Of a stretch of 64,000 bases of DNA, positions 1 to 64,000 are shown one piece after another. This DNA is from Promicromonospora sp. AC04. GTDB taxonomy: Bacteria > Actinomycetota > Actinomycetes > Actinomycetales > Cellulomonadaceae. The stretch covers positions 310,001 to 374,000 of the forward strand of contig NZ_QBUG01000003.1 in the NCBI RefSeq assembly GCF_003058225.1. Direction: 5' to 3'. Made by a program: the position numbers and the translations under genes. Every line of letters starts with the position of its first letter. Positions within the stretch are counted from its first letter, which is position 1. The notes under the pieces were generated by a model. The model saw only the letters and a program-made list of their open reading frames with translations, had not been told where the DNA came from and made no database searches.

Positions 1-2580
1 GAGGCCGTCGCCCTGATGTGGCGTGCGTCGAGGGCCAAAGAGGGATACGTCGTCCTGGACGCCGACCTGTTCGGGCAGTCGCTTGCCGTGGCGAAGGGCC
101 GCGCCGAGGCGATCGGCCTCCCGGTCGTCGTCGCTGACCTCGCCGAGGGCCTGCAGGCAGGCCTCGCAGCAGCGGTGTCCGACGGCGGTGCGCTGCCCGC
201 CGGCCAGCTGGTCGGCCTCGTGGTCCAGCAGGCGGGCGCATCGGGCCGCGTGCTCGACGCGCGCGGCGTGGTCGCCGAGGCCAAGGCCGCCGGCGCGCTC
301 GTCACCGTCGCCACGGACCTGCTCGCCCTGACGCTCCTGGCCAGCCCCGGCGAGCTCGGCGCCGACATCTCGGTTGGCTCCGCGCAGCGGTTCGGCGTCC
401 CGCTGTTCTACGGCGGCCCGCACGCCGCCTACATGGCGGTCAAGAAGGGCCTCGAGCGTCAGCTCCCCGGCCGTCTGGTCGGCGTCTCGATCGACGTCGA
501 CGGCGCCGCCGGCTACCGCCTCGCCCTGGCCACCCGCGAGCAGCACATCCGCCGCGAGAAGGCCACGAGCAACATCTGCACCGCTCAGGCCCTGCTAGCC
601 ATCGTGGCCAGCATGTACGCGGTCTACCACGGCCCGGAAGGCCTCAAGGCGATCGCAACAAGGGTCCACACCCACGCCGCCACCCTGGCAGCGGCCCTCA
701 CCGCGGCCGGTGTCGAGATCGAGCACAACGCCTTCTTCGACACGGTCCGCGCGGTCGTCCCGGGCAAGGCCGAGCAGCTTCGGACGGCGGCCGCAGAGGC
801 GGGCTACAACCTCTTCGTCCCCGACGCCGACCACATCCAGATCACCACCGACGAGACCACGACGTCGGCCGATATCGCAACGGTCGCCACCGCCCTCCTG
901 ACCACCCTGGGTCTGGAGCCGACCCCCACCGCAGAAGCCAACTCGGTGCAGGGAGCGGAGAAGTCGGCGAATGCTCGCGCGGGAGTAATCCTTCCCGAAG
1001 TGGAGGGCGCCCTGGCGCCCGTGAACGCTCCCGCACGAGCGTTCGCCGACTTCTCCGCGGACGCAACCCCAGCGATCCCCGCCGAGCTCATGCGAACAAC
1101 GCAGTACCTCCAGCACCCCATCTTCCACAGCCACCGCTCCGAGACCAGCATGCTCCGCTATCTGCGCAAGCTCTCGGACAAGGACCTGGCCCTGGACCGC
1201 ACCATGATCCCGCTGGGCTCCTGCACCATGAAGCTCAACGCCACCGCCGAGATGGAGGCCATCTCCTGGCCCGGCTTCGCGGACATCCACCCGTACGCCC
1301 CGGTCGACCAGACCCAGGGCTACACCGAGCTCGTCACCGCGCTGGAGAGCCAGCTCGCCGAGATCACCGGCTACGCCGCCGTCTCCGTGCAGCCCAACGC
1401 GGGCAGCCAGGGCGAGTTCGCCGGCCTGCTCGCGATCAAGGGCTACCACGCGTCGCGCGGCGAGGAGCACCGCGACATCGTGCTCATCCCGGCGTCCGCG
1501 CACGGCACCAACGCGGCCTCGGCGGCGCTCGCGGGCCTGCGCGTCGTGGTGGTGTCCACGGCGGACGACGGCGAGATCCTGCTCGACGACCTGCGCGCCA
1601 AGCTCGACCAGTACGGTCCGCAGGTGGCGGGCATCATGATCACCTACCCGTCCACGCACGGCGTGTACGAGGAGCACGTGCGCGAGGTCTGCGACCTGGT
1701 GCACGAGGCCGGCGGCCAGGTGTACATCGACGGCGCCAACCTCAACGCGCTGGTCGGCCTGGCCCGGCCGGGCGAGTTCGGCGGCGACGTCTCGCACCTG
1801 AACCTGCACAAGACGTTCTGCATCCCGCACGGCGGCGGTGGCCCCGGCGTGGGCCCGGTCGCGGTGGCCGAGCACCTCGTGCCGTTCCTCCCCAGCGACC
1901 CGACGCCGGGCGTCGGGGCCGGCGAGGCCGGGGCGGCGGGCATCCCCGTGGCCTCGACGCGCTACGGCTCCGCCGGCATCCTGCCGATCTCGTACGCCTA
2001 CGTGGCCCTGATGGGACCGGACGGGCTGACCGAGGCGACCAAGGCCGCCGTCCTCACCGCCAACTACGTGGCGAGCCGGCTCGACCCGCACTTCCCCGTG
2101 CTCTACACGGGTCCGAACGGCCTGGTGGCGCACGAGTGCATCCTCGACCTGCGCAAGATCACCGCCGAGACCGGCGTGACCGCGGAGGACGTCTCCAAGC
2201 GCCTCATGGACTACGGCTTCCACGCCCCCACGCTCGCGTTCCCGGTGCCGGGCACGCTCATGGTGGAGCCCACGGAGTCGGAGGACCTCGCGGAGCTCGA
2301 CCGGTTCGTCGACGCGATGATCGCCATCCGCGGCGAGATCGACGCCGTCGCGGCCGGCCGTTGGACCGCCGAGGACTCGCCGCTGCGCGGTGCGCCGCAC
2401 ACCGCGGCGTCGGTCATGACGGACGAGTGGGACAAGCCGTACTCGCGCGAGCTGGCCGCGTTCCCCGTCGCGTCGCTGCGCGGGAACAAGTACTGGCCGC
2501 CGGTGCGCCGCATCGACGGCGCCAAGGGCGACCGCAACCTGGTCTGCTCGTGCCCGCCGGTCGAGGCCTACGCCGAGTGA
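1..2580 (+). CDS. gcvP: Glycine dehydrogenase (decarboxylating), P-protein, 5' partial
   Basis: PLP enzyme of the glycine cleavage system: it decarboxylates glycine and passes the aminomethyl group to lipoyl-GcvH. The frame is open from base 1, so the start lies outside the window; 859 codons are seen and the family is usually about 950 long. The second half has GSCTMKLN (near 1215) and the PLP-lysine motif [16 protein letters not shown] (Lys codon 1810-1812). gcvT and gcvH follow on the same strand. Oddity: the linker between the two homologous halves holds a 28-bp inverted repeat (957-1056) that stays in frame and adds about 35 residues. Function is certain; the start cannot be seen. Confidence 0.97.
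957..1056. repeat. 28-bp inverted repeat inside the gcvP coding sequence
   Basis: The arms 957-984 and 1029-1056 are reverse complements with two mismatches. The 44-bp loop contains a second small palindrome, GGGCGCC-CT-GGCGCCC. The element is in frame. Because it is palindromic, it encodes similar peptides ([17 protein letters not shown]) on both strands. It looks like a REP or MITE-type palindrome accepted in the flexible linker of GcvP. I found no second copy in this window. Confidence 0.8.
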
Positions 2581-2602
2581 GCTGTCCGACCATGCCGGGG
2601 TT

Positions 2603-2642
2603 GTCAGGCCCACGGATCACCCAGGTGAGCCGTACGTCTGAC
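2603..2642. repeat. Imperfect palindrome between gcvP and gcvT
   Basis: The 19-bp arms 2603-2621 and 2624-2642 match at 15 of 19 positions around a 2-base centre. The ends (GTCAG/CTGAC) and the centre (TCACC/GGTGA) match the perfect palindrome at 21657-21696. It lies 26 bases before the gcvT start codon, so it may act on the mRNA between the two genes rather than ending transcription. Confidence 0.6.
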
Positions 2643-2667
2643 CCGTCGCTGACGAGAGGATTGATCC

Positions 2668-3837
2668 ATGGGTGAGGACCGCAAGACCCCGCTGTACGAC
2701 GAGCACGTGGCGCTCGGCGCCTCGATGACGCCGTTCGGCGGCTGGCTGATGCCGCTGCGCTACACGTCCGACCTGGCCGAGCACCGGGCCGTGCGCGAGG
2801 CCGCCGGCCTGTTCGACCTGTCGCACATGGGCAACATCAACGTGACGGGGCCCGACGCCGCGGCGTTCCTCGACCACGCCCTAGTCGGCTACATCTCGAA
2901 GGTCCGCGAGATGGGCGCGCGCTACTCGATGATCTGCGCCGAGGACGGCAGCGTGCTGGACGACCTGATCGTCTACCACCACGCCCCCGGCGAGTACTCC
3001 GTCATCGCGAACGCGGCCAACGCCGAGCTCGTGCTGGGCAAGCTGCAGGAGCGCACCGCCGGGTTCGACGTGGTGCTCAAGGACGTCCAGCCGGGTCAGG
3101 CGCTGATCGCGGTGCAGGGTCCGCGGGCCGTCGAGATCATGCTCGCCACCGCGGGTCTCGTGGAGGACGCCGAGATCTCGGGCGGCACCGCGTTCGCCGA
3201 CCTCAAGTACTACGCCTGCATGGGCATGCGGTTCCAGGGCGAGCCGCTGCTCGTGGGTCGCACCGGCTACACCGGCGAGGACGGGTTCGAGCTCTGGGTC
3301 CCCGCCGACCGGGCCGTGGCGCTCTGGCGCGCCCTGCTCGGGGCGGGCGAGCCCCTCGGGCTGGTCCCGGCCGGCCTCTCGGCCCGCGACTCGCTGCGGC
3401 TCGAGGCAGGCATGCCGCTCTACGGCCACGAGCTCGACACCACGACCACGCCCTTCGAGGCGGGGATGGGTCGCGTGGTGCGTCTCGACAAGGTGTCGGA
3501 CGACGGCACGCCGGTCCCCTTCGTCGGCCGGGACGCCCTGGCCGCACGCAAGGAGTCTGCGCCCGCGCGCGTGCTCGTGGGGTTGCGCGGCGAGGGCCGG
3601 CGCCCGGCGCGCGCGGACTACGAGGTCGTGCTGCGCGGCGCCGGTGCCGAGCCCGGGGCACCGGTCGGGCGCGTGACGTCCGGTGCGCCGTCGCCCACGC
3701 TCGGCTACCCGATCGCGATGGCGTACGTGACGCCCGAGGTGTCGGCCGAGGGCACCGAGCTCGCGGTCGACGTCCGCGGGCGGGCCGAACCGTTCGTGGT
3801 CGTGCCCATGCCGTTCTACCGTCGTCCCCAGAACTGA
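2668..3837 (+). CDS. gcvT: Aminomethyltransferase, T-protein of glycine cleavage
   Basis: Transfers the one-carbon unit from aminomethyl-lipoyl GcvH to tetrahydrofolate and releases ammonia. The 389 residues are close to the usual family length. Family signatures are the N-terminal MTPFGGWLMPLRY, LFDLSHMG, the VLDDLIVY stretch with the conserved Asp, and GYTGEDGFE. A GAGAGG ribosome-binding site precedes ATG 2668. It lies 87 bases after gcvP, across a palindrome, and 34 bases before gcvH, which fits a gcvPTH operon that feeds one-carbon units to folate. Confidence 0.97.
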   Translation: MGEDRKTPLYDEHVALGASMTPFGGWLMPLRYTSDLAEHRAVREAAGLFDLSHMGNINVTGPDAAAFLDHALVGYISKVREMGARYSMICAEDGSVLDDLIVYHHAPGEYSVIANAANAELVLGKLQERTAGFDVVLKDVQPGQALIAVQGPRAVEIMLATAGLVEDAEISGGTAFADLKYYACMGMRFQGEPLLVGRTGYTGEDGFELWVPADRAVALWRALLGAGEPLGLVPAGLSARDSLRLEAGMPLYGHELDTTTTPFEAGMGRVVRLDKVSDDGTPVPFVGRDALAARKESAPARVLVGLRGEGRRPARADYEVVLRGAGAEPGAPVGRVTSGAPSPTLGYPIAMAYVTPEVSAEGTELAVDVRGRAEPFVVVPMPFYRRPQN

Positions 3838-3871
3838 ACCCCTCTCACTCCCGGAACCGCAAGGAGCTGTC

Positions 3872-4243
3872 ATGGCCGACTTCCCCGAGAACCTCAAGTA
3901 CACAACCGAGCACGAGTGGCTGGACGGGTCAACGCCCGCCGTCATCGGCGTGACCGACGTCGCTGCCGAAGCGCTCGGCGACGTCGTCTACCTGGAGCTG
4001 CCCGAGGTGGGCGCCACCATCGAGGCAGGCTCCGTGGTGGGCGAGATCGAGTCCACCAAGTCCGTGTCCGAGCTGTACTCACCGGTCAGCGGCACCGTCA
4101 CCGAGGTGAACACCGAGGCCGTGGACAACCCGGAGGTCGTCAACCAGGACCCGTACGGCAAGGGCTGGCTCTTCAAGGTCGAGGTTTCCGGCACGGGTGA
4201 GCTGCTCACCGCCGCGGAGTACGCCCAGCACACCGGGAGCTGA
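3872..4243 (+). CDS. gcvH: Glycine cleavage H-protein (lipoyl carrier)
   Basis: Small lipoylated shuttle of the glycine cleavage system. The 123 residues are the normal length. The lipoyl-lysine motif GEIESTKSVSELYSPVSG places the modified Lys at about residue 63. An AAGGAG ribosome-binding site precedes ATG 3872. It is the last gene of the operon. No lipoate ligase or lpd gene is nearby, so lipoylation must be encoded elsewhere. Confidence 0.97.
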   Translation: MADFPENLKYTTEHEWLDGSTPAVIGVTDVAAEALGDVVYLELPEVGATIEAGSVVGEIESTKSVSELYSPVSGTVTEVNTEAVDNPEVVNQDPYGKGWLFKVEVSGTGELLTAAEYAQHTGS

Positions 4244-4447
4244 CCGTTCCGGACCCCGGGAACGAGCGGGCGAAAATGCCTCCTGGCCACCTAATACGTA
4301 TCCGAAGGGCCAGTTCGGTCTCGGATCGGTAACAGTCCAAAATCTGCGTCAGAACTGCGTCATGAACTCCATGCGGACCGCTCTACCTCGTAGCAGCAAC
4401 CGTAGGTCGGAACCCCAGAACCGGCCGCTGTGTGGAGGAAAACGACC

Positions 4448-4672
4448 ATGACCGCGATGACCCTTGACCACCGTCTGCCCAGCCTCACTCGTCGTGAGCG
4501 GGTGATCCTGGCGAACCTCACCGAGGACGCCACACTCGAGCAGATCGCTCGACGCCTGTACGTCACCCGCAACACGGTGAAGACGCAGGTACGCAGCGTG
4601 TACCGCAAGCTCGGCGTGTCCTCGCGTGCAGAGGCGATCGCCAAGGCGAGCGAGTTCGAGATCGTCGCCTGA
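4448..4672 (+). CDS. Stand-alone LuxR-type helix-turn-helix protein
   Basis: A 74-residue protein made almost only of a LuxR/GerE DNA-binding domain: LTRRERVILANL, then TLEQIARRLYVTRNTVKTQV and YRKLGVSSRAEAIA. It has no receiver or sensor domain. ATG 4448 is chosen because GGAGG (4434-4438) sits 9 bases upstream; the earlier in-frame GTG at 4430 would overlap that site. Such single-domain LuxR proteins occur in actinobacteria as small regulators. The target is not visible, and neither neighbour is an obvious partner. Confidence 0.85.
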   Translation: MTAMTLDHRLPSLTRRERVILANLTEDATLEQIARRLYVTRNTVKTQVRSVYRKLGVSSRAEAIAKASEFEIVA

Positions 4673-4686
4673 CACGCAGTTCCCTG

Positions 4687-4720
4687 ACGACGGCGGTGCC
4701 ATCCCCAGTGGCGCCGTCGT
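4687..4720 (+). terminator. Hairpin after the LuxR-type gene
   Basis: ACGACGGCG (4687-4695) pairs with CGCCGTCGT (4712-4720) and is followed by CGTCTTCTGT. The hairpin lies between the LuxR-type gene and the Nudix gene. The U-tract is weak, as is usual in actinobacteria. Confidence 0.5.
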
Positions 4721-4750
4721 CGTCTTCTGTCCGGTGGGAGACTGCTCGGC

Positions 4751-5188
4751 ATGCAGGAGACCCTCATCAACGTGGTCGCCGCCGCGATCGTGGACGACCT
4801 GGACCACCCCACCCGGCTGCTCGCCGCCCGCCGTTCGGCGCCGGAGGCGCTCGCCGGCCGCTGGGAGTTCCCGGGCGGCAAGGTGGAGCCGGGCGAGGAG
4901 CAGCTCGACGCGCTGCATCGTGAGCTCGGCGAGGAGCTGGGCGTGCGGATCGCCGTCGGCGCCGAGCTCCCGGGGCCCGACGGCGGAGCGTGGCCCATCA
5001 CGACCAAGCACCGGATGCGGGTCTGGTTCGCGCGGCTGCAGTACGGCACGCCCGAACCGCTGGAGGACCACGACGAGCTGCGCTGGCTGACGGCGGCCGA
5101 GCTGGACGACGTCCAGTGGCTGGAGGGTGACGTCCAGATCGTGGCGGCCCTCGCTCGACACCTGGTGGGGTCAGCGGACGGCGGCTGA
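4751..5188 (+). CDS. Nudix hydrolase (MutT-like)
   Basis: Hydrolyses a nucleoside-diphosphate-linked substrate; housecleaning of oxidised nucleotides is the usual assumption. The 145 residues contain a complete Nudix box at about 43-65 (GKVEPGEE, REL, EELGV) preceded by WEFPGG, the pattern seen in MutT/CTP-pyrophosphohydrolase-type proteins. Its last 18 bases overlap the 3' end of the convergent ComB-like gene. Exact substrate unknown. Confidence 0.9.
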   Translation: MQETLINVVAAAIVDDLDHPTRLLAARRSAPEALAGRWEFPGGKVEPGEEQLDALHRELGEELGVRIAVGAELPGPDGGAWPITTKHRMRVWFARLQYGTPEPLEDHDELRWLTAAELDDVQWLEGDVQIVAALARHLVGSADGG

Positions 5189-5992
5189 GACGTTCCTGCG
5201 GCCGCGGGCCGCTGAGACGCGATGCCCGAGCGGCACGAACGCGCCGTCCATCAGCACCGGCACGACGTCGGTGGCGTCGACCTCCGTGGAGATCGTGACG
5301 TCGTCGGCGAACCCGGAGTCGAGCAGCTCCCGGCCGCTCGCCGTGCCGCCGACCGAGTCGACGATGTCCTTGGTGCCCTTCCACAGGGTGACGGTCGCAG
5401 CGGTCTCGGGGGAGATGCTGATGGCAGGCAGCATCGCGGTGAGCCGCGCGGCGATGGCGCCGACGGCGAGGTAGTCCTCGAGCGCAGGGCGCAACGTGTC
5501 GTCAGGCCACCGCTCGCCAACGGGGACGAGCACGACGTCGTGCCGGTCGGACGCGTCCAGGTGCGCGGCGGCGAGGCCGGCCACGGCCTTCGCGTTGCGC
5601 AGGCTGCCCGCGACGATCAGGGCGCCGCGGTTCGCGATGGTGTGGCAGATCTGGGCGGCGCTGGGCGACGGGATCACGAGGCGCTCGGCGTCGAGGTCCT
5701 GCAGCGACGCGGGCGAGATGCTGATGCCGTCCTCCCACCGCGGGCCGGCGAGGGCGGCGCGCATGGTGCGCGCGAGCCGGGCGGCGCCGGCGGGATCGTG
5801 ATACGGGAACGGGTACACGCCGGCGCCCTGTTCGCAGGCGACGGTGACCGTGGTCGAGAAGGAGAGGACGTCCACGACGACCACGAGCGACGAGCGCGCA
5901 TCGGTGGCGGTGAGGGCTAGTGCGCCGGAGATGCCCCAGTCCGTGCGCACACGGGCAGGACGCTGGTCGAAGGCGGGGGACGTGTTTGCCAC
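5171..5992 (-). CDS. ComB-like 2-phosphosulfolactate phosphatase family protein
   Basis: A 273-residue member of the ComB family, named for the phosphatase that makes sulfolactate in coenzyme M synthesis. The N-terminal strand VVVVDVLSFSTTVTVA and the later SAAQICHTIANRGALIVAGSLRNA are typical. Actinobacteria do not make coenzyme M, so the real substrate is unknown. The start is GTG 5992. It is divergent from the large secreted enzyme at 6148 and overlaps the Nudix gene tail to tail. Confidence 0.8.
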   Translation of the reverse strand: MANTSPAFDQRPARVRTDWGISGALALTATDARSSLVVVVDVLSFSTTVTVACEQGAGVYPFPYHDPAGAARLARTMRAALAGPRWEDGISISPASLQDLDAERLVIPSPSAAQICHTIANRGALIVAGSLRNAKAVAGLAAAHLDASDRHDVVLVPVGERWPDDTLRPALEDYLAVGAIAARLTAMLPAISISPETAATVTLWKGTKDIVDSVGGTASGRELLDSGFADDVTISTEVDATDVVPVLMDGAFVPLGHRVSAARGRRNVSAAVR

Positions 5993-6147
5993 GAACGCAT
6001 CGTAGTGTCACCTGTACTCGCCCATGTTTCGCTCTCGGTGAACAACGTTGCGGTTACGGCGCTATTCACACTCCGGTTGCCGGGTCATAACCTCGCCGCG
6101 CAACGCTGCCGAAGAACGCTGCCCCCGAGCCCCCCGAAGGACTGAGC

Positions 6148-9100
6148 ATGCGTCGAGTTGTCTCCGCAGGGTCACCTGCTAAGCCGGGAAGAACCTTGAC
6201 CAATGCGCTGACCTGCGGAATTACCGCCGCTCTCCTGGTGGCCCCGGCGAACGGAGCCTTCGCGGCGCCGTCCCCCGAGCCGGAGGACGTCCCCCGCAGC
6301 GGTGCCGCGCTGACCGCGCCGACGCCGTTCGCGAGCGCTCCGCTGCGGTCCGGCGAGGCCGTGGAAATTTCCGAAGATGTCACCCATCTCCCCCTCGATG
6401 ACGACGGCGACGCCATAGTCACCCGCCGCGAGGAGCAGCGCATCGCGCCGGGCCTGGAGCTCACCCGGTTCGCCCGGATGAGCGAGGACGGCTGGCTGAG
6501 CGGCGAGGTGCTGGTCGCGGATCTTGGCCCGGTGGGGGCGAACGGACGCGTCCAGAAGGGAAAGGCACAGGTCGGCTACATCGGCCCGGACCACATCGCG
6601 GGGAACGCCACCGTCTCCGAGATGGCCGCCGCCCGCGGTGCGATCGCCGCGGTGAACGGCGACTACTTCGACATCAACAACTCGGGCGCCGCGCTCGGCG
6701 CGAGCATCGACGACGGCACGCTGATCAAGTCGGCGTCCCCCGGCCGCGAACGCTCGGTCGCGTTCGGGTCCGACGGCGTCGGGCGCCTCGCGCAGGTCTT
6801 CCTCGAGGGTTCGGTGAGCTGGGCCTCGACGGGCGGCTCGGGGGTCGAGCCGGTCGAGACCGAGGTCCCGATCAGCGGCCTGAACGTCACCGCCCTGCCC
6901 CAGGCCGGCGTCGCCGTGTACGACGCCGGCTGGGGCACCTTCACGCGCACGCGCCCCCTTGCGGCCGGCGAGCAGGGCGTCGAGGTGACGGTCTCCGCCG
7001 ACGGCACCGTGGCCGCCGTCGGGCAGCCCACCGGCGGGCAGCTGGCCGACGGGACGCGCGCGGTCGTGGCCCGGCCCGGCGCCGCGGCCGACGCGCTGGC
7101 CGCCCTGCGCCCCGGCGACCACGTCGACCTGGCCTACGGCCTGCGCGAGGACGCGGGCGAGGTGGCCGTCGCCATCGGCGGCGGGCCGGAGGACCCGCTG
7201 CTGGAGGACGGCGAGGTCACGTCCGCGACCGGCGACCATGTCGAGCTGCGGCACCCGCGCACCGCGGTCGGCTTCGACGAGTCGGGCACCCGGGCGTACT
7301 TCGTGGTCGTCGACGGCCGCCAGACCCACAGCACCGGCATGAACCTCTACGACCTGGGCGAGCTCATGGCCCAGCTCGGCGCCGACGACGCGATCAACCT
7401 CGACGGCGGCGGCTCCTCCGAGATGGTCGCCCGGCTGCCCGGGGACGCCGGCAACACGATCCTGAACAGCCCGTCCGACGGCTACGAGCGCTCCGACGCG
7501 AACGGCCTCGGCCTGTACGTGCCGGCCGGCTCGGGCCGCGTCGCGGCCTTCGACGTGCGCACCACGGTCCCGGCCGACGACGCGGACCGTGTCTTCCCCG
7601 GCCTGCACCGCACCCTGGTCGGCAAGGGGTATGACGACGCCATGGGCCCCGTCGCGACCGAGCCGTCCTCGTGGCGGACCCGCGACGAGTCGGTCGCGTC
7701 GGTGCGCGACGGCGTGGTGACCGGCCGGAATCCCGGCAGCACGGTCGTCACCGCCGCGTCCCTGAGTCGCTGGGGCCTCGCCGACGGGTCCACCGAGGTC
7801 GAGGTGCTGGGCAAGCTGGTCCGGACCGGCGTGGACACGCCCGTCGTCGGGCTGGAGGACGCCGAGGCGACCGCGCCGCTCGTCCTCACCGGCTACGACG
7901 CGCAGGGGTTCTCCGCGCCGATCGAGGCGCGGGACGTCACCGTGACGGGAGGCGACGGCGTCGCCGAGCTCGTCCCCGCCGCCGACGGATCCTTCGAGGT
8001 CCGCGCGCTCGCGGAGGTCGGCGGCACGACCTTCGAGCTGTCGGTACCGGGCCCTGGCGGCCAGGACCTGACGACCGAGGTCGCCGTGACGGTCAGCCTG
8101 GAGGAGGACGTGGTCGCGGACTTCGCCGACGCCGCTTTCTGGACGTCCGCGCACGACCGCGCCCCGGGCGGCTCGGTGGCTCCCGCGGAGGGGCACGACG
8201 GCGCGGCCGGCCTGCGCGTGACCTACGACTTCACGCAGTCCACGGCCACACGGGGCCAGTACGCCGTGCTGCCCGAGGCCGCGTCCGGCGGCCGCGAGCT
8301 GCCCGGTTCGCCGCGCGCGGTGACGATGTGGGTGGACGGCGACGGCAACGGCGCCTGGCTGCGTCTCCAGGTCCGGCAGGGCGACGGTGTCGTGACGCAG
8401 CTCGACGGCCCGGAGGTCACCTGGACCGGCTGGCGGCAGGTCACCTTCCCGGTGCCCGACGGCGTCGCGTTCCCCCTGAAGCTGCAGCGCGTCCGCGCCC
8501 TGGAGACCACGGCCGGCCAGCAGTACACGGGCGCCCTGACCATCTCCGGCATCGCGGCGCAGGTGCCGCCCGCGGTGGACGCGCCCGAGGCCCCACGGGT
8601 GGAGGACAGGATCGTGGTCGCCGACGGCGCCACGGATACCGCGCCCCTACGCGTGGCAGTCATGTCGGACGCGCAGTTCGTGGCACGCGACCCCGAGTCC
8701 GGCGCGGTGGCCGGCGCTCGCGACGCGCTCCGCGAGATCGTCGCCGACGACCCGGACCTGCTGGTCATCAACGGCGACCTGGTGGACGAGGCCGCCCCGG
8801 AGGACTTCGACCTCGCCCGGCGCATCCTCACCGAGGAGCTCGAGGGTGCGGACTTCCCCTGGTACTACGTGCCGGGCAACCACGAGGTCATGGGCGGCTC
8901 GATCACCAACTTCGAGGAGGAGTTCGGCGAGCGGACCCGGGTCCTCGACGTCCCGACGCCGGGCCGGGCGGGCGGCACCACGCGGCTCATCATGCTCGAC
9001 TCGTCGGCGGGCCGCCTGGGCGCCGACTTCGCGCAGGTCCAGCTGCTGCGCAACGCGCTCGATGACGCCGCCACCGACAGCTCGGTCACCGGCGTCCTGG

Positions 9101-9762
9101 TGTTCGCGCACCACCCGCTCGACGACCCGCTGCCGACCAAGGCCAGCCAGCTCACCGACCGCCTCGAGGCGGACACGCTGCGCGGCTGGTACGAGGACTT
9201 CCGGGAGACGTCCGGCAAGTCGATAGCGTCGGTGAACGCGCACGTGGGCGTGTTCCACGCAAGCACGCAGGACGGCGTCCCGTACCTGGTCAACGGCAAC
9301 TCGGGCAAGGGCCCGGCGAGCACCCCGGCCGACGGCGGCTTCACCGGCTGGTCCATGCTCGGCGTCCGTCCGGCGTCGGGCCCGGTGTCCGGACCCACGC
9401 AGGGCGGCCGGCCCCGGGGCCCGTGGCTGACCTGGGAGGTCAACACGCGTGCCGAGGGGATCACGGTCTCCGGGCCGGAGTCGCTCGAGGTGGGCGAGTC
9501 CGCGGCGGTGGCCGCCGTCGTCGTGCAGGACGGGACGCGGGAGGTGCCGGTCGCGTGGCCGGTCTCGTCGAGCTGGGGCGGCGAGGGCGTGTGCACCACC
9601 GGCGAGAGCGGGCGTGCGGCCCTGCGGGAGTGCCCGCGCGGCACGGTGCTCGCGCTCGACCCGGACACGCACGAGCTGACCGCCCTGCGCGCGGGTGCGG
9701 CCACGCTGACCGTCACGGTCAACGGGGCGGCCGGAGAGCTGACCGTCAGCACGAGCCGATAG
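6148..9762 (+). CDS. Secreted phosphodiester glycosidase fused to a calcineurin-like phosphoesterase
   Basis: A 1204-residue exported protein with a signal peptide of about 40 residues. Residues about 80-460 look like a NAGPA-type phosphodiester glycosidase: AAVNGDYFDINNSG, TAVGFDESGTRAYFVVVDGR, and INLDGGGSSEMV near 416. Next come Ig-like segments and a jelly-roll-like region (about 660-830). A metallophosphoesterase follows from about 831: MSDAQF (the usual D-x-H is D-x-Q), NGDLVD, PGNHE, FAHHPL and NAHVGVFH. The last 110 residues look Ig-like. ATG 6148 follows GAAGGA. A glycan-phosphate or teichoic-acid-type substrate is inference. Confidence 0.85.
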   Translation: MRRVVSAGSPAKPGRTLTNALTCGITAALLVAPANGAFAAPSPEPEDVPRSGAALTAPTPFASAPLRSGEAVEISEDVTHLPLDDDGDAIVTRREEQRIAPGLELTRFARMSEDGWLSGEVLVADLGPVGANGRVQKGKAQVGYIGPDHIAGNATVSEMAAARGAIAAVNGDYFDINNSGAALGASIDDGTLIKSASPGRERSVAFGSDGVGRLAQVFLEGSVSWASTGGSGVEPVETEVPISGLNVTALPQAGVAVYDAGWGTFTRTRPLAAGEQGVEVTVSADGTVAAVGQPTGGQLADGTRAVVARPGAAADALAALRPGDHVDLAYGLREDAGEVAVAIGGGPEDPLLEDGEVTSATGDHVELRHPRTAVGFDESGTRAYFVVVDGRQTHSTGMNLYDLGELMAQLGADDAINLDGGGSSEMVARLPGDAGNTILNSPSDGYERSDANGLGLYVPAGSGRVAAFDVRTTVPADDADRVFPGLHRTLVGKGYDDAMGPVATEPSSWRTRDESVASVRDGVVTGRNPGSTVVTAASLSRWGLADGSTEVEVLGKLVRTGVDTPVVGLEDAEATAPLVLTGYDAQGFSAPIEARDVTVTGGDGVAELVPAADGSFEVRALAEVGGTTFELSVPGPGGQDLTTEVAVTVSLEEDVVADFADAAFWTSAHDRAPGGSVAPAEGHDGAAGLRVTYDFTQSTATRGQYAVLPEAASGGRELPGSPRAVTMWVDGDGNGAWLRLQVRQGDGVVTQLDGPEVTWTGWRQVTFPVPDGVAFPLKLQRVRALETTAGQQYTGALTISGIAAQVPPAVDAPEAPRVEDRIVVADGATDTAPLRVAVMSDAQFVARDPESGAVAGARDALREIVADDPDLLVINGDLVDEAAPEDFDLARRILTEELEGADFPWYYVPGNHEVMGGSITNFEEEFGERTRVLDVPTPGRAGGTTRLIMLDSSAGRLGADFAQVQLLRNALDDAATDSSVTGVLVFAHHPLDDPLPTKASQLTDRLEADTLRGWYEDFRETSGKSIASVNAHVGVFHASTQDGVPYLVNGNSGKGPASTPADGGFTGWSMLGVRPASGPVSGPTQGGRPRGPWLTWEVNTRAEGITVSGPESLEVGESAAVAAVVVQDGTREVPVAWPVSSSWGGEGVCTTGESGRAALRECPRGTVLALDPDTHELTALRAGAATLTVTVNGAAGELTVSTSR

Positions 9763-9779
9763 GACGGTAGATTTGCCCC

Positions 9780-9998
9780 ATGAGCGATTTCGAGGTGGCC
9801 CGCAGGCAGAAGCAGGAACCCACGGCGGCCCTGCTGGTTCGCTTTATCGTGTGCTTCGCCCTGTTCCTGGGCGGGTTCGCGCTGATGGCCTTCGGCTCGA
9901 TCGGTGACGCGGCGTCGTCGCCGTTCGTGTTCGTGGGCGGCATTCTCGCCGTCGGGCTGTCGTTCGGCCTGCCGATGATCGGCGCCACCGAGCGCTGA
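9780..9998 (+). CDS. Small two-helix membrane protein
   Basis: A 72-residue protein: a short charged N-terminus (VARRQKQEP) and two hydrophobic helices at about 18-42 and 48-66. No family recognised. It starts 17 bases after the large secreted enzyme and may be cotranscribed. The ribosome-binding site is weak. A strong hairpin follows the stop codon. Confidence 0.65.
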   Translation: MSDFEVARRQKQEPTAALLVRFIVCFALFLGGFALMAFGSIGDAASSPFVFVGGILAVGLSFGLPMIGATER

Positions 9999-10014
9999 GC
10001 AGCGTAGACGCATG

Positions 10015-10052
10015 AGAGCGCCTGTCCGGTCCCGACCGGCCAGGCGCTCTCG
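10015..10052 (+). terminator. Intrinsic-type terminator after the small membrane protein
   Basis: GAGAGCGCCTG (10015-10025) pairs perfectly with CAGGCGCTCTC (10042-10052), with an inner CCGGTC/GACCGG stem. It separates the upstream unit from the four-gene paralogue array. Confidence 0.75.
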
Positions 10053-10070
10053 TGCGTCCGGGCTCGTTTC

Positions 10071-10177
10071 TTCACCCTCAACGTTCCGGTCCTCCCGTCC
10101 GTAGTCGTTGGTAGAGCCTGACGGCGAGCGATGTGCGCCCACCGGGACAGGCGCCGTCGAACAGACAGGAAACCACG
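10071..10177 (+). promoter_or_regulatory. Array leader repeat, copy A
   Basis: First of four related leaders. It shares with copies B-D a CTTCACCC-like start, then (C/A)ACGTTCC...CGTCCGTA, then a GCCTGACGGCG-type segment, and finally CGAACAGACAGGAAACCACG just before ATG. The CGTCCGTA block could be part of a promoter -10 element; that is inference. Confidence 0.6.
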
Positions 10178-11023
10178 ATGTCTCTGCCCAGCACGTCCCG
10201 CACTTCGCTCTTTCGCCGTGGTCTGGTGGCTGTAGCCACCGCAACGACGCTCCTCGCCGGCGGTCTGGTCGTCGCCCCGGCGGCGCAGGCCGCTCTACCG
10301 GTTGTCGATGTCCACGAGCGCCAGGGCACGACGGTCACCACGTCGATGTTCGCCTCGGGCTCCACGATCTGGGGCGACGTGGACGAGCAGATCCTCCGCC
10401 CCGCCAGGTTCGGGTACTCGGTCGCCCTGAAGGCGTCCGGCGGAACCATGCTGGGGGCCGAGGTGGAGGTGACGCTCCAGAAGATCGACCGTGAGCCGGT
10501 GCGCAAGCGCACCATCGAGATGAAGCGCACCAGCACCGGCATGGCCAGCCGGGGTGCCATCAACTTCACCGGGACCATCGCCCCGGGGACCTACCGGGTC
10601 GGCGTCGAGGTGTTCACCGTGGTGCGCAAGGCCGATGGGACCCGGGTCCGGCACCTGATCGACGTGAACGAGGCCCAGCGGGTGCAGTTCAAGCGCGCCA
10701 CCGTGGTCGACGCGTCCATCTCGTCGGACGCGACCGACGGCCGTCCCGCGCGGATCAACGCCAGCGCCCGTGTGCTGCGGGTTGCGGACGACGGTTCCAT
10801 CTCGTGGCTGCGGATCCGTTCGGGCGCCGCGATCCTCTCGTACGACGCCGACGGCCCGTGGGGCGACAAGAGGGCCGTCTTCGTGCGGGACCTGACGATC
10901 GGGTCCGACGGCCGGATCTCGACGGTCGTCGAGACCCGCGAGGGGTACTGGAAGGTCACCTACCCGGGGACTTCCCGCTTCGCCGCCTCCACTGGCTGGG
11001 TACCTGAGCTCTGCGGCTGCTGA
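10178..11023 (+). CDS. Secreted two-domain protein with C-terminal Cys-Gly-Cys, paralogue A
   Basis: 281 residues, function unknown. A signal peptide (FRRGLVAVATATTLLAGG, ending ...APAAQA) is followed by two beta-rich, probably Ig-like domains. The first carries VTLQKIDREPVRKRTIEMKR; the second carries DGRPARINASARVLRVADDG and ends in WKVTYPGTSRFA. The only two cysteines are at 279 and 281 (LCGC end). ATG 10178 is chosen because the other copies start at the same point and AGGAAAC lies upstream. First of four tandem paralogues, each with its own leader and terminator. Surface attachment or metal/disulfide chemistry at the tail is speculation. Confidence 0.85.
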   Translation: MSLPSTSRTSLFRRGLVAVATATTLLAGGLVVAPAAQAALPVVDVHERQGTTVTTSMFASGSTIWGDVDEQILRPARFGYSVALKASGGTMLGAEVEVTLQKIDREPVRKRTIEMKRTSTGMASRGAINFTGTIAPGTYRVGVEVFTVVRKADGTRVRHLIDVNEAQRVQFKRATVVDASISSDATDGRPARINASARVLRVADDGSISWLRIRSGAAILSYDADGPWGDKRAVFVRDLTIGSDGRISTVVETREGYWKVTYPGTSRFAASTGWVPELCGC

Positions 11024-11074
11024 TCCGCACAGGGTCGGCGGCGGGCTCCGCCGTCCGATCCGAGCCACACCCGA

Positions 11075-11105
11075 GGAGGGCCGTAGCCGTGAGCTGCGGC
11101 CCTCC
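11075..11105 (+). terminator. Array terminator A
   Basis: GGAGGGCCGTAGC pairs with GCTGCGGCCCTCC (13 bp, one G-U) and is followed by TTCATCTTC. It is nearly the same sequence as the terminators after B, C and D. Confidence 0.8.
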
Positions 11106-11130
11106 TTCATCTTCACGCTCGGCCGTTGGT

Positions 11131-11238
11131 CTTCACCCACAACGTTCCGGTCCTCCCGCCCGTACTTGGTGGTGGAGCCTGACGGCGCGCGGTGTGCGCC
11201 CACCGGGACAGGCTCCATCGAACAGACGGGAAACCGCG
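11131..11238 (+). promoter_or_regulatory. Array leader repeat, copy B
   Basis: Same order as copy A: CTTCACCCACAACGTTCC, CGCCCGTACTTGGTGGTGGA, GCCTGACGGCG and GAACAGACGGGAAACCGCG before ATG 11239. It is very close to copy C, which suggests recent duplication. Confidence 0.6.
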
Positions 11239-12087
11239 ATGTCTCTGCCCAGCACGTCCACCTTCCGCCGCGGTCTGGTGGCCGTGGCCACCGCCACCAC
11301 ACTGCTGGCCGCCGGCCTCGTCGTCGCTCCGGCGGCGCAGGCTGCTCTGCCGGTCGTCGACTCGCACACGTCCCAGGGCACGACGGTCACCACGTCGATG
11401 TTCGCCTCGGGTTCCACGATCTTCGCCGACGTGGACGGGCAGAGGCTCTACCCCGCCAGGTTCGGGTACACCGTGGCGCTGAAGGCGTCCGGCGGAACGA
11501 TGCTGGGGGCGGAGGTCGAGGTGACGCTCCAGAAGATCGACCGTGAGCGGGTGCGCAAGCGCACGATCGAGATGAAGCGCACCAGCACCGGCATGCTCAG
11601 CCGGGGCACCATCAACTTCCCCGGGACCATCGACCCGGGGACGTACCGGGTGGGTGTCGAGGTGTTCACCGTGGTGCGCAAGGCGGACGGGACCCGGGTT
11701 CGGCACCTCATCGATGTGAACGAGGCGCAACGTGTGCAGTTCCGGCTCGTGACCGAGGTCTACGGGACCGTCTCGTCGCAGGCGACCGACGGCCGTCCCG
11801 CGCGGATCAACGCCACCGCGCGTGTGCTGCGGATCGACGACGACGGTTCCCTCTCGTTGCTGCGGATCCGCTCGGGCGCCGCGATCCTGTCGTTCGACGC
11901 CGACGGCCCGTACGGGGCCAGCAGGCCCGTGTTCGTGCGCGACCTGAAGATCGGGTCCGACGGCAAGATCTCGACGGTCGTGGAGTCCCGCAAGGGGTAC
12001 TGGAAGGTCACCTACCCCGGTACTTCCCGCTTTGCGGACAGCCGCGCGTGGATCGGACAGGGCATGCCCGACGGGTGCGGCTGCTGA
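11239..12087 (+). CDS. Secreted two-domain protein with C-terminal Cys-Gly-Cys, paralogue B
   Basis: 282 residues, same architecture as paralogue A: signal peptide (TFRRGLVAVATATTLLAAG), N-terminal beta domain with GGTMLGAEVEVTLQKIDRE, C-terminal domain with SFDADGPYGASRPVFV and WKVTYPGTSRFADS, ending GMPDGCGC. Again the only cysteines are the last-but-two and last residues. Identity to A is high over the whole length. The start follows ACGGGAAACC. Function unknown; tandem duplication suggests copy number or fine diversity matters. Confidence 0.85.
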   Translation: MSLPSTSTFRRGLVAVATATTLLAAGLVVAPAAQAALPVVDSHTSQGTTVTTSMFASGSTIFADVDGQRLYPARFGYTVALKASGGTMLGAEVEVTLQKIDRERVRKRTIEMKRTSTGMLSRGTINFPGTIDPGTYRVGVEVFTVVRKADGTRVRHLIDVNEAQRVQFRLVTEVYGTVSSQATDGRPARINATARVLRIDDDGSLSLLRIRSGAAILSFDADGPYGASRPVFVRDLKIGSDGKISTVVESRKGYWKVTYPGTSRFADSRAWIGQGMPDGCGC

Positions 12088-12136
12088 TCACACGGGGCCG
12101 GCGGCGGGTCTCGTCGTCGGCCCTAGGTGCGCCGGG

Positions 12137-12167
12137 GGAGGGCCGCAGCCGTTGGCTGCGGCCCTCC
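12137..12167 (+). terminator. Array terminator B
   Basis: A perfect 14-bp stem, GGAGGGCCGCAGCC with GGCTGCGGCCCTCC around a 3-base loop, followed by TTCGTCTTC. Confidence 0.85.
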
Positions 12168-12192
12168 TTCGTCTTCACGCTCGAACGTTGGT

Positions 12193-12300
12193 CTTCACCC
12201 ACATCGTTTCGGTTCTCCCGTCCGTACTTGGTGGTGGAGCCTGACGACGCGCGGTGTGCGCCCACCGGGACAGGCTCCGTCGAACAGACGGGGAACCACG
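12193..12300 (+). promoter_or_regulatory. Array leader repeat, copy C
   Basis: Third copy: CTTCACCCACATCGTTTC, CCGTCCGTACTTGGTGGTGG, GCCTGACGACG and GAACAGACGGGGAACCACG before ATG 12301. It shares the same spacing to the start codon as A and B. Confidence 0.6.
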
Positions 12301-13164
12301 ATGTCTCTGCCCAGCACGTCTCGCACTTCCCTCTTTCGCCGCGGCCTCGTCGCGGTGGCCACCGCTACGACACTGCTGGCCGCCGGCCTGGTCGTCGCTC
12401 CGGCGGCGCAGGCTGCTCTGCCGGTCGTTGATGTCCATGAGCGCCAGGGCACGACGGTCACCACGTCGATGTACGCGGAGGGTGGCACTATCGACGGCAG
12501 CGTGGCGGAGCCGGAGCTCAACCCCGCTTCTGCCACTTTCAGGTACTCCGTCGCACTGAAGGCGTCCGGTGGGACGCTGCTGGGCGCGGAGGCCGTGGTC
12601 ACGCTCCAGAAGATCGACCGTGAGCCGGTGCGCAAGCGCACGATCGTGATGAAGCGCAGCACCACTGGCATGCTGAGCCGGGGGAAGATCCTCTTCAGCG
12701 GGACCATCGAACCGGGCACGTACCGTGCAGGCGTCGAGATCTTCACGGTGGTGCGCAAGCCCGACGGGACCAGGGTGCGGCACCTCATCGACGTGGACGA
12801 AGCCAAGCGTGTGCAGTTCCGGCGCAACACCTGGACCCAGGGGACCATCTCGACGCAGGAGACCGACGGCCGTCCCGCCCGGATCAACGCCACCACGCGA
12901 GTGATGCGGATCGCCGACGATGGCTCGATGTCGTGGCTGCGGCTTCGCTCGGGCGCCGCGATCCTCTCGTTCGACGCCGACGGCCCGTACGGGGAGAAGA
13001 AGGCAGTCTTCGTGCGGGACCTGACGATCGGGTCCGACACACGGATCTCAACGGTTGTCGAGTCCCGCAAGGGCTGGTGGAAGGTCACCTATCCGGGGAC
13101 TTCCCGCTTCGCCGACTCCGTGGCGTGGATCGCGCAGGGCGTACCCGGCGGCTGCGGCTGCTGA
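12301..13164 (+). CDS. Secreted two-domain protein with C-terminal Cys-Gly-Cys, paralogue C
   Basis: 287 residues. The signal peptide (SLFRRGLVAVATATTLLAAG) and the second domain (DGRPARINATTRVMRIADDG, WKVTYPGTSRFADS) match A and B. The first domain differs around residues 55-80 (MYAEGGTIDGSVAEPELNPA), a few residues longer, so this face may vary between copies. It ends GVPGGCGC with no other cysteine. It has its own leader and terminator. Function unknown. Confidence 0.85.
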   Translation: MSLPSTSRTSLFRRGLVAVATATTLLAAGLVVAPAAQAALPVVDVHERQGTTVTTSMYAEGGTIDGSVAEPELNPASATFRYSVALKASGGTLLGAEAVVTLQKIDREPVRKRTIVMKRSTTGMLSRGKILFSGTIEPGTYRAGVEIFTVVRKPDGTRVRHLIDVDEAKRVQFRRNTWTQGTISTQETDGRPARINATTRVMRIADDGSMSWLRLRSGAAILSFDADGPYGEKKAVFVRDLTIGSDTRISTVVESRKGWWKVTYPGTSRFADSVAWIAQGVPGGCGC

Positions 13165-13215
13165 TCGCACCGGGCCGGCGGCGAGCTCCGCCGTCGGCCC
13201 CGAGCCGTGCCAAGA

Positions 13216-13246
13216 GGAGGGTCGCAGCCGTGGGCTGCGGCCCTCC
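13216..13246 (+). terminator. Array terminator C
   Basis: GGAGGGTCGCAGCC pairs with GGCTGCGGCCCTCC (14 bp, one G-U), followed by TTCGTGC. Confidence 0.8.
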
Positions 13247-13250
13247 TTCG

Positions 13251-13361
13251 TGCTCACCCCAACCTTCCGTGACACGCGTCCGTACATGTTGGTGTACGGC
13301 CCGACGGCGAGCGACGTGCTCGCGTCGGGGCGGGCATCTTCGAGCAGACAGGAGCCATGCG
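13251..13361 (+). promoter_or_regulatory. Array leader repeat, copy D
   Basis: The most diverged leader: TGCTCACCCCAACCTTCC, GCGTCCGTACATGTTGGTG, CCCGACGGCGAGCGACGTG and GAGCAGACAGGAGCCATGCG before ATG 13362. The blocks keep their order and rough spacing. Confidence 0.5.
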
Positions 13362-14216
13362 ATGTCTTTGCACAGCACGTCCCGCACGTCCGTCTTTCGC
13401 CGTGGTCTGGTGGCACTCGCCGCCGCCACGACGCTCCTCGCCGGCGGCCTGGTCGCCGCCCCGGCGGCACAGGCACTCCCGATCGTCGGTACGGACAGGG
13501 GCGACGGCACCACACTCACCGCCCGCCTGTTCGCCTCGGGAGACATCATCAGGGGCGACCCGAACATCCCCCTGGATCTCCAGGACGTCGCATTCGGGTA
13601 CAGCATCGACCTGGACGCGAAGGGCGGCCGGCTGCAGTCGGTGGAGGTCCAGGTCACCCTCCGGAAGGTGGGAAGCACCTTCGTCCGCCGGTTCCCGGTC
13701 CGCGTGAACTCCGACAGGGAGGAACGGGATCATGTCTACCTTCCCGGGACCATCTCCCCCGGGTACTACTGGGCGGGGATCGAAGTGTCCGCGGACGTGC
13801 AGCGCGCCGACGGCCAGGTGAACCATCACAAGATCGACGTGGACAAGGGCTCGAGCCTGTCGTTCAAGCGGTGGAGCAAGGTCGACGGCTCGATCCGCCC
13901 TCGGGACGCGGTGGACGGCCGGCCGGCACGGATCACGGCCACCGTCCGCGTACTGCGGGTAGCGGACGACCAGTCCCTCTCGTGGCGGACCGTTCGATCG
14001 GGCACGGTGCTCATCTCGTTCGACGCCGACGGTCCGTTCAGCGAGAAGGTGAAGCCCGAGTTCGTGCGGCGTGTCGACATTCCGTCCGACGGGCAGATCT
14101 CGACAGTGGTTCAGTCCCGCAAGGGGTGGTGGAAGGTCACCTACCCGGGGACCGACCGCTACGCGGCCTACCCGGAGTGGATCGGGCAGGGCGTGCCCGA
14201 AGGCTGCAGCTGCTGA
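13362..14216 (+). CDS. Secreted two-domain protein with C-terminal Cys-Ser-Cys, paralogue D
   Basis: 284 residues, the most diverged of the four. It keeps the signal peptide (FRRGLVALAAATTLLAGG), the overall length and the domain boundaries, but the first domain is largely rewritten (VQVTLRKVGSTFVRRFPVRV) and it ends GVPEGCSC. Only the C-terminal cysteine pair is kept as Cys. Conservation of the tail while the first domain drifts suggests the tail is functional. The start follows AGGAG and matches the other copies. Confidence 0.85.
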   Translation: MSLHSTSRTSVFRRGLVALAAATTLLAGGLVAAPAAQALPIVGTDRGDGTTLTARLFASGDIIRGDPNIPLDLQDVAFGYSIDLDAKGGRLQSVEVQVTLRKVGSTFVRRFPVRVNSDREERDHVYLPGTISPGYYWAGIEVSADVQRADGQVNHHKIDVDKGSSLSFKRWSKVDGSIRPRDAVDGRPARITATVRVLRVADDQSLSWRTVRSGTVLISFDADGPFSEKVKPEFVRRVDIPSDGQISTVVQSRKGWWKVTYPGTDRYAAYPEWIGQGVPEGCSC

Positions 14217-14250
14217 TCGCACCGGGCCGGCGGCCCCAGGACACACCCGA

Positions 14251-14281
14251 GGAGGGCCGCAGCCCTGTGCTGCGGCCCTTC
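14251..14281 (+). terminator. Array terminator D
   Basis: GGAGGGCCGCAGC pairs with GCTGCGGCCCTTC around a 5-base loop, followed by TTCGTGG. It closes the array. Confidence 0.75.
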
Positions 14282-14358
14282 TTCGTGGCCTCTCGACTGG
14301 CCCCACAGGCCGTCTCGGGACACGCTGTCACCCGTATGTCACAGGTTTGTTAGAACCC

Positions 14359-14396
14359 TTGACAGATTATGGTCCAAGTGAAAACGTGACCTGCAC
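14359..14396 (+). promoter_or_regulatory. Promoter region of the first sugar ABC operon
   Basis: A consensus -35 TTGACA lies at 14359-14364. CTTG...CAAG half-sites flank it (14358-14378), so an operator may overlap the -35. The -10 is not clear. It is the only consensus -35 before the solute-binding protein gene. Confidence 0.45.
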
Positions 14397-14429
14397 CACG
14401 AACAAGCACGACGAGAACAAGGAGTAGCA

Positions 14430-15680
14430 ATGGCCCAGTACAGGAGGCTTGGCGGGATCCTCGCGATCACGCTCGCCACGACGACCGGCCTGACGGCCTG
14501 CGGGTTCGGCGGAACCACGTCGGACGAGGGCACGGACGGCGGCTCGACCACCCTCGATCTGCTCGTCCCCAGCTACTCCGACGCGACGCAGGGCCAGTGG
14601 AACGACGTGATCGCCGGGTTCGAGGAAGCAAACCCGGACATCAAGGTGAACCTGCAGGTCGAGTCGTGGGACAACCTCGAGTCCGTCATCGCGACCAAGA
14701 TCCAGGGCGGCGAAGCCCCGGACATCTACAACGGCGGCCCGTTCGCAGGCTTCGCCGAGGACGAGCTGCTCTACCCGGTCGAGGACGTCACCTCGGACGA
14801 GACCTACGCCGACTTCCAGCCGACGTTCCTGGAGAACGCCCAGGTCGACGGCACCACGTACGGTCTGCCGTTCATCGCGTCGGCCCGTGCGCTGTTCGTC
14901 AACGACGCGCTCCTGGAGGAGGCCGGCGCCGAGGTGCCCGCCACCTGGGACGAGCTGCTCGAGTCGGCCAAGAAGGTCTCCGAGCTCGGCGGCGGCGTGG
15001 CCGGCTACGGCATGCCGCTCGGTTCCGAGGAGGCACAGGCCGAGGCCGCGGTGTGGCTCTGGGGCGGCGGCGGATCCTTCGGTGACTCCGAGGCGATCAC
15101 CATCGACACCCCGGAGAACCTCGCGGGCGCCGAGTACATCAAGACGATGATCGACGAAGGTGCCACGCAGGCCGACGCCGGTGCGACTGACCGCAGCCCG
15201 CTGTTCGACATCTTCGTCCAGGGCAAGATCGGTATGCAGGTGGGCCTGCCGCCGAGCGTGGGCCAGATCGAGTCCGACAACCCGGACCTCGAGTACTCGA
15301 TCCACCCGATCCCCACGAAGGACGGCGAGCCGTTCACGCTGGGCGTGGCCGACCACCTCATGGCGTTCCAGAACGACGGCGACAAGCAGGAGGCGATCAC
15401 CGCCTTCTTCGACTACTTCTACACCGCCGACGTCTACGTCCCCTGGGTCCAGGCCGAGGGCTTCCTGCCCACCACGGTGTCCGGCTCGGAGGCGCTCTCA
15501 GGCGAGGAGGCGCTCGCGCCGTTCCTCGAGGTGCTGCCGGACGCGCAGTTCTACCCCACGACCAACCCGGACTGGGCCGCCACGGACTCCGCGTTCAAGG
15601 CACTCTTCGGTCAGCTCGACGGCGACAAGTCCGCCAAGGACGTGCTGGCCGAGATCCAGGACCAGGTCGACGCGGGCTGA
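14430..15680 (+). CDS. Sugar ABC transporter solute-binding lipoprotein
   Basis: Extracellular sugar receptor of the family-1 solute-binding type, 416 residues. The signal sequence ends in a lipobox (LTAC, Cys near residue 24), then a Gly/Ser/Thr linker and TLDLLVPSYSDATQGQWNDVI, typical of carbohydrate binders. The start follows AAGGAG. Two permease genes follow directly; there is no ATPase gene, so a shared MsiK-type ATPase is likely. Substrate unknown: no glycosidase lies beside this operon. Confidence 0.93.
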   Translation: MAQYRRLGGILAITLATTTGLTACGFGGTTSDEGTDGGSTTLDLLVPSYSDATQGQWNDVIAGFEEANPDIKVNLQVESWDNLESVIATKIQGGEAPDIYNGGPFAGFAEDELLYPVEDVTSDETYADFQPTFLENAQVDGTTYGLPFIASARALFVNDALLEEAGAEVPATWDELLESAKKVSELGGGVAGYGMPLGSEEAQAEAAVWLWGGGGSFGDSEAITIDTPENLAGAEYIKTMIDEGATQADAGATDRSPLFDIFVQGKIGMQVGLPPSVGQIESDNPDLEYSIHPIPTKDGEPFTLGVADHLMAFQNDGDKQEAITAFFDYFYTADVYVPWVQAEGFLPTTVSGSEALSGEEALAPFLEVLPDAQFYPTTNPDWAATDSAFKALFGQLDGDKSAKDVLAEIQDQVDAG

Positions 15681-15754
15681 CGCCCTGCGCTGACCGCCGC
15701 CGGCAGGCGGCGACCATCAACACGCACACCTGAACCGAAAGCACGGGGAAACTG

Positions 15755-16630
15755 GTGAAGGACCTCTTGAAGGCCCTGCCGTGGATCGGGCCCGCGGTCG
15801 CACTCATTGCGGCCGTGGTCCTGTTCCCGGTCGGCCTGATGTTCTGGAACTCGACACGCGACATCAGCCAGAGCGGTGTGGACGACGGAGGCGTAGGCCT
15901 CGCGAACTTCGCGACCGTTGTCGGCTTCCAATACTTCTGGCCGATCCTCGGGCGCACGGTCGTGTGGGTGGTGGTCGTCGTCGGCTGCACCCTGATCGGC
16001 TCGCTCGCTCTCGCGGCGCTGCTGAACAAGGCGTTCCCGGGCCGTCGCCTGGTACGCATGGCCGTCATCGTGCCGTGGGCGGCCAGCGTGGTCATGACGA
16101 CGCTGGTGGTGCACTACGGCCTCGAGCCGTACTTCGGCATCATCAACTCGTTCCTCGTGGACGTCGGCCTGATCAGCACGCCAGAGGGCTACGGCTGGAC
16201 CCGGCATCCAGGCACCGCGTTCGCGTGGGCCATGGTGGTCGCCGTCTTCGTGTCGCTGCCGTTCACCACGTACACGATCCTGGCCGGCCTGCAGACAGTC
16301 CCCGGCGAGACCGTCGAGGCCGCGCGCATCGACGGCGCCGGGGGCCTGCGGACCTACTTCAGCGTGGTGCTCCCGCAGCTGCGGGGCGCGGTGTCGGTGG
16401 CGGTGCTCATCAACATCATCAACGTGTTCAACTCGCTGCCGATCCTGCGCGTCATGACCGGGTCCATACCCGGGTACGACGCCGACACCATCATGACGAT
16501 GATCTTCAAGTACATGCAGAACCAGCGGCAGATCGACCTGGCCAGCGCGCTGTCCGTGATCGCGTTCCTGGTCGTCATCGCCATCGTCGCCGTCTACGTG
16601 CGGGTCGTCCGCCCCCTGGAGGAGGTCTGA
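15755..16630 (+). CDS. Sugar ABC transporter permease, MalF-like
   Basis: 291 residues with six predicted membrane helices and the ATPase-contact loop EAARIDGAGGLRTYFSVVLP. GTG 15755 follows GGGGA. It belongs to the operon with the binding protein at 14430. Its stop overlaps the start of the next permease by one base (TGATG), indicating translational coupling. Confidence 0.93.
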   Translation: MKDLLKALPWIGPAVALIAAVVLFPVGLMFWNSTRDISQSGVDDGGVGLANFATVVGFQYFWPILGRTVVWVVVVVGCTLIGSLALAALLNKAFPGRRLVRMAVIVPWAASVVMTTLVVHYGLEPYFGIINSFLVDVGLISTPEGYGWTRHPGTAFAWAMVVAVFVSLPFTTYTILAGLQTVPGETVEAARIDGAGGLRTYFSVVLPQLRGAVSVAVLINIINVFNSLPILRVMTGSIPGYDADTIMTMIFKYMQNQRQIDLASALSVIAFLVVIAIVAVYVRVVRPLEEV

Positions 16631-17553
16631 TGACCGCGATCACGGATTCGGGGACGACCCCGAAGAAGGCGACCCGTCCGCCGTCGGACAGCCGGCAGCG
16701 GGTGCGGAAGTACACGGCCGACCAGGTGCCCCTCGGGTCCCTGCTGCTGCGCATGTTCGCCGGGCTCGTGGTGCTGGTGGTGTTCCTGCTGCCGTACCTG
16801 ATCATGTTCTTCGGCTCGGTGAAGACCAAGGCGGAGATCAGGTCGGTCGATCCGACCTACTTCCCCACGGAGTGGCACTGGGAGAACTACGCCACCATGT
16901 GGGCCACGCCCGAGACGCCGCTGCTGCAGAACCTGATCTCCACCCTGGTGATCTCGCTCTGCGCCACGCTGCTCGTGCTCGCCGTGGCGCTGCCGGCCGC
17001 CTACTACACGGCGCGGTTCCGGTTCAGCGGGCGGCTGGTGTTCCTGTTCCTCGTGATCGTGACCCAGATGGTGCAGCCGGCGGTGCTGACGTCAGGCTTG
17101 TTCCGCCAGTTCATCGCCCTCGGGCTCCTGGACACGTGGGCCGCGATGATCCTGGTCAACGCGGCATTCAACCTGTCGTTCGCGGTCTGGATCATGCACA
17201 GCTTCTTCGCGAGCATCCCGAAGGAGGTCGACGAGGCCGCGCAGATCGACGGCGCCGGCACGTTCACCGTCCTGACCAAGATCAACCTGCCGCTCGTGTG
17301 GCCGGGGATCGTGACGGCTGTCGTGTTCACGTTCGTCGCGTCCTGGAACGAGTTCGCGGCGTCGCTGGTGCTGCTGACGACGGCGGGCAACCAGCCGCTG
17401 TCCGTGGCGCTGACCAAGTTCGTGGGTCAGTACGAGACCTCGTGGCACTACGTGTTCGGGGTGTCCATCGTGGCGATCGTGCCCGTGGTGCTCCTGTTCA
17501 TGATGATCGAGAAGCGGCTGGTGGGCGGCCTGGTGGCGGGGTCGGTGAAGTAG
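16630..17553 (+). CDS. Sugar ABC transporter permease, MalG-like
   Basis: 307 residues. A cytoplasmic N-terminal tail of about 40 residues is followed by six membrane helices; the coupling loop is EAAQIDGAGTFTVLTKINLP. ATG 16630 overlaps the TGA of the preceding permease, and GGAGG lies just upstream. It pairs with the MalF-like protein to form the channel. The next gene is metF behind its riboswitch. Confidence 0.93.
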   Translation: MTAITDSGTTPKKATRPPSDSRQRVRKYTADQVPLGSLLLRMFAGLVVLVVFLLPYLIMFFGSVKTKAEIRSVDPTYFPTEWHWENYATMWATPETPLLQNLISTLVISLCATLLVLAVALPAAYYTARFRFSGRLVFLFLVIVTQMVQPAVLTSGLFRQFIALGLLDTWAAMILVNAAFNLSFAVWIMHSFFASIPKEVDEAAQIDGAGTFTVLTKINLPLVWPGIVTAVVFTFVASWNEFAASLVLLTTAGNQPLSVALTKFVGQYETSWHYVFGVSIVAIVPVVLLFMMIEKRLVGGLVAGSVK

Positions 17554-17634
17554 CTCGCGGGGTGGGTCGGGGGCCAGTGAATACGAACCGTCTCGATCGC
17601 CGGACGAATTCTGTCCCAGTGCTGGACAATCGCT

Positions 17635-17640
17635 TAGCAT
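17635..17640 (+). promoter_or_regulatory. Putative -10 box of metF
   Basis: TAGCAT sits about 7 bases before the predicted 5' end of the riboswitch. Just upstream, TGTCC-N7-GGACA (17612-17628) is an inverted repeat that may be part of a control site. No clear -35 seen. Confidence 0.4.
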
Positions 17641-17650
17641 GGTGGCGATC

Positions 17651-17760
17651 CCATCCAGAGCGGTCGAGAGTCCTGGCTCCCTGACACCGCAGCAACCTGC
17701 CGACTTCCTGCCCCGTGGCCGTGGCGTGAGGACGTAAGGTGCTCACGCCAGGTTCGATGG
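17651..17760 (+). ncRNA. SAM riboswitch (S-box superfamily) controlling metF
   Basis: The leader matches the SAM-I/SAM-IV core: ATCCAGAGCGG, GAGAG, CTGGCTCCCTGAC, CCGCAGCAACCT, then AAGGTGC. Pairings I can draw are P1 CCATC (17651-17655) with GATGG (17756-17760), P2 GCGG with CCGC (17660-17663/17687-17690), P3 AACCT with AGGT, and GGCGTGA (17723-17729) with TCACGCC (17743-17749). The last pairing would cross P3, more like SAM-IV than SAM-I. The 3' strand of P1 runs into the GGAG ribosome-binding site of metF, so binding of SAM should block translation. Confidence 0.88.
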
Positions 17761-17767
17761 AGCAGCC

Positions 17768-18712
17768 ATGGTCGCCGAGGTACACCCACACCGCCCCACA
17801 GTGTCGTTCGAGCTGATGCCACCGCGTCGGCCCGACGTGGCGCCCAACTTCTGGGAGACGGCGCAGCGGTTGGTGGCAGCCCGCCCGGACTTCGTGTCCG
17901 TCACGTACGGCGCCGCCGGCGGCGACCGGGCGACGTCGCGCGAGGTGCTCGCCACGCTGCTCAGGGGCACGCCCGTGCTGCCGGTGGCCCACCTGACCTG
18001 CGTGGGTGCGTCCCGCGAGGACGTGTCCGAGGTGATCGACGAGTTCCTCGAGGCCGGCGTGCGGTCCTTCCTCGCCCTGCGCGGCGACCCCCCGCGCGAC
18101 GAGCCGGACTGGCGCCCCGCGGACGACGACGTGCGGTCCAGCATCGACCTGGTCCGGCTGCTGCGGCAGGTGGACGAACGCCGTTGCGCCGCGGACGCCA
18201 GCACCGCCCTGCGGTCCGCCGCCCGCCCGCTGACCATCGCCGTCGCGACGTTCCCGGACGGCAATCCCGGGGCGCGGACCACGCGTGACCAGGAGGTGCG
18301 ACGGCTGCTGGAGAAGCAGGAGGCGGGCGCGAGCTTCGCGATCACCCAGTTCTTCTACCGGGCGGAGTCCTACACCGGGTTCGTGGAGGCGGCCCGCTCG
18401 GCGGGAGTGACCCTACCGATCCTCGCGGGGATCCTGCCCACCACCGAGGCGCGCCGGCTGCGCCGGGTCGAGGCGCTCACGGGCGTGGCCGCGCCCGCCG
18501 AGCTCCTGCGGGACCTCGACCGGCTCGTCGCGCCCGACGGCGCCGTCGACGCCGAGGCCCAGCACGCGCGCGGCATCGAGTACTCCGCGACGCTCGCGCG
18601 CGAGGTGCTCGACGCCGGTGCGCCCGGCGTGCACGTGTACACGTTCAACAAGCACCGCCCGGCCCTGGACCTCCTGGAGCGCGTGGGCCTGGCGGGCCGT
18701 GCGGCGGCCTAG
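17768..18712 (+). CDS. metF: Methylenetetrahydrofolate reductase
   Basis: Reduces 5,10-methylene-THF to 5-methyl-THF, the methyl donor for methionine synthesis; an FAD TIM-barrel. 314 residues with PTVSFELMPPR, DFVSVTYGAAGG, FLALRGDPPR, QFFYRAESY and HVYTFNKHRPAL. ATG 17768 follows GGAG, which overlaps the riboswitch P1 stem. The gene is monocistronic and feedback-regulated by SAM. It also links functionally to the glycine cleavage operon upstream, which makes methylene-THF. Confidence 0.96.
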   Translation: MVAEVHPHRPTVSFELMPPRRPDVAPNFWETAQRLVAARPDFVSVTYGAAGGDRATSREVLATLLRGTPVLPVAHLTCVGASREDVSEVIDEFLEAGVRSFLALRGDPPRDEPDWRPADDDVRSSIDLVRLLRQVDERRCAADASTALRSAARPLTIAVATFPDGNPGARTTRDQEVRRLLEKQEAGASFAITQFFYRAESYTGFVEAARSAGVTLPILAGILPTTEARRLRRVEALTGVAAPAELLRDLDRLVAPDGAVDAEAQHARGIEYSATLAREVLDAGAPGVHVYTFNKHRPALDLLERVGLAGRAAA

Positions 18713-18775
18713 GGACGACGGAACGGGAGCGAGGACGCGCGGCGTCCGGAGACGGTGATCGACGCGTCCCCGACG

Positions 18776-18804
18776 TTGGTCTTCCCCGGATCCGAGCGTA
18801 AGAA
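18776..18804 (+). promoter_or_regulatory. Promoter of the hsp20 gene
   Basis: TTGGTC (18776-18781), 17-base spacer, TAAGAA (18799-18804). This gives a leader of about 85 bases with a CCCTGG/CCAGGG hairpin before the ribosome-binding site. No CIRCE or clear HspR (HAIR) site is visible. Confidence 0.55.
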
Positions 18805-18895
18805 TGGAGGTGTAGCCGGACAACGGCGAGGGCCGTCGTCCAGCGCAGCGGCCCTGGAGGGGCCAGGGTCGCATCGTCGCAGGAGGTGATGCGCG

Positions 18896-19345
18896 ATGGC
18901 TACCTATTGGGACCCGTTCCGGGAGATGGACCGGCTGTTCGGCACGTTCGCCGCCAACGCACGGCAGTCCGGTGGCATGCCGATGGACCTGTTCCGCACG
19001 GGCGACCACTACGTCCTTTCCATGGACCTGCCCGGCGTGGACCCGGGCACCATCGACGTCTCGGTCGAGGACCGGACGCTCACGATCCGCGCCGAGCGCA
19101 CGCAGCGTTCGGACGCCGACGCCCAGTGGCTGGTCCGCGAGCGGCCGACGGGCACGTTCGCACGGCAGCTCACGATGGGCCGCGGGCTGGCGCTCGACAG
19201 CATCTCGGCGTCGTACGCAGACGGCGTGCTCGCGCTGACCATCCCGGTCAGCGAGGACGCCAAGCCGCGCAAGATCGAGGTGGCGCACACCGCGGGCTCG
19301 ACCCAGATCGGCTCGTCCGAGAGCCACCAGACGATCGAGTCCTGA
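18896..19345 (+). CDS. Small heat-shock protein (Hsp20/alpha-crystallin)
   Basis: ATP-independent holdase chaperone, 149 residues. Pattern: N-terminal DPFREMDRLFG, an alpha-crystallin core with HYVLSMDLPGVDPGTIDVSVEDRTL split over short strands, and GVLALTIPVSEDAKPRKIEV near the end. ATG 18896 follows AGGAGGTG. It is monocistronic with a strong hairpin downstream. Expected to be stress-induced. Confidence 0.95.
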   Translation: MATYWDPFREMDRLFGTFAANARQSGGMPMDLFRTGDHYVLSMDLPGVDPGTIDVSVEDRTLTIRAERTQRSDADAQWLVRERPTGTFARQLTMGRGLALDSISASYADGVLALTIPVSEDAKPRKIEVAHTAGSTQIGSSESHQTIES

Positions 19346-19381
19346 CTGCGGCGCGCTGCGGTCCGTGGACCCCGGACACGT

Positions 19382-19418
19382 CAGAGGCTCAGGTCACCCG
19401 GTGTGACCTGAGCCTCTG
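19382..19418 (+). terminator. Perfect 16-bp hairpin after hsp20
   Basis: CAGAGGCTCAGGTCAC (19382-19397) pairs perfectly with GTGACCTGAGCCTCTG (19403-19418) around CCGGT. The CAGGTCAC core is shared with the palindrome at 21657-21696. Likely terminator. Confidence 0.75.
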
Positions 19419-19548
19419 GCGTACCGGGGGGTAGGCATCGCGCGAGGGGTATACCCCGGATGTGATGTACCGGTGGGGTACGGCGTCGGCTGATACTACG
19501 GGTGAATTCGGCCCGTCCCAGCGCGACCGACCTTGTGGAGGCCCTACC

Positions 19549-20769
19549 GTGCACGATCACGACCACAGCTCCGCCGACCACAGTCCTGACAGCCATTCCT
19601 CGCTCGGCCGGCGCGACCTGCTGCGCAGCGCCGTCGTCCTCGGCATCGGTGCCGCGGGCGCGACGATCGCCGCTCCTGCCGTCGCGGCTCCTGCCGTCAC
19701 AGGTCCGGTCGGCGCCGCCCCGGCGCGAGCCGGGGACGCCCCGCCGTCCCTGGCGCCGGACCCCGAGGCGCCGGCCGACGCGCCGCCGGGCGCGCTGGCC
19801 GGGGTCGACGTCGTCACGCCGACCATCGCGAGCTGCAACACCTGGGGCGCCGAGGCCGCCAGGGGCACCATCGACACCGTCTCGACCAACCCGAACAAGA
19901 TCCTGATCCACCACACGGCGTCGGCGAACGTCACCGACTACTCGCAGGCCGCCGGGTACCAGATCGCCCGCGACATCCAGCAGTGGCACTTCGCCAACGG
20001 CTGGGTGGACACCGGTCAGCACCTCACGGTGAGCCGCGGCGGGTACGTGATGGAGGGGCGGCACGGTTCGCTGTCCCGGCTGCAGAACGGCAGCGGCATG
20101 GTGGTGGGCGCGCACGCCCCCGGCCAGAACAGCCAGGCCATCGGGATCGAGAACCAGGGCACCTACACGAGCGCGACGCCGCCGGCGCAGCTCTGGAGCC
20201 GGCTGGTGGAGCTGTGCGCCTACATCTGCGACCAGTACGGGATCGCGCCGACGCAGATCTACGGGCACCGGGACTACACGGCAACGGCCTGCCCGGGCGA
20301 CGTCCTGTACTCGATGCTGCCGCAGCTGCGGTCCGAGGTGGCGGCGGCCCTGGCCGGCACGAGCTGGTCGGTCATCGTCGACAACACCTCGGCGGGCTTC
20401 TCTGCCGGCGGCTCCTGGCTGACGTCGTCGTTCTCGGCCGAGCGCTACGGCGCCAACTACCACTACGCGACGCCGGCCGAGGTCAGCGACCTGGCGACGT
20501 ACTCGGCCACCATCCCGTCCAACGGCTCGTACCGCGTGGAGGCGTGGTTCCCGGGGATCGCCGGCTACAACACGTCGACGCCGTTCATCGTCTACACCGG
20601 GACGGGCTCGTCGACGATCCGCGTGGACCAGTCGACGGGCGGCGGCGCCTGGCTCTCGCTCGGCACCTACGCCATGACGGCGGGCACCCGCAACGTCGTG
20701 GCGGTCAGCCGCTGGACCACGGGCACGGCGTACGTCGTGGCGGACGCGATCCGGCTCACCCGCCTCTGA
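19549..20769 (+). CDS. Tat-exported N-acetylmuramoyl-L-alanine amidase with golvesin-like C-terminal domain
   Basis: Peptidoglycan amidase (amidase_2/PGRP fold), 406 residues. The N-terminus has a twin-arginine signal (LGRRDLLRSAVVLGIG) followed by an Ala/Pro-rich linker. Zinc-site motifs are KILIHHTAS and YGHRDYTATACPGD. The last 125 residues (VDNTSAGFSAGGSW to YVVADAIRL) match golvesin-type binding domains found on secreted hydrolases. GTG 19549 is chosen because GGAGG is 7 bases upstream and the Tat motif then sits at a normal distance. It probably acts outside the membrane on cell-wall stem peptides. Confidence 0.92.
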   Translation: MHDHDHSSADHSPDSHSSLGRRDLLRSAVVLGIGAAGATIAAPAVAAPAVTGPVGAAPARAGDAPPSLAPDPEAPADAPPGALAGVDVVTPTIASCNTWGAEAARGTIDTVSTNPNKILIHHTASANVTDYSQAAGYQIARDIQQWHFANGWVDTGQHLTVSRGGYVMEGRHGSLSRLQNGSGMVVGAHAPGQNSQAIGIENQGTYTSATPPAQLWSRLVELCAYICDQYGIAPTQIYGHRDYTATACPGDVLYSMLPQLRSEVAAALAGTSWSVIVDNTSAGFSAGGSWLTSSFSAERYGANYHYATPAEVSDLATYSATIPSNGSYRVEAWFPGIAGYNTSTPFIVYTGTGSSTIRVDQSTGGGAWLSLGTYAMTAGTRNVVAVSRWTTGTAYVVADAIRLTRL

Positions 20770-20787
20770 CCCCACCTTCGCCGAGAT

Positions 20788-20839
20788 AGAACCAGGGCAA
20801 AGTAGAACCGCGGCGCACGCCCTGGTTCTACTTCGCCCT
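20788..20839. terminator. Two mutually exclusive hairpins after the amidase gene
   Basis: AGAACCAGGGC (20788-20798) pairs perfectly with GCCCTGGTTCT (20819-20829). AGGGCAAAGTAGAACC (20794-20809) pairs with GGTTCTACTTCGCCCT (20824-20839) with one mismatch. The two stems overlap, so only one can form. The element lies between convergent genes and probably ends both transcripts. Confidence 0.65.
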
Positions 20840-20881
20840 GGTCTTCGTGCGGGTGGGTGAGTTGGTGAGGGGGCGGGTGGG

Positions 20882-21541
20882 TCAGTCGTCCGCGCGCTCC
20901 TGGCCGCTCATCGCCTGGATGGACTGCATGACCTGCTCGGTCAGCTCGCGCCGCGCCTGCGCGGGCTTGGTACCGGCCGCGATCTGCCGGGAAGGGTCGA
21001 TCGGCGTACCGAAGTGCAGCTCGACCCGGGCGAACCGCGGCATCTTGCCGATGGGCTTCACCTTGTCCGTGCCGAGCAGCGCCACCGGGACCACGGGGGC
21101 CTTGCCGGTCAGGGCCAGCCATGCGACGCCGGTGTGCCCCTTGTGCAGCTTGCCGTCGCGCGAGCGCGTGCCCTCGGGGTAGATGCCGAACGCGCCGCCG
21201 CGCTGCAGCACCGCCAGGGCGTCCTCCAGGGAGCGCTGCCCGGCGCGCGGGTCGTCCCGCTGCACCGGGATGTCGCCCATCTTGGTGAAGAACCAGCGCG
21301 AGATGCGTCCCTTGATGCCCTTGCCGGTCCAGTACTCGGCCTTGGCGAGGAACGCGACGTGCCGCGGCGCCATGATCGGGATGAGCAGCGAGTCGATGAA
21401 CGACAGGTGGTTGCTCGCCAGGATCACCGCGCCGCGCTTCGGAATGTTCTGCAGGCCAGTGACGCGCGGGCGCAGAAGCACGAGCACGAGGAGCGAGAGG
21501 ATGAGCTTGAGGAACCGGTACGTCACCGGCCTATTGTGCAC
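20882..21541 (-). CDS. 1-acylglycerol-3-phosphate O-acyltransferase (PlsC family)
   Basis: Transfers an acyl chain to lysophosphatidate in phospholipid synthesis at the inner membrane face. 219 residues with a hydrophobic N-terminal helix, the catalytic NHLSFID (H-x4-D, His near 45), YPEGTRSRDG near 118, and VPVALLGTDKV. Start GTG 21541 after GAGGGG. Actinobacteria carry several PlsC paralogues, so the exact acceptor is open. Confidence 0.92.
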   Translation of the reverse strand: MHNRPVTYRFLKLILSLLVLVLLRPRVTGLQNIPKRGAVILASNHLSFIDSLLIPIMAPRHVAFLAKAEYWTGKGIKGRISRWFFTKMGDIPVQRDDPRAGQRSLEDALAVLQRGGAFGIYPEGTRSRDGKLHKGHTGVAWLALTGKAPVVPVALLGTDKVKPIGKMPRFARVELHFGTPIDPSRQIAAGTKPAQARRELTEQVMQSIQAMSGQERADD

Positions 21542-21656
21542 CCCTCAAGCGACCCTGCGGACGGGGTGATACGCGGTGAAAAAGGCTAAAGAGACCTACA
21601 AGAGACTCGGTCCGCACAAGAAGACTTACGCCATCCGCAGGGTGCCCCGGCCACCC

Positions 21657-21696
21657 GTCAGACGTGCAGGTCACCCGGGTGACCTGCACGTCTGAC
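21657..21696. repeat. Perfect 40-bp palindrome
   Basis: GTCAGACGTGCAGGTCACC (21657-21675) and its exact reverse complement (21678-21696) flank CG. It lies between the PlsC-like start and the 3' end of the GH2 gene, so it may terminate the GH2 transcript. It is related in sequence to 2603-2642 and 19382-19418. Confidence 0.8.
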
Positions 21697-21713
21697 AAGC
21701 CGGGCCGCATGGC

Positions 21714-23588
21714 TCAGGACGCCTCGTCGGCGCCCTTCTCGAAGGCGGCGGGGCGCACCTGCACGGCACGGACACGGTCGACGTCGAGCTTCACGCTCCG
21801 GTCGAACCGGTAGATGCCGTTCTCCTCCTGGAACACGTCGGTGAGCTGCGTGTAGCAGTAGCCGAACATCAGGGGGTCGTCGAGGAGCGTGTCGGTGAGC
21901 CCGGCGAACCGGACGTGGAACTCCTCCTCGTCGGCGACGCGCTGGCCGTAGCCCCACGAGTCGGGCGAGCTGCCGGAGGCGCTGGCGGCCGTCTCCGGGT
22001 TCCACCAGATCCCGCCGTACTCGCTGACGAAGTAGGGCTGCCCGTTGTACGGCTGGGAGATCGGCGTGCCGTTGTCCCGCTCGTTCCCGTACGGCTTGCC
22101 GTCGGCCAGGCCGCCGACCAGCTCCGTGAACCTCGCCGGGTCCTGCTCGTACAGGTGCGAGTCCCAGACATCCGTCTCGGGCACACGGTGCGCGTAGCCG
22201 CTGGCGTCCAGCACCGGCCGCGAGGGGTCGGCCACCTTGGTGGCGAGCCACATGCTGCGGGTCACGTCGTCCAGTTGCGTGATGCGGTCGTGCAGGTCCT
22301 GGTGCGTCTCGTTGAGCGGGCACCAGCCGATGATCGACGGGTGGTTGTGGTCCCGCTGCAGCGCCTCCAGCCACTCGGCGACGTACGACGTGGTGGGCCG
22401 CTGGCCGTCGGCCGGCGTGCCGTAGCCGCTCACGCCCCAGTCGCCGAACTCGCCCCACACCAGGTACCCCAGCCGGTCCGCGTGGAACAGGTAGCGCTCC
22501 TCGAAGACCTTCTGGTGCAGGCGGGCGCCGTTGAACCCGGCCGCGAGGCCCAGCTCGATGTCGCGCAGCAGCGCGGCGTCCGACGGCGCCGTCATGAGCG
22601 ACTCCGGCCAGTACCCCTGGTCCAGGACCAGCCGCTGGAACACGTGCTCGCCGTTGATCTTGATCGCCTGCCCGTCGACGGACACCGAGCGCAGGCCCGC
22701 GTACGAGCGCAGGGAGTCGACGACGGCGCCGTCTCCGTCGTGCAGCTCGACGTCGACCCCGTACAGGTGGGGGTCGTCCGGTCCCCAGGTGCGTACGCGC
22801 TCCACCGGGACGACGGCGCGCAGCGCGGGCGCCAGGTCGAGGTCGGCGCGCGCGGTGGCGCGCGCGACCTCGCCGTCGGCGTCCGACACGGTGACGGTCA
22901 CCGTGTGGCCGCGCCGGTTCGCGGAGAGCGGCACCACGACGTCGAACGCCGAGCTCGACAGGTCCGGCGTGATCCGCGGGCGGCGCAGGTGCACGGCGGG
23001 AACGGGCTCGAGCCACACCGTCTGCCAGATCCCCGTGGTGCGCGTGTAGTTGCACTCGAAGTTGGCGTAGCGGTTGGACTGCTTGCCGCGGGCCTGCGGC
23101 CCGTGGCGCGTGTCCCGTGCCCGCACGACGACGGTGACGGTGTCACCGGGGCCGGCGATGCCGTGCAGGTCGGCCGTGAACGGGGTGAACCCGCCGCGGT
23201 GTCGCACGACCTCCGTACCGTCCACCCAGACCGTCGCGTCCTGGTCCACGGCGCCGAAGTGCAGCAGCACGTGCGGTTCGTCGCCGACGGCGGCCCACTC
23301 CGCGGGCACGGTGACCTCGCGGCGGTACCAGACGGCCTCGAGGAAGTCGGTGTTCCCGATCCCGGAGAGCTCCGACTCGGGTGCGAAGGGCACGGTGATC
23401 TGGTCCCGGAGCGGCCGCTCGACGAGACCGCGCTCGAGCCCGGTGTCGCCCTGGTCGATCTCGAACTGCCAGGTTCCGTTGAGGTTGAGCCAGCGGTCCC
23501 GGACCATCTGGGGACGTGGGTACTCGGGGCGCGGTACGGCGGTGGCGATTGGCGCGCCGGCCGGCGAGAAGCGGTCGAGAAAGGTCAT
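21714..23588 (-). CDS. Glycoside hydrolase family 2 (beta-galactosidase/glucuronidase-like)
   Basis: 624 residues in GH2 order: sugar-binding jelly roll (LNLNGTWQFEID, FGAVDQDATVWVDG), Ig-like middle, TIM barrel. The acid/base is in WCPLNETHQD (Glu about 427) and the nucleophile in VSEYGGIWW (Glu about 523). There is no signal peptide, so it acts on imported sugars. ATG 23588 has GGAG 6 bases upstream; ATG 23600 is an alternative. A CAACGTTG operator lies 60 bases upstream, the same motif as before the divergent ABC operon. Exact substrate (glucuronide, galactoside or other) not resolved. Confidence 0.9.
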   Translation of the reverse strand: MTFLDRFSPAGAPIATAVPRPEYPRPQMVRDRWLNLNGTWQFEIDQGDTGLERGLVERPLRDQITVPFAPESELSGIGNTDFLEAVWYRREVTVPAEWAAVGDEPHVLLHFGAVDQDATVWVDGTEVVRHRGGFTPFTADLHGIAGPGDTVTVVVRARDTRHGPQARGKQSNRYANFECNYTRTTGIWQTVWLEPVPAVHLRRPRITPDLSSSAFDVVVPLSANRRGHTVTVTVSDADGEVARATARADLDLAPALRAVVPVERVRTWGPDDPHLYGVDVELHDGDGAVVDSLRSYAGLRSVSVDGQAIKINGEHVFQRLVLDQGYWPESLMTAPSDAALLRDIELGLAAGFNGARLHQKVFEERYLFHADRLGYLVWGEFGDWGVSGYGTPADGQRPTTSYVAEWLEALQRDHNHPSIIGWCPLNETHQDLHDRITQLDDVTRSMWLATKVADPSRPVLDASGYAHRVPETDVWDSHLYEQDPARFTELVGGLADGKPYGNERDNGTPISQPYNGQPYFVSEYGGIWWNPETAASASGSSPDSWGYGQRVADEEEFHVRFAGLTDTLLDDPLMFGYCYTQLTDVFQEENGIYRFDRSVKLDVDRVRAVQVRPAAFEKGADEAS

Positions 23589-23647
23589 CAGCTGCTCCAT
23601 TGCGTCTACGACAGGTGCGCGGCGATTCAACACGGCTTCCGGCGGAA

Positions 23648-23661
23648 ATGCAACGTTGTAT
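23648..23661 (-). promoter_or_regulatory. LacI-type operator before the GH2 gene
   Basis: ATGCAACGTTGTAT is a near-perfect palindrome with the CG centre typical of LacI-family operators. Its CAACGTTG core recurs twice at 24806-24828 before the ABC operon. Confidence 0.7.
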
Positions 23662-23706
23662 CACTCGGGCGCCGTCGGCGGGCCCGCCCAGCGGACGCCG
23701 AGACGG

Positions 23707-24744
23707 CTACGAGCGGCTGCTCTCCCGGACCAGCAGCCGGTGCGGCACGAGCTCGTCGACGGGCTCGACGGCGGGGTTCTCGAGCTGCGCGACGATCCGG
23801 TCCACCGCCGTCTCCGCGATGGCGCGCAGGTCGGGCGCGACGGTGGTCAGCGAGGGATTCGAGAACCGGCCGTCCTCCGTGTTGTCCCAGCCCGTCACGG
23901 CGAGGTCGTCGGGGACGCGCACGCCGTTGCGGCGCAACGTGTACAGCGCGCCCAGTGCGAGCTCGTCGTTGGCGCACACCAGCCCGTCTATCCGGTCGAT
24001 CCGGGCCAGCACCGACTCCACCGCCGCTGCGCCCGCCGGGCGGGAGAACTGGGGGACCTGGAGCACCCAGCGCTCGTCGACGTCGAGGCCCGCAGCGGCG
24101 TGGGCGTCGAGGAAGCCCTGGACGCGCTGTGCGCCGGTCCGGCCCGCGCCGCGGGGCTCGGCGCCGAGGAAGGCGAGCCGGCGCCGTCCGGACTCGAGCA
24201 GGTGCGCCGTGACCTGCGCCGCCGCGTCGACGTTGTCGATGCTCACGTGGTCCGTCCGCCGCTCTCGGGTGGGGTCGGGGTCGGCCCGCTCGCCGAGCAG
24301 CACGAGGGGTACCGAGCCCCTGGCCTCGTCGATCTCGGCCGGAGTCAGCTCCAGCGGGGAGAAGATGATCCCGTCGATCGCCTGGACGTCGAAGCCGCGC
24401 GCCACCTCGAGCTCGGTCTCGCGGGAGGACCGCGTCTCCTCGATGAGCACGCGGTAGCCGCGGGCGCCCCCGGCGTCGATCATCTCGTGGGCCAGCACGG
24501 AGAAGTACGGCGCGTGCACCCAGGGCACCGCAAGGGCGAGCGTGTTGGTGCGGCCCCTGCGCAGCTGGCGGCCGGCGAGGTTGGGCCGGTAGCCCAGGTC
24601 CGCGATCACCGCCTCCACTCGCGCCCGGGTCGCGGCGCCGACCCGGCCCGTTCCGTTGACAACGTTCGAGACCGTCTTCCAGGAGACGCCCGCCGCTGCG
24701 GCGACCTCCTTGATCCCGACCCGTCGGCCAGCTTGCTCGGACAA
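23707..24744 (-). CDS. LacI-family transcriptional regulator
   Basis: 345 residues. The N-terminal HTH (GIKEVAAAAGVSWKTVSNVV, then RARVEAVIADLGYRPNLAGR) is followed by a periplasmic-binding-like sugar domain (IDGIIFSPLELTP, VPLVLLGERADP, DDLAVTGWDN). A TTG start at 24744 is chosen: AAGGA lies 10-12 bases upstream and the HTH then begins at residue 8. It sits between GH2 and the divergent ABC operon and is the obvious ligand of the CAACGTTG operators. Probably a repressor released by the imported sugar. Confidence 0.93.
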   Translation of the reverse strand: MSEQAGRRVGIKEVAAAAGVSWKTVSNVVNGTGRVGAATRARVEAVIADLGYRPNLAGRQLRRGRTNTLALAVPWVHAPYFSVLAHEMIDAGGARGYRVLIEETRSSRETELEVARGFDVQAIDGIIFSPLELTPAEIDEARGSVPLVLLGERADPDPTRERRTDHVSIDNVDAAAQVTAHLLESGRRRLAFLGAEPRGAGRTGAQRVQGFLDAHAAAGLDVDERWVLQVPQFSRPAGAAAVESVLARIDRIDGLVCANDELALGALYTLRRNGVRVPDDLAVTGWDNTEDGRFSNPSLTTVAPDLRAIAETAVDRIVAQLENPAVEPVDELVPHRLLVRESSRS

Positions 24745-24805
24745 ACCTTCACTTCCTTCCGCCCCGCGACCCCTTGACGGGACGCCCGGCCTAGTCCATC
24801 GTGAT

Positions 24806-24828
24806 CCAACGTTGGAGCGCAACGTTGC
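24806..24828 (+). promoter_or_regulatory. Double LacI-type operator before the second sugar ABC operon
   Basis: CCAACGTTGG (24806-24815) and GCAACGTTGC (24819-24828) are both perfect palindromes with centres 13 bases apart. They lie 18 bases before the binding-protein start codon, where a bound repressor would block transcription. Confidence 0.75.
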
Positions 24829-24845
24829 ACCATTGGAGGTCGAAG

Positions 24846-26249
24846 ATGACCGTGTTACGAGGACGCGGTGTCCCGGGGCAAGGAAGCCCCGTGGCCGCGT
24901 CGAGAACCCGCAGCTGGGCGGGCAGCTCTGGGGGCTTGAGCCGCCGCGACCTGCTCCGGGCAGCCCTCGTCGGAGCCGGCGGGGTCGCGCTGGGCGGGAC
25001 GCTCGCCGGTTGCGCCACACCGAGCGCCGCGGGGTCGGGCAAGACGGAGGTCATGATCTGGGACCTGTTCTCGGGCGGTGACGGCGCGCTCATGCAGGAG
25101 ATGGTGGGCGCGGTCGCGGCCGCCAACCCGGACATCGCCGTCGACTCCACGACCCTCGAGTGGGGTGCCCCGTACTACACGAAGCTGGCGATGACGTCGT
25201 CCGGCGGCCGGCCGCCCGAGGCCGCGGTCATGCACGTGTCCCGGCTCGCCGGGTACGCGCCGGGCGGGCTCCTCGAGCCGTTCGACCTCGACGCGCTCGC
25301 CGATCTCGGCGTCACCGAGGCAGACTTCGCTCCGGCGGTCTGGGAGAAGGCCCAGTTCGACGGTCAGCTCTACGCCCTGCCGCTGGACACGCACCCCTAC
25401 ATCATGTTCAACAACCCCGCGATCGTGCAGGAAGCGGGCTTGGCGACGCCGGACGGCAAGCTGGACCTGGACGCCGTGGCGGGGGCCGACCGGTTCCTCG
25501 ACGCCGGGCGGGCGATGGCCGAGGTCACGGGCGAGACCGGGGTGGGCTGGGGCTACCAGCGCGACACGGCCGGGTGCTGGCGCATGTTCTGGGGCCTCTA
25601 CTCCCAGAACGGCGGCGGCTACGAGCTCACGCCGGGCCGCCCCGCCGAGCTCGACGTCGAGGCCGCCACCGAGGTGTTCGAGTTCCTCCAGGCCATGGTC
25701 GACGGCACCGTCGCCGCGAAGAACCAGGACGGCAACGCCGCAAGCGGCCGTTTCATGACGGCCCGCACCGGGACGATGTTCGCGGGCGAGTGGGACCTGC
25801 CGATGTTCCGCGACGCGCTGCCCGACGTCGGGGCCACCCAGTTCCCGGCGATCTTCGACACCCCGGCCAACTACGCCGACTCGCACTCGTTCGTGCTGCC
25901 GCGGCAGGCGTACCCCGACCCCGCGAAGCGCGAGGCGACGTACCGGGTCCTCGCGGGCCTCCTCAAGGAGGGCCTCACCTGGGCCTCGGCCGGGCACATC
26001 CCGGCCTACCAGCCCGTCGTCGAAGAGCCGGCGTACCAGGAGCTCAGCCCGCAGCGTGACTACGCGCCCGCCGCCGAGATCGCCGTCTTCGACCCCGACG
26101 CCTGGTTCACCGGCGGCGGCAGCGACTTCCAGACGCGCATGGGTGACGCCATGACGGACACCCTCGCCGGCAAGGCCCCTGCCCGCACCGCCGTGACCCG
26201 GATGCTGAGCGAGATGGACCGGTTCCTCTCCCAGCCCAACCCCGCCTGA
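24846..26249 (+). CDS. Sugar ABC transporter solute-binding protein (Tat-type lipoprotein)
   Basis: 467 residues. The N-terminus combines a twin-arginine motif (LSRRDLLRAALVGAGG) with a lipobox (LAGC), indicating Tat export and lipidation. The mature part begins VMIWDLFSGGDGALMQEMV, the family-1 sugar-binding pattern. ATG 24846 follows GGAGGT. First gene of a three-gene uptake operon under the LacI sites, with GH2 as the likely downstream enzyme. Confidence 0.92.
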   Translation: MTVLRGRGVPGQGSPVAASRTRSWAGSSGGLSRRDLLRAALVGAGGVALGGTLAGCATPSAAGSGKTEVMIWDLFSGGDGALMQEMVGAVAAANPDIAVDSTTLEWGAPYYTKLAMTSSGGRPPEAAVMHVSRLAGYAPGGLLEPFDLDALADLGVTEADFAPAVWEKAQFDGQLYALPLDTHPYIMFNNPAIVQEAGLATPDGKLDLDAVAGADRFLDAGRAMAEVTGETGVGWGYQRDTAGCWRMFWGLYSQNGGGYELTPGRPAELDVEAATEVFEFLQAMVDGTVAAKNQDGNAASGRFMTARTGTMFAGEWDLPMFRDALPDVGATQFPAIFDTPANYADSHSFVLPRQAYPDPAKREATYRVLAGLLKEGLTWASAGHIPAYQPVVEEPAYQELSPQRDYAPAAEIAVFDPDAWFTGGGSDFQTRMGDAMTDTLAGKAPARTAVTRMLSEMDRFLSQPNPA

Positions 26250-26263
26250 CCGAGAGGACGACG

Positions 26264-27232
26264 ATGACTGTCTCGAACGCGGGCGTCACGACGCCCCCCG
26301 GGAAGGCTCTGGCCGGCCCGCGGACACCCGACGGCCGGTCCGCCGCGCGCGCCGGCACCACCCCTAGGTCCTTGCGCGAGAGGGACCGGTCCGGCTACCT
26401 GTTCGTCGCGCCGTTCGCCATCGCCACCGGCCTCTTCCTGGTGTGGCCGACGATCTCCGGCCTGTGGATGAGCTTCACGAACCAGAGCCTCACGGGCACC
26501 GGTAGCGAGTTCATCGGCTTCGACAACTACGCCGAGGCGTTCAGCGACCCCCAGGTCTGGCAGACGCTGTGGCACACGGTCTGGTTCACGATCCTCAGCA
26601 CCGTGCCGCTGGTGGTGGTGGCCCTGATCATGGCGCTGCTCGTGCACACCGGCCTGCCGGGCCAGTGGGTGTGGCGCATGTCGTTCTTCGCCCCGTACCT
26701 GCTGACCAGCGCAGTCGTGTCCGGGCTGAGCGCCTGGCTGTTCCAGCCCGACATCGGCCTGCTCGACACCACGCTCGCCGCCCTCGGCCTCGGCCCGGTG
26801 GGCTGGATCACCGACGAGAACGTCGCAATGTTCTCGATCGCCCTGGTCACCGTGTGGTGGACCGTCGGGTTCAACTTCCTGCTCTACCTCGCGGCGCTGC
26901 AGGGAATCCCGGCACAGCAGTACGAGGCTGCGACCATCGACGGCGCGGGCGGCTGGCGGCGCCTGATCTCCATCACCCTGCCGCAGCTGCGCACGATCAC
27001 CGGGGTGATCGTCGTGCTGCAGCTGCTCGCCTCGCTCAAGGTGTTCGACCAGATCTACCTGCTGACGAAGGGCGGGCCGAACGGGAGCACCCGGCCGATC
27101 CTCGAGTACGTCTACGACATCGGCTTCACCAACTACCGGCTCGGGTACGCCTCCGCGATCTCCTACGTGTTCTTCGCCCTGATCCTCGTGTTCACGCTGG
27201 TGCGGCTCATGCCGGCCAGGAAGGAGGCCTGA
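26264..27232 (+). CDS. Sugar ABC transporter permease, MalF-like
   Basis: 322 residues, six predicted helices, coupling loop YEAATIDGAGGWRRLISITLP. A 45-residue polar N-terminal tail precedes the first helix. ATG 26264 follows GAGAGG, 14 bases after the binding-protein gene. Works with the next gene as the translocation pore; the ATPase must come from elsewhere. Confidence 0.93.
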   Translation: MTVSNAGVTTPPGKALAGPRTPDGRSAARAGTTPRSLRERDRSGYLFVAPFAIATGLFLVWPTISGLWMSFTNQSLTGTGSEFIGFDNYAEAFSDPQVWQTLWHTVWFTILSTVPLVVVALIMALLVHTGLPGQWVWRMSFFAPYLLTSAVVSGLSAWLFQPDIGLLDTTLAALGLGPVGWITDENVAMFSIALVTVWWTVGFNFLLYLAALQGIPAQQYEAATIDGAGGWRRLISITLPQLRTITGVIVVLQLLASLKVFDQIYLLTKGGPNGSTRPILEYVYDIGFTNYRLGYASAISYVFFALILVFTLVRLMPARKEA

Positions 27233-27233
27233 C

Positions 27234-28145
27234 GTGTCCGTCGCCGAACTGGTCGCCGTCCGGCGGACGAGGGCGTTGCAGGCCCGCGCCGAGAACCGCG
27301 CACTCACCAAGCTGACGATCGGGCCCTCGCCGTGGGTGCGCGTCGCCACCCTGGCCGCCCTCGTCGTCCTCGCCGCGCTCTGGCTGCTCCCCGTGGTGTG
27401 GGGCGCTGTCACGAGCTTCAAGCACGAGGCCGAGGCCGCCCTGCCTGCATCGTGGTGGCCCTCGATGGGCTGGACCCTCGGCGCCTACCAGCAGGTGCTC
27501 AGCAACAGCGACCTGCTGATCTGGATGTGGAACAGCCTCGTCGTCGCCGTGCTGGTCACCGTCCTGACGGTGCTGATCTCCGCGATGGCCGCCTTCGCGT
27601 TCTCCCAGACGCTGTTCAAGGGCCGGGGTCTGCTCCAGTGGCTCACCATCGCGTCGATCATGATGCCCGGCCAGATCCTCATCGTGCCGCTGTTCCGGCA
27701 GATGCAGGCGCTGGGCCTCGTGGACACGTTCGCGGGCATCGTGCTGCCGCAGGTCGTGGCACCCGTGATGGTGTTCATCCTCAAGCGGTTCTTCGACGCC
27801 ATCCCGCAGGAGCTGCTCGACGCCGCCCGGATCGACGGCGCGGGGTCGTTCCGGCTGTTCTGGACGATCGTGCTGCCGCTGTCGCGGAGCATCCTCGTGG
27901 CCGTGGCGATCTTCGTGTTCATCGGCGCGTGGAACAACTTCCTGTGGCCGTTCATCGTCACGACGGACCCGCAGTTCATGACGCTCCCCGTGGGCCTGTC
28001 GACCGTGAAGAACGCCTACGGCGTGCAGTACGCGCAGAACATGGCCTCCGCGATGATCGCGGCGTTGCCGCTGCTCGTGGTGTTCATGCTGTTCCAGCGC
28101 CGCATCGTGCAGGGCGTCGCGACCACGGGCATGGGCGGGCAGTAG
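27234..28145 (+). CDS. Sugar ABC transporter permease, MalG-like
   Basis: 303 residues, six predicted helices and the loop LLDAARIDGAGSFRLFWTIVLP. GTG 27234 lies one base after the preceding stop, with AAGGAGG in the end of that gene, so the two are translationally coupled. Last gene of the operon. Confidence 0.93.
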   Translation: MSVAELVAVRRTRALQARAENRALTKLTIGPSPWVRVATLAALVVLAALWLLPVVWGAVTSFKHEAEAALPASWWPSMGWTLGAYQQVLSNSDLLIWMWNSLVVAVLVTVLTVLISAMAAFAFSQTLFKGRGLLQWLTIASIMMPGQILIVPLFRQMQALGLVDTFAGIVLPQVVAPVMVFILKRFFDAIPQELLDAARIDGAGSFRLFWTIVLPLSRSILVAVAIFVFIGAWNNFLWPFIVTTDPQFMTLPVGLSTVKNAYGVQYAQNMASAMIAALPLLVVFMLFQRRIVQGVATTGMGGQ

Positions 28146-28161
28146 TAGGCCACAATCGGGT

Positions 28162-29259
28162 GTGGCCACCCCGACCCCGCATCCCTCGCAGCGCCCGCAC
28201 CTCGCCGCGGTCGTGGAAGACCACTTCTACGCCGCGGCGGGGTGGGTGCTCGCTCGCGCCGGCTGGCGTCCCCGGCTCGAGACCTACACCGGGTACGGCA
28301 CACCGGACCGGGTGCGGGTGCTCGCTCGCGTGCTGATCGCGCGTCCGCGCCCCGCCTCACCCGACCGCGACGCCCTCCGTGCCGGACGGCGCGGGTTCCG
28401 CCACTTCCTCACCGTGCCCGCACCCCTGAGCCGTGTGCGGGTCCAGGTCGGTGGCCAGACGACCGTCGTGACGAGCGACCGCGCCGGTTACGTCGACGTG
28501 GAGCTCCCCGTCGACCCTCCGTTGCCCACCGGCTGGCAGCCTGCCTTCCTGACCTGCCTCGACGGGTCCGAAGAGTGGGAGGCCGACGCCTCGCTCCTGG
28601 TGCTCGATGAGCGCACGCGGTTCGGCGTCGTCAGCGACATCGACGACACGACGATGGTGACGGCGGTGCCGCGGCCGCTGCTTGCGGCGTGGAACACGTT
28701 CGTGCGGCACTCCAGCGCGCGGCGCGCCGTGCCGGGTATGCCCGAGCTGTACCGGAAGCTGCAGCGGGCGCACCCGGACGCCGCCTTCTTCTACCTGTCG
28801 ACCGGGGCCTGGAACACCGCGGGCACGCTGCGCGCGTTCCTCTCGCGCCACGCCTACCCGGCGGGCCCGCTCCTCCTCACGGACTGGGGACCGACCCTCA
28901 GCGGCTGGTTCCGCAGCGGCCCGGCGCACAAGAAGGCGAGCCTCGAGCTCCTGATGTCATGGTTCCCGCACGTGCGCTGGGTGCTCGTCGGCGACGACGG
29001 CCAGCACGACGTCGAGATCTACGAGGGGGTCGCCCGACGTCGTCCCGACCGCGTGCGGGCCGTGGCGATCCGGCGGCTCACGGGCGGCCAGCAGGTGCTC
29101 GCCGGGAACGCGCCGCACGTGGCGAACGGATCGCACGCCGGCACGACGACGTCCGGGTCCGGCAGCCCACCGGTGCCGACCGTCGCCGGCCAGGATGGTG
29201 ACGAGCTCGCGCGCCGCCTCGCGGACGTGCCGGGCGTGCTCGACGACCAGGACCGGTGA
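28162..29259 (+). CDS. App1-like phosphatase (DUF2183, HAD-type)
   Basis: 365 residues. The C-terminal half is a HAD-type phosphatase of the App1/phosphatidate phosphatase group: VVSDIDDTTMVT (the DxDxT nucleophile), FFYLSTGAWN, HKKASLELLMSW with the conserved Lys, and LVGDDGQHDVEIY. The N-terminal 150 residues form a beta-rich region. Start GTG 28162, 16 bases after the permease. The lipid phosphate substrate is inferred from yeast App1; the bacterial role is unknown. Confidence 0.85.
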   Translation: MATPTPHPSQRPHLAAVVEDHFYAAAGWVLARAGWRPRLETYTGYGTPDRVRVLARVLIARPRPASPDRDALRAGRRGFRHFLTVPAPLSRVRVQVGGQTTVVTSDRAGYVDVELPVDPPLPTGWQPAFLTCLDGSEEWEADASLLVLDERTRFGVVSDIDDTTMVTAVPRPLLAAWNTFVRHSSARRAVPGMPELYRKLQRAHPDAAFFYLSTGAWNTAGTLRAFLSRHAYPAGPLLLTDWGPTLSGWFRSGPAHKKASLELLMSWFPHVRWVLVGDDGQHDVEIYEGVARRRPDRVRAVAIRRLTGGQQVLAGNAPHVANGSHAGTTTSGSGSPPVPTVAGQDGDELARRLADVPGVLDDQDR

Positions 29260-29297
29260 CCAACCCGGACCTCACGCCTGGACGGTGCCTGTCCGCC

Positions 29298-29324
29298 GCC
29301 CGAGCCTGCGGGTTTGCCTCGGGC
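29298..29324. terminator. Terminator between convergent genes
   Basis: GCCCGAG (29298-29304) pairs with CTCGGGC (29318-29324). It lies in the gap between the App1-like gene and the NYN gene, directly next to the latter's stop codon. Confidence 0.55.
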
Positions 29325-30581
29325 TCAGGCGGTCACCAGGTAGTCGTCGGCGTCGTCGTCCCAGGCCAGGGAGACGGTGCCTGCGGCTTCTGCCGCCTTC
29401 GCGAACTGCAGGAACCCGCGGAAGCCGAGCGCCTTCTCCGAGAAGTCCGGGCGCTTCTTGCGCACGGCGTTCTTCAGGCCGGACAGGGCGGCCGAGCCGT
29501 TCGACTCCTGCACCACGTTCTTCAGCAGCACGAACGCCGCGTCGGTGTCGCCCTGCTCCGGCAGCGACACCTCGGGGTCGCCCGCGGACGGGCCCGTCGC
29601 CAGCTCCACGAACCCGCGGTCGGCGAGGAACCGCAGGAACTCGCCGAACGTGCGGAACCCGTAGTCCGACTCGCTGAACGTGGCGTCCTTGCGCAGCAGC
29701 GTCCGCTTGAGGGCGGACGCCGTCACGGCACCGCTCGTGGAGGACTGCAGGTCGGCGAGGGTCTGCGCCACCCGCACCTCCATGGGCACGTCGTTCGACG
29801 CCGAGGCGTCCTCGTCCTGCTCGACGTCGATGTGGGGCTCGTTCTCCGGCGCGACCTCGACGGGCGCCGGTGCGGGCTCCGCCTTCCTCCGGCGGCGGGT
29901 CGCGGGCCTGGCCTCCGCCTCGGGCTCGGCCGGGGCCTCGGGCGAGGTCGCCTCGGCGACGGCCTCCGCCACCGCCTCCGCCGCCTTGGTGCGGCGCGAT
30001 GTGGTGGGGGCCTTCTGCGCGGTGGCGCGCTCCGTCGTCGTGCCGGACTTGCGGGTGCGGGCGCCGCGCTTGGGGGCCGGGGCGCCCTGGTCCTCGTCGG
30101 GCACCTCGACGCCTTCGAGGCGGTCGTAGAAGAGGAACTCGTCGCACGCGGCCGGCAGCAGGCGGGACGTCGACTTCTCGACGCCGACGCCGATGACGCG
30201 CTTGTTCAGCTCGCGCAGCTTGTGGACGAGCGGGGAGAAGTCGCTGTCGCCCGTGCACATGACGAACGTGGAGATGTAGTCGCGCTCGAAGGCCATCTCG
30301 ATGGCGTCGACCACCATCTTGATGTCGGCGGCGTTCTTGCGGGAGGCGCCCATCCGCTGCGTCATCTCGATGAGCTCGACCTGGTGCCGCGTGAGCATGC
30401 GCCGGTCCTCGTCGAAGTACGACCAGTCCGCGTAGGCCCGGCGCGCGACCACTCGCCCGCGCACGGCGAGGGCATCCGCGATCGGACCGAAGTCGAACTG
30501 CATCCCGCCCAGGTGCTCCCGGGCGCCCAGCGCCAGGTTCTCGTAGTCGATGAAGACTGCCAGGCGTTCTTCGAGGTCCAT
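29325..30581 (-). CDS. NYN-domain ribonuclease-like protein with two OST-HTH/LOTUS domains
   Basis: 418 residues. Residues 1-150 form a NYN/PIN-like nuclease domain: LAVFIDYENLAL with the first acidic pair, KNAADIKMVVDAIEM, VMCTGDSDFSPLV. A basic/acidic low-complexity linker (about 165-265) follows, then two LOTUS-type modules (YGFRTFGEFLRFLADRGFV and LGFRGFLQFAKAAEAAG). ATG 30581 is the first Met of the nuclease fold. Probably an RNA-binding, RNA-cutting protein; the target is unknown. Confidence 0.88.
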   Translation of the reverse strand: MDLEERLAVFIDYENLALGAREHLGGMQFDFGPIADALAVRGRVVARRAYADWSYFDEDRRMLTRHQVELIEMTQRMGASRKNAADIKMVVDAIEMAFERDYISTFVMCTGDSDFSPLVHKLRELNKRVIGVGVEKSTSRLLPAACDEFLFYDRLEGVEVPDEDQGAPAPKRGARTRKSGTTTERATAQKAPTTSRRTKAAEAVAEAVAEATSPEAPAEPEAEARPATRRRRKAEPAPAPVEVAPENEPHIDVEQDEDASASNDVPMEVRVAQTLADLQSSTSGAVTASALKRTLLRKDATFSESDYGFRTFGEFLRFLADRGFVELATGPSAGDPEVSLPEQGDTDAAFVLLKNVVQESNGSAALSGLKNAVRKKRPDFSEKALGFRGFLQFAKAAEAAGTVSLAWDDDADDYLVTA

Positions 30582-30730
30582 GCTCGCCACTCTATGGGGT
30601 TTCCAGGTTGCGAGGGTTCGCGGCCGCCCGGGGCCGGCTATCCACATCGAGAAATGAGGAGAGGGTGAAATGTGTGGGGTTGGGGCGCGCTGTCCGGCAC
30701 CAGCTGCCGCCCGTTGCCTAGGATCGGGAC

Positions 30731-31348
30731 ATGGCAGAGGCGACCGACGGATTCGAGGACCCGATTTCCACCCGGAATCGGATCATCGCCGCTGCCGCGC
30801 GCCTGACCTGTGCCGACGGCTGGTCGAAGGTGACGATGGGCCGCCTGGCGATGGAGGCCGGCGTGAGCCGGCAGACCGTCTACAACGCGGTCGGCAGCCG
30901 CGAGGACCTCGCCGAGGCGATGGTGCTCACGGAGTCGGCCAAGTTCATCTTCACGATCCTCGAGGGCTTCGACAACCACCCCGACGACCTGATGCCGGCC
31001 ATCCACGCCGCCGTCGAGAACACGCTCGTGCTGGCCGAGGGGAACGAGCTGCTGCGCGCCGTGGTCTCTGCGACGCACGGCGCGGACACCGAGCTGCTGC
31101 CCCTGCTCACCACCCACTCCGAGTCGCTGCTCGGCACCGTCAAGGTGGTCGTGCAGGACCGGGTGGACCAGTACGAGGTCGCGCTGGATCCGGAGCGGAT
31201 CTCGTCGATCATCGACTTCGTCGTGCGGGCCGTGCTCAGCCACGTGATGCAGCCGACGGGGACTCCGCGCGAGACCGCCGAGTCGATCACCTGGCTCGTG
31301 TCGAACGTCCTGGGGCGCACCGAACGGTCGGTCGCCTCCGGCGCCTGA
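30731..31348 (+). CDS. TetR-family transcriptional regulator
   Basis: 205 residues; N-terminal HTH TRNRIIAAAARLTC...VTMGRLAMEAGVSRQTVYNAVG, helical ligand domain after residue 60. It lies 67 bases before the LLM oxidoreductase on the same strand and probably forms an operon with it. Ligand unknown. Confidence 0.9.
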   Translation: MAEATDGFEDPISTRNRIIAAAARLTCADGWSKVTMGRLAMEAGVSRQTVYNAVGSREDLAEAMVLTESAKFIFTILEGFDNHPDDLMPAIHAAVENTLVLAEGNELLRAVVSATHGADTELLPLLTTHSESLLGTVKVVVQDRVDQYEVALDPERISSIIDFVVRAVLSHVMQPTGTPRETAESITWLVSNVLGRTERSVASGA

Positions 31349-31415
31349 CGCCCCCCGTACGCCCCCGCCCGATCCGCGCGCTTGACGCCCCGCGACGGCG
31401 GAGGAGGATCGAGAC

Positions 31416-32288
31416 ATGCGAATCGGCACCCACTTCATGCGCTTCGACTCGATGGAACCCGCCGGGATGCGCACCGAGCTGGCGGACGCCGCCCGGTACG
31501 CGGACGACGGCGGCGTCTCGTGGATCTCGGTGATGGACCACTACTTCCAGATGGAGCACCAGGGATTCCCGGCGTCGGACCCGATGCTGGAGGCATACAC
31601 GACCCTGGGCTACCTGGCCGGGGTGACCGAGAAGGTCCAGCTCGGTGCGCTGGTCACGGGCGTGACGTACCGCTACCCCGGCCTGCTGGCGAAGATCGTG
31701 GCGTCGCTCGACGTGGTCTCGGGCGGGCGCGCCACGTACGGCATCGGCGCCGCCTGGTACGACAAGGAGCACGCGGCCCTCGGGGTGCCGTTCCCGCCGC
31801 GCAAGGACCGCTTCGAGATGCTCGAGGAGACGGTCCGGATCGCGCGCCAGATGTACGACCCGGACGACAACGGCCCGTTCGAGGGCAAGCACTACCAGCT
31901 CGCCGAGACGCTCTGCTCGCCGGCGCCGCTGTCCGGTCCGGAGATCATGATCGGCGGGTCGGGCGAGCGGAAGACCCTCCGGCTCGTCGCGCAGTACGCG
32001 GACGCGTGCAACCTGTTCGCCGAGACGCCCGAGCGGCTGCGCCACCTCCTCGACGTGCTGCACCGGCACTGCGACGACGTAGGCCGCGACCCCGCCAAGA
32101 TCCGCGTCACGATGCTGCACCGCGGGAAGCCGATCGGCCCGGGCGACGCCGCGGACTTCGTCGCCGAGATGCGGGGCTTCGCCGGGCACGGCGTGGACAC
32201 GGTGATCCTGCGGCCGCCTGCCACGTCGCTCGCCGGGTGGGTGCGCGACGCGGTGCTTCCGGTCGTGGAGCCCTGCGCGGAGCTGTGA
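31416..32288 (+). CDS. LLM-class F420-dependent oxidoreductase
   Basis: 290-residue luciferase-like TIM barrel: MRIGTHFMRFDSM, SWISVMDHYFQM, VQLGALVTGVTYRYP, GIGAAWYDKEHAALGVPFP and EIMIGGSGERKTLRLVAQYADACN. These match the F420-dependent subgroup of actinobacteria. ATG 31416 follows GGAGGAGG. Substrate unknown. Coenzyme F420 use is supported by another deazaflavin-type enzyme at the window end. Confidence 0.9.
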   Translation: MRIGTHFMRFDSMEPAGMRTELADAARYADDGGVSWISVMDHYFQMEHQGFPASDPMLEAYTTLGYLAGVTEKVQLGALVTGVTYRYPGLLAKIVASLDVVSGGRATYGIGAAWYDKEHAALGVPFPPRKDRFEMLEETVRIARQMYDPDDNGPFEGKHYQLAETLCSPAPLSGPEIMIGGSGERKTLRLVAQYADACNLFAETPERLRHLLDVLHRHCDDVGRDPAKIRVTMLHRGKPIGPGDAADFVAEMRGFAGHGVDTVILRPPATSLAGWVRDAVLPVVEPCAEL

Positions 32289-32291
32289 CGC

Positions 32292-32915
32292 TCAGGTAGC
32301 CACGCCCGGGCTTACCGCCCGCGCGCGCCCGAGCACCACCGGGCAGGTCGCCAGGTGGTCGTCCACCAGGCCGCACGCCTGCATTGCCGCGTAGGCCGTG
32401 GTGGGGCCGATGAACCGGAAACCCTCCTTCTTCAGCGCCTTGCTCATGGCCTTCGACTCGGCCGTCCACGCCGGCACGTCCCCGAAGGTGGCGTGGCGCT
32501 CGCGGAGGGCAGGGTCGGGTGCGAAGGACCAGATCAGCTCGTCGAGCGTGCGCCCGGAGTCGTGCAGCGCGACCACTGCCCGCGCGTTGTCGACGGTGGC
32601 CTCGATCTTCATGCGGTTGCGGATGATGCGCGCATCGGTGAGCAGCCGCTCGACGTCGTCGGGCCCGAATGCCGCTACCTGTTCCGGGTCGAAGCCGGCG
32701 AAGACCTCCCGGAACGCCGGGCGCTTGCGCAGCACGGTGATCCAGGAGAGCCCGGACTGGAAGCCCTCCAGGGCGATGCGCTCGAGCAGGGCGGACTCGC
32801 CGTGCACGGGTACGCCCCATTCGTCGTCGTGGTACGCCGAGTAGAGCGGGTCGCCGTCGCCGAAGCAGCGCGGAGCGGCGTCTGCCCCGTCGGCCACTGT
32901 CCTGATGTCTGTCAC
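32292..32915 (-). CDS. tag: DNA-3-methyladenine glycosylase I
   Basis: Base-excision repair enzyme removing 3-methyladenine, 207 residues. Family motifs: PRCFGDGDPLYSAYHDDEWG, LEGFQSGLSWITVLRKRPAF, ARIIRNRMKIEATVDNARAV (helix-hairpin-helix part), and the late His/Cys region FIGPTTAYAAMQACGLVDDH. GTG 32915 is chosen, with AGGTGA upstream; earlier in-frame GTG codons add residues not typical of Tag. Convergent with the LLM gene. Confidence 0.93.
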   Translation of the reverse strand: MTDIRTVADGADAAPRCFGDGDPLYSAYHDDEWGVPVHGESALLERIALEGFQSGLSWITVLRKRPAFREVFAGFDPEQVAAFGPDDVERLLTDARIIRNRMKIEATVDNARAVVALHDSGRTLDELIWSFAPDPALRERHATFGDVPAWTAESKAMSKALKKEGFRFIGPTTAYAAMQACGLVDDHLATCPVVLGRARAVSPGVAT

Positions 32916-33050
32916 CGGATCACCTGTCACGACACCACTCTGACGCACGCCACCGACACTCCACACCCTCCGGCCGTCCGCCTGTGCACAACGTCCGAAA
33001 ACCGCTGCCTGTGGTCGCGCCAGGACCGTTGTGTTGCCGTGCGGAGGGGC

Positions 33051-33917
33051 TCATGACCCGTCGTCCGGGATCGCGCCCCGGCGTCTCAGGTAGGCCTCGA
33101 CCCCGTCGAGCACGGCAGTGACCCCGAAGGCGATGTCGTCGTCGGGGGGCGTGGGCGGCGCCGCCTCCGGCCAGGTCGCGAACGCCTCGAACAGGTTCGG
33201 GTACGTCGTGGCGTCGGCATACCGGAAGAGCACGGTCTCGAAGTCGGCGTAGGGGTTGGCCGCCTCGACCGCGGCGGGATCGAGCTCGGACTCGGGCGTC
33301 CCGTCGGGCAGCCCGGCCTCGCGGCGCACCTGCTGGACCGCCGCACGGTGGGACTCGATCTGCACCCGGGCCTCGCCCAGGACGTGCTGCGCGAGCAGGC
33401 CGATGATCGCGAGCTTCTCGTCCGGGGGCAGGTCGAGCGGGCGCAGGACCCCGAACGCCTGGTCGATCCAGCGCACCCGGTTCGGCCCCGGCGGTGCGGC
33501 GGACAGGGGCAGCTCCAGCATCCACGGCCGGGTCAGCCCCAGTGCGATCTGGGCCCGCGTCCAGGCTTCGAGCCCGGCGCGCCAGCCGCCGTCGGTGGGG
33601 ACGTCGGGCAGGTCGGCCGCCACGGCGTCCGACATCATGACCAGCAGCTCCTCCTTGCCGGACACGTGCCGGTACAGGGCCATCGGCGTGTATCCGACGG
33701 CCTCCGCGATACGTGCCATCGAGACGGCGGCGAGGCCCTCGGCGTCGGCCAGGTCGATCGCGGCCTGCACGATCCGCGCGGCGGACAGCGCGGGCTTGGG
33801 CCCGCGACGCCGCGGCGCGGCGGCCCCCCACAGGCGCTGCACGGCAGCGGGCAGCTCACGCGCGGGTGCTGCGTCGTGCGGCTGCTCGGCCGGTTCGGGC
33901 GTCGTGTCGGTGCTCAT
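33051..33917 (-). CDS. TetR-family regulator with TetR_C domain
   Basis: 288 residues. HTH at about 45-95 (ARIVQAAIDLADAEGLAAVSMARIAE... split, then VGYTPMALYRHVSGKEEL); the C-terminal half resembles the TetR C-terminal ligand domain. ATG 33917 follows GGGAG. Divergent from a DrrAB-like exporter with a palindromic site between them, the classic TetR/exporter arrangement. Confidence 0.9.
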   Translation of the reverse strand: MSTDTTPEPAEQPHDAAPARELPAAVQRLWGAAAPRRRGPKPALSAARIVQAAIDLADAEGLAAVSMARIAEAVGYTPMALYRHVSGKEELLVMMSDAVAADLPDVPTDGGWRAGLEAWTRAQIALGLTRPWMLELPLSAAPPGPNRVRWIDQAFGVLRPLDLPPDEKLAIIGLLAQHVLGEARVQIESHRAAVQQVRREAGLPDGTPESELDPAAVEAANPYADFETVLFRYADATTYPNLFEAFATWPEAAPPTPPDDDIAFGVTAVLDGVEAYLRRRGAIPDDGS

Positions 33918-33976
33918 CGACTCCCATCCTGCCCTGATCCGGGGTGTGGTCCCGATCGGAAACTCTCTTGACCACA

Positions 33977-34020
33977 TACTGTTTACGCTCCACACTAAAA
34001 CGTGTAGGACATAAACAGTA
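33977..34020. promoter_or_regulatory. Nested palindromic operator between TetR and exporter genes
   Basis: TACTGTTTA (33977-33985) and TAAACAGTA (34012-34020) are exact inverted repeats enclosing a second one, ACAC-TAAAAC-GTGT (33992-34005). The block is AT-rich against its surroundings. It probably holds the divergent promoters and TetR binding sites. Confidence 0.7.
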
Positions 34021-34041
34021 AGCGACCGGGAGAGGGAGATC

Positions 34042-35010
34042 ATGGCTGCGATCGTCACGGCCGACGGCCTGCGCAAGTCCTTCGGGAGGAGAGGCTCGAC
34101 GAGCCCGCCCGTGCTGGACGGGCTCGACCTGGAGCTCGAAGAGGGAGCGGTGCTCGCACTGCTCGGCCCCAACGGTGCGGGCAAGACCACCACCGTCCGC
34201 ATCCTGTCCACGCTGCTGCAGCCCGACGCCGGCCGCGCGACGGTGGCAGGGTTCGACGTGGTGCGAGACGCACGACGGGTCCGCGAGACCATCAGCCTCA
34301 CGGGGCAGCAGGTCGCCATCGACGACAAGCAGTCGGGGGCCGAGAACCTCACGATGATGGGCCGCCTCGCCCATCTCCCGCGCCGGGTCGTGCGGGACCG
34401 CGTGGCGGAGCTGCTCGACGCGTTCGACCTGGCCGACGCCGCGAGCAGGCGCGTCGCTGCGTACTCGGGCGGCATGCGGCGCCGGCTCGACCTCGCGGCA
34501 GGCCTGCTGACCCGGCCCCGGGTCATGTTCCTCGACGAGCCCACCACAGGCCTCGACCCGCGGTCCCGGCAGGCGATGTGGGACGTCGTCCGGGGCGTGG
34601 TCGCCGACGGCACCAGCGTCCTCCTGACCACCCAGTACCTGGAGGAGGCCGACCGGCTCGCCCAGCGGGTCGCGCTCGTGGACGGCGGCCGCGTCGTCGC
34701 CGACGGCACGCCGGCCCAGCTCAAGCACGAGGTGGGCGAGGCGGGCGTCGAGCTCACCTTCGCCTCCCCGTCCGACGCCGGCCGGGTCGCCCCGGCACTC
34801 ACGGCCGCCACCGTCGATGGCTTGCGGGTGCGGGTGCCCACCGACGGCTCGGTCGCGCACGTCCGGTCCGTGCTGTCCGCCGTCGAAGCCACGGGGGTGG
34901 CGCCCGAGCACTGGGAGGTGCGCGCGCCGAGCCTCGACGACGTGTTCCTCGCCCTGACCGGGCACGTCGGCCAGGAACGCACCGCAGGGGCGACGGGGGT
35001 GGCGGCATGA
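34042..35010 (+). CDS. ABC exporter ATP-binding protein, DrrA-like
   Basis: 322 residues: Walker A GPNGAGKTTT, signature YSGGMRRRLDLA, Walker B RVMFLDEPTTGLDP, then a DrrA-type C-terminal extension ending LDDVFLALTGH. Membrane-associated ATPase of a two-component drug or lipid exporter. Its last four bases overlap the permease start (ATGA). Confidence 0.93.
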   Translation: MAAIVTADGLRKSFGRRGSTSPPVLDGLDLELEEGAVLALLGPNGAGKTTTVRILSTLLQPDAGRATVAGFDVVRDARRVRETISLTGQQVAIDDKQSGAENLTMMGRLAHLPRRVVRDRVAELLDAFDLADAASRRVAAYSGGMRRRLDLAAGLLTRPRVMFLDEPTTGLDPRSRQAMWDVVRGVVADGTSVLLTTQYLEEADRLAQRVALVDGGRVVADGTPAQLKHEVGEAGVELTFASPSDAGRVAPALTAATVDGLRVRVPTDGSVAHVRSVLSAVEATGVAPEHWEVRAPSLDDVFLALTGHVGQERTAGATGVAA

Positions 35011-35774
35011 CTCACCTGATGAGCGACGTCTCGACCATGACCGTCCGTGGCCTCCGCCTCGTCTCGCGCGACGTGGACGCGATGATCACCGCGGTGCTCC
35101 TGCCGGTCATCATCCTGCTGATGTTCGTCCTCGTGTTCGGCGGGGCGGTCGACATCGGCACGGAGTACATCAACTACGTGACGCCGGGCGTGATCCTGCT
35201 GGCGGCCGGGTTCGGCGCCGCGAACACGGCACTGGCGGTGGAGCACGACATGTCGAGCGGCATGGTCGAACGGCTCCGGTCGATGCCCATGAACGCCTGG
35301 ACCGTGCTGTCCGGGCACGTGGCGGCGAGCCTCGTGAAGAACCTGGCCACCACGGCGATCGTCTTCGGCGTGTCGATCCTGATGGGGTTCCGGCCCGAGG
35401 CCACCGCCCTGGAGTGGCTCGCCGCTGTGGGGATGATCCTGCTCTTCGTCGGGTGGATCACCTGGCTCGCCGCCCTCGTGGGCGTGCTGGTCCGGTCGCC
35501 CGACGCCGCCGGCGGCTTCTCCTTCTTCGTGATGTTCCTGCCCTACGTGTCGAGCGCGTTCGTGCCCGTCGACACGCTGCCGGGCTGGCTGCGCGGGTTC
35601 GCGGAGCACCAGCCGGTCACGCCCGTCATCGAGACGGTGCGCGAGCTGCTCGCGGGTGACGTCTCGGGGGTCACCGACCCGGCCGGCGTCGCGATGCTCG
35701 CCGTCTCCTGGTGCCTGGGGCTCGGTCTCGTCTTCGCGGTGGCGGCGGGCCTGGCGTTCCGTGCCCGGCGCTGA
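35007..35774 (+). CDS. ABC-2 type exporter permease, DrrB-like
   Basis: 255 residues with six predicted helices; the ABC-2 pattern includes MITAVLLPVIILLMFVLVFG, SGMVERLRSMPM and SAFVPVDTLPGWLRGFAEHQ. Translationally coupled to the ATPase (ATGA). Probably repressed by the divergent TetR protein and induced by its ligand, likely the exported compound. Confidence 0.93.
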   Translation: MTHLMSDVSTMTVRGLRLVSRDVDAMITAVLLPVIILLMFVLVFGGAVDIGTEYINYVTPGVILLAAGFGAANTALAVEHDMSSGMVERLRSMPMNAWTVLSGHVAASLVKNLATTAIVFGVSILMGFRPEATALEWLAAVGMILLFVGWITWLAALVGVLVRSPDAAGGFSFFVMFLPYVSSAFVPVDTLPGWLRGFAEHQPVTPVIETVRELLAGDVSGVTDPAGVAMLAVSWCLGLGLVFAVAAGLAFRARR

Positions 35775-35821
35775 CCCGTTCTCGTCCCCGTTCCGTCCGG
35801 CCAGCCGAAAGCAGGTATGAC

Positions 35822-36559
35822 ATGGCAACCGACACGACGATGACAACCCCGTCCAGTCCGCCCGGGGCGGTCCGCTGGTGGCGCCGCCCCTGGATAGCGC
35901 CGCTCGCGATCATCACGGCGATCTTCCTGGCGACGGCGTTGCCCCGGTACGTGGGCCTGGACCCGTCCCGTGCTCTGATGGTGGCCGGGGACGTAGACGA
36001 TCGCGGCCCCGCCTACTACCCGGCGCTCGTCACGCACATCTTCTTCGGCTCGGTGATGCTGAGCGCGGCAGTGCTCCAGCTCTGGCCGTGGCTGCGGATC
36101 AACCACCCGCGCGTCCACCGGTGGAGCGGCCGGGTGTACGTGATGACGGCGATCCCGACCGGGCTCGCGGCCCTGGTCACGGCGCAGTATCCGACCGCAG
36201 GGCCCAACCAGCAGCTGGCCAACACGTTCCTGGCCGTGCTGCTGGTGACGTTCACCCTGCTCGGCTATCGCGCGGTGCGGCAGCGGCGCTTCGCTGACCA
36301 CCGCCAGTGGATGATCCGGAGCACCGCGCTGGCCTTCTCGATCGTGGCCAACCGGTTCTGGGGCGTGGTGCTCGTGATCATCTTCGCGCCGTCGTTCGAC
36401 GGCGACGTCGCGTCCTCGCCCGAGGCGCTGTCAGCAGCCGGCGCATCCGCCTGGGTGTCGTGGGTGGTGAACCTGCTGTTCGCCGAGTGGTGGATCCACA
36501 AGTACCCGAAGATCCGGGACCGGGCGCGGGCCAGGAAGGTGCAGGCTGCGGCGGTGTGA
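35822..36559 (+). CDS. DUF2306-type membrane protein
   Basis: 245 residues, six to seven predicted helices, with the DUF2306-like stretch HIFFGSVMLSAAVLQLWPWL, HPRVHRWSGRVYV, and RFADHRQWMIRS. Function unknown. It starts 47 bases after the exporter permease and probably belongs to the same transcript. Confidence 0.8.
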   Translation: MATDTTMTTPSSPPGAVRWWRRPWIAPLAIITAIFLATALPRYVGLDPSRALMVAGDVDDRGPAYYPALVTHIFFGSVMLSAAVLQLWPWLRINHPRVHRWSGRVYVMTAIPTGLAALVTAQYPTAGPNQQLANTFLAVLLVTFTLLGYRAVRQRRFADHRQWMIRSTALAFSIVANRFWGVVLVIIFAPSFDGDVASSPEALSAAGASAWVSWVVNLLFAEWWIHKYPKIRDRARARKVQAAAV

Positions 36560-36588
36560 GTGTCAGTGGTACAGGAGACACTGTCCCC

Positions 36589-37212
36589 ATGGCGCAGACG
36601 ACCGGCGGGACGACGAGCAACGCAGCAGAGCTCGAGCAGAAGCAGATCCTGAAGAAGTACCTGCAGGACACCCGTGAGGCCCTCGTGTGGAAGCTCGAGG
36701 GCCTCACGGAGAAGCAGGCACGCTGGCCCCTGGTGCCCTCGGGCAACAACCTGCTGGGCATCGTGAAGCACTGCGCCAACGTCGAGATCGGCTACTTCGG
36801 GCCGTGCTTCGGTCGCGACTGGCCGAACCCGCAGGAGCTCGTCTCCGACGAGGACTGGGAGAAGGACCCGCAGGCGGACTGGTACGCCACGGCGGACGAG
36901 TCGATCCCCTCGGGGGTGGACCTCTACCGGCGGGCGTGGGCGTTCTGCGACGAGACCATCGACACGCTGCCGCTCGACACGGTCGGGCGGGTGCCCTGGT
37001 GGAGGACCAGCGAGGTCACGCTGTTCCGCATCCTCGTGCACGTGACCGACGAGACCGCCCGGCACGCCGGCCACGCGGACATCCTGCGCGAGCTGACCGA
37101 CGAGTCCGTCGGCCTCTACGCCAGCAACACCAACATCCCGGACTGGCAGGCGGGCGAGGTCGCGGCGTACGTCGACAAGCTCAAGAATCTCGCCGATGGG
37201 GCAGGCAACTAG
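36589..37212 (+). CDS. DinB-superfamily protein (DUF664-like)
   Basis: 207 residues of the DinB four-helix fold. Metal-ligand pattern: a first His in GIVKHCANVEIGYFGPCFG and a second cluster in RILVHVTDETARHAGHADIL. Many actinobacterial members are thiol-dependent transferases using mycothiol; whether this one does is inference. ATG 36589 follows AGGAG, 29 bases after the preceding gene. Confidence 0.85.
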   Translation: MAQTTGGTTSNAAELEQKQILKKYLQDTREALVWKLEGLTEKQARWPLVPSGNNLLGIVKHCANVEIGYFGPCFGRDWPNPQELVSDEDWEKDPQADWYATADESIPSGVDLYRRAWAFCDETIDTLPLDTVGRVPWWRTSEVTLFRILVHVTDETARHAGHADILRELTDESVGLYASNTNIPDWQAGEVAAYVDKLKNLADGAGN

Positions 37213-37245
37213 CGTCCGCGTCCGAGATTCGCCAAACTGCGGGCC

Positions 37246-38592
37246 ATGTCCCACAACGTGGAGCCGTCCACATCCTCCGGGCCGTCGCCCGAATCGCCCT
37301 CCGTGCACGCGCCGACTTCGCCGCAGTCCGAAGCGCCCTTGTCGGAAGGGCGGTCGGACCCCGGGCTCACGCCCGACGGCGGTTCCATGCGACCGCTGTT
37401 CGTGTTCCTGATCGCAGCGGCGGTGGCACTGGTCGGCAGCATCGTGTTCGCGCTCGTCAATGTCGGGAACGAGCGGGAGCTGGAGCAGCTGACGGACGCG
37501 CGCGCCGACGTCGTGCAGGCCGTGGACGAGGGGCGCACGGCCCAGGAGGGCCTGGCCGAGCAGATCGCGGCAGCGGAGAAGGCCCTCGCGGCCTCGGAGG
37601 GCAAGGTGGCCGACGCCGCGGTGCGGGACGAGCTGGCCGGACACATCGCCGCGGCGCAGGAGCTCGGCGAGATGCAGCCGCCGTCCGTCCCCGAGGCCGG
37701 CGCCGTCGGGCTGGAGGCTCCCGAGGACATCGATGCCCTGGAGGCAGAGGCGACCGAGTGGGCGATCACCATGCGCACCACCTCGACGACGCTCGCGGCG
37801 GCGACCAAGGACGTCCAGGCCTCGTACCTGCAGTGGCAGGAGGAACGCAAGGCCGAACAGGCGAAGGCCAGCGCCGAGGCCGAGCAGGCGGAGAAGCTGG
37901 CCGCAGAGCTGAAGACGGCGCAGGCGACGCTGGCCACGGTCACGGCGCAGCTCAAGGTCTCCGTGCGCGACTCGCAGTACACCCTCGACTGGACCGCCGA
38001 GGTCGGCGCCCCTGCCGCCGTCCGAAAGACTCTCTCGACGCATCGCGCCGAGGGCCAGGCCGAGCTCGCGGCCGGCGTGAACACGAACAACCTGAACTCC
38101 GTGAAGGTGCTCGGCCAGCGGCGCGAGGCGGCCCGCGTCGCGATCGAGGCGGCCGCGTGGGACGCACGCGCGACCGTCGCGGACGGCTCCAACGGACGGC
38201 TCGCGCAGGACAAGCTGTGCAAGGTGGGTGTCGGACCGGAGGGGCAGGACCAGTACCTGCGGTGCGATGCGGCCAAGGCCTGGGGCAAGCTCGGCGCGGG
38301 GTTCGAGGCGAAGTTCGGCAAGCCGCTGCGCGTCGAGTACGGCTACCGGCCCTACGACTGGCAGCTCCAGGCGCTCGACGAGTTCGGCGGCGGGCAGGTC
38401 GCCGCACCCGGCACCTCGAACCACGGCTGGGCGCTCGCGGTGGACGTGCCGGTCGACGACGGCTTCCGCTTCGGCCAGCCCGAGTACGAGTGGCTGGCGG
38501 CCAACGGGCCGAAGGTCGGCTGGGAGCACCCGGAGTGGGCGCGGGCCGGCGGCGGGCGTGAGGAGCCGTGGCACTTCGAGTACAAGGGGTGA
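37246..38592 (+). CDS. Membrane-anchored D,D-carboxypeptidase, VanY/M15B type, with coiled coil
   Basis: 448 residues. A cytoplasmic Pro/Ser-rich N-terminus, one helix (about 50-72), and a long Ala/Glu-rich coiled coil (about 75-245) hold a C-terminal peptidase outside the cell. M15B motifs: VEYGYRPYDWQ, GTSNHGWALAVDVP (first zinc ligands), EPWHFEYKG (last His). It should trim D-alanyl ends of cell-wall peptides. The coiled coil may act as a spacer or ruler. Confidence 0.88.
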   Translation: MSHNVEPSTSSGPSPESPSVHAPTSPQSEAPLSEGRSDPGLTPDGGSMRPLFVFLIAAAVALVGSIVFALVNVGNERELEQLTDARADVVQAVDEGRTAQEGLAEQIAAAEKALAASEGKVADAAVRDELAGHIAAAQELGEMQPPSVPEAGAVGLEAPEDIDALEAEATEWAITMRTTSTTLAAATKDVQASYLQWQEERKAEQAKASAEAEQAEKLAAELKTAQATLATVTAQLKVSVRDSQYTLDWTAEVGAPAAVRKTLSTHRAEGQAELAAGVNTNNLNSVKVLGQRREAARVAIEAAAWDARATVADGSNGRLAQDKLCKVGVGPEGQDQYLRCDAAKAWGKLGAGFEAKFGKPLRVEYGYRPYDWQLQALDEFGGGQVAAPGTSNHGWALAVDVPVDDGFRFGQPEYEWLAANGPKVGWEHPEWARAGGGREEPWHFEYKG

Positions 38593-38662
38593 CTCGGCGA
38601 TCCCTGCGGCTACGCGCCGGACTTGATCCGGGCGGTTGCGTGCGGGCTGGATAATGGGGGGC

Positions 38663-39922
38663 GTGCAGTGCCCCCACTACGACGCCGGCCGCTGCCGCTC
38701 CTGCACCCTCCTGGAGATCGACTACCCCACCCAGGTGCTCGACAAGGAGCGGCACGTCGCCACGCTTCTCGCCAGCTCGCAGGCCGAACTTGTCGAGACC
38801 TCGGTCTCGACGGTCTCGACCACCGGGCCGCGGGTCGAGCCTGCCGAGACCTCGGTCTCGATCACCGGTTCGGGGCTGACGTGGCTCCCCGCGGTCAGCA
38901 GCACGGAGTCGGGCTTCCGGAACAAGGCGAAGATGGTGGTCAGCGGCACGGTCGCCGAGCCGGTGCTGGGCATCCTGGACCGGGCCGGCCAGGGCGTCGA
39001 CCTCACCGACTGCGGCCTCTACCCCGACGCGCTCCAGGCGTCCTTCGGACCCCTGGCGGCGTTCGTCACGCGGGCGAACCTGGAGCCGTACCAGGTCTCG
39101 GGGATCGGCAAGCGCGCGCAACAGCGTGGCGAGCTCAAGTACCTCCTGGTCACCCTCTCGCCCGACGGCGAGCTCATGGTCCGGTTCGTGCTGCGCTCCC
39201 AGGAGGCGATAGCGCGGATCCGCAAGCACCTGGCCTCGCTGCGGGCCGAGCTGCCGGCCATGGCCGTTGCTTCGGCCAACATCCAGCCCGCGCACGCCGC
39301 GGTGCTCGAGGGGGACCTCGAGATCCCGCTCACCGAGCGCACCACGCTCCCGATGCGCATCGACGACATCACGCTCGACCTGCGCCCGCAGAGCTTCTTC
39401 CAGACCAACACGGCGGTGGCCACCGAGCTCTACCGGCAGGCCCGCACCTGGGTCGACGAGGTAGACCCGAGCAGCCTCTGGGACCTCTACTGCGGGGTGG
39501 GCGGCTTCGCGCTGCACTGCGCCGCGCCGGGGCGCGTCGTCACGGGCATCGAGATCAGCGCGGAGGCGGTGACGGCGGCGTCGGGCACCGTGGAAAAGCT
39601 GCGCGACGGCGCCCGGGCCGAGCGCTTCCGTGACGTCACCTTCGCGGCAGGCGACGCGACGGCGTTCGCGGTCGGTCCCGACGCCCCCGAGCTACCCGAG
39701 ATGGTGATCGTGAACCCGCCCCGGCGAGGCATCGGCGCGGACCTCGCACACTGGCTGGAGACCTCTGGGATCAACCACGTCCTGTACTCGAGCTGCAACG
39801 CGACGACTCTCGCCAAGGACCTCGCCGCCATGCCGTCACTGCGCCCCGTGCGGGCGCGTCTGCTCGACATGTTCCCGCAGACCTCGCACTACGAGGTGCT
39901 CGTTCTCCTGGAGCGTGCCTGA
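38663..39922 (+). CDS. rlmC: 23S rRNA (uracil-5-)-methyltransferase RlmC
   Basis: 419 residues. N-terminal iron-sulfur cysteines in MQCPHYDAGRCRSCTLLE; SAM domain DLYCGVGGFALHCA; VNPPRRGIG; catalytic Cys in YSSCNATTLAKD. The predicted target is U747. GTG 38663 is chosen by comparison with E. coli RlmC (MQCALYDAGRCRSC). GATAAT (38650-38655) 7 bases upstream suggests a leaderless transcript. Oddity: about 28 extra residues (near 43-70) come from a repeat insertion. Its 3' end overlaps the convergent sigma/anti-sigma gene by 34 bases. Confidence 0.9.
   Translation: MQCPHYDAGRCRSCTLLEIDYPTQVLDKERHVATLLASSQAELVETSVSTVSTTGPRVEPAETSVSITGSGLTWLPAVSSTESGFRNKAKMVVSGTVAEPVLGILDRAGQGVDLTDCGLYPDALQASFGPLAAFVTRANLEPYQVSGIGKRAQQRGELKYLLVTLSPDGELMVRFVLRSQEAIARIRKHLASLRAELPAMAVASANIQPAHAAVLEGDLEIPLTERTTLPMRIDDITLDLRPQSFFQTNTAVATELYRQARTWVDEVDPSSLWDLYCGVGGFALHCAAPGRVVTGIEISAEAVTAASGTVEKLRDGARAERFRDVTFAAGDATAFAVGPDAPELPEMVIVNPPRRGIGADLAHWLETSGINHVLYSSCNATTLAKDLAAMPSLRPVRARLLDMFPQTSHYEVLVLLERA
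38787..38875. repeat. In-frame repeat insertion in rlmC
   Basis: CGAGACCTCGGTCTCGA occurs at 38794-38810 and 38845-38861, exactly 51 bases (17 codons) apart. Each copy is itself a palindrome (TCGAGACC/GGTCTCGA in the first). The encoded peptide (ETSVSTV...ETSVSITG) is low-complexity and sits where other RlmC proteins have a short loop. It resembles the intergenic GTCGAGAC-type repeats of some Micrococcales. Confidence 0.65.
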
Positions 39923-41475
39923 CCGAACCACCCCGGGCCGCGCCCGTGGTCGCGCGCGGGGTCCCACGGTAGGTGGTGGGGGCTCTCGTTCCCCTCGCAC
40001 CCGCCGGATCGCCCTTCTTCCAGGCGACCCTCTGCCTTCTCCCGCTTGCCGTGTCCCGCGTCCTCTTTCGCCTGGCCGGGCGGGGTGTTTTTCTCGGCCT
40101 GGCCGGGAGGTGTGTCCTTCTTCGCCTGGCCGGGTGGCGTGTCCTTCTTGGCCTGGCCAGGTGGCGTGTCCTTCTTCGCCTGACCAGGTGGCGTGTCCTT
40201 CTTGGCCTGGCCAGGTGGCGTGTCCTTCTTCGCCTGACCCGGCGGCGTGTCCTTCTTCGCCTGACCAGGTGGCAGCCCGTCCTTCTTCGCGAGGCCGGGT
40301 GGCGTGCTGTCCTTCTTGGCCTGGCCGGGCGGGACCGTCGTGCTCGGCCCGGTGGTCTCCTCCTGGTCGCTCGTCTTCTTCGCCTGGCCGGGTGGTGCGC
40401 CGTCCTTCTTCGCCAGCCCGGGTGGCGTGGGCCCGGCCGGGGTGAGCCCGGTCGGAGTGGGCGCGACCGGGTCGGGAAGGTTCGTCGGGTCCTCGTTCGG
40501 GGACGCCGGTGTGGTGTGCCGAGCGGTGGTGCGCGCCCCGTCCGGCGTGGAGACCGATACCGTCCCGGTCTCGTGGAACGACGGCGCGGCACCCGCGTCA
40601 CCCGCGACCCCGGTCGTGACGGCGGTGGTGATGAACAGGCCTCCGGCGACGGTAGCGGTCAGGCTGACCGGGTCGGTCAGCGCGCTGCGGACGGTCAGGG
40701 CCACCCGGGTGCTCAGGGTGGTGAGCCAGCCGACGCTCGCGCTCGCAGCCGCGACGCCCGCACCGGCGGCCGCGGTCGCGCCGGTCTCCGCCGCGGTGAC
40801 GGCGCCGAGCAGCAGGACCGGCGAGGCGGCGCGCAGCATCCAGTAGGACTCGCGGACGTCGACGAACGCGCGCGTGCAGTCGGCGCACTGCACCATGTGG
40901 TCCTCGACCTGCTGCCGGCGGTGGGGCAGGAGGCGATGCCTGACGAAGTCGTGCATGGAAGCGCGGGTGGACCTGCACTCCGCGTTGTCGGCGGTACCGG
41001 CATGCGTCTCCGCGAAGTTGCTCGCGAGCCGGTCCTCGGCCCGGCGCAGGCGGCGCTTGGCTGCGTAGGGAAGCACTCCGATCTCGTCCGCGATCGCGGC
41101 CACGGGGCGGGATCCCACGTGGTGGTCCCAGAGGAGCTGCTGCTCGCCGGCCGACAGCCGTTCCATCGCGGAGTTCAGGACCTCGAAGTCGAGCGCACGT
41201 CGGATCGGAGCGGTGATCACGTCAGCTTCAGCGGTTCCGTCGGCAGGCAGGGCTTGCTCGTGTGCCATCCGCTGCGCCGCATCCACCGCCGCGGCGTTCC
41301 AGAACGCGAGGGGGTCGGCGAGCTCGCCGTGCTTCATGAGCTCGACGCACAGCAGCTCGAGACCGCGGCTCGCCGCCAGCTCGGGGTCGATGCCGGGAAC
41401 ACGCCGAGACACCGTGAAGACCACGGCGCGCCGGTGCGCCGCCCACTGGCTGAGGTCGGCGCCGGTGACCGTCAC
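39889..41475 (-). CDS. One-piece ECF sigma/anti-sigma membrane protein with PPGQAKK repeats, copy 1
   Basis: 528 residues. Order: sigma region 2-like (WAAHRRAVVFTVSRRVPG, about 10-75), sigma region 4 (LSAGEQQLLWDHHVG, AAIADEIGVLPYAAKRRLRR, about 105-155), a zinc anti-sigma module (C...HMVQCADC, H-x3-C-x2-C, about 170-205), one or two helices (about 215-295), and an outer tail with about ten PPGQAKKDT-like nonapeptides. GTG 41475 follows GGAGGGG. It is a paralogue of the gene at 41675. Release would need proteolysis, which is inference. Fused sigma/anti-sigma proteins are known in actinobacterial ECF groups. Confidence 0.82.
   Translation of the reverse strand: MTVTGADLSQWAAHRRAVVFTVSRRVPGIDPELAASRGLELLCVELMKHGELADPLAFWNAAAVDAAQRMAHEQALPADGTAEADVITAPIRRALDFEVLNSAMERLSAGEQQLLWDHHVGSRPVAAIADEIGVLPYAAKRRLRRAEDRLASNFAETHAGTADNAECRSTRASMHDFVRHRLLPHRRQQVEDHMVQCADCTRAFVDVRESYWMLRAASPVLLLGAVTAAETGATAAAGAGVAAASASVGWLTTLSTRVALTVRSALTDPVSLTATVAGGLFITTAVTTGVAGDAGAAPSFHETGTVSVSTPDGARTTARHTTPASPNEDPTNLPDPVAPTPTGLTPAGPTPPGLAKKDGAPPGQAKKTSDQEETTGPSTTVPPGQAKKDSTPPGLAKKDGLPPGQAKKDTPPGQAKKDTPPGQAKKDTPPGQAKKDTPPGQAKKDTPPGQAKKDTPPGQAEKNTPPGQAKEDAGHGKREKAEGRLEEGRSGGCEGNESPHHLPWDPARDHGRGPGWFGQARSRRTSTS
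40081..40345 (-). repeat. 27-bp tandem repeats encoding PPGQAKKDT
   Basis: At least eight near-identical 27-base units (GGTGGCGTGTCCTTCTT + C/G + GCCTG...) run in frame through the outer tail of the sigma/anti-sigma gene. Low divergence between units suggests recent expansion by slippage or recombination, so copy number may vary between strains. Flanking units (PPGLAKKDG, PPGQAEKNT) are more diverged. Confidence 0.85.
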
Positions 41476-41616
41476 GCTGCCCCCCTCCCGCACGCGGCAG
41501 GGCGCCGCGTGGCATCACGTTGCACTGAACCTCGGGCGTGCATGCTCGCAAAGAATGCAGGCGCGCGGAAGATGCGAGCGTGGTGAAGTAAGGATCTTGG
41601 GCTCGCGCCCAGCAGG

Positions 41617-41634
41617 GCTGTGCGTCCGCACAGC
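41617..41634 (-). terminator. Short hairpin between the two sigma/anti-sigma genes
   Basis: GCTGTGCG pairs perfectly with CGCACAGC around TC. It lies 41 bases after the stop of copy 2 in the direction of transcription. Short and without a U-tract; it may be a weak terminator. Confidence 0.4.
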
Positions 41635-41674
41635 AGTGGGGAGACGCGGACCCGGTAGGAGGCCCGCACGGTCA

Positions 41675-43147
41675 TCAGTCTCCGGTCGCTGATTCTGCGT
41701 CGTCGGCGGCGCCCGAGAACGTGCCGAAGATCAGATTCCAGATCTCGTCGAGCGTCGTGGTCGCGAGATCGATGCCGGGCAGGTCGGAGAGACCCAGGCT
41801 GGCGAGCAGGTCGTCCAGCGCGGTGCCCAGGCCCGGCGTCTCCGGGACCTCAGGGACCTCCGGCTCCGGCACCTCGGGCTCCGGAACCTCTGGCTCCGGA
41901 ACCTCCGGCTGCCCCGGGTCTGTCGGCGGGTTCTCGGGGTCCGCCGGATCCGGCACGGACGGCGGCTTCGGGTTGTCCGCGCCGCCGTCCGGCGCGGGAC
42001 CGGGGTCGGAGTCCGGACCGGAGTCCGCAGCGGGCGGCTCCTCGGGCTCGGGAGCCGGGTCGGCCACAACCGGCGGCTCGTCGGCAGGTACGGGCGCCGC
42101 GTCCTCCTTGGGGGTGGTCGCGGGGCGTGGCTGCGGGTCGGTGGGCGGGATCGACGGGGGCTGCTCCTCCGTCGTCGGCTCCTCCGAGGTGGGCGAGGAG
42201 CCCGCACCGCCACCGCCACCACCGCCACCCTCGCCGCCGGCCCCGGAACCGCCACCTGCGGGTCCGGCGTCCTCGACGGCCTGGATGGGCGGGTCGGGCT
42301 GGTTCACGATCATGGCCGCGGCACCGCCGCCGATCGCGAGCGCGGCCAGCACACCCGCCGCGACAGCGGTCTCCTTCTTGCCGAACGAACGTGGCTTCGC
42401 CGCGCTCGCGGCACCGGCGGCGCCGCCGACGGCGCCGGTGATCATGACGCCGCCGATGAGGTGCTGGCCGAGGTCACGGAGCATCCAGGAGACCTCGCGC
42501 ACGTCGATGAAGGCGCGGGTGCACTCGGTGCAGCCGTCCATGTGCACTTCCAGGCGACTCTGCCGCCGGGGCAGGAGGCGGCCCTTGAGGTAGTCGTGCA
42601 TGGCGGCGCGGGTGGTGCGGCACTCGGGTTCGTTGACGGCCTGGGCGTGGGCGGCGGCGAACGCTCCGGCGAGGCGTTCCTCGGCGCGGCGCAGCCGCAT
42701 GGTCACGGCGTGGGGTCGGACGCCGAGGTCGCCCGCGATGTCGGTGACGGCCCTGTCATGGACGTGGCGGTCGAAGAGGATCTTGCGGTCGTCGTCGGCG
42801 AGCTTGGACAGGGCGGAGCGGAGCATGGTGACGTCGGCCTGGCGTTCGGCGTCGAGCTCGGCGCCGGCGACTGGGGGTGTGAGGCCGTCGAGGGTGTCGT
42901 CCTCGACCGGGCGGGTGCGTCCGGCCTCGCGGGTCATGGAGATGGCTTCGTTGACCGCGGCTCGTCGCCAGTAGGGGGCGGGGTCCTCGATGGTGGTGCC
43001 GGTGGAGACGAGGCGGACCATCTTCTCGAGGGCGCGGCTGGCGGCTTCCTCGGCGTCGATGCCGGGCACGCGTGCTGCGACGGAACGCACCACGTTCGGG
43101 CGGTGCACCACCCAGTCGTCGATCCGCAGGTCACCTGTGGTCGTCAC
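41675..43147 (-). CDS. One-piece ECF sigma/anti-sigma membrane protein with acidic Pro-rich tail, copy 2
   Basis: 490 residues from GTG 43147. Same order as copy 1: region 2-like part (VVRSVAARVPGIDAEEAASR), region 4 (LADDDRKILFDRHVH, IAGDLGVRPHAVTMRLRRAE), zinc module (HMDGCTECTRAF, H-x3-C-x2-C), one helix (AVAAGVLAALAIGGGAAAM), then an outer tail rich in Pro, Glu, Gly with EVPEP repeats and a short hydrophobic end. The start is uncertain: ATG 43357 has a perfect GGAGGTGA overlapping the preceding stop codon and would add 70 Pro/Ser-rich residues. GTG 43147 is preferred by comparison with copy 1. Confidence 0.8.
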   Translation of the reverse strand: MTTTGDLRIDDWVVHRPNVVRSVAARVPGIDAEEAASRALEKMVRLVSTGTTIEDPAPYWRRAAVNEAISMTREAGRTRPVEDDTLDGLTPPVAGAELDAERQADVTMLRSALSKLADDDRKILFDRHVHDRAVTDIAGDLGVRPHAVTMRLRRAEERLAGAFAAAHAQAVNEPECRTTRAAMHDYLKGRLLPRRQSRLEVHMDGCTECTRAFIDVREVSWMLRDLGQHLIGGVMITGAVGGAAGAASAAKPRSFGKKETAVAAGVLAALAIGGGAAAMIVNQPDPPIQAVEDAGPAGGGSGAGGEGGGGGGGGAGSSPTSEEPTTEEQPPSIPPTDPQPRPATTPKEDAAPVPADEPPVVADPAPEPEEPPAADSGPDSDPGPAPDGGADNPKPPSVPDPADPENPPTDPGQPEVPEPEVPEPEVPEPEVPEVPETPGLGTALDDLLASLGLSDLPGIDLATTTLDEIWNLIFGTFSGAADDAESATGD

Positions 43148-43364
43148 GCGAACCTGCCCCTCTCTGCGCATAGTGTCCGGTTTCGACTCGCTGGGCAATG
43201 ATCGCACCACACGTCCGTGTTTGCGCAACTCCTCAGGGTGATCTGTCGTGATGGCGGCGCTGCTGGGGTGCGCCGCCATTGGCGTGTGCCTGCTCGTGGA
43301 CGGGGGCCTGCTCGTGGGCTCGGGCGTGGACAGGGGTCTGGGCTGGGGCGTGTCCATCAGGTGC

Positions 43365-43586
43365 TCACCTCCGGGTCGTCGCGAACGTGGTCGATACTGC
43401 GTCGAGGCCCTGCGGTCCGGCTGTCGCGTGGATGACCGCGAGCGCGACCTCGCAGGTGGCGGCGATCAGATCGCTCGCCCCCCACGCGTCCGCGAGGCGG
43501 TAGAGGTTGACGGCATCGCCCTCCGCGTACGCGCGCAAGTACTGGGCGCCCAGACGAACGAGTTCGGGGTGCTCGGTGTGTTCCAT
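43365..43586 (-). CDS. Small leaderless gene of the ECF-type promoter module
   Basis: 73 residues, mostly helical (ELVRLGAQYLRAYAEGDAV, WGASDLIAATCEVALAVIHA), no family recognised. ATG 43586 lies exactly 8 bases after the CGTC of a conserved promoter module, so the mRNA is probably leaderless. Its stop overlaps the GGAGG site of a possible extended start of the sigma/anti-sigma gene, suggesting cotranscription with it. Confidence 0.6.
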   Translation of the reverse strand: MEHTEHPELVRLGAQYLRAYAEGDAVNLYRLADAWGASDLIAATCEVALAVIHATAGPQGLDAVSTTFATTRR

Positions 43587-43594
43587 GCAGCCCA

Positions 43595-43626
43595 GACGCA
43601 CGAGGCGAGCGGATGTCACAGCACTT
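43595..43626 (-). promoter_or_regulatory. ECF-type promoter module, copy 1
   Basis: On the minus strand: AAGTGCTGTGACATCC (43626-43611), exactly 12 bases, CGTC (43598-43595), 8 bases, ATG. The CGTC -10 and the fixed spacing are those of ECF-sigma promoters. Copies at 43770 and 57594 have the same geometry. Confidence 0.75.
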
Positions 43627-43769
43627 CTGGAAATTTCTTCGGATTCTTCCGTGACGTCCGGTTCGGGGCCGGATCGAGGGCCATTTGGATGCCCAGGGCA
43701 CCGTTCGGCGCGCGCGAAGCGACGTCGTCCGGTAGGTCTGTGACCCAGACCACATGTCATTGCATCAAA

Positions 43770-43801
43770 AAGTGCTGTGACTTCCGGGACGTGCTCGCGT
43801 C
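43770..43801 (+). promoter_or_regulatory. ECF-type promoter module, copy 2 (start codon lost)
   Basis: AAGTGCTGTGACTTCC (43770-43785), exactly 12 bases, CGTC (43798-43801), then TTAGCTGC and GAC where the other two copies have ATG. It faces leuS. Either a relic of a deleted gene or a promoter that now transcribes toward leuS. Confidence 0.6.
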
Positions 43802-43861
43802 TTAGCTGCGACGCGGACGAAGTTCGGACCTCGCTGGGGGCGGGCCGAGCTCCGGCGCGTC

Positions 43862-43919
43862 GGACGGGAGCCGTGGTTCGGAGTGTGCTCGGCGCACGCC
43901 GAACCGCTGGCTCCCGTCC
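43862..43919. repeat. Large inverted repeat upstream of leuS
   Basis: GGACGGGAGCC (43862-43872) pairs with GGCTCCCGTCC (43909-43919), and GGTTCGG (43875-43881) with CCGAACC (43899-43905). The two stems are separated by a small asymmetric loop, giving an 18-bp hairpin. Further CCGAGC/GCTCGG matches flank it. Confidence 0.7.
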
Positions 43920-44014
43920 CTCGGCGCGAGCGCCGGCTCGGACCTCGCTGGCGGACCGATCCGGCGCTCGCACCGCACGATGGCTGGAGCTCGCGGCGTT
44001 CCGCACCGAATTCC

Positions 44015-44044
44015 TTTACCCGGCTCGGCCGGTCCGCGTACCGT
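44015..44044 (+). promoter_or_regulatory. Putative promoter of the leuS leader
   Basis: TTTACC (44015-44020), 18-base spacer, TACCGT (44039-44044). Transcription would then begin about at the ATG of the leader peptide (44051), making it leaderless. Match to consensus is modest. Confidence 0.45.
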
Positions 44045-44050
44045 GGTGGC

Positions 44051-44080
44051 ATGCACATGGCACGCTCGCTGCTTCGATAG
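44051..44080 (+). CDS. leuS leader peptide MHMARSLLR
   Basis: Nine codons followed by TAG, with adjacent leucine codons CTG CTT just before the end. A hairpin begins directly after the stop codon and a terminator follows at 44123. This is the arrangement of ribosome-mediated attenuation: slow decoding of leucine codons would change folding downstream. No Shine-Dalgarno at a usable distance; start at or near the transcript 5' end is likely. Confidence 0.65.
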
Positions 44081-44120
44081 CCGCACCGGACCCGCCCTCG
44101 ATCGGGCACACCCGGTGCGG
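44081..44120 (+). promoter_or_regulatory. First hairpin of the leuS attenuator
   Basis: CCGCACCGG (44081-44089) pairs perfectly with CCGGTGCGG (44112-44120). A competing pairing joins CGGGCACA (44103-44110) with TGTGCCCG (44147-44154), across the terminator. These are candidates for the switching structures. Confidence 0.6.
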
Positions 44121-44122
44121 CC

Positions 44123-44147
44123 GCCCCTCCTTGCGAGGGGCTTTTTT
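44123..44147 (+). terminator. Intrinsic terminator in the leuS leader
   Basis: GCCCCTC (44123-44129) pairs with GAGGGGC (44135-44141) and is followed by six T (44142-44147). A textbook U-tract terminator, rare in this GC-rich window, placed 40 bases before the leuS start codon. Confidence 0.9.
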
Positions 44148-44186
44148 GTGCCCGGAACCCGATCGATGTACCGGAGAGCGAGAGCG

Positions 44187-46151
44187 ATGAGCGAGAACCG
44201 CACCATTCCTGCACCGCCCGGCGACACCCGCGCCGAGGCCCGTCTGTTCGAGGCGTTCGACGACGGCGTCCGCCCCCGCCGCTACCTGCTGACGATGTTC
44301 CCGTACCCCTCCGGGGACCTGCACATGGGCCACGCCGAGGTGTTCGCGATCACCGACGTCGTGGCGCGGTACTGGCGCGCCAAGGGCTTCGACGTGCTCA
44401 ACCCGGTCGGCTGGGACTCGTTCGGCCTGCCCGCCGAGAACGCGGCGATCCGCCGTGGCGAGCATCCCGCCGCGTTCACGGAAGCGAACATCGCGACCCA
44501 GGCGGCGTCGATCCGGCGTTACGGCGTCTCGTTCGACTGGTCGCGGCGCCTGCACACCCACGAGCCCGCGTACTACCGCTGGACGCAGTGGCTGTTCGCG
44601 CGCCTGCACGAGCGGGGCCTGGCCTACCGGGCCGCGGCCGAGGTGAACTGGTGCCCCAAGGACCGCACGGTGCTGGCCAACGAGCAGGTGGTCGACGGCG
44701 CATGCGAGCGCTGCGGCACCGCCGTCGTCGCCCGCAGCCTGACGCAGTGGTTCTTCCGGACCACCGCCTACGCGGACCGCCTGCTGGACGACATGGCGCA
44801 GCTGGAGCCGGGCTGGCCGGCGCACGTGCTGACGATGCAGCGCAACTGGATCGGCCGGCAGGACGGACCCGGCGGCACCACGTACCGCCTGCACGACTGG
44901 CTGGTCTCCCGGCAGCGCTACTGGGGCGCGCCGATCCCCGTGGTGCACTGCCCGGACTGCGGGGAGGTGGTGGTGCCGGACGACCAGCTGCCCGTCGAGC
45001 TGCCGCACCTGGAGGGCGACCAGCTGGTACCGGGCGACGTCTCACCCCTGGCCGGGGCCCGCGACTGGGTGGTGACGACCTGCCCGCGGTGCGGCGGCCC
45101 GGCCGAGCGGGACACGGACACGATGGACACGTTCGTGGACTCGTCCTGGTACTTCCTGCGCTACCTGTCGCCCGGGTACGACGGCGGACCGTTCCGCCCC
45201 GAGGACGCCGCCCGGTGGATGCCCGCCGCCCTGTACGTCGGCGGGGTCGAGCACGCCACGATGCACCTGCTGTACGCGCGGTTCGTCACCAAGGTGCTGT
45301 ACGACATGGGCCTGGTGCCGTCGCCCGAGCCGTACGCGCGCCTGCTGAACCAGGGCCAGGTCGTCAACCACGGCAAGGCGATGAGCAAGTCGCTGGGCAA
45401 CGGCGTGGACCTGGCGGCGGAGCTGGACCGGCACGGGGTCGACGCCGTCCGCCTGGCGATGCTGTTCTCGGGACCGCCGGAGGACGACGTCGACTGGGCG
45501 GACGTCTCGCCCGACGCGATGCGGAAGTTCCTGGCCCGCGTGCTGCGGCTGGCGCCGCCCCATGGATCGGACCCGTCGATACCGTCGGACGACGGCGGGC
45601 CGGCCTCGACCGGCTCGACCAGCGAAACGCGCCCGACCGGCGACGACGGACCGGGCATCCTGCGGCGGATGGTGCACCGCACCGTGCACGACGTCGACGG
45701 CCTGGTCGAGGCCGGACGGTTCAACGTCGCGATCGCGCGGCTGATGGAGCTGGTCGGCGAGGTGCGCCGGGCGGCGTCGGGCGGCGACGGCCACGGCCCG
45801 GGCGAGAGCGAGGAGTACCGCGAGGGCGTCGCGGCCGTCGCGGTGCTGCTGAGCCTGTTCGCCCCGCACGCCGCCCAGGAGCTGTGGGAGCGGCTGGGGC
45901 GCACGACGCCGGTCGCGGCGCAGCCGTGGCCCGAGGTGGACCCGGCGCTCCTGGTGACCTCCGAGGTCGAGGCCGTGGTCCAGGTGGACGGGAAGGTGCG
46001 GGACCGGCTGCTGGTGTCCGTGGACGTGGCGCCAGCGGAGCTGGAACGGGCCGCGCTGGCCCGGCCGGCCGTGGCGCGCGCCGTGGGCGACCGGGCGGTG
46101 CGGCGGGTGGTGGTGCGGCCGCCGCACCTGGTCAACGTGGTGCTGGGCTAA
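44187..46151 (+). CDS. leuS: Leucyl-tRNA synthetase lacking the CP1 editing domain
   Basis: Charges tRNA-Leu. 654 residues against about 820-960 for bacterial LeuRS. Signatures: HMGH of the HIGH box ([12 protein letters not shown]), [55 protein letters not shown] (KMSKS box with the first Lys replaced by Ala), and C-terminal [13 protein letters not shown]. Between NWIGR and YRLHDW, where the roughly 180-residue CP1 editing domain normally sits, only about 8 residues remain, so hydrolytic proofreading should be absent. ATG 44187 follows GGAG. Likely a second LeuRS or a resistance form; a normal leuS elsewhere cannot be excluded or shown. Confidence 0.92.
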
Positions 46152-46987
46152 GCGACAGCGCCGTCGTCGTCCTCGTCGAGCTTCGCGCGCAGGGCGCGGA
46201 GCTCGGCGAGGATCTCGCGGTTCTGCACGGCCAGGCCGTCGAGCCGGTGGTCCTTCTGCTCGTCGTCCTTGCGCTCCTCCTCGGAGATCTCCTCCATGCC
46301 GTTCACGATCACGGCGATGAACAGGTTCAGCACCGCGAAGCTGACCACCAGGATGTAGAGCACGAAGAAGATCCACGCGGAGGGATGTGTCTCCATCACC
46401 GCGCGGGCGATGTCGGGCCAGGCCTCGCCCGTCATGGCCTGGAAGAGCGTGAACAGGGAGGTCCAGAGGCTCCCGAAGTACTCGGGCGAGGTCTTGCCGA
46501 ACAGGCCGGTCGCGATGACCGCCGACACGTACATGACCAGGACCAGCAGCGCGCCCACGGCGCCCATCCCCGGCACGGCCCGCAGCAGGCCGTCGACGAC
46601 GCGGCGCAGCGACGGCACCACGGTGATCACCCGCAGCACTCGCAGCACGCGCAGGGCACGCAGCGCGGACAGGGACTCGCTGGCCGGGAGCACTGCGATG
46701 CCGACCACGAGGAGGTCGAACACGTTCCACGGGTCGCGGAAGAACTGCCGGCCGTTGGCGACTATCCGCAGGAGCAGCTCGAGCACGAAGAAGCCGAGCA
46801 TGACGTGGTCGATCACGGTCAAGACTGCGAGGGCCGAGCCCGTCACCATCGTCTCCGCGCCCAGGACCAGGGCGTTCGCCAGGATCACGACGAGCACGAG
46901 GTTGACGAACCACTTCTGGTCGAGGAAGGCGCGAAGCCGCGCCCGCACGCTTCGTGGCCGGGCCTGCGCGCCGATCCCCTGGTTCAT
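46148..46987 (-). CDS. Bacterial voltage-gated cation channel (NaChBac-like)
   Basis: 279 residues, one six-helix voltage-gated repeat. The S4 sensor is [13 protein letters not shown] with four regularly spaced arginines. The pore loop is [18 protein letters not shown], where NaChBac has TLESW, so the selectivity filter reads GEAW. A C-terminal Glu/Lys coiled coil ([15 protein letters not shown]) should form the tetramer bundle. ATG 46987 follows AAGGAG. Tail-to-tail overlap of 4 bases with leuS. Confidence 0.9.
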
Positions 46988-47101
46988 CGAATCTCCTTCT
47001 TCACTCTCACGTGCCCGGAGTCCTTGCTCCGGTCCTGCCGCAGGCCATATGCCCCGGCGAACTGTAGCGCGACGGTGTGCGGTGGCTTGGCTGGGCGCAA
47101 T

Positions 47102-47116
47102 GTCCCGATATGGGAC
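47102..47116. promoter_or_regulatory. Palindrome GTCCC-GATAT-GGGAC
   Basis: A perfect 5-bp inverted repeat around GATAT, in the gap between the divergent channel and GlsB/YeaQ genes. It may be an operator; no matching regulator is adjacent. Confidence 0.35.
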
Positions 47117-47201
47117 TGATTCGGCGGGTCCGGTGGCAACTGAACCAAATCAGTGCTGAGGTAGTGCTCAAGCAAGTACCACCACTCTGGAGGAAAACGC
47201 C

Positions 47202-47468
47202 ATGGGCTTCTGGGCCTTTCTCATCCTCGGACTGATTGCCGGCGTGATCGCACGCATCGTCATCCCCGGCAAGCAGCCGGGCGGATTCTGGGTCACCCTG
47301 CTCCTCGGTGTGCTCGGCGCCATGCTTGGCGGCTGGCTGGGTGGGCTCATCTTCAACATCAGCTTCAGCGAGTTCTGGTCCTGGTCGACGTGGCTCTTCG
47401 CGGTGATCGGCGCGATCATCGTGATCCTGGTCGCGCAGGCGATCTTCGGCCGTCGCAAGACCGCTTGA
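47202..47468 (+). CDS. GlsB/YeaQ/YmgE-family membrane protein
   Basis: 88 residues, three helices, with the family pattern GLIAGVIARIVIPGKQPGGFW...GVLGAMLGGWLG. Members are stress-associated (transglycosylase-associated) small membrane proteins of unclear activity. ATG 47202 follows GGAGG. Confidence 0.9.
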   Translation: MGFWAFLILGLIAGVIARIVIPGKQPGGFWVTLLLGVLGAMLGGWLGGLIFNISFSEFWSWSTWLFAVIGAIIVILVAQAIFGRRKTA

Positions 47469-47473
47469 TCTCA

Positions 47474-48406
47474 GTGACCCGCGGCCGCACCGCCACCGTC
47501 GTCGTCCTGGCGTCGTTGATCGGGGCGGCCGCGGTCGCGTGTACGGGCGGCGGAACGGGAACGACGTCGTCCACCCTGGGCCCCGTGCCCGACGGCGTTG
47601 CCGCTCACCTCAGCGTCGAGGTGGGGCAGGGCCGCACGCAGTACGCCGACCGGGAGATCCTCCTGTCGGTCACCAACGGCTCCGACGAGACGATGACGCT
47701 CCTGGCCGGGGCCCTGCAGGCCGACGGCTTCGGACCGTCGCACCCCACCAAGGAGGGGCGCACCATCGCCCTGCGGCCCGGCACGACGCGTGACGTGTAC
47801 GTCGGGCTGGGCGAGGCGGAGTGCGCAGGCTTCCCGGCGGGGCCGGACGAGCCGGTGCCGGACGCCGCGCCGTCGGCCACGATCACGCTCGCCCTGGGCG
47901 AGTACGACGACCTCGGTCCGGCCACGGACGTCGTTGTCGACGACGTGGACGATCCTTCCGGGCACCTCGCCCGCAACCACGCGGTGGACTGTGCCCGGGC
48001 CGCCGTCGAGGCGGGCGTCGGCCTGACAACGGACGCCGACGTTCCCGTCGAGACGCGCGACGGCGAGCCGACCGCCCTGGTCACGCTGGAGATCGAGCCG
48101 GTCGCAGGCGGGCCGGAGGTCACGATCGACCGGATCGGCGGAACCACGCTGATGGCGAACCCGGGCGGCGGCTCCGGCTGGACCGGCCGAGACCTGGCCG
48201 GGCAGGGATCCGGCCGGATCACCCTGCCCGTGGTGCCCGCCCGCTGCGACGCCCATGCCGTGGGCGAGGACAAGCGCGGCACGTTCCTGCCCGTGTACGC
48301 GAGCGTCGACGGCGAGCCGCAGCATGTGATCTACGTGCCGATGCCCGACTCAGGGCGCGCGGATCTGTTCGACTTCATCGCGGACTCCTGCGACTGGCCC
48401 GAGTAG
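47474..48406 (+). CDS. Putative lipoprotein of unknown function
   Basis: 310 residues. Signal sequence VVVLASLIGAAAVACTGGG with a lipobox-like VAC. The mature part is beta-rich: LSVEVGQGRTQYADREILLSV and a second, similar half; two cysteine pairs may form disulfides. No family recognised. GTG 47474 is 5 bases after the preceding stop; TTG 47465 overlapping that stop is an alternative. Probably cotranscribed with the GlsB-like gene. Confidence 0.7.
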   Translation: MTRGRTATVVVLASLIGAAAVACTGGGTGTTSSTLGPVPDGVAAHLSVEVGQGRTQYADREILLSVTNGSDETMTLLAGALQADGFGPSHPTKEGRTIALRPGTTRDVYVGLGEAECAGFPAGPDEPVPDAAPSATITLALGEYDDLGPATDVVVDDVDDPSGHLARNHAVDCARAAVEAGVGLTTDADVPVETRDGEPTALVTLEIEPVAGGPEVTIDRIGGTTLMANPGGGSGWTGRDLAGQGSGRITLPVVPARCDAHAVGEDKRGTFLPVYASVDGEPQHVIYVPMPDSGRADLFDFIADSCDWPE

Positions 48407-48435
48407 CCCACGACAAAGGGGTGCGGGCACGCGAA

Positions 48436-48484
48436 AGGCGCCGCCCCCGGCGTCGGGCCTGGACCCGATGCGGAGGCGGCGCCT
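48436..48484. terminator. Terminator between convergent genes
   Basis: AGGCGCCGCC (48436-48445) pairs with GGCGGCGCCT (48475-48484), with an inner TCGGG/CCCGA stem. It lies between the lipoprotein gene and the NlpC/P60 gene. Confidence 0.7.
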
Positions 48485-48510
48485 CGCGATGACCTACCAG
48501 TGCGACGGAC

Positions 48511-49245
48511 TCAGACGACGCGGATGAACGTCGGGCTGTTCTGCCACATCTCGGTGTAGCGCACCGGCATGCCGGCGGCCCACGCCTCGATGATCATGCC
48601 GTCGCCCGCGTAGAGGGCCACGTGGCCGGGCGTCCAGACGATGTCGCCGGGCTCGGGGTAGGTGACCTGGTAGCCGGAGCCCAGCAGCGCACCGGACTGG
48701 TGCGGGAGCCCGACGCCGAGCTGCGCGTACACGTACTGGATGAGGCCGGAGCAGTCGAAGCCCGCCGACGGCGAGGCGCCACCCAGCACGTACGTGATGC
48801 CGAGGTAGTTGAAGGCGATGTTGACGGCCTGCTGGCCGACCGGGACGGGGTCCGGCGCGTCGACCGAGACGACGGCAGGGCCTTCGCCCTTCTCACCGTC
48901 GGCGCCCGAGGAGGTGCCGAGTACTTCCATCTCGATCGGCATCTTCGCGTCGGCCGGGACGGTCACGGTGGGAGCCGCGGCAACAGCCTGCTTGGCCGCC
49001 GCGGTGAGGGAGTTGAGGTCGACCGAGTTGAGCTTCGCGGTCTTCACGTCGGTCTTGAGGTCCATCGCCGGGGCGGCGTGCGCCGTCGTGGCGATGGTCG
49101 AGATCAGGACGCCACCTGCGGCTGCGGCGAGCGCGCCGCGGCGGGCGACAGTGCCGGCGTTCTCAGTGGCGGTACGAGCGAGGATGGTCAGCGGTGTCAT
49201 GGCCGGACGGCTGTCACGATGCCGTCCGCGGATGGAGTTCGTCAC
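48511..49245 (-). CDS. Secreted NlpC/P60 peptidoglycan endopeptidase, c-di-AMP-controlled
   Basis: 244 residues. An N-terminal signal (VARRGALAAAAGGVLISTIA, ending THAAPA), a linker of about 90 residues, and a C-terminal NlpC/P60 domain with the catalytic Cys in GFDCSGLIQYVY and His in TPGHVALYAG. It cuts cell-wall stem peptides. The long leader carries a c-di-AMP riboswitch. Close paralogue of the gene at 51796, but only this copy has the riboswitch. Confidence 0.94.
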   Translation of the reverse strand: MTNSIRGRHRDSRPAMTPLTILARTATENAGTVARRGALAAAAGGVLISTIATTAHAAPAMDLKTDVKTAKLNSVDLNSLTAAAKQAVAAAPTVTVPADAKMPIEMEVLGTSSGADGEKGEGPAVVSVDAPDPVPVGQQAVNIAFNYLGITYVLGGASPSAGFDCSGLIQYVYAQLGVGLPHQSGALLGSGYQVTYPEPGDIVWTPGHVALYAGDGMIIEAWAAGMPVRYTEMWQNSPTFIRVV

Positions 49246-49257
49246 CTAATGTCTCCT

Positions 49258-49438
49258 GTACCGCCTGCGAGGTCAGCTGTCGGGTTCGGGTAGGAGTACA
49301 CACCCGGCCGCACGGCTACTGGGGGGTTCCGTCCGGCTTCACCCCGAGGACGACGATCCTGCTGTCGCCCGGAAGTGGGTCCCCCGCTCCTGTCTCGAAC
49401 GTCTGGTCATGAGCCGGTGACAGGATTCGGCGTCCGGC
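49258..49438 (-). ncRNA. c-di-AMP riboswitch (ydaO/yuaA family)
   Basis: On the minus strand the leader reads GCCGAATCCTGTC, GGCTCATGACC, GACAGGAGCGGGGGACCCA, GGGGTGAAGCC, then CCGAACCCGACAGCTGACCT and CGCAGGCGG, the conserved blocks of the ydaO class in order. It ends about 12 bases before the NlpC/P60 start codon. Control of wall hydrolases by this class is known in actinobacteria; c-di-AMP usually turns expression off. Confidence 0.9.
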
Positions 49439-49569
49439 TCACGGCTCCACCGATGTGGTGGGGCAGAAGTCAAAGTACACACCTTCACGGAAAAAGTCAC
49501 GATCGGGTTACGCATTACGGTCTGACCCAACGAAGGCGCAGATTTGCGCCGTTCCGGGCTTGAGGGGTT

Positions 49570-50499
49570 ATGACCGACATCACACATCCGCTACCGTTCG
49601 GCGGCATGGCTGAATCGGAGAACCGCATCTCCGCCTGGTGGGTGCTTCCTATCAGTGCGATCGTCTGGTGGGTCTGCGGGTTCCTGCCCTGGCTCCTGCA
49701 AGTGTTTTACGAGGTCAGCGGCATTGCGCAGGCTTCGGCCGACGCGGCCGCCGGGTTCCTGCCGCTCCCCTTCACCGCCGACGACGCGGTGGTCGGCGTG
49801 GTCGTCATGGCCCTCATCGGCGGCCTCCTCGCCGGCGTCACGTCTCGTCTCCCCGCCTCGGCCGGTGCCGGTGCGGGCGCCGCGATCGCGGGCACCCTGC
49901 TTGCGATCGCGGCCACGGGCGGCGCCTCCTGGTGGCTCGCGGCCCGCGAGACCGGTCCCGACGACGCCATGCCGCTGGGGATGCTCGTCATCACCGGTGC
50001 CGCGGGGATCGTCGGCCTCGCGGCCGGGCTCCTGGCGAGCCTCGGACCGGCCGCGCTACGGGGCCTCGCTCTCGCCCTGCCCGTCGTGCTCCTCGACGGA
50101 TGGGTCTGGGGCCTCGTCCCAGGAAACCCGGTGTCGCCCACGGGTACGTGGTGGATCCTGGCGGTCGCGCTCGGTATCGCGTTCGGCCTCGCCGTGGACA
50201 GCAGGCCCATCGAGCTGCTGGGCTGGCTGCCCGCCGCCGGCGTCGTGTGGGTGCTCCAGGCGGCCGGCCCCGCCCTGCTGGCCGTGCAGGAGAACATCTG
50301 GCCCGGCTCGGCGCTCACCGAGGACCCGCTGTCGGCCGCGGGCATCGTCTGGGACGAGATCGCCTCGGCGGCGATCGTGAGCGACGGGCACCAGCTCGGG
50401 GCCTGGGTGGTCGCCCTGTTGCTCGGTGCCGCGATCGCGGCACTCCGCCTCTCCCGGGAGGCGACGGAGGAGGGCGAGCTCTCCGAGGCCTGGGCCTGA
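49570..50499 (+). CDS. Polytopic membrane protein of unknown function
   Basis: 309 residues, about eight hydrophobic helices rich in Ala, Gly, Leu and Val (VVVMALIGGLLAGV, IAGTLLAIAATGG, LLGAAIAAL). No conserved motif recognised. The start is ATG 49570 or ATG 49606, both with poor ribosome-binding sites. Transcribed alone, divergent from the riboswitch-controlled NlpC/P60 gene. Confidence 0.7.
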   Translation: MTDITHPLPFGGMAESENRISAWWVLPISAIVWWVCGFLPWLLQVFYEVSGIAQASADAAAGFLPLPFTADDAVVGVVVMALIGGLLAGVTSRLPASAGAGAGAAIAGTLLAIAATGGASWWLAARETGPDDAMPLGMLVITGAAGIVGLAAGLLASLGPAALRGLALALPVVLLDGWVWGLVPGNPVSPTGTWWILAVALGIAFGLAVDSRPIELLGWLPAAGVVWVLQAAGPALLAVQENIWPGSALTEDPLSAAGIVWDEIASAAIVSDGHQLGAWVVALLLGAAIAALRLSREATEEGELSEAWA

Positions 50500-50657
50500 C
50501 CTGGCGGGCCCGGCCCGACAGGCTGTGCCGCTACTGATTGCGATTGTGTAAATTTCACCCGCAACCTCGCATCTGCCCTGTTCTACGCATGTCCGGCCCC
50601 CCTAAGTTTGGGCCAGTTCGGGGGTAATCAGCCCCTGTGCGAACAATGGGGGCATAT

Positions 50658-51725
50658 ATGAACAGAAGGTCACTCGTCGGCGCCGCCACCTCCGCGGCGC
50701 TCGCCGTGGCGATGCTCGTCGCCGTGGCACCGGGTGCACAGGCCGCGACCAACGACCCCCTCTGGGGCAAGCAGTGGGGCCTGAACCAGATCAAGGCGGA
50801 GGCGGCCTGGGCGACCAGCACCGGCGAAGGTGCGGTGGTGGCCGTGGTCGACACGGGCGTCGACTTCAACCAGCCCGACCTGGCAGGGCAGCTCCTGCCG
50901 GGCGCCACCTTCACCGGCTGCGCGAACGTCCGTCCGTGCGGCAAGGGGGACTTCAAGGGCCCCGACGGCAAGAACAACGGCGACGAGCACGGCACGCACG
51001 TGGCAGGCATCGTCGCCGCTGTGGCGAACAACGGCATCGGTGTCGCGGGTGTGGCACCGGACGCCAAGATCCTCCCGGTCAAGGTCCTCGAGGCCGGGTC
51101 GGGTTCGTCGCAGGACATCGCGGACGGCATCCGCTGGGCTGCCGACCATGGCGCCGACGTCATCAACCTCTCGCTGGGCTCCGGTCCGGGCGGGCAGCTG
51201 TTCACGATTCTCGGCGTCGACACCCTGATGCGCGATGCCATCGCGTACGCCCGTACCCAGGGTGTGCTCACGGTGGCAGCGGCCGGCAACTCGTCGACCC
51301 CGCTCTGCAGCGACCCGGCGTTCACCAGCGTCGCGATCTGCGTCGGGGCCACCGACTCCGCCGGTATCCACTCCTACTACTCGGAGCTGCCGATCAAGCT
51401 CGACCTGAAGAGCGTCTCGGCGCCCGGCGGTTCGGGCGGGCTGACCGGCTGCGACGGCGACGTCTGGTCCACGGTTCCCGTGGGCACCGGGTCGGACACC
51501 TGTGCCGGCGGCAGCTACGACGCCTACGCGGGTACGTCCATGGCGACGCCGCACGTGGCCGGGGTCGCGGCGCTGCTCTTCGCGCAGGGGCGCCCGACGG
51601 CCGGCGTCGAGAAGGCCATCCTGTACACGGCCCACGACCCGCTCCTGGGTCTCACGGGGCTGTGGACGCCGCTGTACGGGTACGGGATCGTCGACGCGGC
51701 CGCTGCGGTCGCGTACCGCTCGTAG
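50658..51725 (+). CDS. Secreted subtilisin-like serine protease (S8)
   Basis: 355 residues. Signal peptide (VGAATSAALAVAMLVAVAPG, ending AQA), almost no pro-region, then a subtilase domain with the triad Asp65 (VAVVDTGVD), His111 (HGTHVAG), Ser294 (AGTSMATPH). Four further Cys in two regions may form disulfides. The very short pro-region is unusual, because subtilases normally need one to fold. ATG 50658 is preferred, with GGGGG upstream; GTG 50637 is possible. Confidence 0.92.
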   Translation: MNRRSLVGAATSAALAVAMLVAVAPGAQAATNDPLWGKQWGLNQIKAEAAWATSTGEGAVVAVVDTGVDFNQPDLAGQLLPGATFTGCANVRPCGKGDFKGPDGKNNGDEHGTHVAGIVAAVANNGIGVAGVAPDAKILPVKVLEAGSGSSQDIADGIRWAADHGADVINLSLGSGPGGQLFTILGVDTLMRDAIAYARTQGVLTVAAAGNSSTPLCSDPAFTSVAICVGATDSAGIHSYYSELPIKLDLKSVSAPGGSGGLTGCDGDVWSTVPVGTGSDTCAGGSYDAYAGTSMATPHVAGVAALLFAQGRPTAGVEKAILYTAHDPLLGLTGLWTPLYGYGIVDAAAAVAYRS

Positions 51726-51744
51726 CCCTGCCGGGATAGGGCGA

Positions 51745-51789
51745 GAGCGAGGTGGAACCGCAGCAGGACCGCGGTTCCACCTCGCTCTT
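51745..51789. terminator. Bidirectional terminator, 18-bp perfect stem
   Basis: AGAGCGAGGTGGAACCGC (51745-51762) pairs perfectly with GCGGTTCCACCTCGCTCT (51772-51789), followed by TCTTCTG. It lies between the subtilase and the convergent NlpC/P60 gene. Confidence 0.85.
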
Positions 51790-51795
51790 CTTCTG

Positions 51796-52545
51796 TCAGT
51801 ACGGGCGGATGTAGACCGCGTAGTCCTGCCACTGCGAGATGTAGCGCACAGGGCTGCCGTAGTTGGCGGCCTCGACCACCATGCCGCCACCGGCGTAGAG
51901 GGAGACGTGGCCCTGGGTCCACACGATGTCGCCGGGGATGGGCGACTCGACCTGGTAGCCCGCGCCCACCATGGACGACGACGAGTGCGGCAGGTCGACC
52001 CCCAGCTGCGCGTACACGTACTTGATCAGACCCGAGCAGTCGAAGCCCGTGGCCGGCGAGTCGCCGCCGTACGCGTAGGCGATGCCGACGTACTGCATGG
52101 CGATCGAGATCGCCTGGGCGCCGATGGAACCGTCGGACGCGTAGTCCGGGGTGGCCGGCTCGACGTCCTCGGTGGCCGCCGTCGTCTCGGCGTCCGGGTA
52201 CGTGGTGGTCGCCACGACGCGCTCCGGCTCGGGCTCTGGAGCGGGGGTGACCTTGACGACCGTGCTCTCGATGTCGAGCTTCGCGTCGTTCGCGACCTGC
52301 ACTGCCGGTGCTGCCGCGAGCTCCTTGCGAGCTTCCTGCGTCAGGGCCGTCATGTCGACGCTTGCCAGCCGGTTCGAACCGTCTCCCACGATCGCGTGTG
52401 CGCTGGGTGCGAGCGCCGTCGCGAGAAGTCCGGATGATGCCGCGATCAGTGCGCCCGAGCGGGCTGCGGTGCGGGTCACGGTCATGAAGGGAGTGCTAGG
52501 AGCATGAGCGGCGCGGTGTCGAGCGCGTCGGACGGTGGTACTCAC
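51796..52545 (-). CDS. Secreted NlpC/P60 peptidoglycan endopeptidase, second copy
   Basis: 249 residues, paralogue of 48511: signal peptide (SGALIAASSGLLATALAPSA), a Pro/Glu/Thr-rich linker, NlpC/P60 domain with GFDCSGLIKYVYAQLGVDLP and TQGHVSLYAGGG. GTG 52545 follows GGAG at a 7-base distance. The leader of this copy does not show the c-di-AMP blocks, so the two hydrolases are probably regulated differently. Confidence 0.93.
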   Translation of the reverse strand: MSTTVRRARHRAAHAPSTPFMTVTRTAARSGALIAASSGLLATALAPSAHAIVGDGSNRLASVDMTALTQEARKELAAAPAVQVANDAKLDIESTVVKVTPAPEPEPERVVATTTYPDAETTAATEDVEPATPDYASDGSIGAQAISIAMQYVGIAYAYGGDSPATGFDCSGLIKYVYAQLGVDLPHSSSSMVGAGYQVESPIPGDIVWTQGHVSLYAGGGMVVEAANYGSPVRYISQWQDYAVYIRPY

Positions 52546-52832
52546 CGAAGTTCTCCAGTCGCCGGTTGCGCGGGCCCGTACCGGTCTGGGGAATGGGGTC
52601 CACGGCTGCGCCTCCGCTGGCGCAACGGATCAGACGCTACATACGGGTTACCACCTTGTCTCGATCAGATAACAGTTGTCGTGAATAAACAGGCTGTCCG
52701 AAACGCGGGTAACTTTTCGACTTGACGTCTTTTCCCAGCGTAAGAGCCATTCTTGCCAGCAAAATGATGCCGTGGAGGGCGTTGAGAAACACCGGAGGAA
52801 ATGATGCGACACGCCGGGTCTCCGACGGTGTG
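52546..52832. other. Gap upstream of the second NlpC/P60 gene
   Basis: No gene seen. On the minus strand, TGTTATCT near 52670 may be a -10 element, and a TGCGCC/GGCGCA hairpin (52610-52625) lies in the leader. A TTGACG at 52721 faces the plus strand, but no plus-strand gene follows. Confidence 0.4.
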
Positions 52833-53279
52833 TCAGCTCTTGTTCCCGGCGCGAAGTTCCGATTCGGCCTTTATGCCGGCCAGCTCCGTGTCCACGAACT
52901 CCCGCGCCTTGGATCCCAGGACCAGGTTCGTCAGCCCGGCGAGCATCCCGCTCTGGGCGACGGCCAGCGTGACCTCGCACGCGCCGTCGGGCAGCGGGGT
53001 GATCCGGTGTGCCGCTCCCGTGCGGACGCCCGGGGTGCTGCTCGACCAGGAGAAGCCGAAGCCCTCGGTGAGGCCGTCGACCACCCAGATCGCCTTCGGC
53101 AGGCCCGGCTGCCAGATCTCGACGCGGGAGCCGACGACGATCGTCGTCTCGGGGCCGAGGAGCAACACTCGGCTCATGGAGCTCGTCCAGGTGGGCATGC
53201 GCTCGACGTCGGACAGAACCTGCCAGACGACGTCGGCGGGCGCCTCGATCCGGGCGCCGGTGCGGTAGGCATGGGCCAC
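52833..53279 (-). CDS. SRPBCC-fold protein (polyketide cyclase/dehydrase-like)
   Basis: 148 residues of the START/SRPBCC lipid-pocket fold: ARIEAPADVVWQVLSDVERMP, SRVEIWQPGLP, GACEVTLAVAQSG. Function unknown; such proteins bind hydrophobic ligands. The only plausible start is GTG 53279, and an 18-bp hairpin ends on the base just before it, leaving no visible ribosome-binding site. Confidence 0.85.
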   Translation of the reverse strand: MAHAYRTGARIEAPADVVWQVLSDVERMPTWTSSMSRVLLLGPETTIVVGSRVEIWQPGLPKAIWVVDGLTEGFGFSWSSSTPGVRTGAAHRITPLPDGACEVTLAVAQSGMLAGLTNLVLGSKAREFVDTELAGIKAESELRAGNKS

Positions 53280-53327
53280 GGGCCCAGGTTACGCCGGGCT
53301 CGAGAGCAGCCGGCGCAACCTGGGCCC
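53280..53327 (-). terminator. 18-bp hairpin abutting the SRPBCC start codon
   Basis: GGGCCCAGGTTACGCCGG (53280-53297) pairs with CCGGCGCAACCTGGGCCC (53310-53327) with one mismatch. In the direction of transcription it follows the CU044_5270-like gene by 16 bases and touches the next start codon. It probably ends the sigma-factor operon and may also limit SRPBCC translation. Confidence 0.75.
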
Positions 53328-53343
53328 GTGACGAACTACCAGG

Positions 53344-54477
53344 TCAGGAACCCGTGGAGAGCAGGATCGTGACCGGGGCGCCCCAGGTGACCAGCGCTCC
53401 CGCTGCCGGGTCGGACGAGATGACGATCCCCTCCGGCACCGTGTCCGACTCGGCATCCTCGAACGTGCAGGCGAGATGCTCCTGCAGGCAGGCGACCTCG
53501 GCGTCCTCGCGGGTCATCGCGGTGAGGTCGGGGATCTCCGGGATGCTGTCGGCGACCTCGTCGGGGAGGTCGGTGAACTCGGTCGTCAGGTAGAGGTCCG
53601 TGCCGTGCTTCGTGTCCTGCGTCTCGAGCGGCAGGTTCCGTGCTTCGTCATAGATCACGGTCCGCACCCTGTCGTTGTCGCCGTACTGGTACGTCGCTGC
53701 GGTACCCCGGCGGCCCTCCGAGTCACGGACGTCCTGCTCGACCTCGACTCCGGCAAGGCTCGTGAGCAGCTCCCACGCCGCCGCCCGCAGCTCCGGGGAG
53801 GTCGGTGCCTGGGTGGCCAGGCGGGCCGCGGCGTCGCGCACCGCCTCCTCGCGCTCATCGGGGAAGTAACGGTCGAGCAGGGCGTCGTGCAGGGGCTCCG
53901 GCTCAGTCGGTAGCACCGCCATCTCCGCCCAGGTATAGCTGATGGTGTGCCCCTCGATGGGGATGTGGTCGCCGAGGGCCATCAGTGCCGGGCCGTAGGC
54001 AGTGAGCTCGAAGCTGACACCGTCGCCGTACCAGCTCTCGCTGCCCAGCTCGCTGCCCAGCGGCGCCTCGGGCCCGGACTCTCCGCCGGTCTGGCTCGGC
54101 GTGCTCCGGGTCACCACATGGAAGTACGTCGCGTCCCGCCAGCCTTCCGGCGGCATGACCGGGTCCATGGCCGGGTAGCTGGGCGTTTCCGGCAGGGGGT
54201 CGCCCTCGCTCGACGTCGCGGGCGGTCCGCTCGGCTCCGGCGACGGCTCCACCGCCATCGTCGCCGAACCACCCGGCAGGGCCGGAGCCTCCAGGGTGGT
54301 CGCCGCCCAGGCTCCGCCGCCCAGGGCCAGCCCAAGGGCCAGGGTGACGCCGCCCACCCGGGCGACCCGCCGTCGTCGGGCAGCGGGGACGACGTGCGTG
54401 ACGTCGACGTCGATCTCCGGCGCGACCCGTGTCACCTGGGCGCGCAGGCTCTCTGCGAACTGCTCGTCGTTGTTCAT
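53344..54477 (-). CDS. CU044_5270-like membrane protein with C-terminal PASTA domain
   Basis: 377 residues. Cytoplasmic N-terminus (MNNDEQFAESLRAQVTRVAPEIDV), one helix (VGGVTLALGLALGGGAWAAT), then an outer region as in CU044_5270-type partners of sigma factors. The last 65 residues (IPDLTAMTREDAEVACLQEH to VTILLSTGS) fit a PASTA domain, known to bind peptidoglycan fragments or beta-lactams. The start overlaps the sigma-factor stop (ATGA). It may act as an anti-sigma or sensor; that is inference. Confidence 0.82.
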   Translation of the reverse strand: MNNDEQFAESLRAQVTRVAPEIDVDVTHVVPAARRRRVARVGGVTLALGLALGGGAWAATTLEAPALPGGSATMAVEPSPEPSGPPATSSEGDPLPETPSYPAMDPVMPPEGWRDATYFHVVTRSTPSQTGGESGPEAPLGSELGSESWYGDGVSFELTAYGPALMALGDHIPIEGHTISYTWAEMAVLPTEPEPLHDALLDRYFPDEREEAVRDAAARLATQAPTSPELRAAAWELLTSLAGVEVEQDVRDSEGRRGTAATYQYGDNDRVRTVIYDEARNLPLETQDTKHGTDLYLTTEFTDLPDEVADSIPEIPDLTAMTREDAEVACLQEHLACTFEDAESDTVPEGIVISSDPAAGALVTWGAPVTILLSTGS

Positions 54478-55088
54478 GACCCGCTCCTCTCGTTCGTGGT
54501 GCCCTGTGTTGTGGTGCCTTGCACGTCGGCCGCATCGTGGATCTCGAGGACCTCACGTAGCCGGGCGATGCCGCGCGACGCCGTGGACTTGACGGTGCCG
54601 ACCGAGACGCCGACCGCGTCGGCCACCTCGCGTTCCGTCAGGCCTTCGAGGTGCCGGAGCACCACGATCCGGCGCTGCTTGGTGGGGAGCACCAGCAGCG
54701 CACGGACCAGGCGGTCGCGCTCGGCGTGCAGCTCGGCCGTGCTCTCCCGGGTGCCCCGGTCGGGCAGGGTGTCGGAGGCCATGAGGACCTCCCGGCGACG
54801 ACGGCGCCAGCCGTCGATCCGCGCGTTCGCCAGGACGCGCCGGGCATAGGCGAGCGGTTCGCCCTGGCGGGCCTTCGGCCACGCCAGGTACGTCTTGATC
54901 AGGGCCTGCTGGACCAGCTCCTCCGCCTGGTGCGTGTCGCCGCACAGCAACCAGGCGGTGCGAGCGAGGGCGGGGGTGGACCGGGCCATGAAGGAGGCGA
55001 ACTCGGTCTCCTTCTCGGCCACCACCACGACGTCGACCTTGTGGACCTTGCCGGGGCTCGAGCGCCCCGCGACCATTGGCATGCTCAT
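54474..55088 (-). CDS. ECF sigma factor, SigE family
   Basis: 204 residues. Region 2: FASFMARSTPALARTAWLLC, AEELVQQALIKTYLAW; region 4: LPTKQRRIVVLRHLEGLTER, VADAVGVSVGTVKSTASRGI. This is the small SigE-type group of actinobacteria. ATG 55088 (or 55082) follows AAGGGGG. Translationally coupled to the membrane protein downstream, which is the usual place for its regulator. Confidence 0.93.
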   Translation of the reverse strand: MSMPMVAGRSSPGKVHKVDVVVVAEKETEFASFMARSTPALARTAWLLCGDTHQAEELVQQALIKTYLAWPKARQGEPLAYARRVLANARIDGWRRRRREVLMASDTLPDRGTRESTAELHAERDRLVRALLVLPTKQRRIVVLRHLEGLTEREVADAVGVSVGTVKSTASRGIARLREVLEIHDAADVQGTTTQGTTNERSGS

Positions 55089-55171
55089 GCCCCCTTCACG
55101 GTCCAGGTCGGCAAAAGGTTGAGTGGACCGCATGACGGAGCGCTGTCGGTGTCCTTCCGTATCCTCGCCGC

Positions 55172-56281
55172 ATGGCCACCCATCAGCTCACAGTGCAACA
55201 GGCGCGTCGCATAGCGCTCCGCGCACAGCTGCTCGACGCCCACCGGCCGGTCGACCTCGTGCACCTCGTGGAGGACCTGACGTTCCTCGCGGTGGACCCG
55301 ACGTCGGCCGTGGCGCCCGCCGTGGACCTCGTCGCCTGGTCGCGGCTCGGGAACGAGTACTGGGTTGGGGCCGTCGACGACGCGATCACCGACCGCATGC
55401 TGTTCCAGCTGCGCGGCACGGTGCGCTCGATGGGCGACCTGCCGCTGTACCTGGAGCAGATGGCGCAGTGGCCGCGGAACGAGACCATGCGGGGGTGGCT
55501 CGCCGACAACGCGGACTTCGAGCGGGACGTGCTGGCGCTGGTGGAGGCGGAGGGGCCGGTGCTCGCGAAGGACGTGCCCGACACGGCCCGGGTGCCGTTC
55601 ACATGGGGCGCCGAGGGCTGGAGCAGCCGGCGCAGCGTGGCCGAGATGCTCGAGGCGCTGAACATGCAGGGCAAGCTCGCGATGGTGGGGCGCAAGGGTA
55701 GGCAGCGGCTGTGGGACCTCGCAGAGCGGGTGTATCCGCAGGTGGAGGCGGTCCCGCTGGAGGAGGCGCTCCGGGAGCGGGTGGACCGGAGGCTGGCCGC
55801 GGAGGGCATCGCCCGCAAGCGGACGCAGGGCCGCTCGGGTGACGGCGTCTACTGGGTGGACCTGCCCGGCGAGGTGGTCCAGGTCGAGGGGGTCGACGGC
55901 GAGTGGCGCGTCGACCCGGAGCTGCTGGCGCGCGCGGACGACGAGTTCGAGCCCCGCACCGCCCTGCTGTGCCCGTTCGACGCGATCGCCGCGGACCGGC
56001 CCCGGCTCCTGGACCTGTTCGACTACGAGTACACGCTGGAGATGTACAAGCCGAAGGGGAAGCGGCGCTGGGGATACTTCGCGCTGCCGATCCTGCACGG
56101 GGAGCGGTTCGTGGGAAAGCTCGACGCCAAGGCGGACCGCAAGGAGAGCGTGCTGAATGTCTTCGCGGTGCACGAGGACCGGCCGTTCGACGGGGCCACC
56201 ATGGACGCGGTGCATGCCGAGATCGAGCAGCTCGCGTCCTGGTTGGGGCTGGGCCGGGTCGACTACGCGAGGGACGCATGA
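55172..56281 (+). CDS. Winged-helix DNA-binding protein of the YcaQ/AlkX (HTH_42) family
   Basis: 369 residues with the family pattern LTVQQARRIALRAQLLD, RLGNEYWVGAVD, SRRSVAEMLEALNMQGKLAMV and LLCPFDAIAADRPRLLDLFD...EMYKPKGKRRWGYFALPIL. E. coli YcaQ is a DNA glycosylase that unhooks interstrand cross-links. Whether this copy has the catalytic residues was not resolved. Divergent from the sigma-factor operon. Confidence 0.88.
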   Translation: MATHQLTVQQARRIALRAQLLDAHRPVDLVHLVEDLTFLAVDPTSAVAPAVDLVAWSRLGNEYWVGAVDDAITDRMLFQLRGTVRSMGDLPLYLEQMAQWPRNETMRGWLADNADFERDVLALVEAEGPVLAKDVPDTARVPFTWGAEGWSSRRSVAEMLEALNMQGKLAMVGRKGRQRLWDLAERVYPQVEAVPLEEALRERVDRRLAAEGIARKRTQGRSGDGVYWVDLPGEVVQVEGVDGEWRVDPELLARADDEFEPRTALLCPFDAIAADRPRLLDLFDYEYTLEMYKPKGKRRWGYFALPILHGERFVGKLDAKADRKESVLNVFAVHEDRPFDGATMDAVHAEIEQLASWLGLGRVDYARDA

Positions 56282-56305
56282 CGCGGGGTCGGCACCGGGC
56301 ACGTC

Positions 56306-57040
56306 TCAGTCGAGGGTGAGGGCCGCCAGCTCCTCGCGCGTGCCCGCGAACACGTTCATGTCGATGTACGGCTCGACGCCGTCGTGGCCGGGCATGCGGT
56401 CGCGGTTGGAGTACTGCCAGATCGTCCAGTCGCGGCCGTCCGACAGCCGGGGCGACCACGCGACCGACCGGATCCAGATCGGCAGGTCGGGGTAGCGGTC
56501 CGCGAGGTAGAGGTCGTACGCGTCCTCGGTCGCGTACACGATTGGCGGCACGCCGTAGTGCTCCTCGATACCGGCGACGAGCGGACCGAGGATCGTGTGC
56601 ACCTCGTCCGGCGTCGGCGGGTCGTCGTGGAACGCGCCGTAGAACTCGAGGTCGATGACGGGCGGGAGCGTGCCGGGAGTCGCCGGCACCTCGGCCGCGA
56701 GGTGCGCTGCCTGGTCCGCGCCCGGGCTCTCGAAGCTCATGAAGTGATACGCCCCCACGAGCAGGTCCGTCTTGGTGGCGGCCGCCCAGTTCTCGGCGAA
56801 CCGCGGGTCGGTGTGCGAGGCGCCCTCGGTGGCCTTGATCCATGCGAAGTCGAGGTCCTGCGCGGCCAGCACGTCCCAGTCGATCTGCCCCTGGTAGTGC
56901 GCGACGTCCACACCCCGCACGTCGTACCTGGCGGCGAGGATCCGGTTGGGCCAGACCACCCCGTTCGCCACCAGCAGGCCGAGCGCCGCCACCACGGCGA
57001 CCCCGGCCGCCGTCGTCCACAGGCCTGTGCGAGTGCTCAT
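56306..57040 (-). CDS. GH25 lysozyme-like muramidase with N-terminal membrane anchor
   Basis: 244 residues. One N-terminal helix (TTAAGVAVVAALGLLVANGV), then a GH25 barrel: RGVDVAHYQGQIDWDVL, FAWIKATEGASHTD, VGAYHFMSFESPG, PPVIDLEFYG with the catalytic Asp/Glu pair, and WTIWQYSNRDRMPG. Cleaves peptidoglycan glycan strands. The start overlaps the stop of the upstream DinB gene by four bases, so the two are coupled. Confidence 0.93.
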   Translation of the reverse strand: MSTRTGLWTTAAGVAVVAALGLLVANGVVWPNRILAARYDVRGVDVAHYQGQIDWDVLAAQDLDFAWIKATEGASHTDPRFAENWAAATKTDLLVGAYHFMSFESPGADQAAHLAAEVPATPGTLPPVIDLEFYGAFHDDPPTPDEVHTILGPLVAGIEEHYGVPPIVYATEDAYDLYLADRYPDLPIWIRSVAWSPRLSDGRDWTIWQYSNRDRMPGHDGVEPYIDMNVFAGTREELAALTLD

Positions 57041-57555
57041 TCGCCCGTGGCACCGCCCGCCAGCTCGGCGGCGATGTCGAGGTGGCCCGCGTGGCGGGCG
57101 TACTCCTGCAGCACGTGGAAGCAGATCCACGCGAGCGTGGGCGGGTCCTCGGTGAACCGGCCGCCGAGCGCGCCGTGCTCGTCCATGGCGTGTGCCGAGA
57201 GCACCTCGCGGGTGGCGGCGCCGCCCGCGTGCAGGGCCTGGAGAAGCTCGTCCAGCCCGACGGCGTCGGGCACCGCCCACGGTCCGTGCGGGTCCTGACC
57301 TGCGTGGTCGCCCCACGGGCGGTCGAGCGGTTCGGCCAGGAACCCCCACCGGAACCAGCGCCGCTCCATGTGCACCAGGTGGATCAGCAGCTCGAGCGGC
57401 GACCAGCCGGACGGGAGCCGGGAGGCGCGCAGGTCGGCGTCGGGCAGGCTGCGCAGCTTCCGGTCCACCGCCTGCCGGTAGTAGTCCAGGTAGGCGGCGA
57501 ACTGGGCGGCCGGGTCGGCGGAGTCGAGGCGCGGCTCGCGATCGGAGAGGGGCAC
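57037..57555 (-). CDS. DinB-superfamily protein (DUF664-like), second copy
   Basis: 172 residues. Metal-site pattern: LELLIHLVHMERRWFRWG and FHVLQEYARHAGHLDIA. Distantly like the copy at 36589. Substrate unknown; a thiol-transferase role is only a family-level suggestion. Coupled to the GH25 gene by ATGA overlap. Confidence 0.87.
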   Translation of the reverse strand: MPLSDREPRLDSADPAAQFAAYLDYYRQAVDRKLRSLPDADLRASRLPSGWSPLELLIHLVHMERRWFRWGFLAEPLDRPWGDHAGQDPHGPWAVPDAVGLDELLQALHAGGAATREVLSAHAMDEHGALGGRFTEDPPTLAWICFHVLQEYARHAGHLDIAAELAGGATGE

Positions 57556-57593
57556 GTGGTGAGGCTACGACCCGGTCGCGAACCGAGTCGCGA

Positions 57594-57625
57594 AAGTGCT
57601 GTGACATCCACGGGACCTCCGCGTC
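57594..57625 (+). promoter_or_regulatory. ECF-type promoter module, copy 3
   Basis: AAGTGCTGTGACATCC (57594-57609), exactly 12 bases, CGTC (57622-57625), 8 bases, ATG 57634. Identical in core and geometry to copies at 43611-43626 and 43770-43801, 14 kb away. Confidence 0.75.
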
Positions 57626-57633
57626 AGTAGTGC

Positions 57634-57891
57634 ATGACTCAGACACGAAGCAGGACCTACGGCCTCGCCTCGAACCCCTCGGAGTGGGCAGCGCACCGTC
57701 GCGCCGTCGTCTTCTCCGTGCGGCGGATGTTCCCGGGCGTCGATGCCGAGCGCGCCGCGACGGACGGCCTGGGCGAGCTGTGCCGCCAGATAGTGATGCG
57801 CGGCGCCGTGGACCGGCCCGCCGTCGTGTGGTGCGAGGCCGCGATCGCGGCGGCCGCCCGCATGCGGACCGCTGCCGGTTCGGCGGCATGA
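57634..57891 (+). CDS. Truncated sigma region 2-like protein, leaderless
   Basis: 85 residues. NPSEWAAHRRAVVFSVRRMF and FPGVDAERAATDGLGELC match the N-terminal region-2-like part of the sigma/anti-sigma protein at 39889 (WAAHRRAVVFTVSRRVPG). Region 4, zinc module and helix are absent. It is either a remnant of a third full copy or a small protein that works with the others. The start codon is exactly 8 bases after the CGTC of the promoter module, so the mRNA is probably leaderless. Confidence 0.7.
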   Translation: MTQTRSRTYGLASNPSEWAAHRRAVVFSVRRMFPGVDAERAATDGLGELCRQIVMRGAVDRPAVVWCEAAIAAAARMRTAAGSAA

Positions 57892-57984
57892 GCCGGCGGA
57901 GGTGCGCGCAGATCCCGGCGGCTCAGCCGCACGCGCGCATGCCGGACGCACAGGCCACCGGGACCTGTGCGTCCGACGCGTACG

Positions 57985-58491
57985 TCAGCGCGTGCTGCCG
58001 ACCTCTGCGACGAACCGTGCGGCGCGTTCGCGCAGACCCGCCATGCGGCGGTCGATGATCAGGTCACGCACGGCCGGGTCGTTGCCCGCCTCGGTGAACG
58101 TCGGCTTGCGCCGCACGTTCCGGGAGCAGCCGAACTCGGTGCAGATCAGCGTGCCGATCGTGTTGCCGTTGCGCCCCGAGGCGCCGCCCCGGCGGGCGAC
58201 GTACAGGGAGACGTCGTCGGTCACGACCACGTCCTCGCACCAGGCGCACACGCCCTTGGTGCGCTTGCCGCCCGCCTTGGCGTCGGCGGCGCGGAGCAGC
58301 ACGCCGGTCGGCTCGCCGTCGAGCTCGAGCACCACGTACGCGGACAGCGGCGCCTTGCGGTCGCGCCATCCGAGGTAGTCGAGGCGCTCCCAGTCGAGGG
58401 TGGCGAGGTCGGGCAGGGTCGCCTGCGCGGCCTCCCGCTTGCTCGCGTTCAGGAAGGATGCGCGGATCTGCTTCTCGGTCAGGGGATTCAT
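57985..58491 (-). CDS. FBP-domain protein with treble-clef zinc finger (EF-G-binding type)
   Basis: 168 residues. Zinc cysteines in GVCAWCEDVVVTDDVSLYVA and LICTEFGCSRNVRRKP; the C-terminal fold matches the zinc-finger domain of FusB-type EF-G-binding proteins. In firmicutes FusB rescues ribosomes from fusidic acid; actinobacterial FBP proteins are less studied. ATG 58491 is the first Met of the conserved part. Confidence 0.85.
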   Translation of the reverse strand: MNPLTEKQIRASFLNASKREAAQATLPDLATLDWERLDYLGWRDRKAPLSAYVVLELDGEPTGVLLRAADAKAGGKRTKGVCAWCEDVVVTDDVSLYVARRGGASGRNGNTIGTLICTEFGCSRNVRRKPTFTEAGNDPAVRDLIIDRRMAGLRERAARFVAEVGSTR

Positions 58492-58850
58492 GAGGGTTCT
58501 CGGCTTCCGGTCGTTCGGAATGCCACCCGCCGGCGTCCGCCGTCGAGAAAGAGTGCACGACGGCGCCACGGTCACCTCGAGCGTTCGGGTCACCGGGCCG
58601 GCAGGCGGCAGGGCAGGGGACGACGCCGCGCCCGCCCTCCGACGTCCGGCCGCATCGCACGTGACCGCCGAAGCGGTCGGTGTGACGTGCTGCCTGACCA
58701 GGTCAGAGAGTCGTGACGCGGGTACCGGGAGTGCCCGAGCAGGCCACGACGGCCACCCCGCAACCCGCGGTGAGTTCCCGCATCTCTCGCTCCTCGTGTG
58801 TGTCCGGTGAATCGGCCGGGCGATCCCGCCACACAGCCGACCGGTCGATG
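58492..58850. other. 359-base gap with no gene seen
   Basis: Both strands have open frames but none with a recognisable product or ribosome-binding site. ACACAGCCGACCGG occurs twice (58831-58844 and, just inside the SDR gene, 58889-58902). Confidence 0.4.
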
Positions 58851-59867
58851 CTACGACAGCGGCTCGTCGAGGTGCACGTGCTTTCCGACACAGCCGACCG
58901 GCGCGTCGAGCCCCGCCGTGAGGCGGTCCGCCGCTTCCCACAGCTCGCGCTCCCGGCCGGGGTCGTACGACTCGTCCGACGACGGCTCCACCCGGTCGCG
59001 GTTCACGTACGAGCCGGTCGGCGCCGCTACCCTGCCGAGCGCGACGTCGGCGAGCTGCTGTCCGGCCACGGACGCGCTGTTCGTCAGCGGGGTCAGGTTC
59101 AGCAGCGGGAAGATCCGGCGCATGGCGAAGCGGCCCAGCGCGTCGGCGTCGCGGGTGAGCCCCGTGCCCGGGACCAGGCTCGGGTTGAACGTGACGACGT
59201 CGACCCCGGCTGGCAGCCGGCGTGCGTACTCGTGCGCGAGGTAGATGGTGGCCAGCTTGCTCGTCGAGTAGGCGGCCCGCCCGCCCCTCGTCCGGTCCGA
59301 CGCCGGGAACGCGCCCGTCCGCGCCAGCACCTCCGGCGCCTGCCATACGGGCGCCGGCACGAGGCCCATGGTGTGCGCGAAGTCCCCGAAGTGGGTGTCG
59401 CTCGTGGTGATGACGATGCGGGCGGGCGCTGCGAAACGGTCCATCAGCGTCCGCAGGAGCACGTGGTTGGCGAGCACGTTCACCGTGAACGTGGCCTCGT
59501 ACCCGTCGGCGCCCTCGGTGCGGGCGTTCGTGTACTGGATGCCGGCGTTGCCGACGAAGCCGCGCAGCGGCGGCAGCTCGCCCCGGTCGAGCTTCCCCGC
59601 GATCTCCGCGGCGGCCGATCGGACCTCCGCCAGCGAGCCGAGGTCTGCCGCAACGTGCGAGACCCGGCCCGCACCGGCGAGTGAGCCGTGGGCTGAGTCT
59701 CCGGCTGAACCGCCGGCCAGGCCGGACGAGAGCTCGGCGGCGAGGCGCTCGCCGGACGGGCCGCGGGTGATCAGCACGAGGTGGGCCTCGGGGTCGTCCC
59801 GCAGGATTCGCTCGGCGGCGACGCGGCCGATGCCGCGGGTCGCGCCGGTCATGACGATGGTGTGCAT
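58851..59867 (-). CDS. Short-chain dehydrogenase/reductase (SDR)
   Basis: 338 residues. Rossmann motif MTGATRGIGRVAAERIL, NAGIQY of the NAG box, and the catalytic YSTSK. Similar to protochlorophyllide-reductase-like SDRs of actinobacteria; substrate unknown. ATG 59867. Divergent from an XRE/MmyB-type regulator, a common actinobacterial pairing in which the regulator probably controls the SDR gene. Confidence 0.9.
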   Translation of the reverse strand: MHTIVMTGATRGIGRVAAERILRDDPEAHLVLITRGPSGERLAAELSSGLAGGSAGDSAHGSLAGAGRVSHVAADLGSLAEVRSAAAEIAGKLDRGELPPLRGFVGNAGIQYTNARTEGADGYEATFTVNVLANHVLLRTLMDRFAAPARIVITTSDTHFGDFAHTMGLVPAPVWQAPEVLARTGAFPASDRTRGGRAAYSTSKLATIYLAHEYARRLPAGVDVVTFNPSLVPGTGLTRDADALGRFAMRRIFPLLNLTPLTNSASVAGQQLADVALGRVAAPTGSYVNRDRVEPSSDESYDPGRERELWEAADRLTAGLDAPVGCVGKHVHLDEPLS

Positions 59868-59972
59868 GAGGGCCACGCTCGCCGTCCGCGGCGTCGTCCA
59901 CCAGGGTTCGGGTGAGCCTGTGGACTCGCGGTACCCACCCTCGCGCGCCGTCGGGCCGCCACACTGGTGGGC

Positions 59973-60842
59973 ATGACGACGACACCCGGGCTGGGCTTCG
60001 GAGTGCTGGTTCACCTGTGGCGCGACAGGCTGTCCCCCGTCGACGCGGGCCTGCCGCGTTCGGCCGGGCGCCGGGCGCCGGGACTGCGGCGCGAGGAGCT
60101 CGCGCAGCTCGCCGGGCTGTCGGTGGACTACGTGCTGCGCCTGGAGCAGGGGCGCGCGACCAGCCCGTCCGCGCAGGTCGTCGCGTCGATCGCGCGGGCG
60201 CTCCAGCTCTCCCGGCCCGAGCGTGACCAGCTGTACGCGGCCGCCGGGCTCCTGCCGCCGCGGGACGGCCTGGTCAGCCTGCACGTCCCGCCGAGCGTCC
60301 AGCGGCTCACGGCCCGGCTCGGGGACTTCCCGATCGCGGTGTTCGCCGCGGACTGGACCCTGGTGTGGTGGAACGCCGTGTGGACCGCCCTGCACGGCGA
60401 CCCGAACGATGTGCCGGTGAGCGAACGGAACCTCGCCCGTGCTGTGTTCGGCACCGGCCCCGCCCGGGCCGCACTGCGGCCGTCCTCGTCCGAGACGGGG
60501 GAGGAGGTGTCCGCGGCCGCCGTCGTGGCCGACCTCCGCGAGGCGACCGCCCGCTATCCCATGGACGAGCGGCTGAGCGCGCTCGTGGCCGACCTGCGCC
60601 GCGACTCCGTGGACTTCGAGCTGCTCTGGGCCACCGGTCACAGCGCGCGGCACGTCGCGGACCGGAAGACGATCCGGCACCCCGAGATCGGGGACATCAC
60701 TCTCGACTGCGACGTCCTGCTGGTGCCCGGCGCCGACCTGCGCGTCGTGACCTACACCGCGGCCGAGGGCAGCCCCGACGCGGGGCGCCTCGACCTGCTC
60801 CGGGTCATCGGCGGGCAGATGGTTGCGCCCGCGCCCGGCTAG
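59973..60842 (+). CDS. XRE-family regulator with MmyB-like ligand domain
   Basis: 289 residues. HTH at about 35-75 (GLRREELAQLAGLSVDYVLR, LEQGRATSPSAQVVASIARA), then an MmyB-like PAS-type domain (PIAVFAADWTLVWWNAVWTA). The family is often beside SDR or oxidoreductase genes and may bind fatty acids. ATG 59973 or GTG 59967. Its 3' end overlaps the EamA gene by 4 bases, convergent. Confidence 0.9.
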   Translation: MTTTPGLGFGVLVHLWRDRLSPVDAGLPRSAGRRAPGLRREELAQLAGLSVDYVLRLEQGRATSPSAQVVASIARALQLSRPERDQLYAAAGLLPPRDGLVSLHVPPSVQRLTARLGDFPIAVFAADWTLVWWNAVWTALHGDPNDVPVSERNLARAVFGTGPARAALRPSSSETGEEVSAAAVVADLREATARYPMDERLSALVADLRRDSVDFELLWATGHSARHVADRKTIRHPEIGDITLDCDVLLVPGADLRVVTYTAAEGSPDAGRLDLLRVIGGQMVAPAPG

Positions 60843-61759
60843 CGCAACCGCGATCGAACCGCGATCGCCGCGCAGGCGATCACTGCCGCACCGCCGAGCA
60901 CGGTGGGCCACGTGAGCTGCTCGCGCAGGAGCAGCGCGGCCCAGCAGATGGTCAGCACGGGCTGGACGAGCTGGACCTGGCTGACCTGCGCCATCGGGCC
61001 GATTGCCAGACCGCGGTACCAGGCGAAGAAGCCGAGGAACATGCTCACCACCCCGAGGTACCCGAACAGGGCCCAGTCGAGCGGGGTGCCCGTCGGCGGG
61101 TGCTGCACCATCGAGAAGCCGGTGAGGAGCACCATCGGGACGCCGGCGAGCACGAGCGCCCAGGAGATCGTCTGCCAGGCGCCGAGCTCGCGGGCAAGCA
61201 GCCCACCCTCCGCGTAGCCGATCCCGCACGCGACCACGGCGGCGAGCAGGAGCAGGTCCGACCCGTGCAGCCCGCCGCCTCCGCCGCCCTGGATCGAGGC
61301 GAAGACGACCGCCGCGATCGCGCCGAGCGCCGCCATCACCCAGAACGACATCCGCGGTCGCTCGCGCCCGCGGAGCACGACCAGCACCGCCGTCACCGCG
61401 GGCAGCAGCGCGATCACGACGGCGCTGTGGCTGGCGGACGCCGTCGTGAGCGCGAACGAGGTCAGCACCGGGAAGCCGACGACCACGCCCCCCGCGACGA
61501 TCGCGAGCCGCGCCCACTGGATGCCGCGGGGCCGACGCTGCCGGGTGATCGCGAGGGCGGCGGCCGCGAGCACCGCGGCGACGACCGCGCGGCCGCAGGA
61601 CACGAACAGCGGTGACATCCCGCCACCGTCGACCACGACGCGGGTGAAGGGGAGGGTGAGCGAGAAGGCCGCGACCCCGAGGAAACCCCACCAGAGACCT
61701 GCGCGAGAGGTGGATAGCGGGGAGGTCGCAGCGAGAGTAGCGCTACTATTGCTCGTCAT
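60839..61759 (-). CDS. EamA/DMT-family transporter
   Basis: 306 residues, ten predicted helices in two EamA repeats (VVVGFPVLTSFALTTASASH, and YLGVVSMFLGFFAWYRGLAI for the second). Exports small metabolites or amino acids. The start ATG 61759 overlaps by two bases with the divergent MocR start, so the two genes share one short control region. Confidence 0.92.
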   Translation of the reverse strand: MTSNSSATLAATSPLSTSRAGLWWGFLGVAAFSLTLPFTRVVVDGGGMSPLFVSCGRAVVAAVLAAAALAITRQRRPRGIQWARLAIVAGGVVVGFPVLTSFALTTASASHSAVVIALLPAVTAVLVVLRGRERPRMSFWVMAALGAIAAVVFASIQGGGGGGLHGSDLLLLAAVVACGIGYAEGGLLARELGAWQTISWALVLAGVPMVLLTGFSMVQHPPTGTPLDWALFGYLGVVSMFLGFFAWYRGLAIGPMAQVSQVQLVQPVLTICWAALLLREQLTWPTVLGGAAVIACAAIAVRSRLR

Positions 61760-61769
61760 GTATGACGAT
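61744..61769. promoter_or_regulatory. Shared divergent start region of the EamA and MocR genes
   Basis: CGTCAT-GT-ATGACG (61755-61768) is a palindrome that contains both start codons. TACTAT (61744-61749) is a -10 candidate for the plus gene and TATCGT (61769-61764) for the minus gene, both so close to ATG that the mRNAs would be leaderless. MocR-type regulators usually bind in this position. Confidence 0.6.
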
Positions 61770-63167
61770 AGCAGTGCTCGAATCGTCGCGGGCCTCCGCG
61801 AGTGGATAGCCGCAGCCGCGCCCGGCGCGCGGCTGCCGTCCAGCCGGGCGCTCGTGGCGCAGTACGGTGCCAGCCCGGTCACCGTGCAGAAGGCGCTGCG
61901 CACCCTGACGTCGCAGGGTGCGGTGGAGACCCGGCCGGGCGTCGGGACGTTCGTCCGGGCGGTGCGGGTGGCGCGCCCCAACGACTACGGCTGGCAGACG
62001 GCCGCGCTCGGTCCCCGGCCGAAGGCCGTCCAGCAGCTGTCCAGAGCCCTGCACTCCGTTCCGAACGACGTGATCGCGCTCCACTCGGGCTACCCGGACC
62101 GCGAGCTGCTGCCCGAGCGCCTGGTTCGGGCCGCCTTCAACCGTGCAGCCCGCAGCGAGGCCGCCGTGACCAGGTCACCGGCCGCCGGCGTCCCGGAGCT
62201 GCAGGCGTGGTTCGCGGCCGAGCTCGGCGCCGCATCGCCCGTGGGCATCGCGCCGCCGGCGCCCAGCGACGTCGTCGTCTTTCCCGGCAGTCAGGCCAGT
62301 CTCAGCACCACCTTTCGCGCACTGGTCGGCGCGGGCAGGCCGCTCCTGGTGGAGTCGCCGACGTACTGGGGCGCCCTCCTCGCCGCCGACCAGGTCGGTG
62401 TGCAGGTGGTGCCGGTGCCCAGCGGCCCCCAGGGGCCGGACCCGGATGCGCTCGCGCGCGCCTTCGCCCAGACGGGTGCGCGTGCCTTTTATGCGCAGCC
62501 GCACTTCGCCAACCCGACCGGCGCACGCTGGTCGCCCGAGCTGTCCGACGAGGTGCTCCGGATGGCGCGCGAACACGGCGCCTATGTGATCGAGGACGAC
62601 TGGGCGCACGACTTCGGGATCACCCAGGACGTGGTCCCGCTCGCGGCCCGGGACGACGGCGGGCACGTCGTCTACCTGCGCTCTCTGGCCAAGTGCGTCT
62701 CGCCGGCGGTGCGGGTGGCCGGGCTCGTCGCCCGAGGCCCCGCCCGCGAGCGGATCCTCGCCGGCGCGCAGGCCGAGTCGATGTACGTGAGCGGCATGCT
62801 GCAGACCGCCGCGCTCGACGTCGTGACGCAGCCCGCCTGGCGTACCCACCTGCGCGGCCTGCGGCAGCAGCTCGCCGCCCGCCGCGACCTGCTGCTCGGC
62901 GCGCTCCGGGAACACGTCCCGGCCGCCCGCGTCGAGCACGTGCCGCAGGGCGGCCTGAACCTCTGGGTCCGGTTCCCGGATACCACCGACACCGCGCGCC
63001 TGGTCCAGGACTGTGAGGCCGCCGGCGTCGTCGTGGCAGCGGGCGACGAGTGGTTCCCGGCCGAGCCGACCGGCGCCTACCTGCGGCTCAACTACTCGGG
63101 ACCGAACCCGGGGGCGTTCCCGGAGGGCGCGCGCGTGATCGGGGAGATGCTGGCGCGGCAGGCTTGA
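61758..63167 (+). CDS. MocR-type regulator (GntR HTH fused to aminotransferase-like domain)
   Basis: 469 residues. N-terminal GntR winged helix (LPSSRALVAQYGASPVTVQK, ALRTLTSQGAVETRPGVGTF), then a fold-type I PLP domain with NPTGARWSPELSDEVL, VIEDDWAHDFG and YLRSLAKCVSPAVRVAG, whose Lys should bind PLP. PdxR/MocR regulators sense PLP or amino compounds. Divergent and overlapping with the EamA exporter, its likely target. Confidence 0.93.
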   Translation: MYDDSSARIVAGLREWIAAAAPGARLPSSRALVAQYGASPVTVQKALRTLTSQGAVETRPGVGTFVRAVRVARPNDYGWQTAALGPRPKAVQQLSRALHSVPNDVIALHSGYPDRELLPERLVRAAFNRAARSEAAVTRSPAAGVPELQAWFAAELGAASPVGIAPPAPSDVVVFPGSQASLSTTFRALVGAGRPLLVESPTYWGALLAADQVGVQVVPVPSGPQGPDPDALARAFAQTGARAFYAQPHFANPTGARWSPELSDEVLRMAREHGAYVIEDDWAHDFGITQDVVPLAARDDGGHVVYLRSLAKCVSPAVRVAGLVARGPARERILAGAQAESMYVSGMLQTAALDVVTQPAWRTHLRGLRQQLAARRDLLLGALREHVPAARVEHVPQGGLNLWVRFPDTTDTARLVQDCEAAGVVVAAGDEWFPAEPTGAYLRLNYSGPNPGAFPEGARVIGEMLARQA

Positions 63168-63177
63168 CGGTCGGCGG

Positions 63178-63513
63178 CTACTGCTTGGGCGGCAACGAGC
63201 GGGCGTAGCTCACCCCGCGCTGCGCCCAGGTCGAGACCTCGGCCTCGGTGTTGAGGTCGTCCGCGCCGACGTTCAGCCAGCCGCTCATGACGCGTCCGCC
63301 CATCACCGCGCGCGTGGCGGCAGTCGTGGAAACCAGCTCTTCGGCGGTGTCGGCCCCGACACGCACCAGGATCCCGCCCCTGCTGCTCACGGCCACTGCG
63401 AGGTTGCCGTTGACCATGAAGGCCAGCCCGCCGAACATGCGCCGCTCGGTGATGGCGGACTCGCCGTCGAGGGCGCCCCGAATCTCGTCCGCGAGGGCCA
63501 GGTCGTATGCCAT
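63178..63513 (-). CDS. TfoX/Sxy N-terminal domain protein
   Basis: 111 residues with the TfoX_N pattern ITERRMFGGLAFMVNGNLAV and GGRVMSGWLNVGAD. Only the N-terminal domain is present, as in many actinobacterial members, where no competence role is known. ATG 63513; 10 bases after the stop of the upstream gene at 63524, so they may be cotranscribed. Confidence 0.88.
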   Translation of the reverse strand: MAYDLALADEIRGALDGESAITERRMFGGLAFMVNGNLAVAVSSRGGILVRVGADTAEELVSTTAATRAVMGGRVMSGWLNVGADDLNTEAEVSTWAQRGVSYARSLPPKQ

Positions 63514-63523
63514 GCGATCGAGG

Positions 63524-64000
63524 CTACGCGGACGGCAGGGAACGGGAGCGGTCGGCATTCTCGGCCAGCCGCTCCAGGCGGAACAGCCGCACCACTCGCC
63601 CCGACTCCCGCTCGTAGGCGCGGTAGCCGGGCCACTGCGACTCGATACGTGCCCACGTGGCGTCCCGCTCGTCGTCGCCGATGAGCGTTGCCCGGACCGG
63701 CATCCGCCGACCGCGCACGCTGATCGCCGCGTCCGGGTGCGCCAGCAGGTTGTAGGTCCATGCCGGGTGCCGCCCCTGGGCGAACGCGGAGCCCGCCACG
63801 ATCGCCCGGCCCGGCCCGTCGGGTGTGTACATCAGGTAGGTATCGCGCGGCTCCCCCGACTTCGCCCCCGTCGAGTGCAGGACGAGCGACGGCACCAGCA
63901 GCGCGCTGATCTGCAGCCTTCCGCCGGAGCACCAGGCGAGAAAGCGCTCGGCCGGCGGCAGGAGCACGGGGCCGGCGGCGCGGAACGCCCGCGTGCGCGT
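63524..64000 (-). CDS. Nitroreductase-type deazaflavin-dependent oxidoreductase, 5' partial
   Basis: The frame stays open to the window end, and the upstream residues (RAFRAAGPVLLPPAERFLAW) fit the protein, so the start probably lies outside. Family pattern: LVLHSTGAKSGEPRDTYLMY, IVAGSAFAQGRHPAWTYNLL and RGRRMPVRATLIGDDER, as in F420-binding Ddn-like proteins. If GTG 63967 were the start, it would be 147 residues. Confidence 0.88.
   Translation of the reverse strand, partial: TRTRAFRAAGPVLLPPAERFLAWCSGGRLQISALLVPSLVLHSTGAKSGEPRDTYLMYTPDGPGRAIVAGSAFAQGRHPAWTYNLLAHPDAAISVRGRRMPVRATLIGDDERDATWARIESQWPGYRAYERESGRVVRLFRLERLAENADRSRSLPSA

Follow-up and report, generated by a model that had tools for sequence, protein, structure and literature searches.

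The two-block sequence that recurs in the window (the whole 64,000-nucleotide stretch analysed, positions 310001-374000 of contig C3 in a 6.85-Mb Promicromonospora genome) probably serves as the shared promoter of a small regulon of the ECF sigma type, with the fused sigma/anti-sigma factor sigma1 as its likely reader; the regulon would include a predicted non-coding RNA and, more tentatively, feedback. The regulon itself and the leaderless starts of its genes are well supported by the comparison of sequences, and sigma1 is the likely reader, as judged from synteny and from presence and absence among genomes. The features concerned are listed in Table 1.

Table 1. Features of the window relevant to the regulon, with strand and main characteristics.
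Feature	Position	Strand	Characteristics
sigma2, diverged sigma/anti-sigma fusion	39889..41493	-	SD-like GGAGGGGGG; no motif upstream
sigma1	41675..43147	-	ECF-like sigma, zf-HC2 anti-sigma, hydrophobic segment, Pro-rich tail
P0002, 73-aa all-helical protein	43365..43586	-	predicted leaderless; behind promoter copy 1
promoter copy 1	43584..43626	-	AAGTGCTGTGAC at 43626-43615; CGTC at 43598-43595; predicted +1, A of ATG (43586)
promoter copy 2 ("third copy" of the preliminary description)	43770..43801	+	predicted +1, 43810; predicted ncRNA promoter
predicted structured non-coding RNA	43810..43972	+	hairpins ~43814-43859, 43868-43913 and 43928-43970
promoter copy 3	57594..57625	+	upstream of P0003
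P0003, 85-aa stand-alone sigma region-2-like protein	57634..57891	+	predicted leaderless

As the preliminary description had claimed, the window carries three copies of the block. Two of them (43584-43626, minus strand, and 57594-57636, plus strand) matched the pattern AAGTGCTGTGACWTCC-N12-CGTC-N8-ATG with 0 mismatches, and the one at 43770-43812 (plus strand) deviated from it in the ATG alone. No match to the motif was found in 100 dinucleotide shuffles of the window, even when up to three mismatches were allowed. When the whole genome was searched for the 16-base core with at most one mismatch, five copies were obtained; CGTC followed after exactly N12 in all five, and ATG after exactly N8 more in four. 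The two copies outside the window (C8:58279, exact, and C2:460171, with one mismatch) both had CGTC after N12 and ATG after N8, neither of which was part of the search query. Hence, the genome scan for further matches at start codons that had been proposed as a check succeeded. With up to three mismatches, the genome gave 49 matches against 36 for the reversed pattern, and the matches beyond the five true sites were collectively taken for chance.

The pattern AAGTGCTGTGAC-N16-CGTC was searched with at most one mismatch in 221 genomes of the family, and all of the 81 places found, in 24 genomes, were read. Seventy-five of them were located in 18 genomes of Promicromonospora, Antribacter and Myceligenerans (genus labels g1, g3 and g14), and the remaining six genomes gave one match each, ATG being at +8 in none of the six. 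The 75 sites comprised 13 of the type of copy 2 and 62 others. ATG was present at exactly +8 in 60 of these 62 sites (59 distinct sequences), the background frequency of ATG in the window being 0.0079 per position; no probability is given, since sites that share a common descent cannot be counted as independent. This fixed distance fits the leaderless starts previously suggested for these genes, which we consider as predicted. One of the two exceptions (G209:C65) had ATG at +9, opening the gene of a zf-HC2-like protein, and the other (G077:C54:38875), upstream of a HAD gene, had it at +4, in frame. At the Antribacter site L139 (G014:C18:3319-3350), the ATG at +8 opens an ORF of merely 25 codons, perhaps that of a short leader peptide or the remnant of a decayed target; a mycothiol-S-transferase/DinB-like gene is next downstream of this ORF.

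A scan for TGTGACATCC-N12-CGTC-N8-ATG that covered 84,980 species, with one genome apiece, yielded 32 stretches, 22 of them in four related genera (Promicromonospora, Myceligenerans, Antribacter and Luteimicrobium). Each of these 22 opens the gene of a regulon protein, and the other 10 were scattered, without a common gene. In a class-wide sample of 394 genomes, the exact pattern was present in the genome of the window alone and in none of the other 393. Two genomes of the genus Luteimicrobium (G021 and G206) carried a diverged form, GTGTGAC-N16-CGTC-N8-ATG, before the P0002 homologue.

The conservation of each position was analysed in a 76-row alignment, whose filter demanded GTGAC and CGT and which includes two chance matches (the chance rows are the coding rows L181 and L189, from unrelated bacteria; rows L026 and L027 of the remaining class were likewise dropped). 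The core contained 1.4-2.0 bits per position, the spacer mostly 0.3-1.3 and the upstream flanks 0.2-0.6. Exceptions within the spacer were its second place, an invariant T, and its last place before CGTC, occupied by G in 73 of the 76 rows. Since the upstream flanks are not conserved, the motif does not belong to any longer repeat, and the mobile repeat that the preliminary description had named as a counter-explanation was thereby ruled out. It is also extremely unlikely that the 16-base core represents an activator or repressor site before ordinary promoters, or a piece of such a repeat. In favour of this, the core is longer than the usual ECF -35 element, but the N16 to CGTC and the N8 to ATG are fixed across unrelated genes, the flanks vary, the sites (2 to 6 per genome) stand before recurrent genes, and the reversed pattern gave one match across the 18 motif genomes. 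The reading of the block as a bipartite ECF-type promoter, put forward in the preliminary description, is supported.

The genes behind the promoter copies of the window were those named before: P0002, whose gene directly precedes that of the sigma/anti-sigma fusion, and a sigma-like fragment (P0003). Copy 1 is also kept before the P0002 homologue in relatives. No family above cut-off was found for P0002 in Pfam or NCBIfam, and a structural search with its predicted fold gave no match. P0003 is clearly linked by sequence to both fusions: it gave a profile match to sigma1 and, in pairwise comparison, 37% identity to sigma1 over 67 aa, whereas with the N-terminus of sigma2 it shares 52% identity over 62 aa. 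The AlphaFold model of P0003 consists of three helices (pLDDT 84), and its comparison with region 2 of E. coli sigmaE gave a TM of 0.56 over 63 columns, the top query TM among 25 Foldseek matches, with an insignificant Foldseek E of 9.9. Lone zf-HC2 proteins were found behind the motif in G007, G011, G014 and Myceligenerans, four of these proteins being over the Pfam cut-off and that of G209 below it (19.8 vs 22.2 bits). Outside the window, the C8 site begins a HAD-type phosphatase (Pfam Hydrolase_3, 135.9 bits) and the C2 site a protein of about 100 aa with zero Pfam matches. The latter shows at least 75% identity in 12 Promicromonospora genomes, in all of which the gene starts 40 bases after the start of the motif, and 37-40% identity in Myceligenerans. 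In G004, which has sigma1, no P0002, stand-alone P0003 or 100-aa gene was found and coding sites were zero; the one site left in this genome is the RNA promoter, which shows two mismatches.

The ORF of sigma1 opens at 43357, and a GTG at 43147 is preceded by AGAGAGGGG; the latter is the likelier start. The sigma part is clearly similar to ECF sigma regions 2 and 4 but scored below the curated cut-offs, both with the sigma models of NCBIfam (TIGR02937, 34.3 bits with a cut-off of 42.9) and with that of Pfam for region 4 (Sigma70_r4_2, 23.8 with a cut-off of 25.7), and the zf-HC2 domain, C-terminal to sigma at residues 246-279, above it (28.8 vs 22.2 bits). A hydrophobic stretch, recognised by hydrophobicity alone, spans residues 332-351 (mean 2.1 over 19 residues), and 46 of the last 205 residues are Pro. 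No carbohydrate-binding module was detected with Pfam up to an E of 10; therefore, sigma1 was not filed as ECF52, but only as a fusion of such a build. A SnoaL-like C-terminal extension was detected neither by Pfam nor in the best 25 of 30 NCBIfam matches. The adjoining sigma2 shares 45-47% identity with sigma1 over the sigma and zf regions, and its Pfam domain scores are under cut-off. That this diverged fusion is the reader of the promoter, with P0003 and the lone zf-HC2 proteins resembling its parts, appears very improbable. The greater similarity of P0003 to sigma2 than to sigma1 speaks for it; against it, no sigma2 match was listed in G008 or G021, both of which have sites, and sigma2 itself lies behind an SD-like sequence and not behind the motif.

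The distribution of sigma1 supports it as the likely reader. With a threshold of at least 60% identity, sigma1 was found in 21 of the 221 family genomes (13 of g1, 2 of g3, 2 of g10 and 4 of g14), in G012 (g1) and G014 (g3; 27 residues) only as fragments at contig ends. No match at 60% identity was listed for the other 200 genomes, and the sole further genome listed at E below 1e-15 was G035 (46% to sigma1). The motif or a variant of it occurs in the same 21 genomes: 18 with standard sites, G004 with its RNA site, and G021 and G206 with the diverged form. This co-occurrence may reflect the shared ancestry of related genera. P0002 was present in 18 of the 221 genomes, beside sigma1 in all 18, five of these adjacencies (G003, G006, G010, G011 and G014) being cut by a contig end.

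Another ECF sigma, for example of the ECF41/SigJ type, could be what reads a genuine promoter, sigma1 being a mere neighbour or target; this is unlikely, yet a possibility to be taken seriously. The SigJ-like model NF007214, which we take to be equivalent to ECF41, was above its cut-off in all 15 of those genomes, out of the 59 sampled, that carry an exact-type site or, in G004, the RNA site, and Luteimicrobium G021 fell just under it (269.8 vs 271 bits). In addition, the ECF41 promoters given in the cited part of the literature (TGTCACA-n16-CGTC; PMC3426412) are near the TGTGACA-n15-CGTC found here. However, the cut-off was passed in 26 of the 59 relatives, i.e. all 13 of g1, G014, G025 and 11 genomes without the motif. 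Therefore, SigJ-like factors could read the promoter, yet they do not follow the motif, whereas sigma1 coincides with it in 21 of 221 genomes and adjoins P0002 wherever P0002 is found.

With sigma1 as the reader, the self-control proposed in the preliminary description holds in part. One target lies just upstream of the fusion gene: a gap of about 217 bases separates the end of P0002 from the likely start of sigma1, so that their co-transcription is an assumption. Against self-control, the motif-driven P0002 of Luteimicrobium is divergent from sigma1, so that the motif faces away from the sigma gene, and the motif (at most one mismatch) was absent from the 450 bases upstream of the 14 other fusion paralogues read. 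Several sigma1 paralogues without the motif carry a palindrome-like sequence, TGCGTTGACGCA(C), some 95-110 bases ahead of the sigma domain (L072, L076, L263, L266, L269 and L272), with one base changed in L269 and with the variants TGCGTTAACGCAC in L214 and TGCGTCAACGCA in L147; it is perhaps an operator or another type of promoter.

The genome of the window itself has, besides the sigma1 locus (41675-43357), a near-identical paralogue at G000:C16:38217-38882 (L147). Seven pairs of sigma1 paralogues, taken out of more existing ones, were compared within genomes, and the DNA identity of their sigma domains was 97.7-99.8% in five and 92.9 and 87.9% in the others; between six genomes (15 comparisons) it was 78-90%. 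The tails of the paralogues were mostly unlike, with the exception of G005 (247 of 248 residues alike); G010 has no comparable tail. This looks like gene conversion of the sigma domain within each genome. If so, a single DNA-binding specificity would be kept and several sensors could drive one regulon. The recognition-helix stretch VRPHAVT(M/V)RLRRAEERL was kept in most of the sigma1 copies read, including that of Luteimicrobium. Many draft contigs break off inside a sigma domain of the sigma1 type.

Copy 2 had been described as a copy that has lost its ATG. This was not upheld, since the sequence downstream is a conserved structured RNA in 15 genomes, and the copy appears to be the promoter of a predicted, apparently non-coding RNA. 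From the predicted +1 onwards the sequence reads GAC or GAG, mostly GACGCG, in all 15 genomes where the RNA site was found, which rules out the loss of an ATG. The RNA is made up of as many as three hairpins in tandem, which share one pattern (approximately UCGGA-N4-GCUGG(G/C)GGC-N3-CCGA), and folding of the single sequence gave a z of -6.6. In 27 hairpins, 92.9% of the cells were paired, vs 78.9% when shuffled and 32-46% when slid, and compensatory cells (both sides changed) numbered 59 vs 25.6 in the shuffles. The covariation score was 0.389 vs 0.170, a value as high in 0 of 500 shuffles, for a structure derived from the same alignment and hairpins picked by the core pattern with at most five mismatches. 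No excess was observed in these hairpins for pairs with a double change (7 vs 5.7; 74 of 500 shuffles as high) or for pair types (17 vs 18.2; 432 of 500), and for the 15 whole RNAs the covariation term of RNAalifold was near zero (-0.06). A closing stem pairs RNA columns 1-3 with columns 51-53; as it starts at the predicted +1, where the coding sites have ATG, it provides a second support for this start.

The hairpin model R1 gave strong matches (E below 1e-5) in 15 of the 221 genomes, at one locus each, and at this threshold the RNA was undetected in G002, G008, G012 and G077. Weaker matches in other genomes, among them one each in two genomes of g25 (L235, G180:C1:660800-660846, E 6e-5, the best; L236, G182:C1:1206639-1206685, 1e-4), may be due to chance. 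No Rfam 15 family reached its gathering score, the best match having 25.3 bits vs 84. Ms1 RNA was considered and rejected, the match being weak (E 3.5) and the flanking genes different: in the cited part of its description, Ms1 is flanked by an oxidoreductase or glycosidase gene and a HAD-type gene (PMC9130861). Pairing of the loops of two hairpins with four regulon mRNAs did not exceed that of shuffles (between 19 and 183 out of 200 were equally good) and, hence, no target is claimed for the RNA.

In the first alignment (12 genomes), the RNA locus lay upstream of leuS in the window genome and in the aligned Promicromonospora, where an attenuator-like leader (44051-44141) is also found. One could therefore regard copy 2 as decayed and the downstream RNA as just the leuS leader, which is very unlikely. 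In the Myceligenerans genome G025 the hairpins follow the same promoter and the leuS leader sequence is missing; thus the RNA is not simply a leuS leader, and this explanation was ruled out as the only one. The covariation of the hairpins given above also stands against it, as does a promoter-like TTTACC/TACCGT, read by eye after the RNA hairpins, which may be leuS's own promoter, although a sigma-70 scan found none. The leader, which ends in a terminator-like hairpin (44123-44141) and is kept in the aligned Promicromonospora relatives, is attenuator-like as judged from these elements. The leuS gene (44187-46151) encodes merely 654 aa and scored 676.5 bits with the bacterial leucine--tRNA ligase model (cut-off 548.4). 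In its best stretch, residue 231 falls at profile position 407, and Pfam gave no separate editing domain; the product resembles a LeuRS that lacks the CP1 editing domain.

With sigma1 as the reader and copy 2 as the promoter of the RNA, the following mechanism can be proposed. A signal would lead to proteolytic cleavage of the membrane-tethered sigma1, and the free sigma would recognise a promoter composed of a -35 core, (AAG)TGCTGTGAC, a 16-base spacer and a -10 CGTC, with the start 8 bases on. Transcription would begin at the A of the ATG, giving leaderless mRNAs, and at the divergent copy it would begin at the first base of the structured RNA. In this way free sigma1 would drive P0002, by read-through sigma1 itself, the RNA and a few unlinked genes. 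Feedback, of either sign, by the region-2-only and zf-HC2-only products, which resemble parts of such fusions, is likely; they might bind one of the two halves of the fusion, sigma or anti-sigma. The RNA with its three hairpins might bind a protein or RNA target, both steps being the more tentative ones. A bolder and rather doubtful version is a partner-switching circuit made from duplicated pieces of the fusion, in which several tethered sensors with differing outer tails would share one homogenised sigma domain and thereby feed a single leaderless regulon, whose products would be stand-alone copies of parts of the fusion (a region-2 decoy and zf-HC2 proteins) and a three-hairpin sponge RNA.

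Promoters and targets of actinobacterial fused sigma/anti-sigma factors are barely known, and comparative genomics yields here a sharply defined promoter together with a small number of targets and a predicted structured RNA. The regulon is of a known kind, that of the ECF factors. The RNA element is new, in that it was found in no library or paper searched; the searches of open-licence PMC papers listed none whose title or abstract deals with this motif, regulon or RNA. In the cited parts of PMC5826349 and PMC8999054, activation by proteolysis is expected for the ECF48, ECF52 and ECF53 fusions, and autoregulation is suggested for SCO4117 of Streptomyces coelicolor, which is there called the first characterised ECF52 member and whose motif, according to its authors, needs further proof. 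Like these fusions, sigma1 is a single polypeptide with a sigma domain, zf-HC2, a hydrophobic stretch and a tail rich in Pro, whereas the carbohydrate-binding domain of ECF52 was not found in it. The motif proposed for SCO4117 in those parts (CSGYN-17bp-SRHA) differs from the one described here, and SCO4117 is given there as the sole ECF52 of its genome, whereas here several sigma1 paralogues share one sigma domain. Unlike in SCO4117, the genes behind the motif include isolated fragments of sigma and of anti-sigma as well as a predicted ncRNA; to place stand-alone region-2 and anti-sigma proteins under one promoter would, if true, be an unusual feedback build on such a factor.

The ECF41 system, as given in the cited part of PMC3426412, resembles the present one in the -10 CGTC, in a -35 that differs from TGTGACA in one base of seven and in a spacing within one base. 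In contrast to ECF41, a T precedes GTGAC in 74 of the 76 rows (GTGAC being required by the filter), so that the -35 is not TGTCACA; no SnoaL-type extension was found on sigma1, the target genes are others, the conserved core reaches further upstream (AAGTGC) and the starts are predicted to be leaderless. In the partner switch of the EcfG type, a response regulator mimics sigma, as stated in the cited part of PMC8999054. By analogy, the sigma-like part of P0003 could compete for the anti-sigma, although P0003 is a region-2-like domain alone and not a response regulator. Sponge RNAs of the CsrB/RsmZ type consist of hairpins in tandem that repeat a conserved apical sequence, in their case the GGA loop. 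The RNA described here is like them in its tandem hairpins and in the repetition of an apical sequence, but its loop is GCUGG(G/C)G and not GGA.
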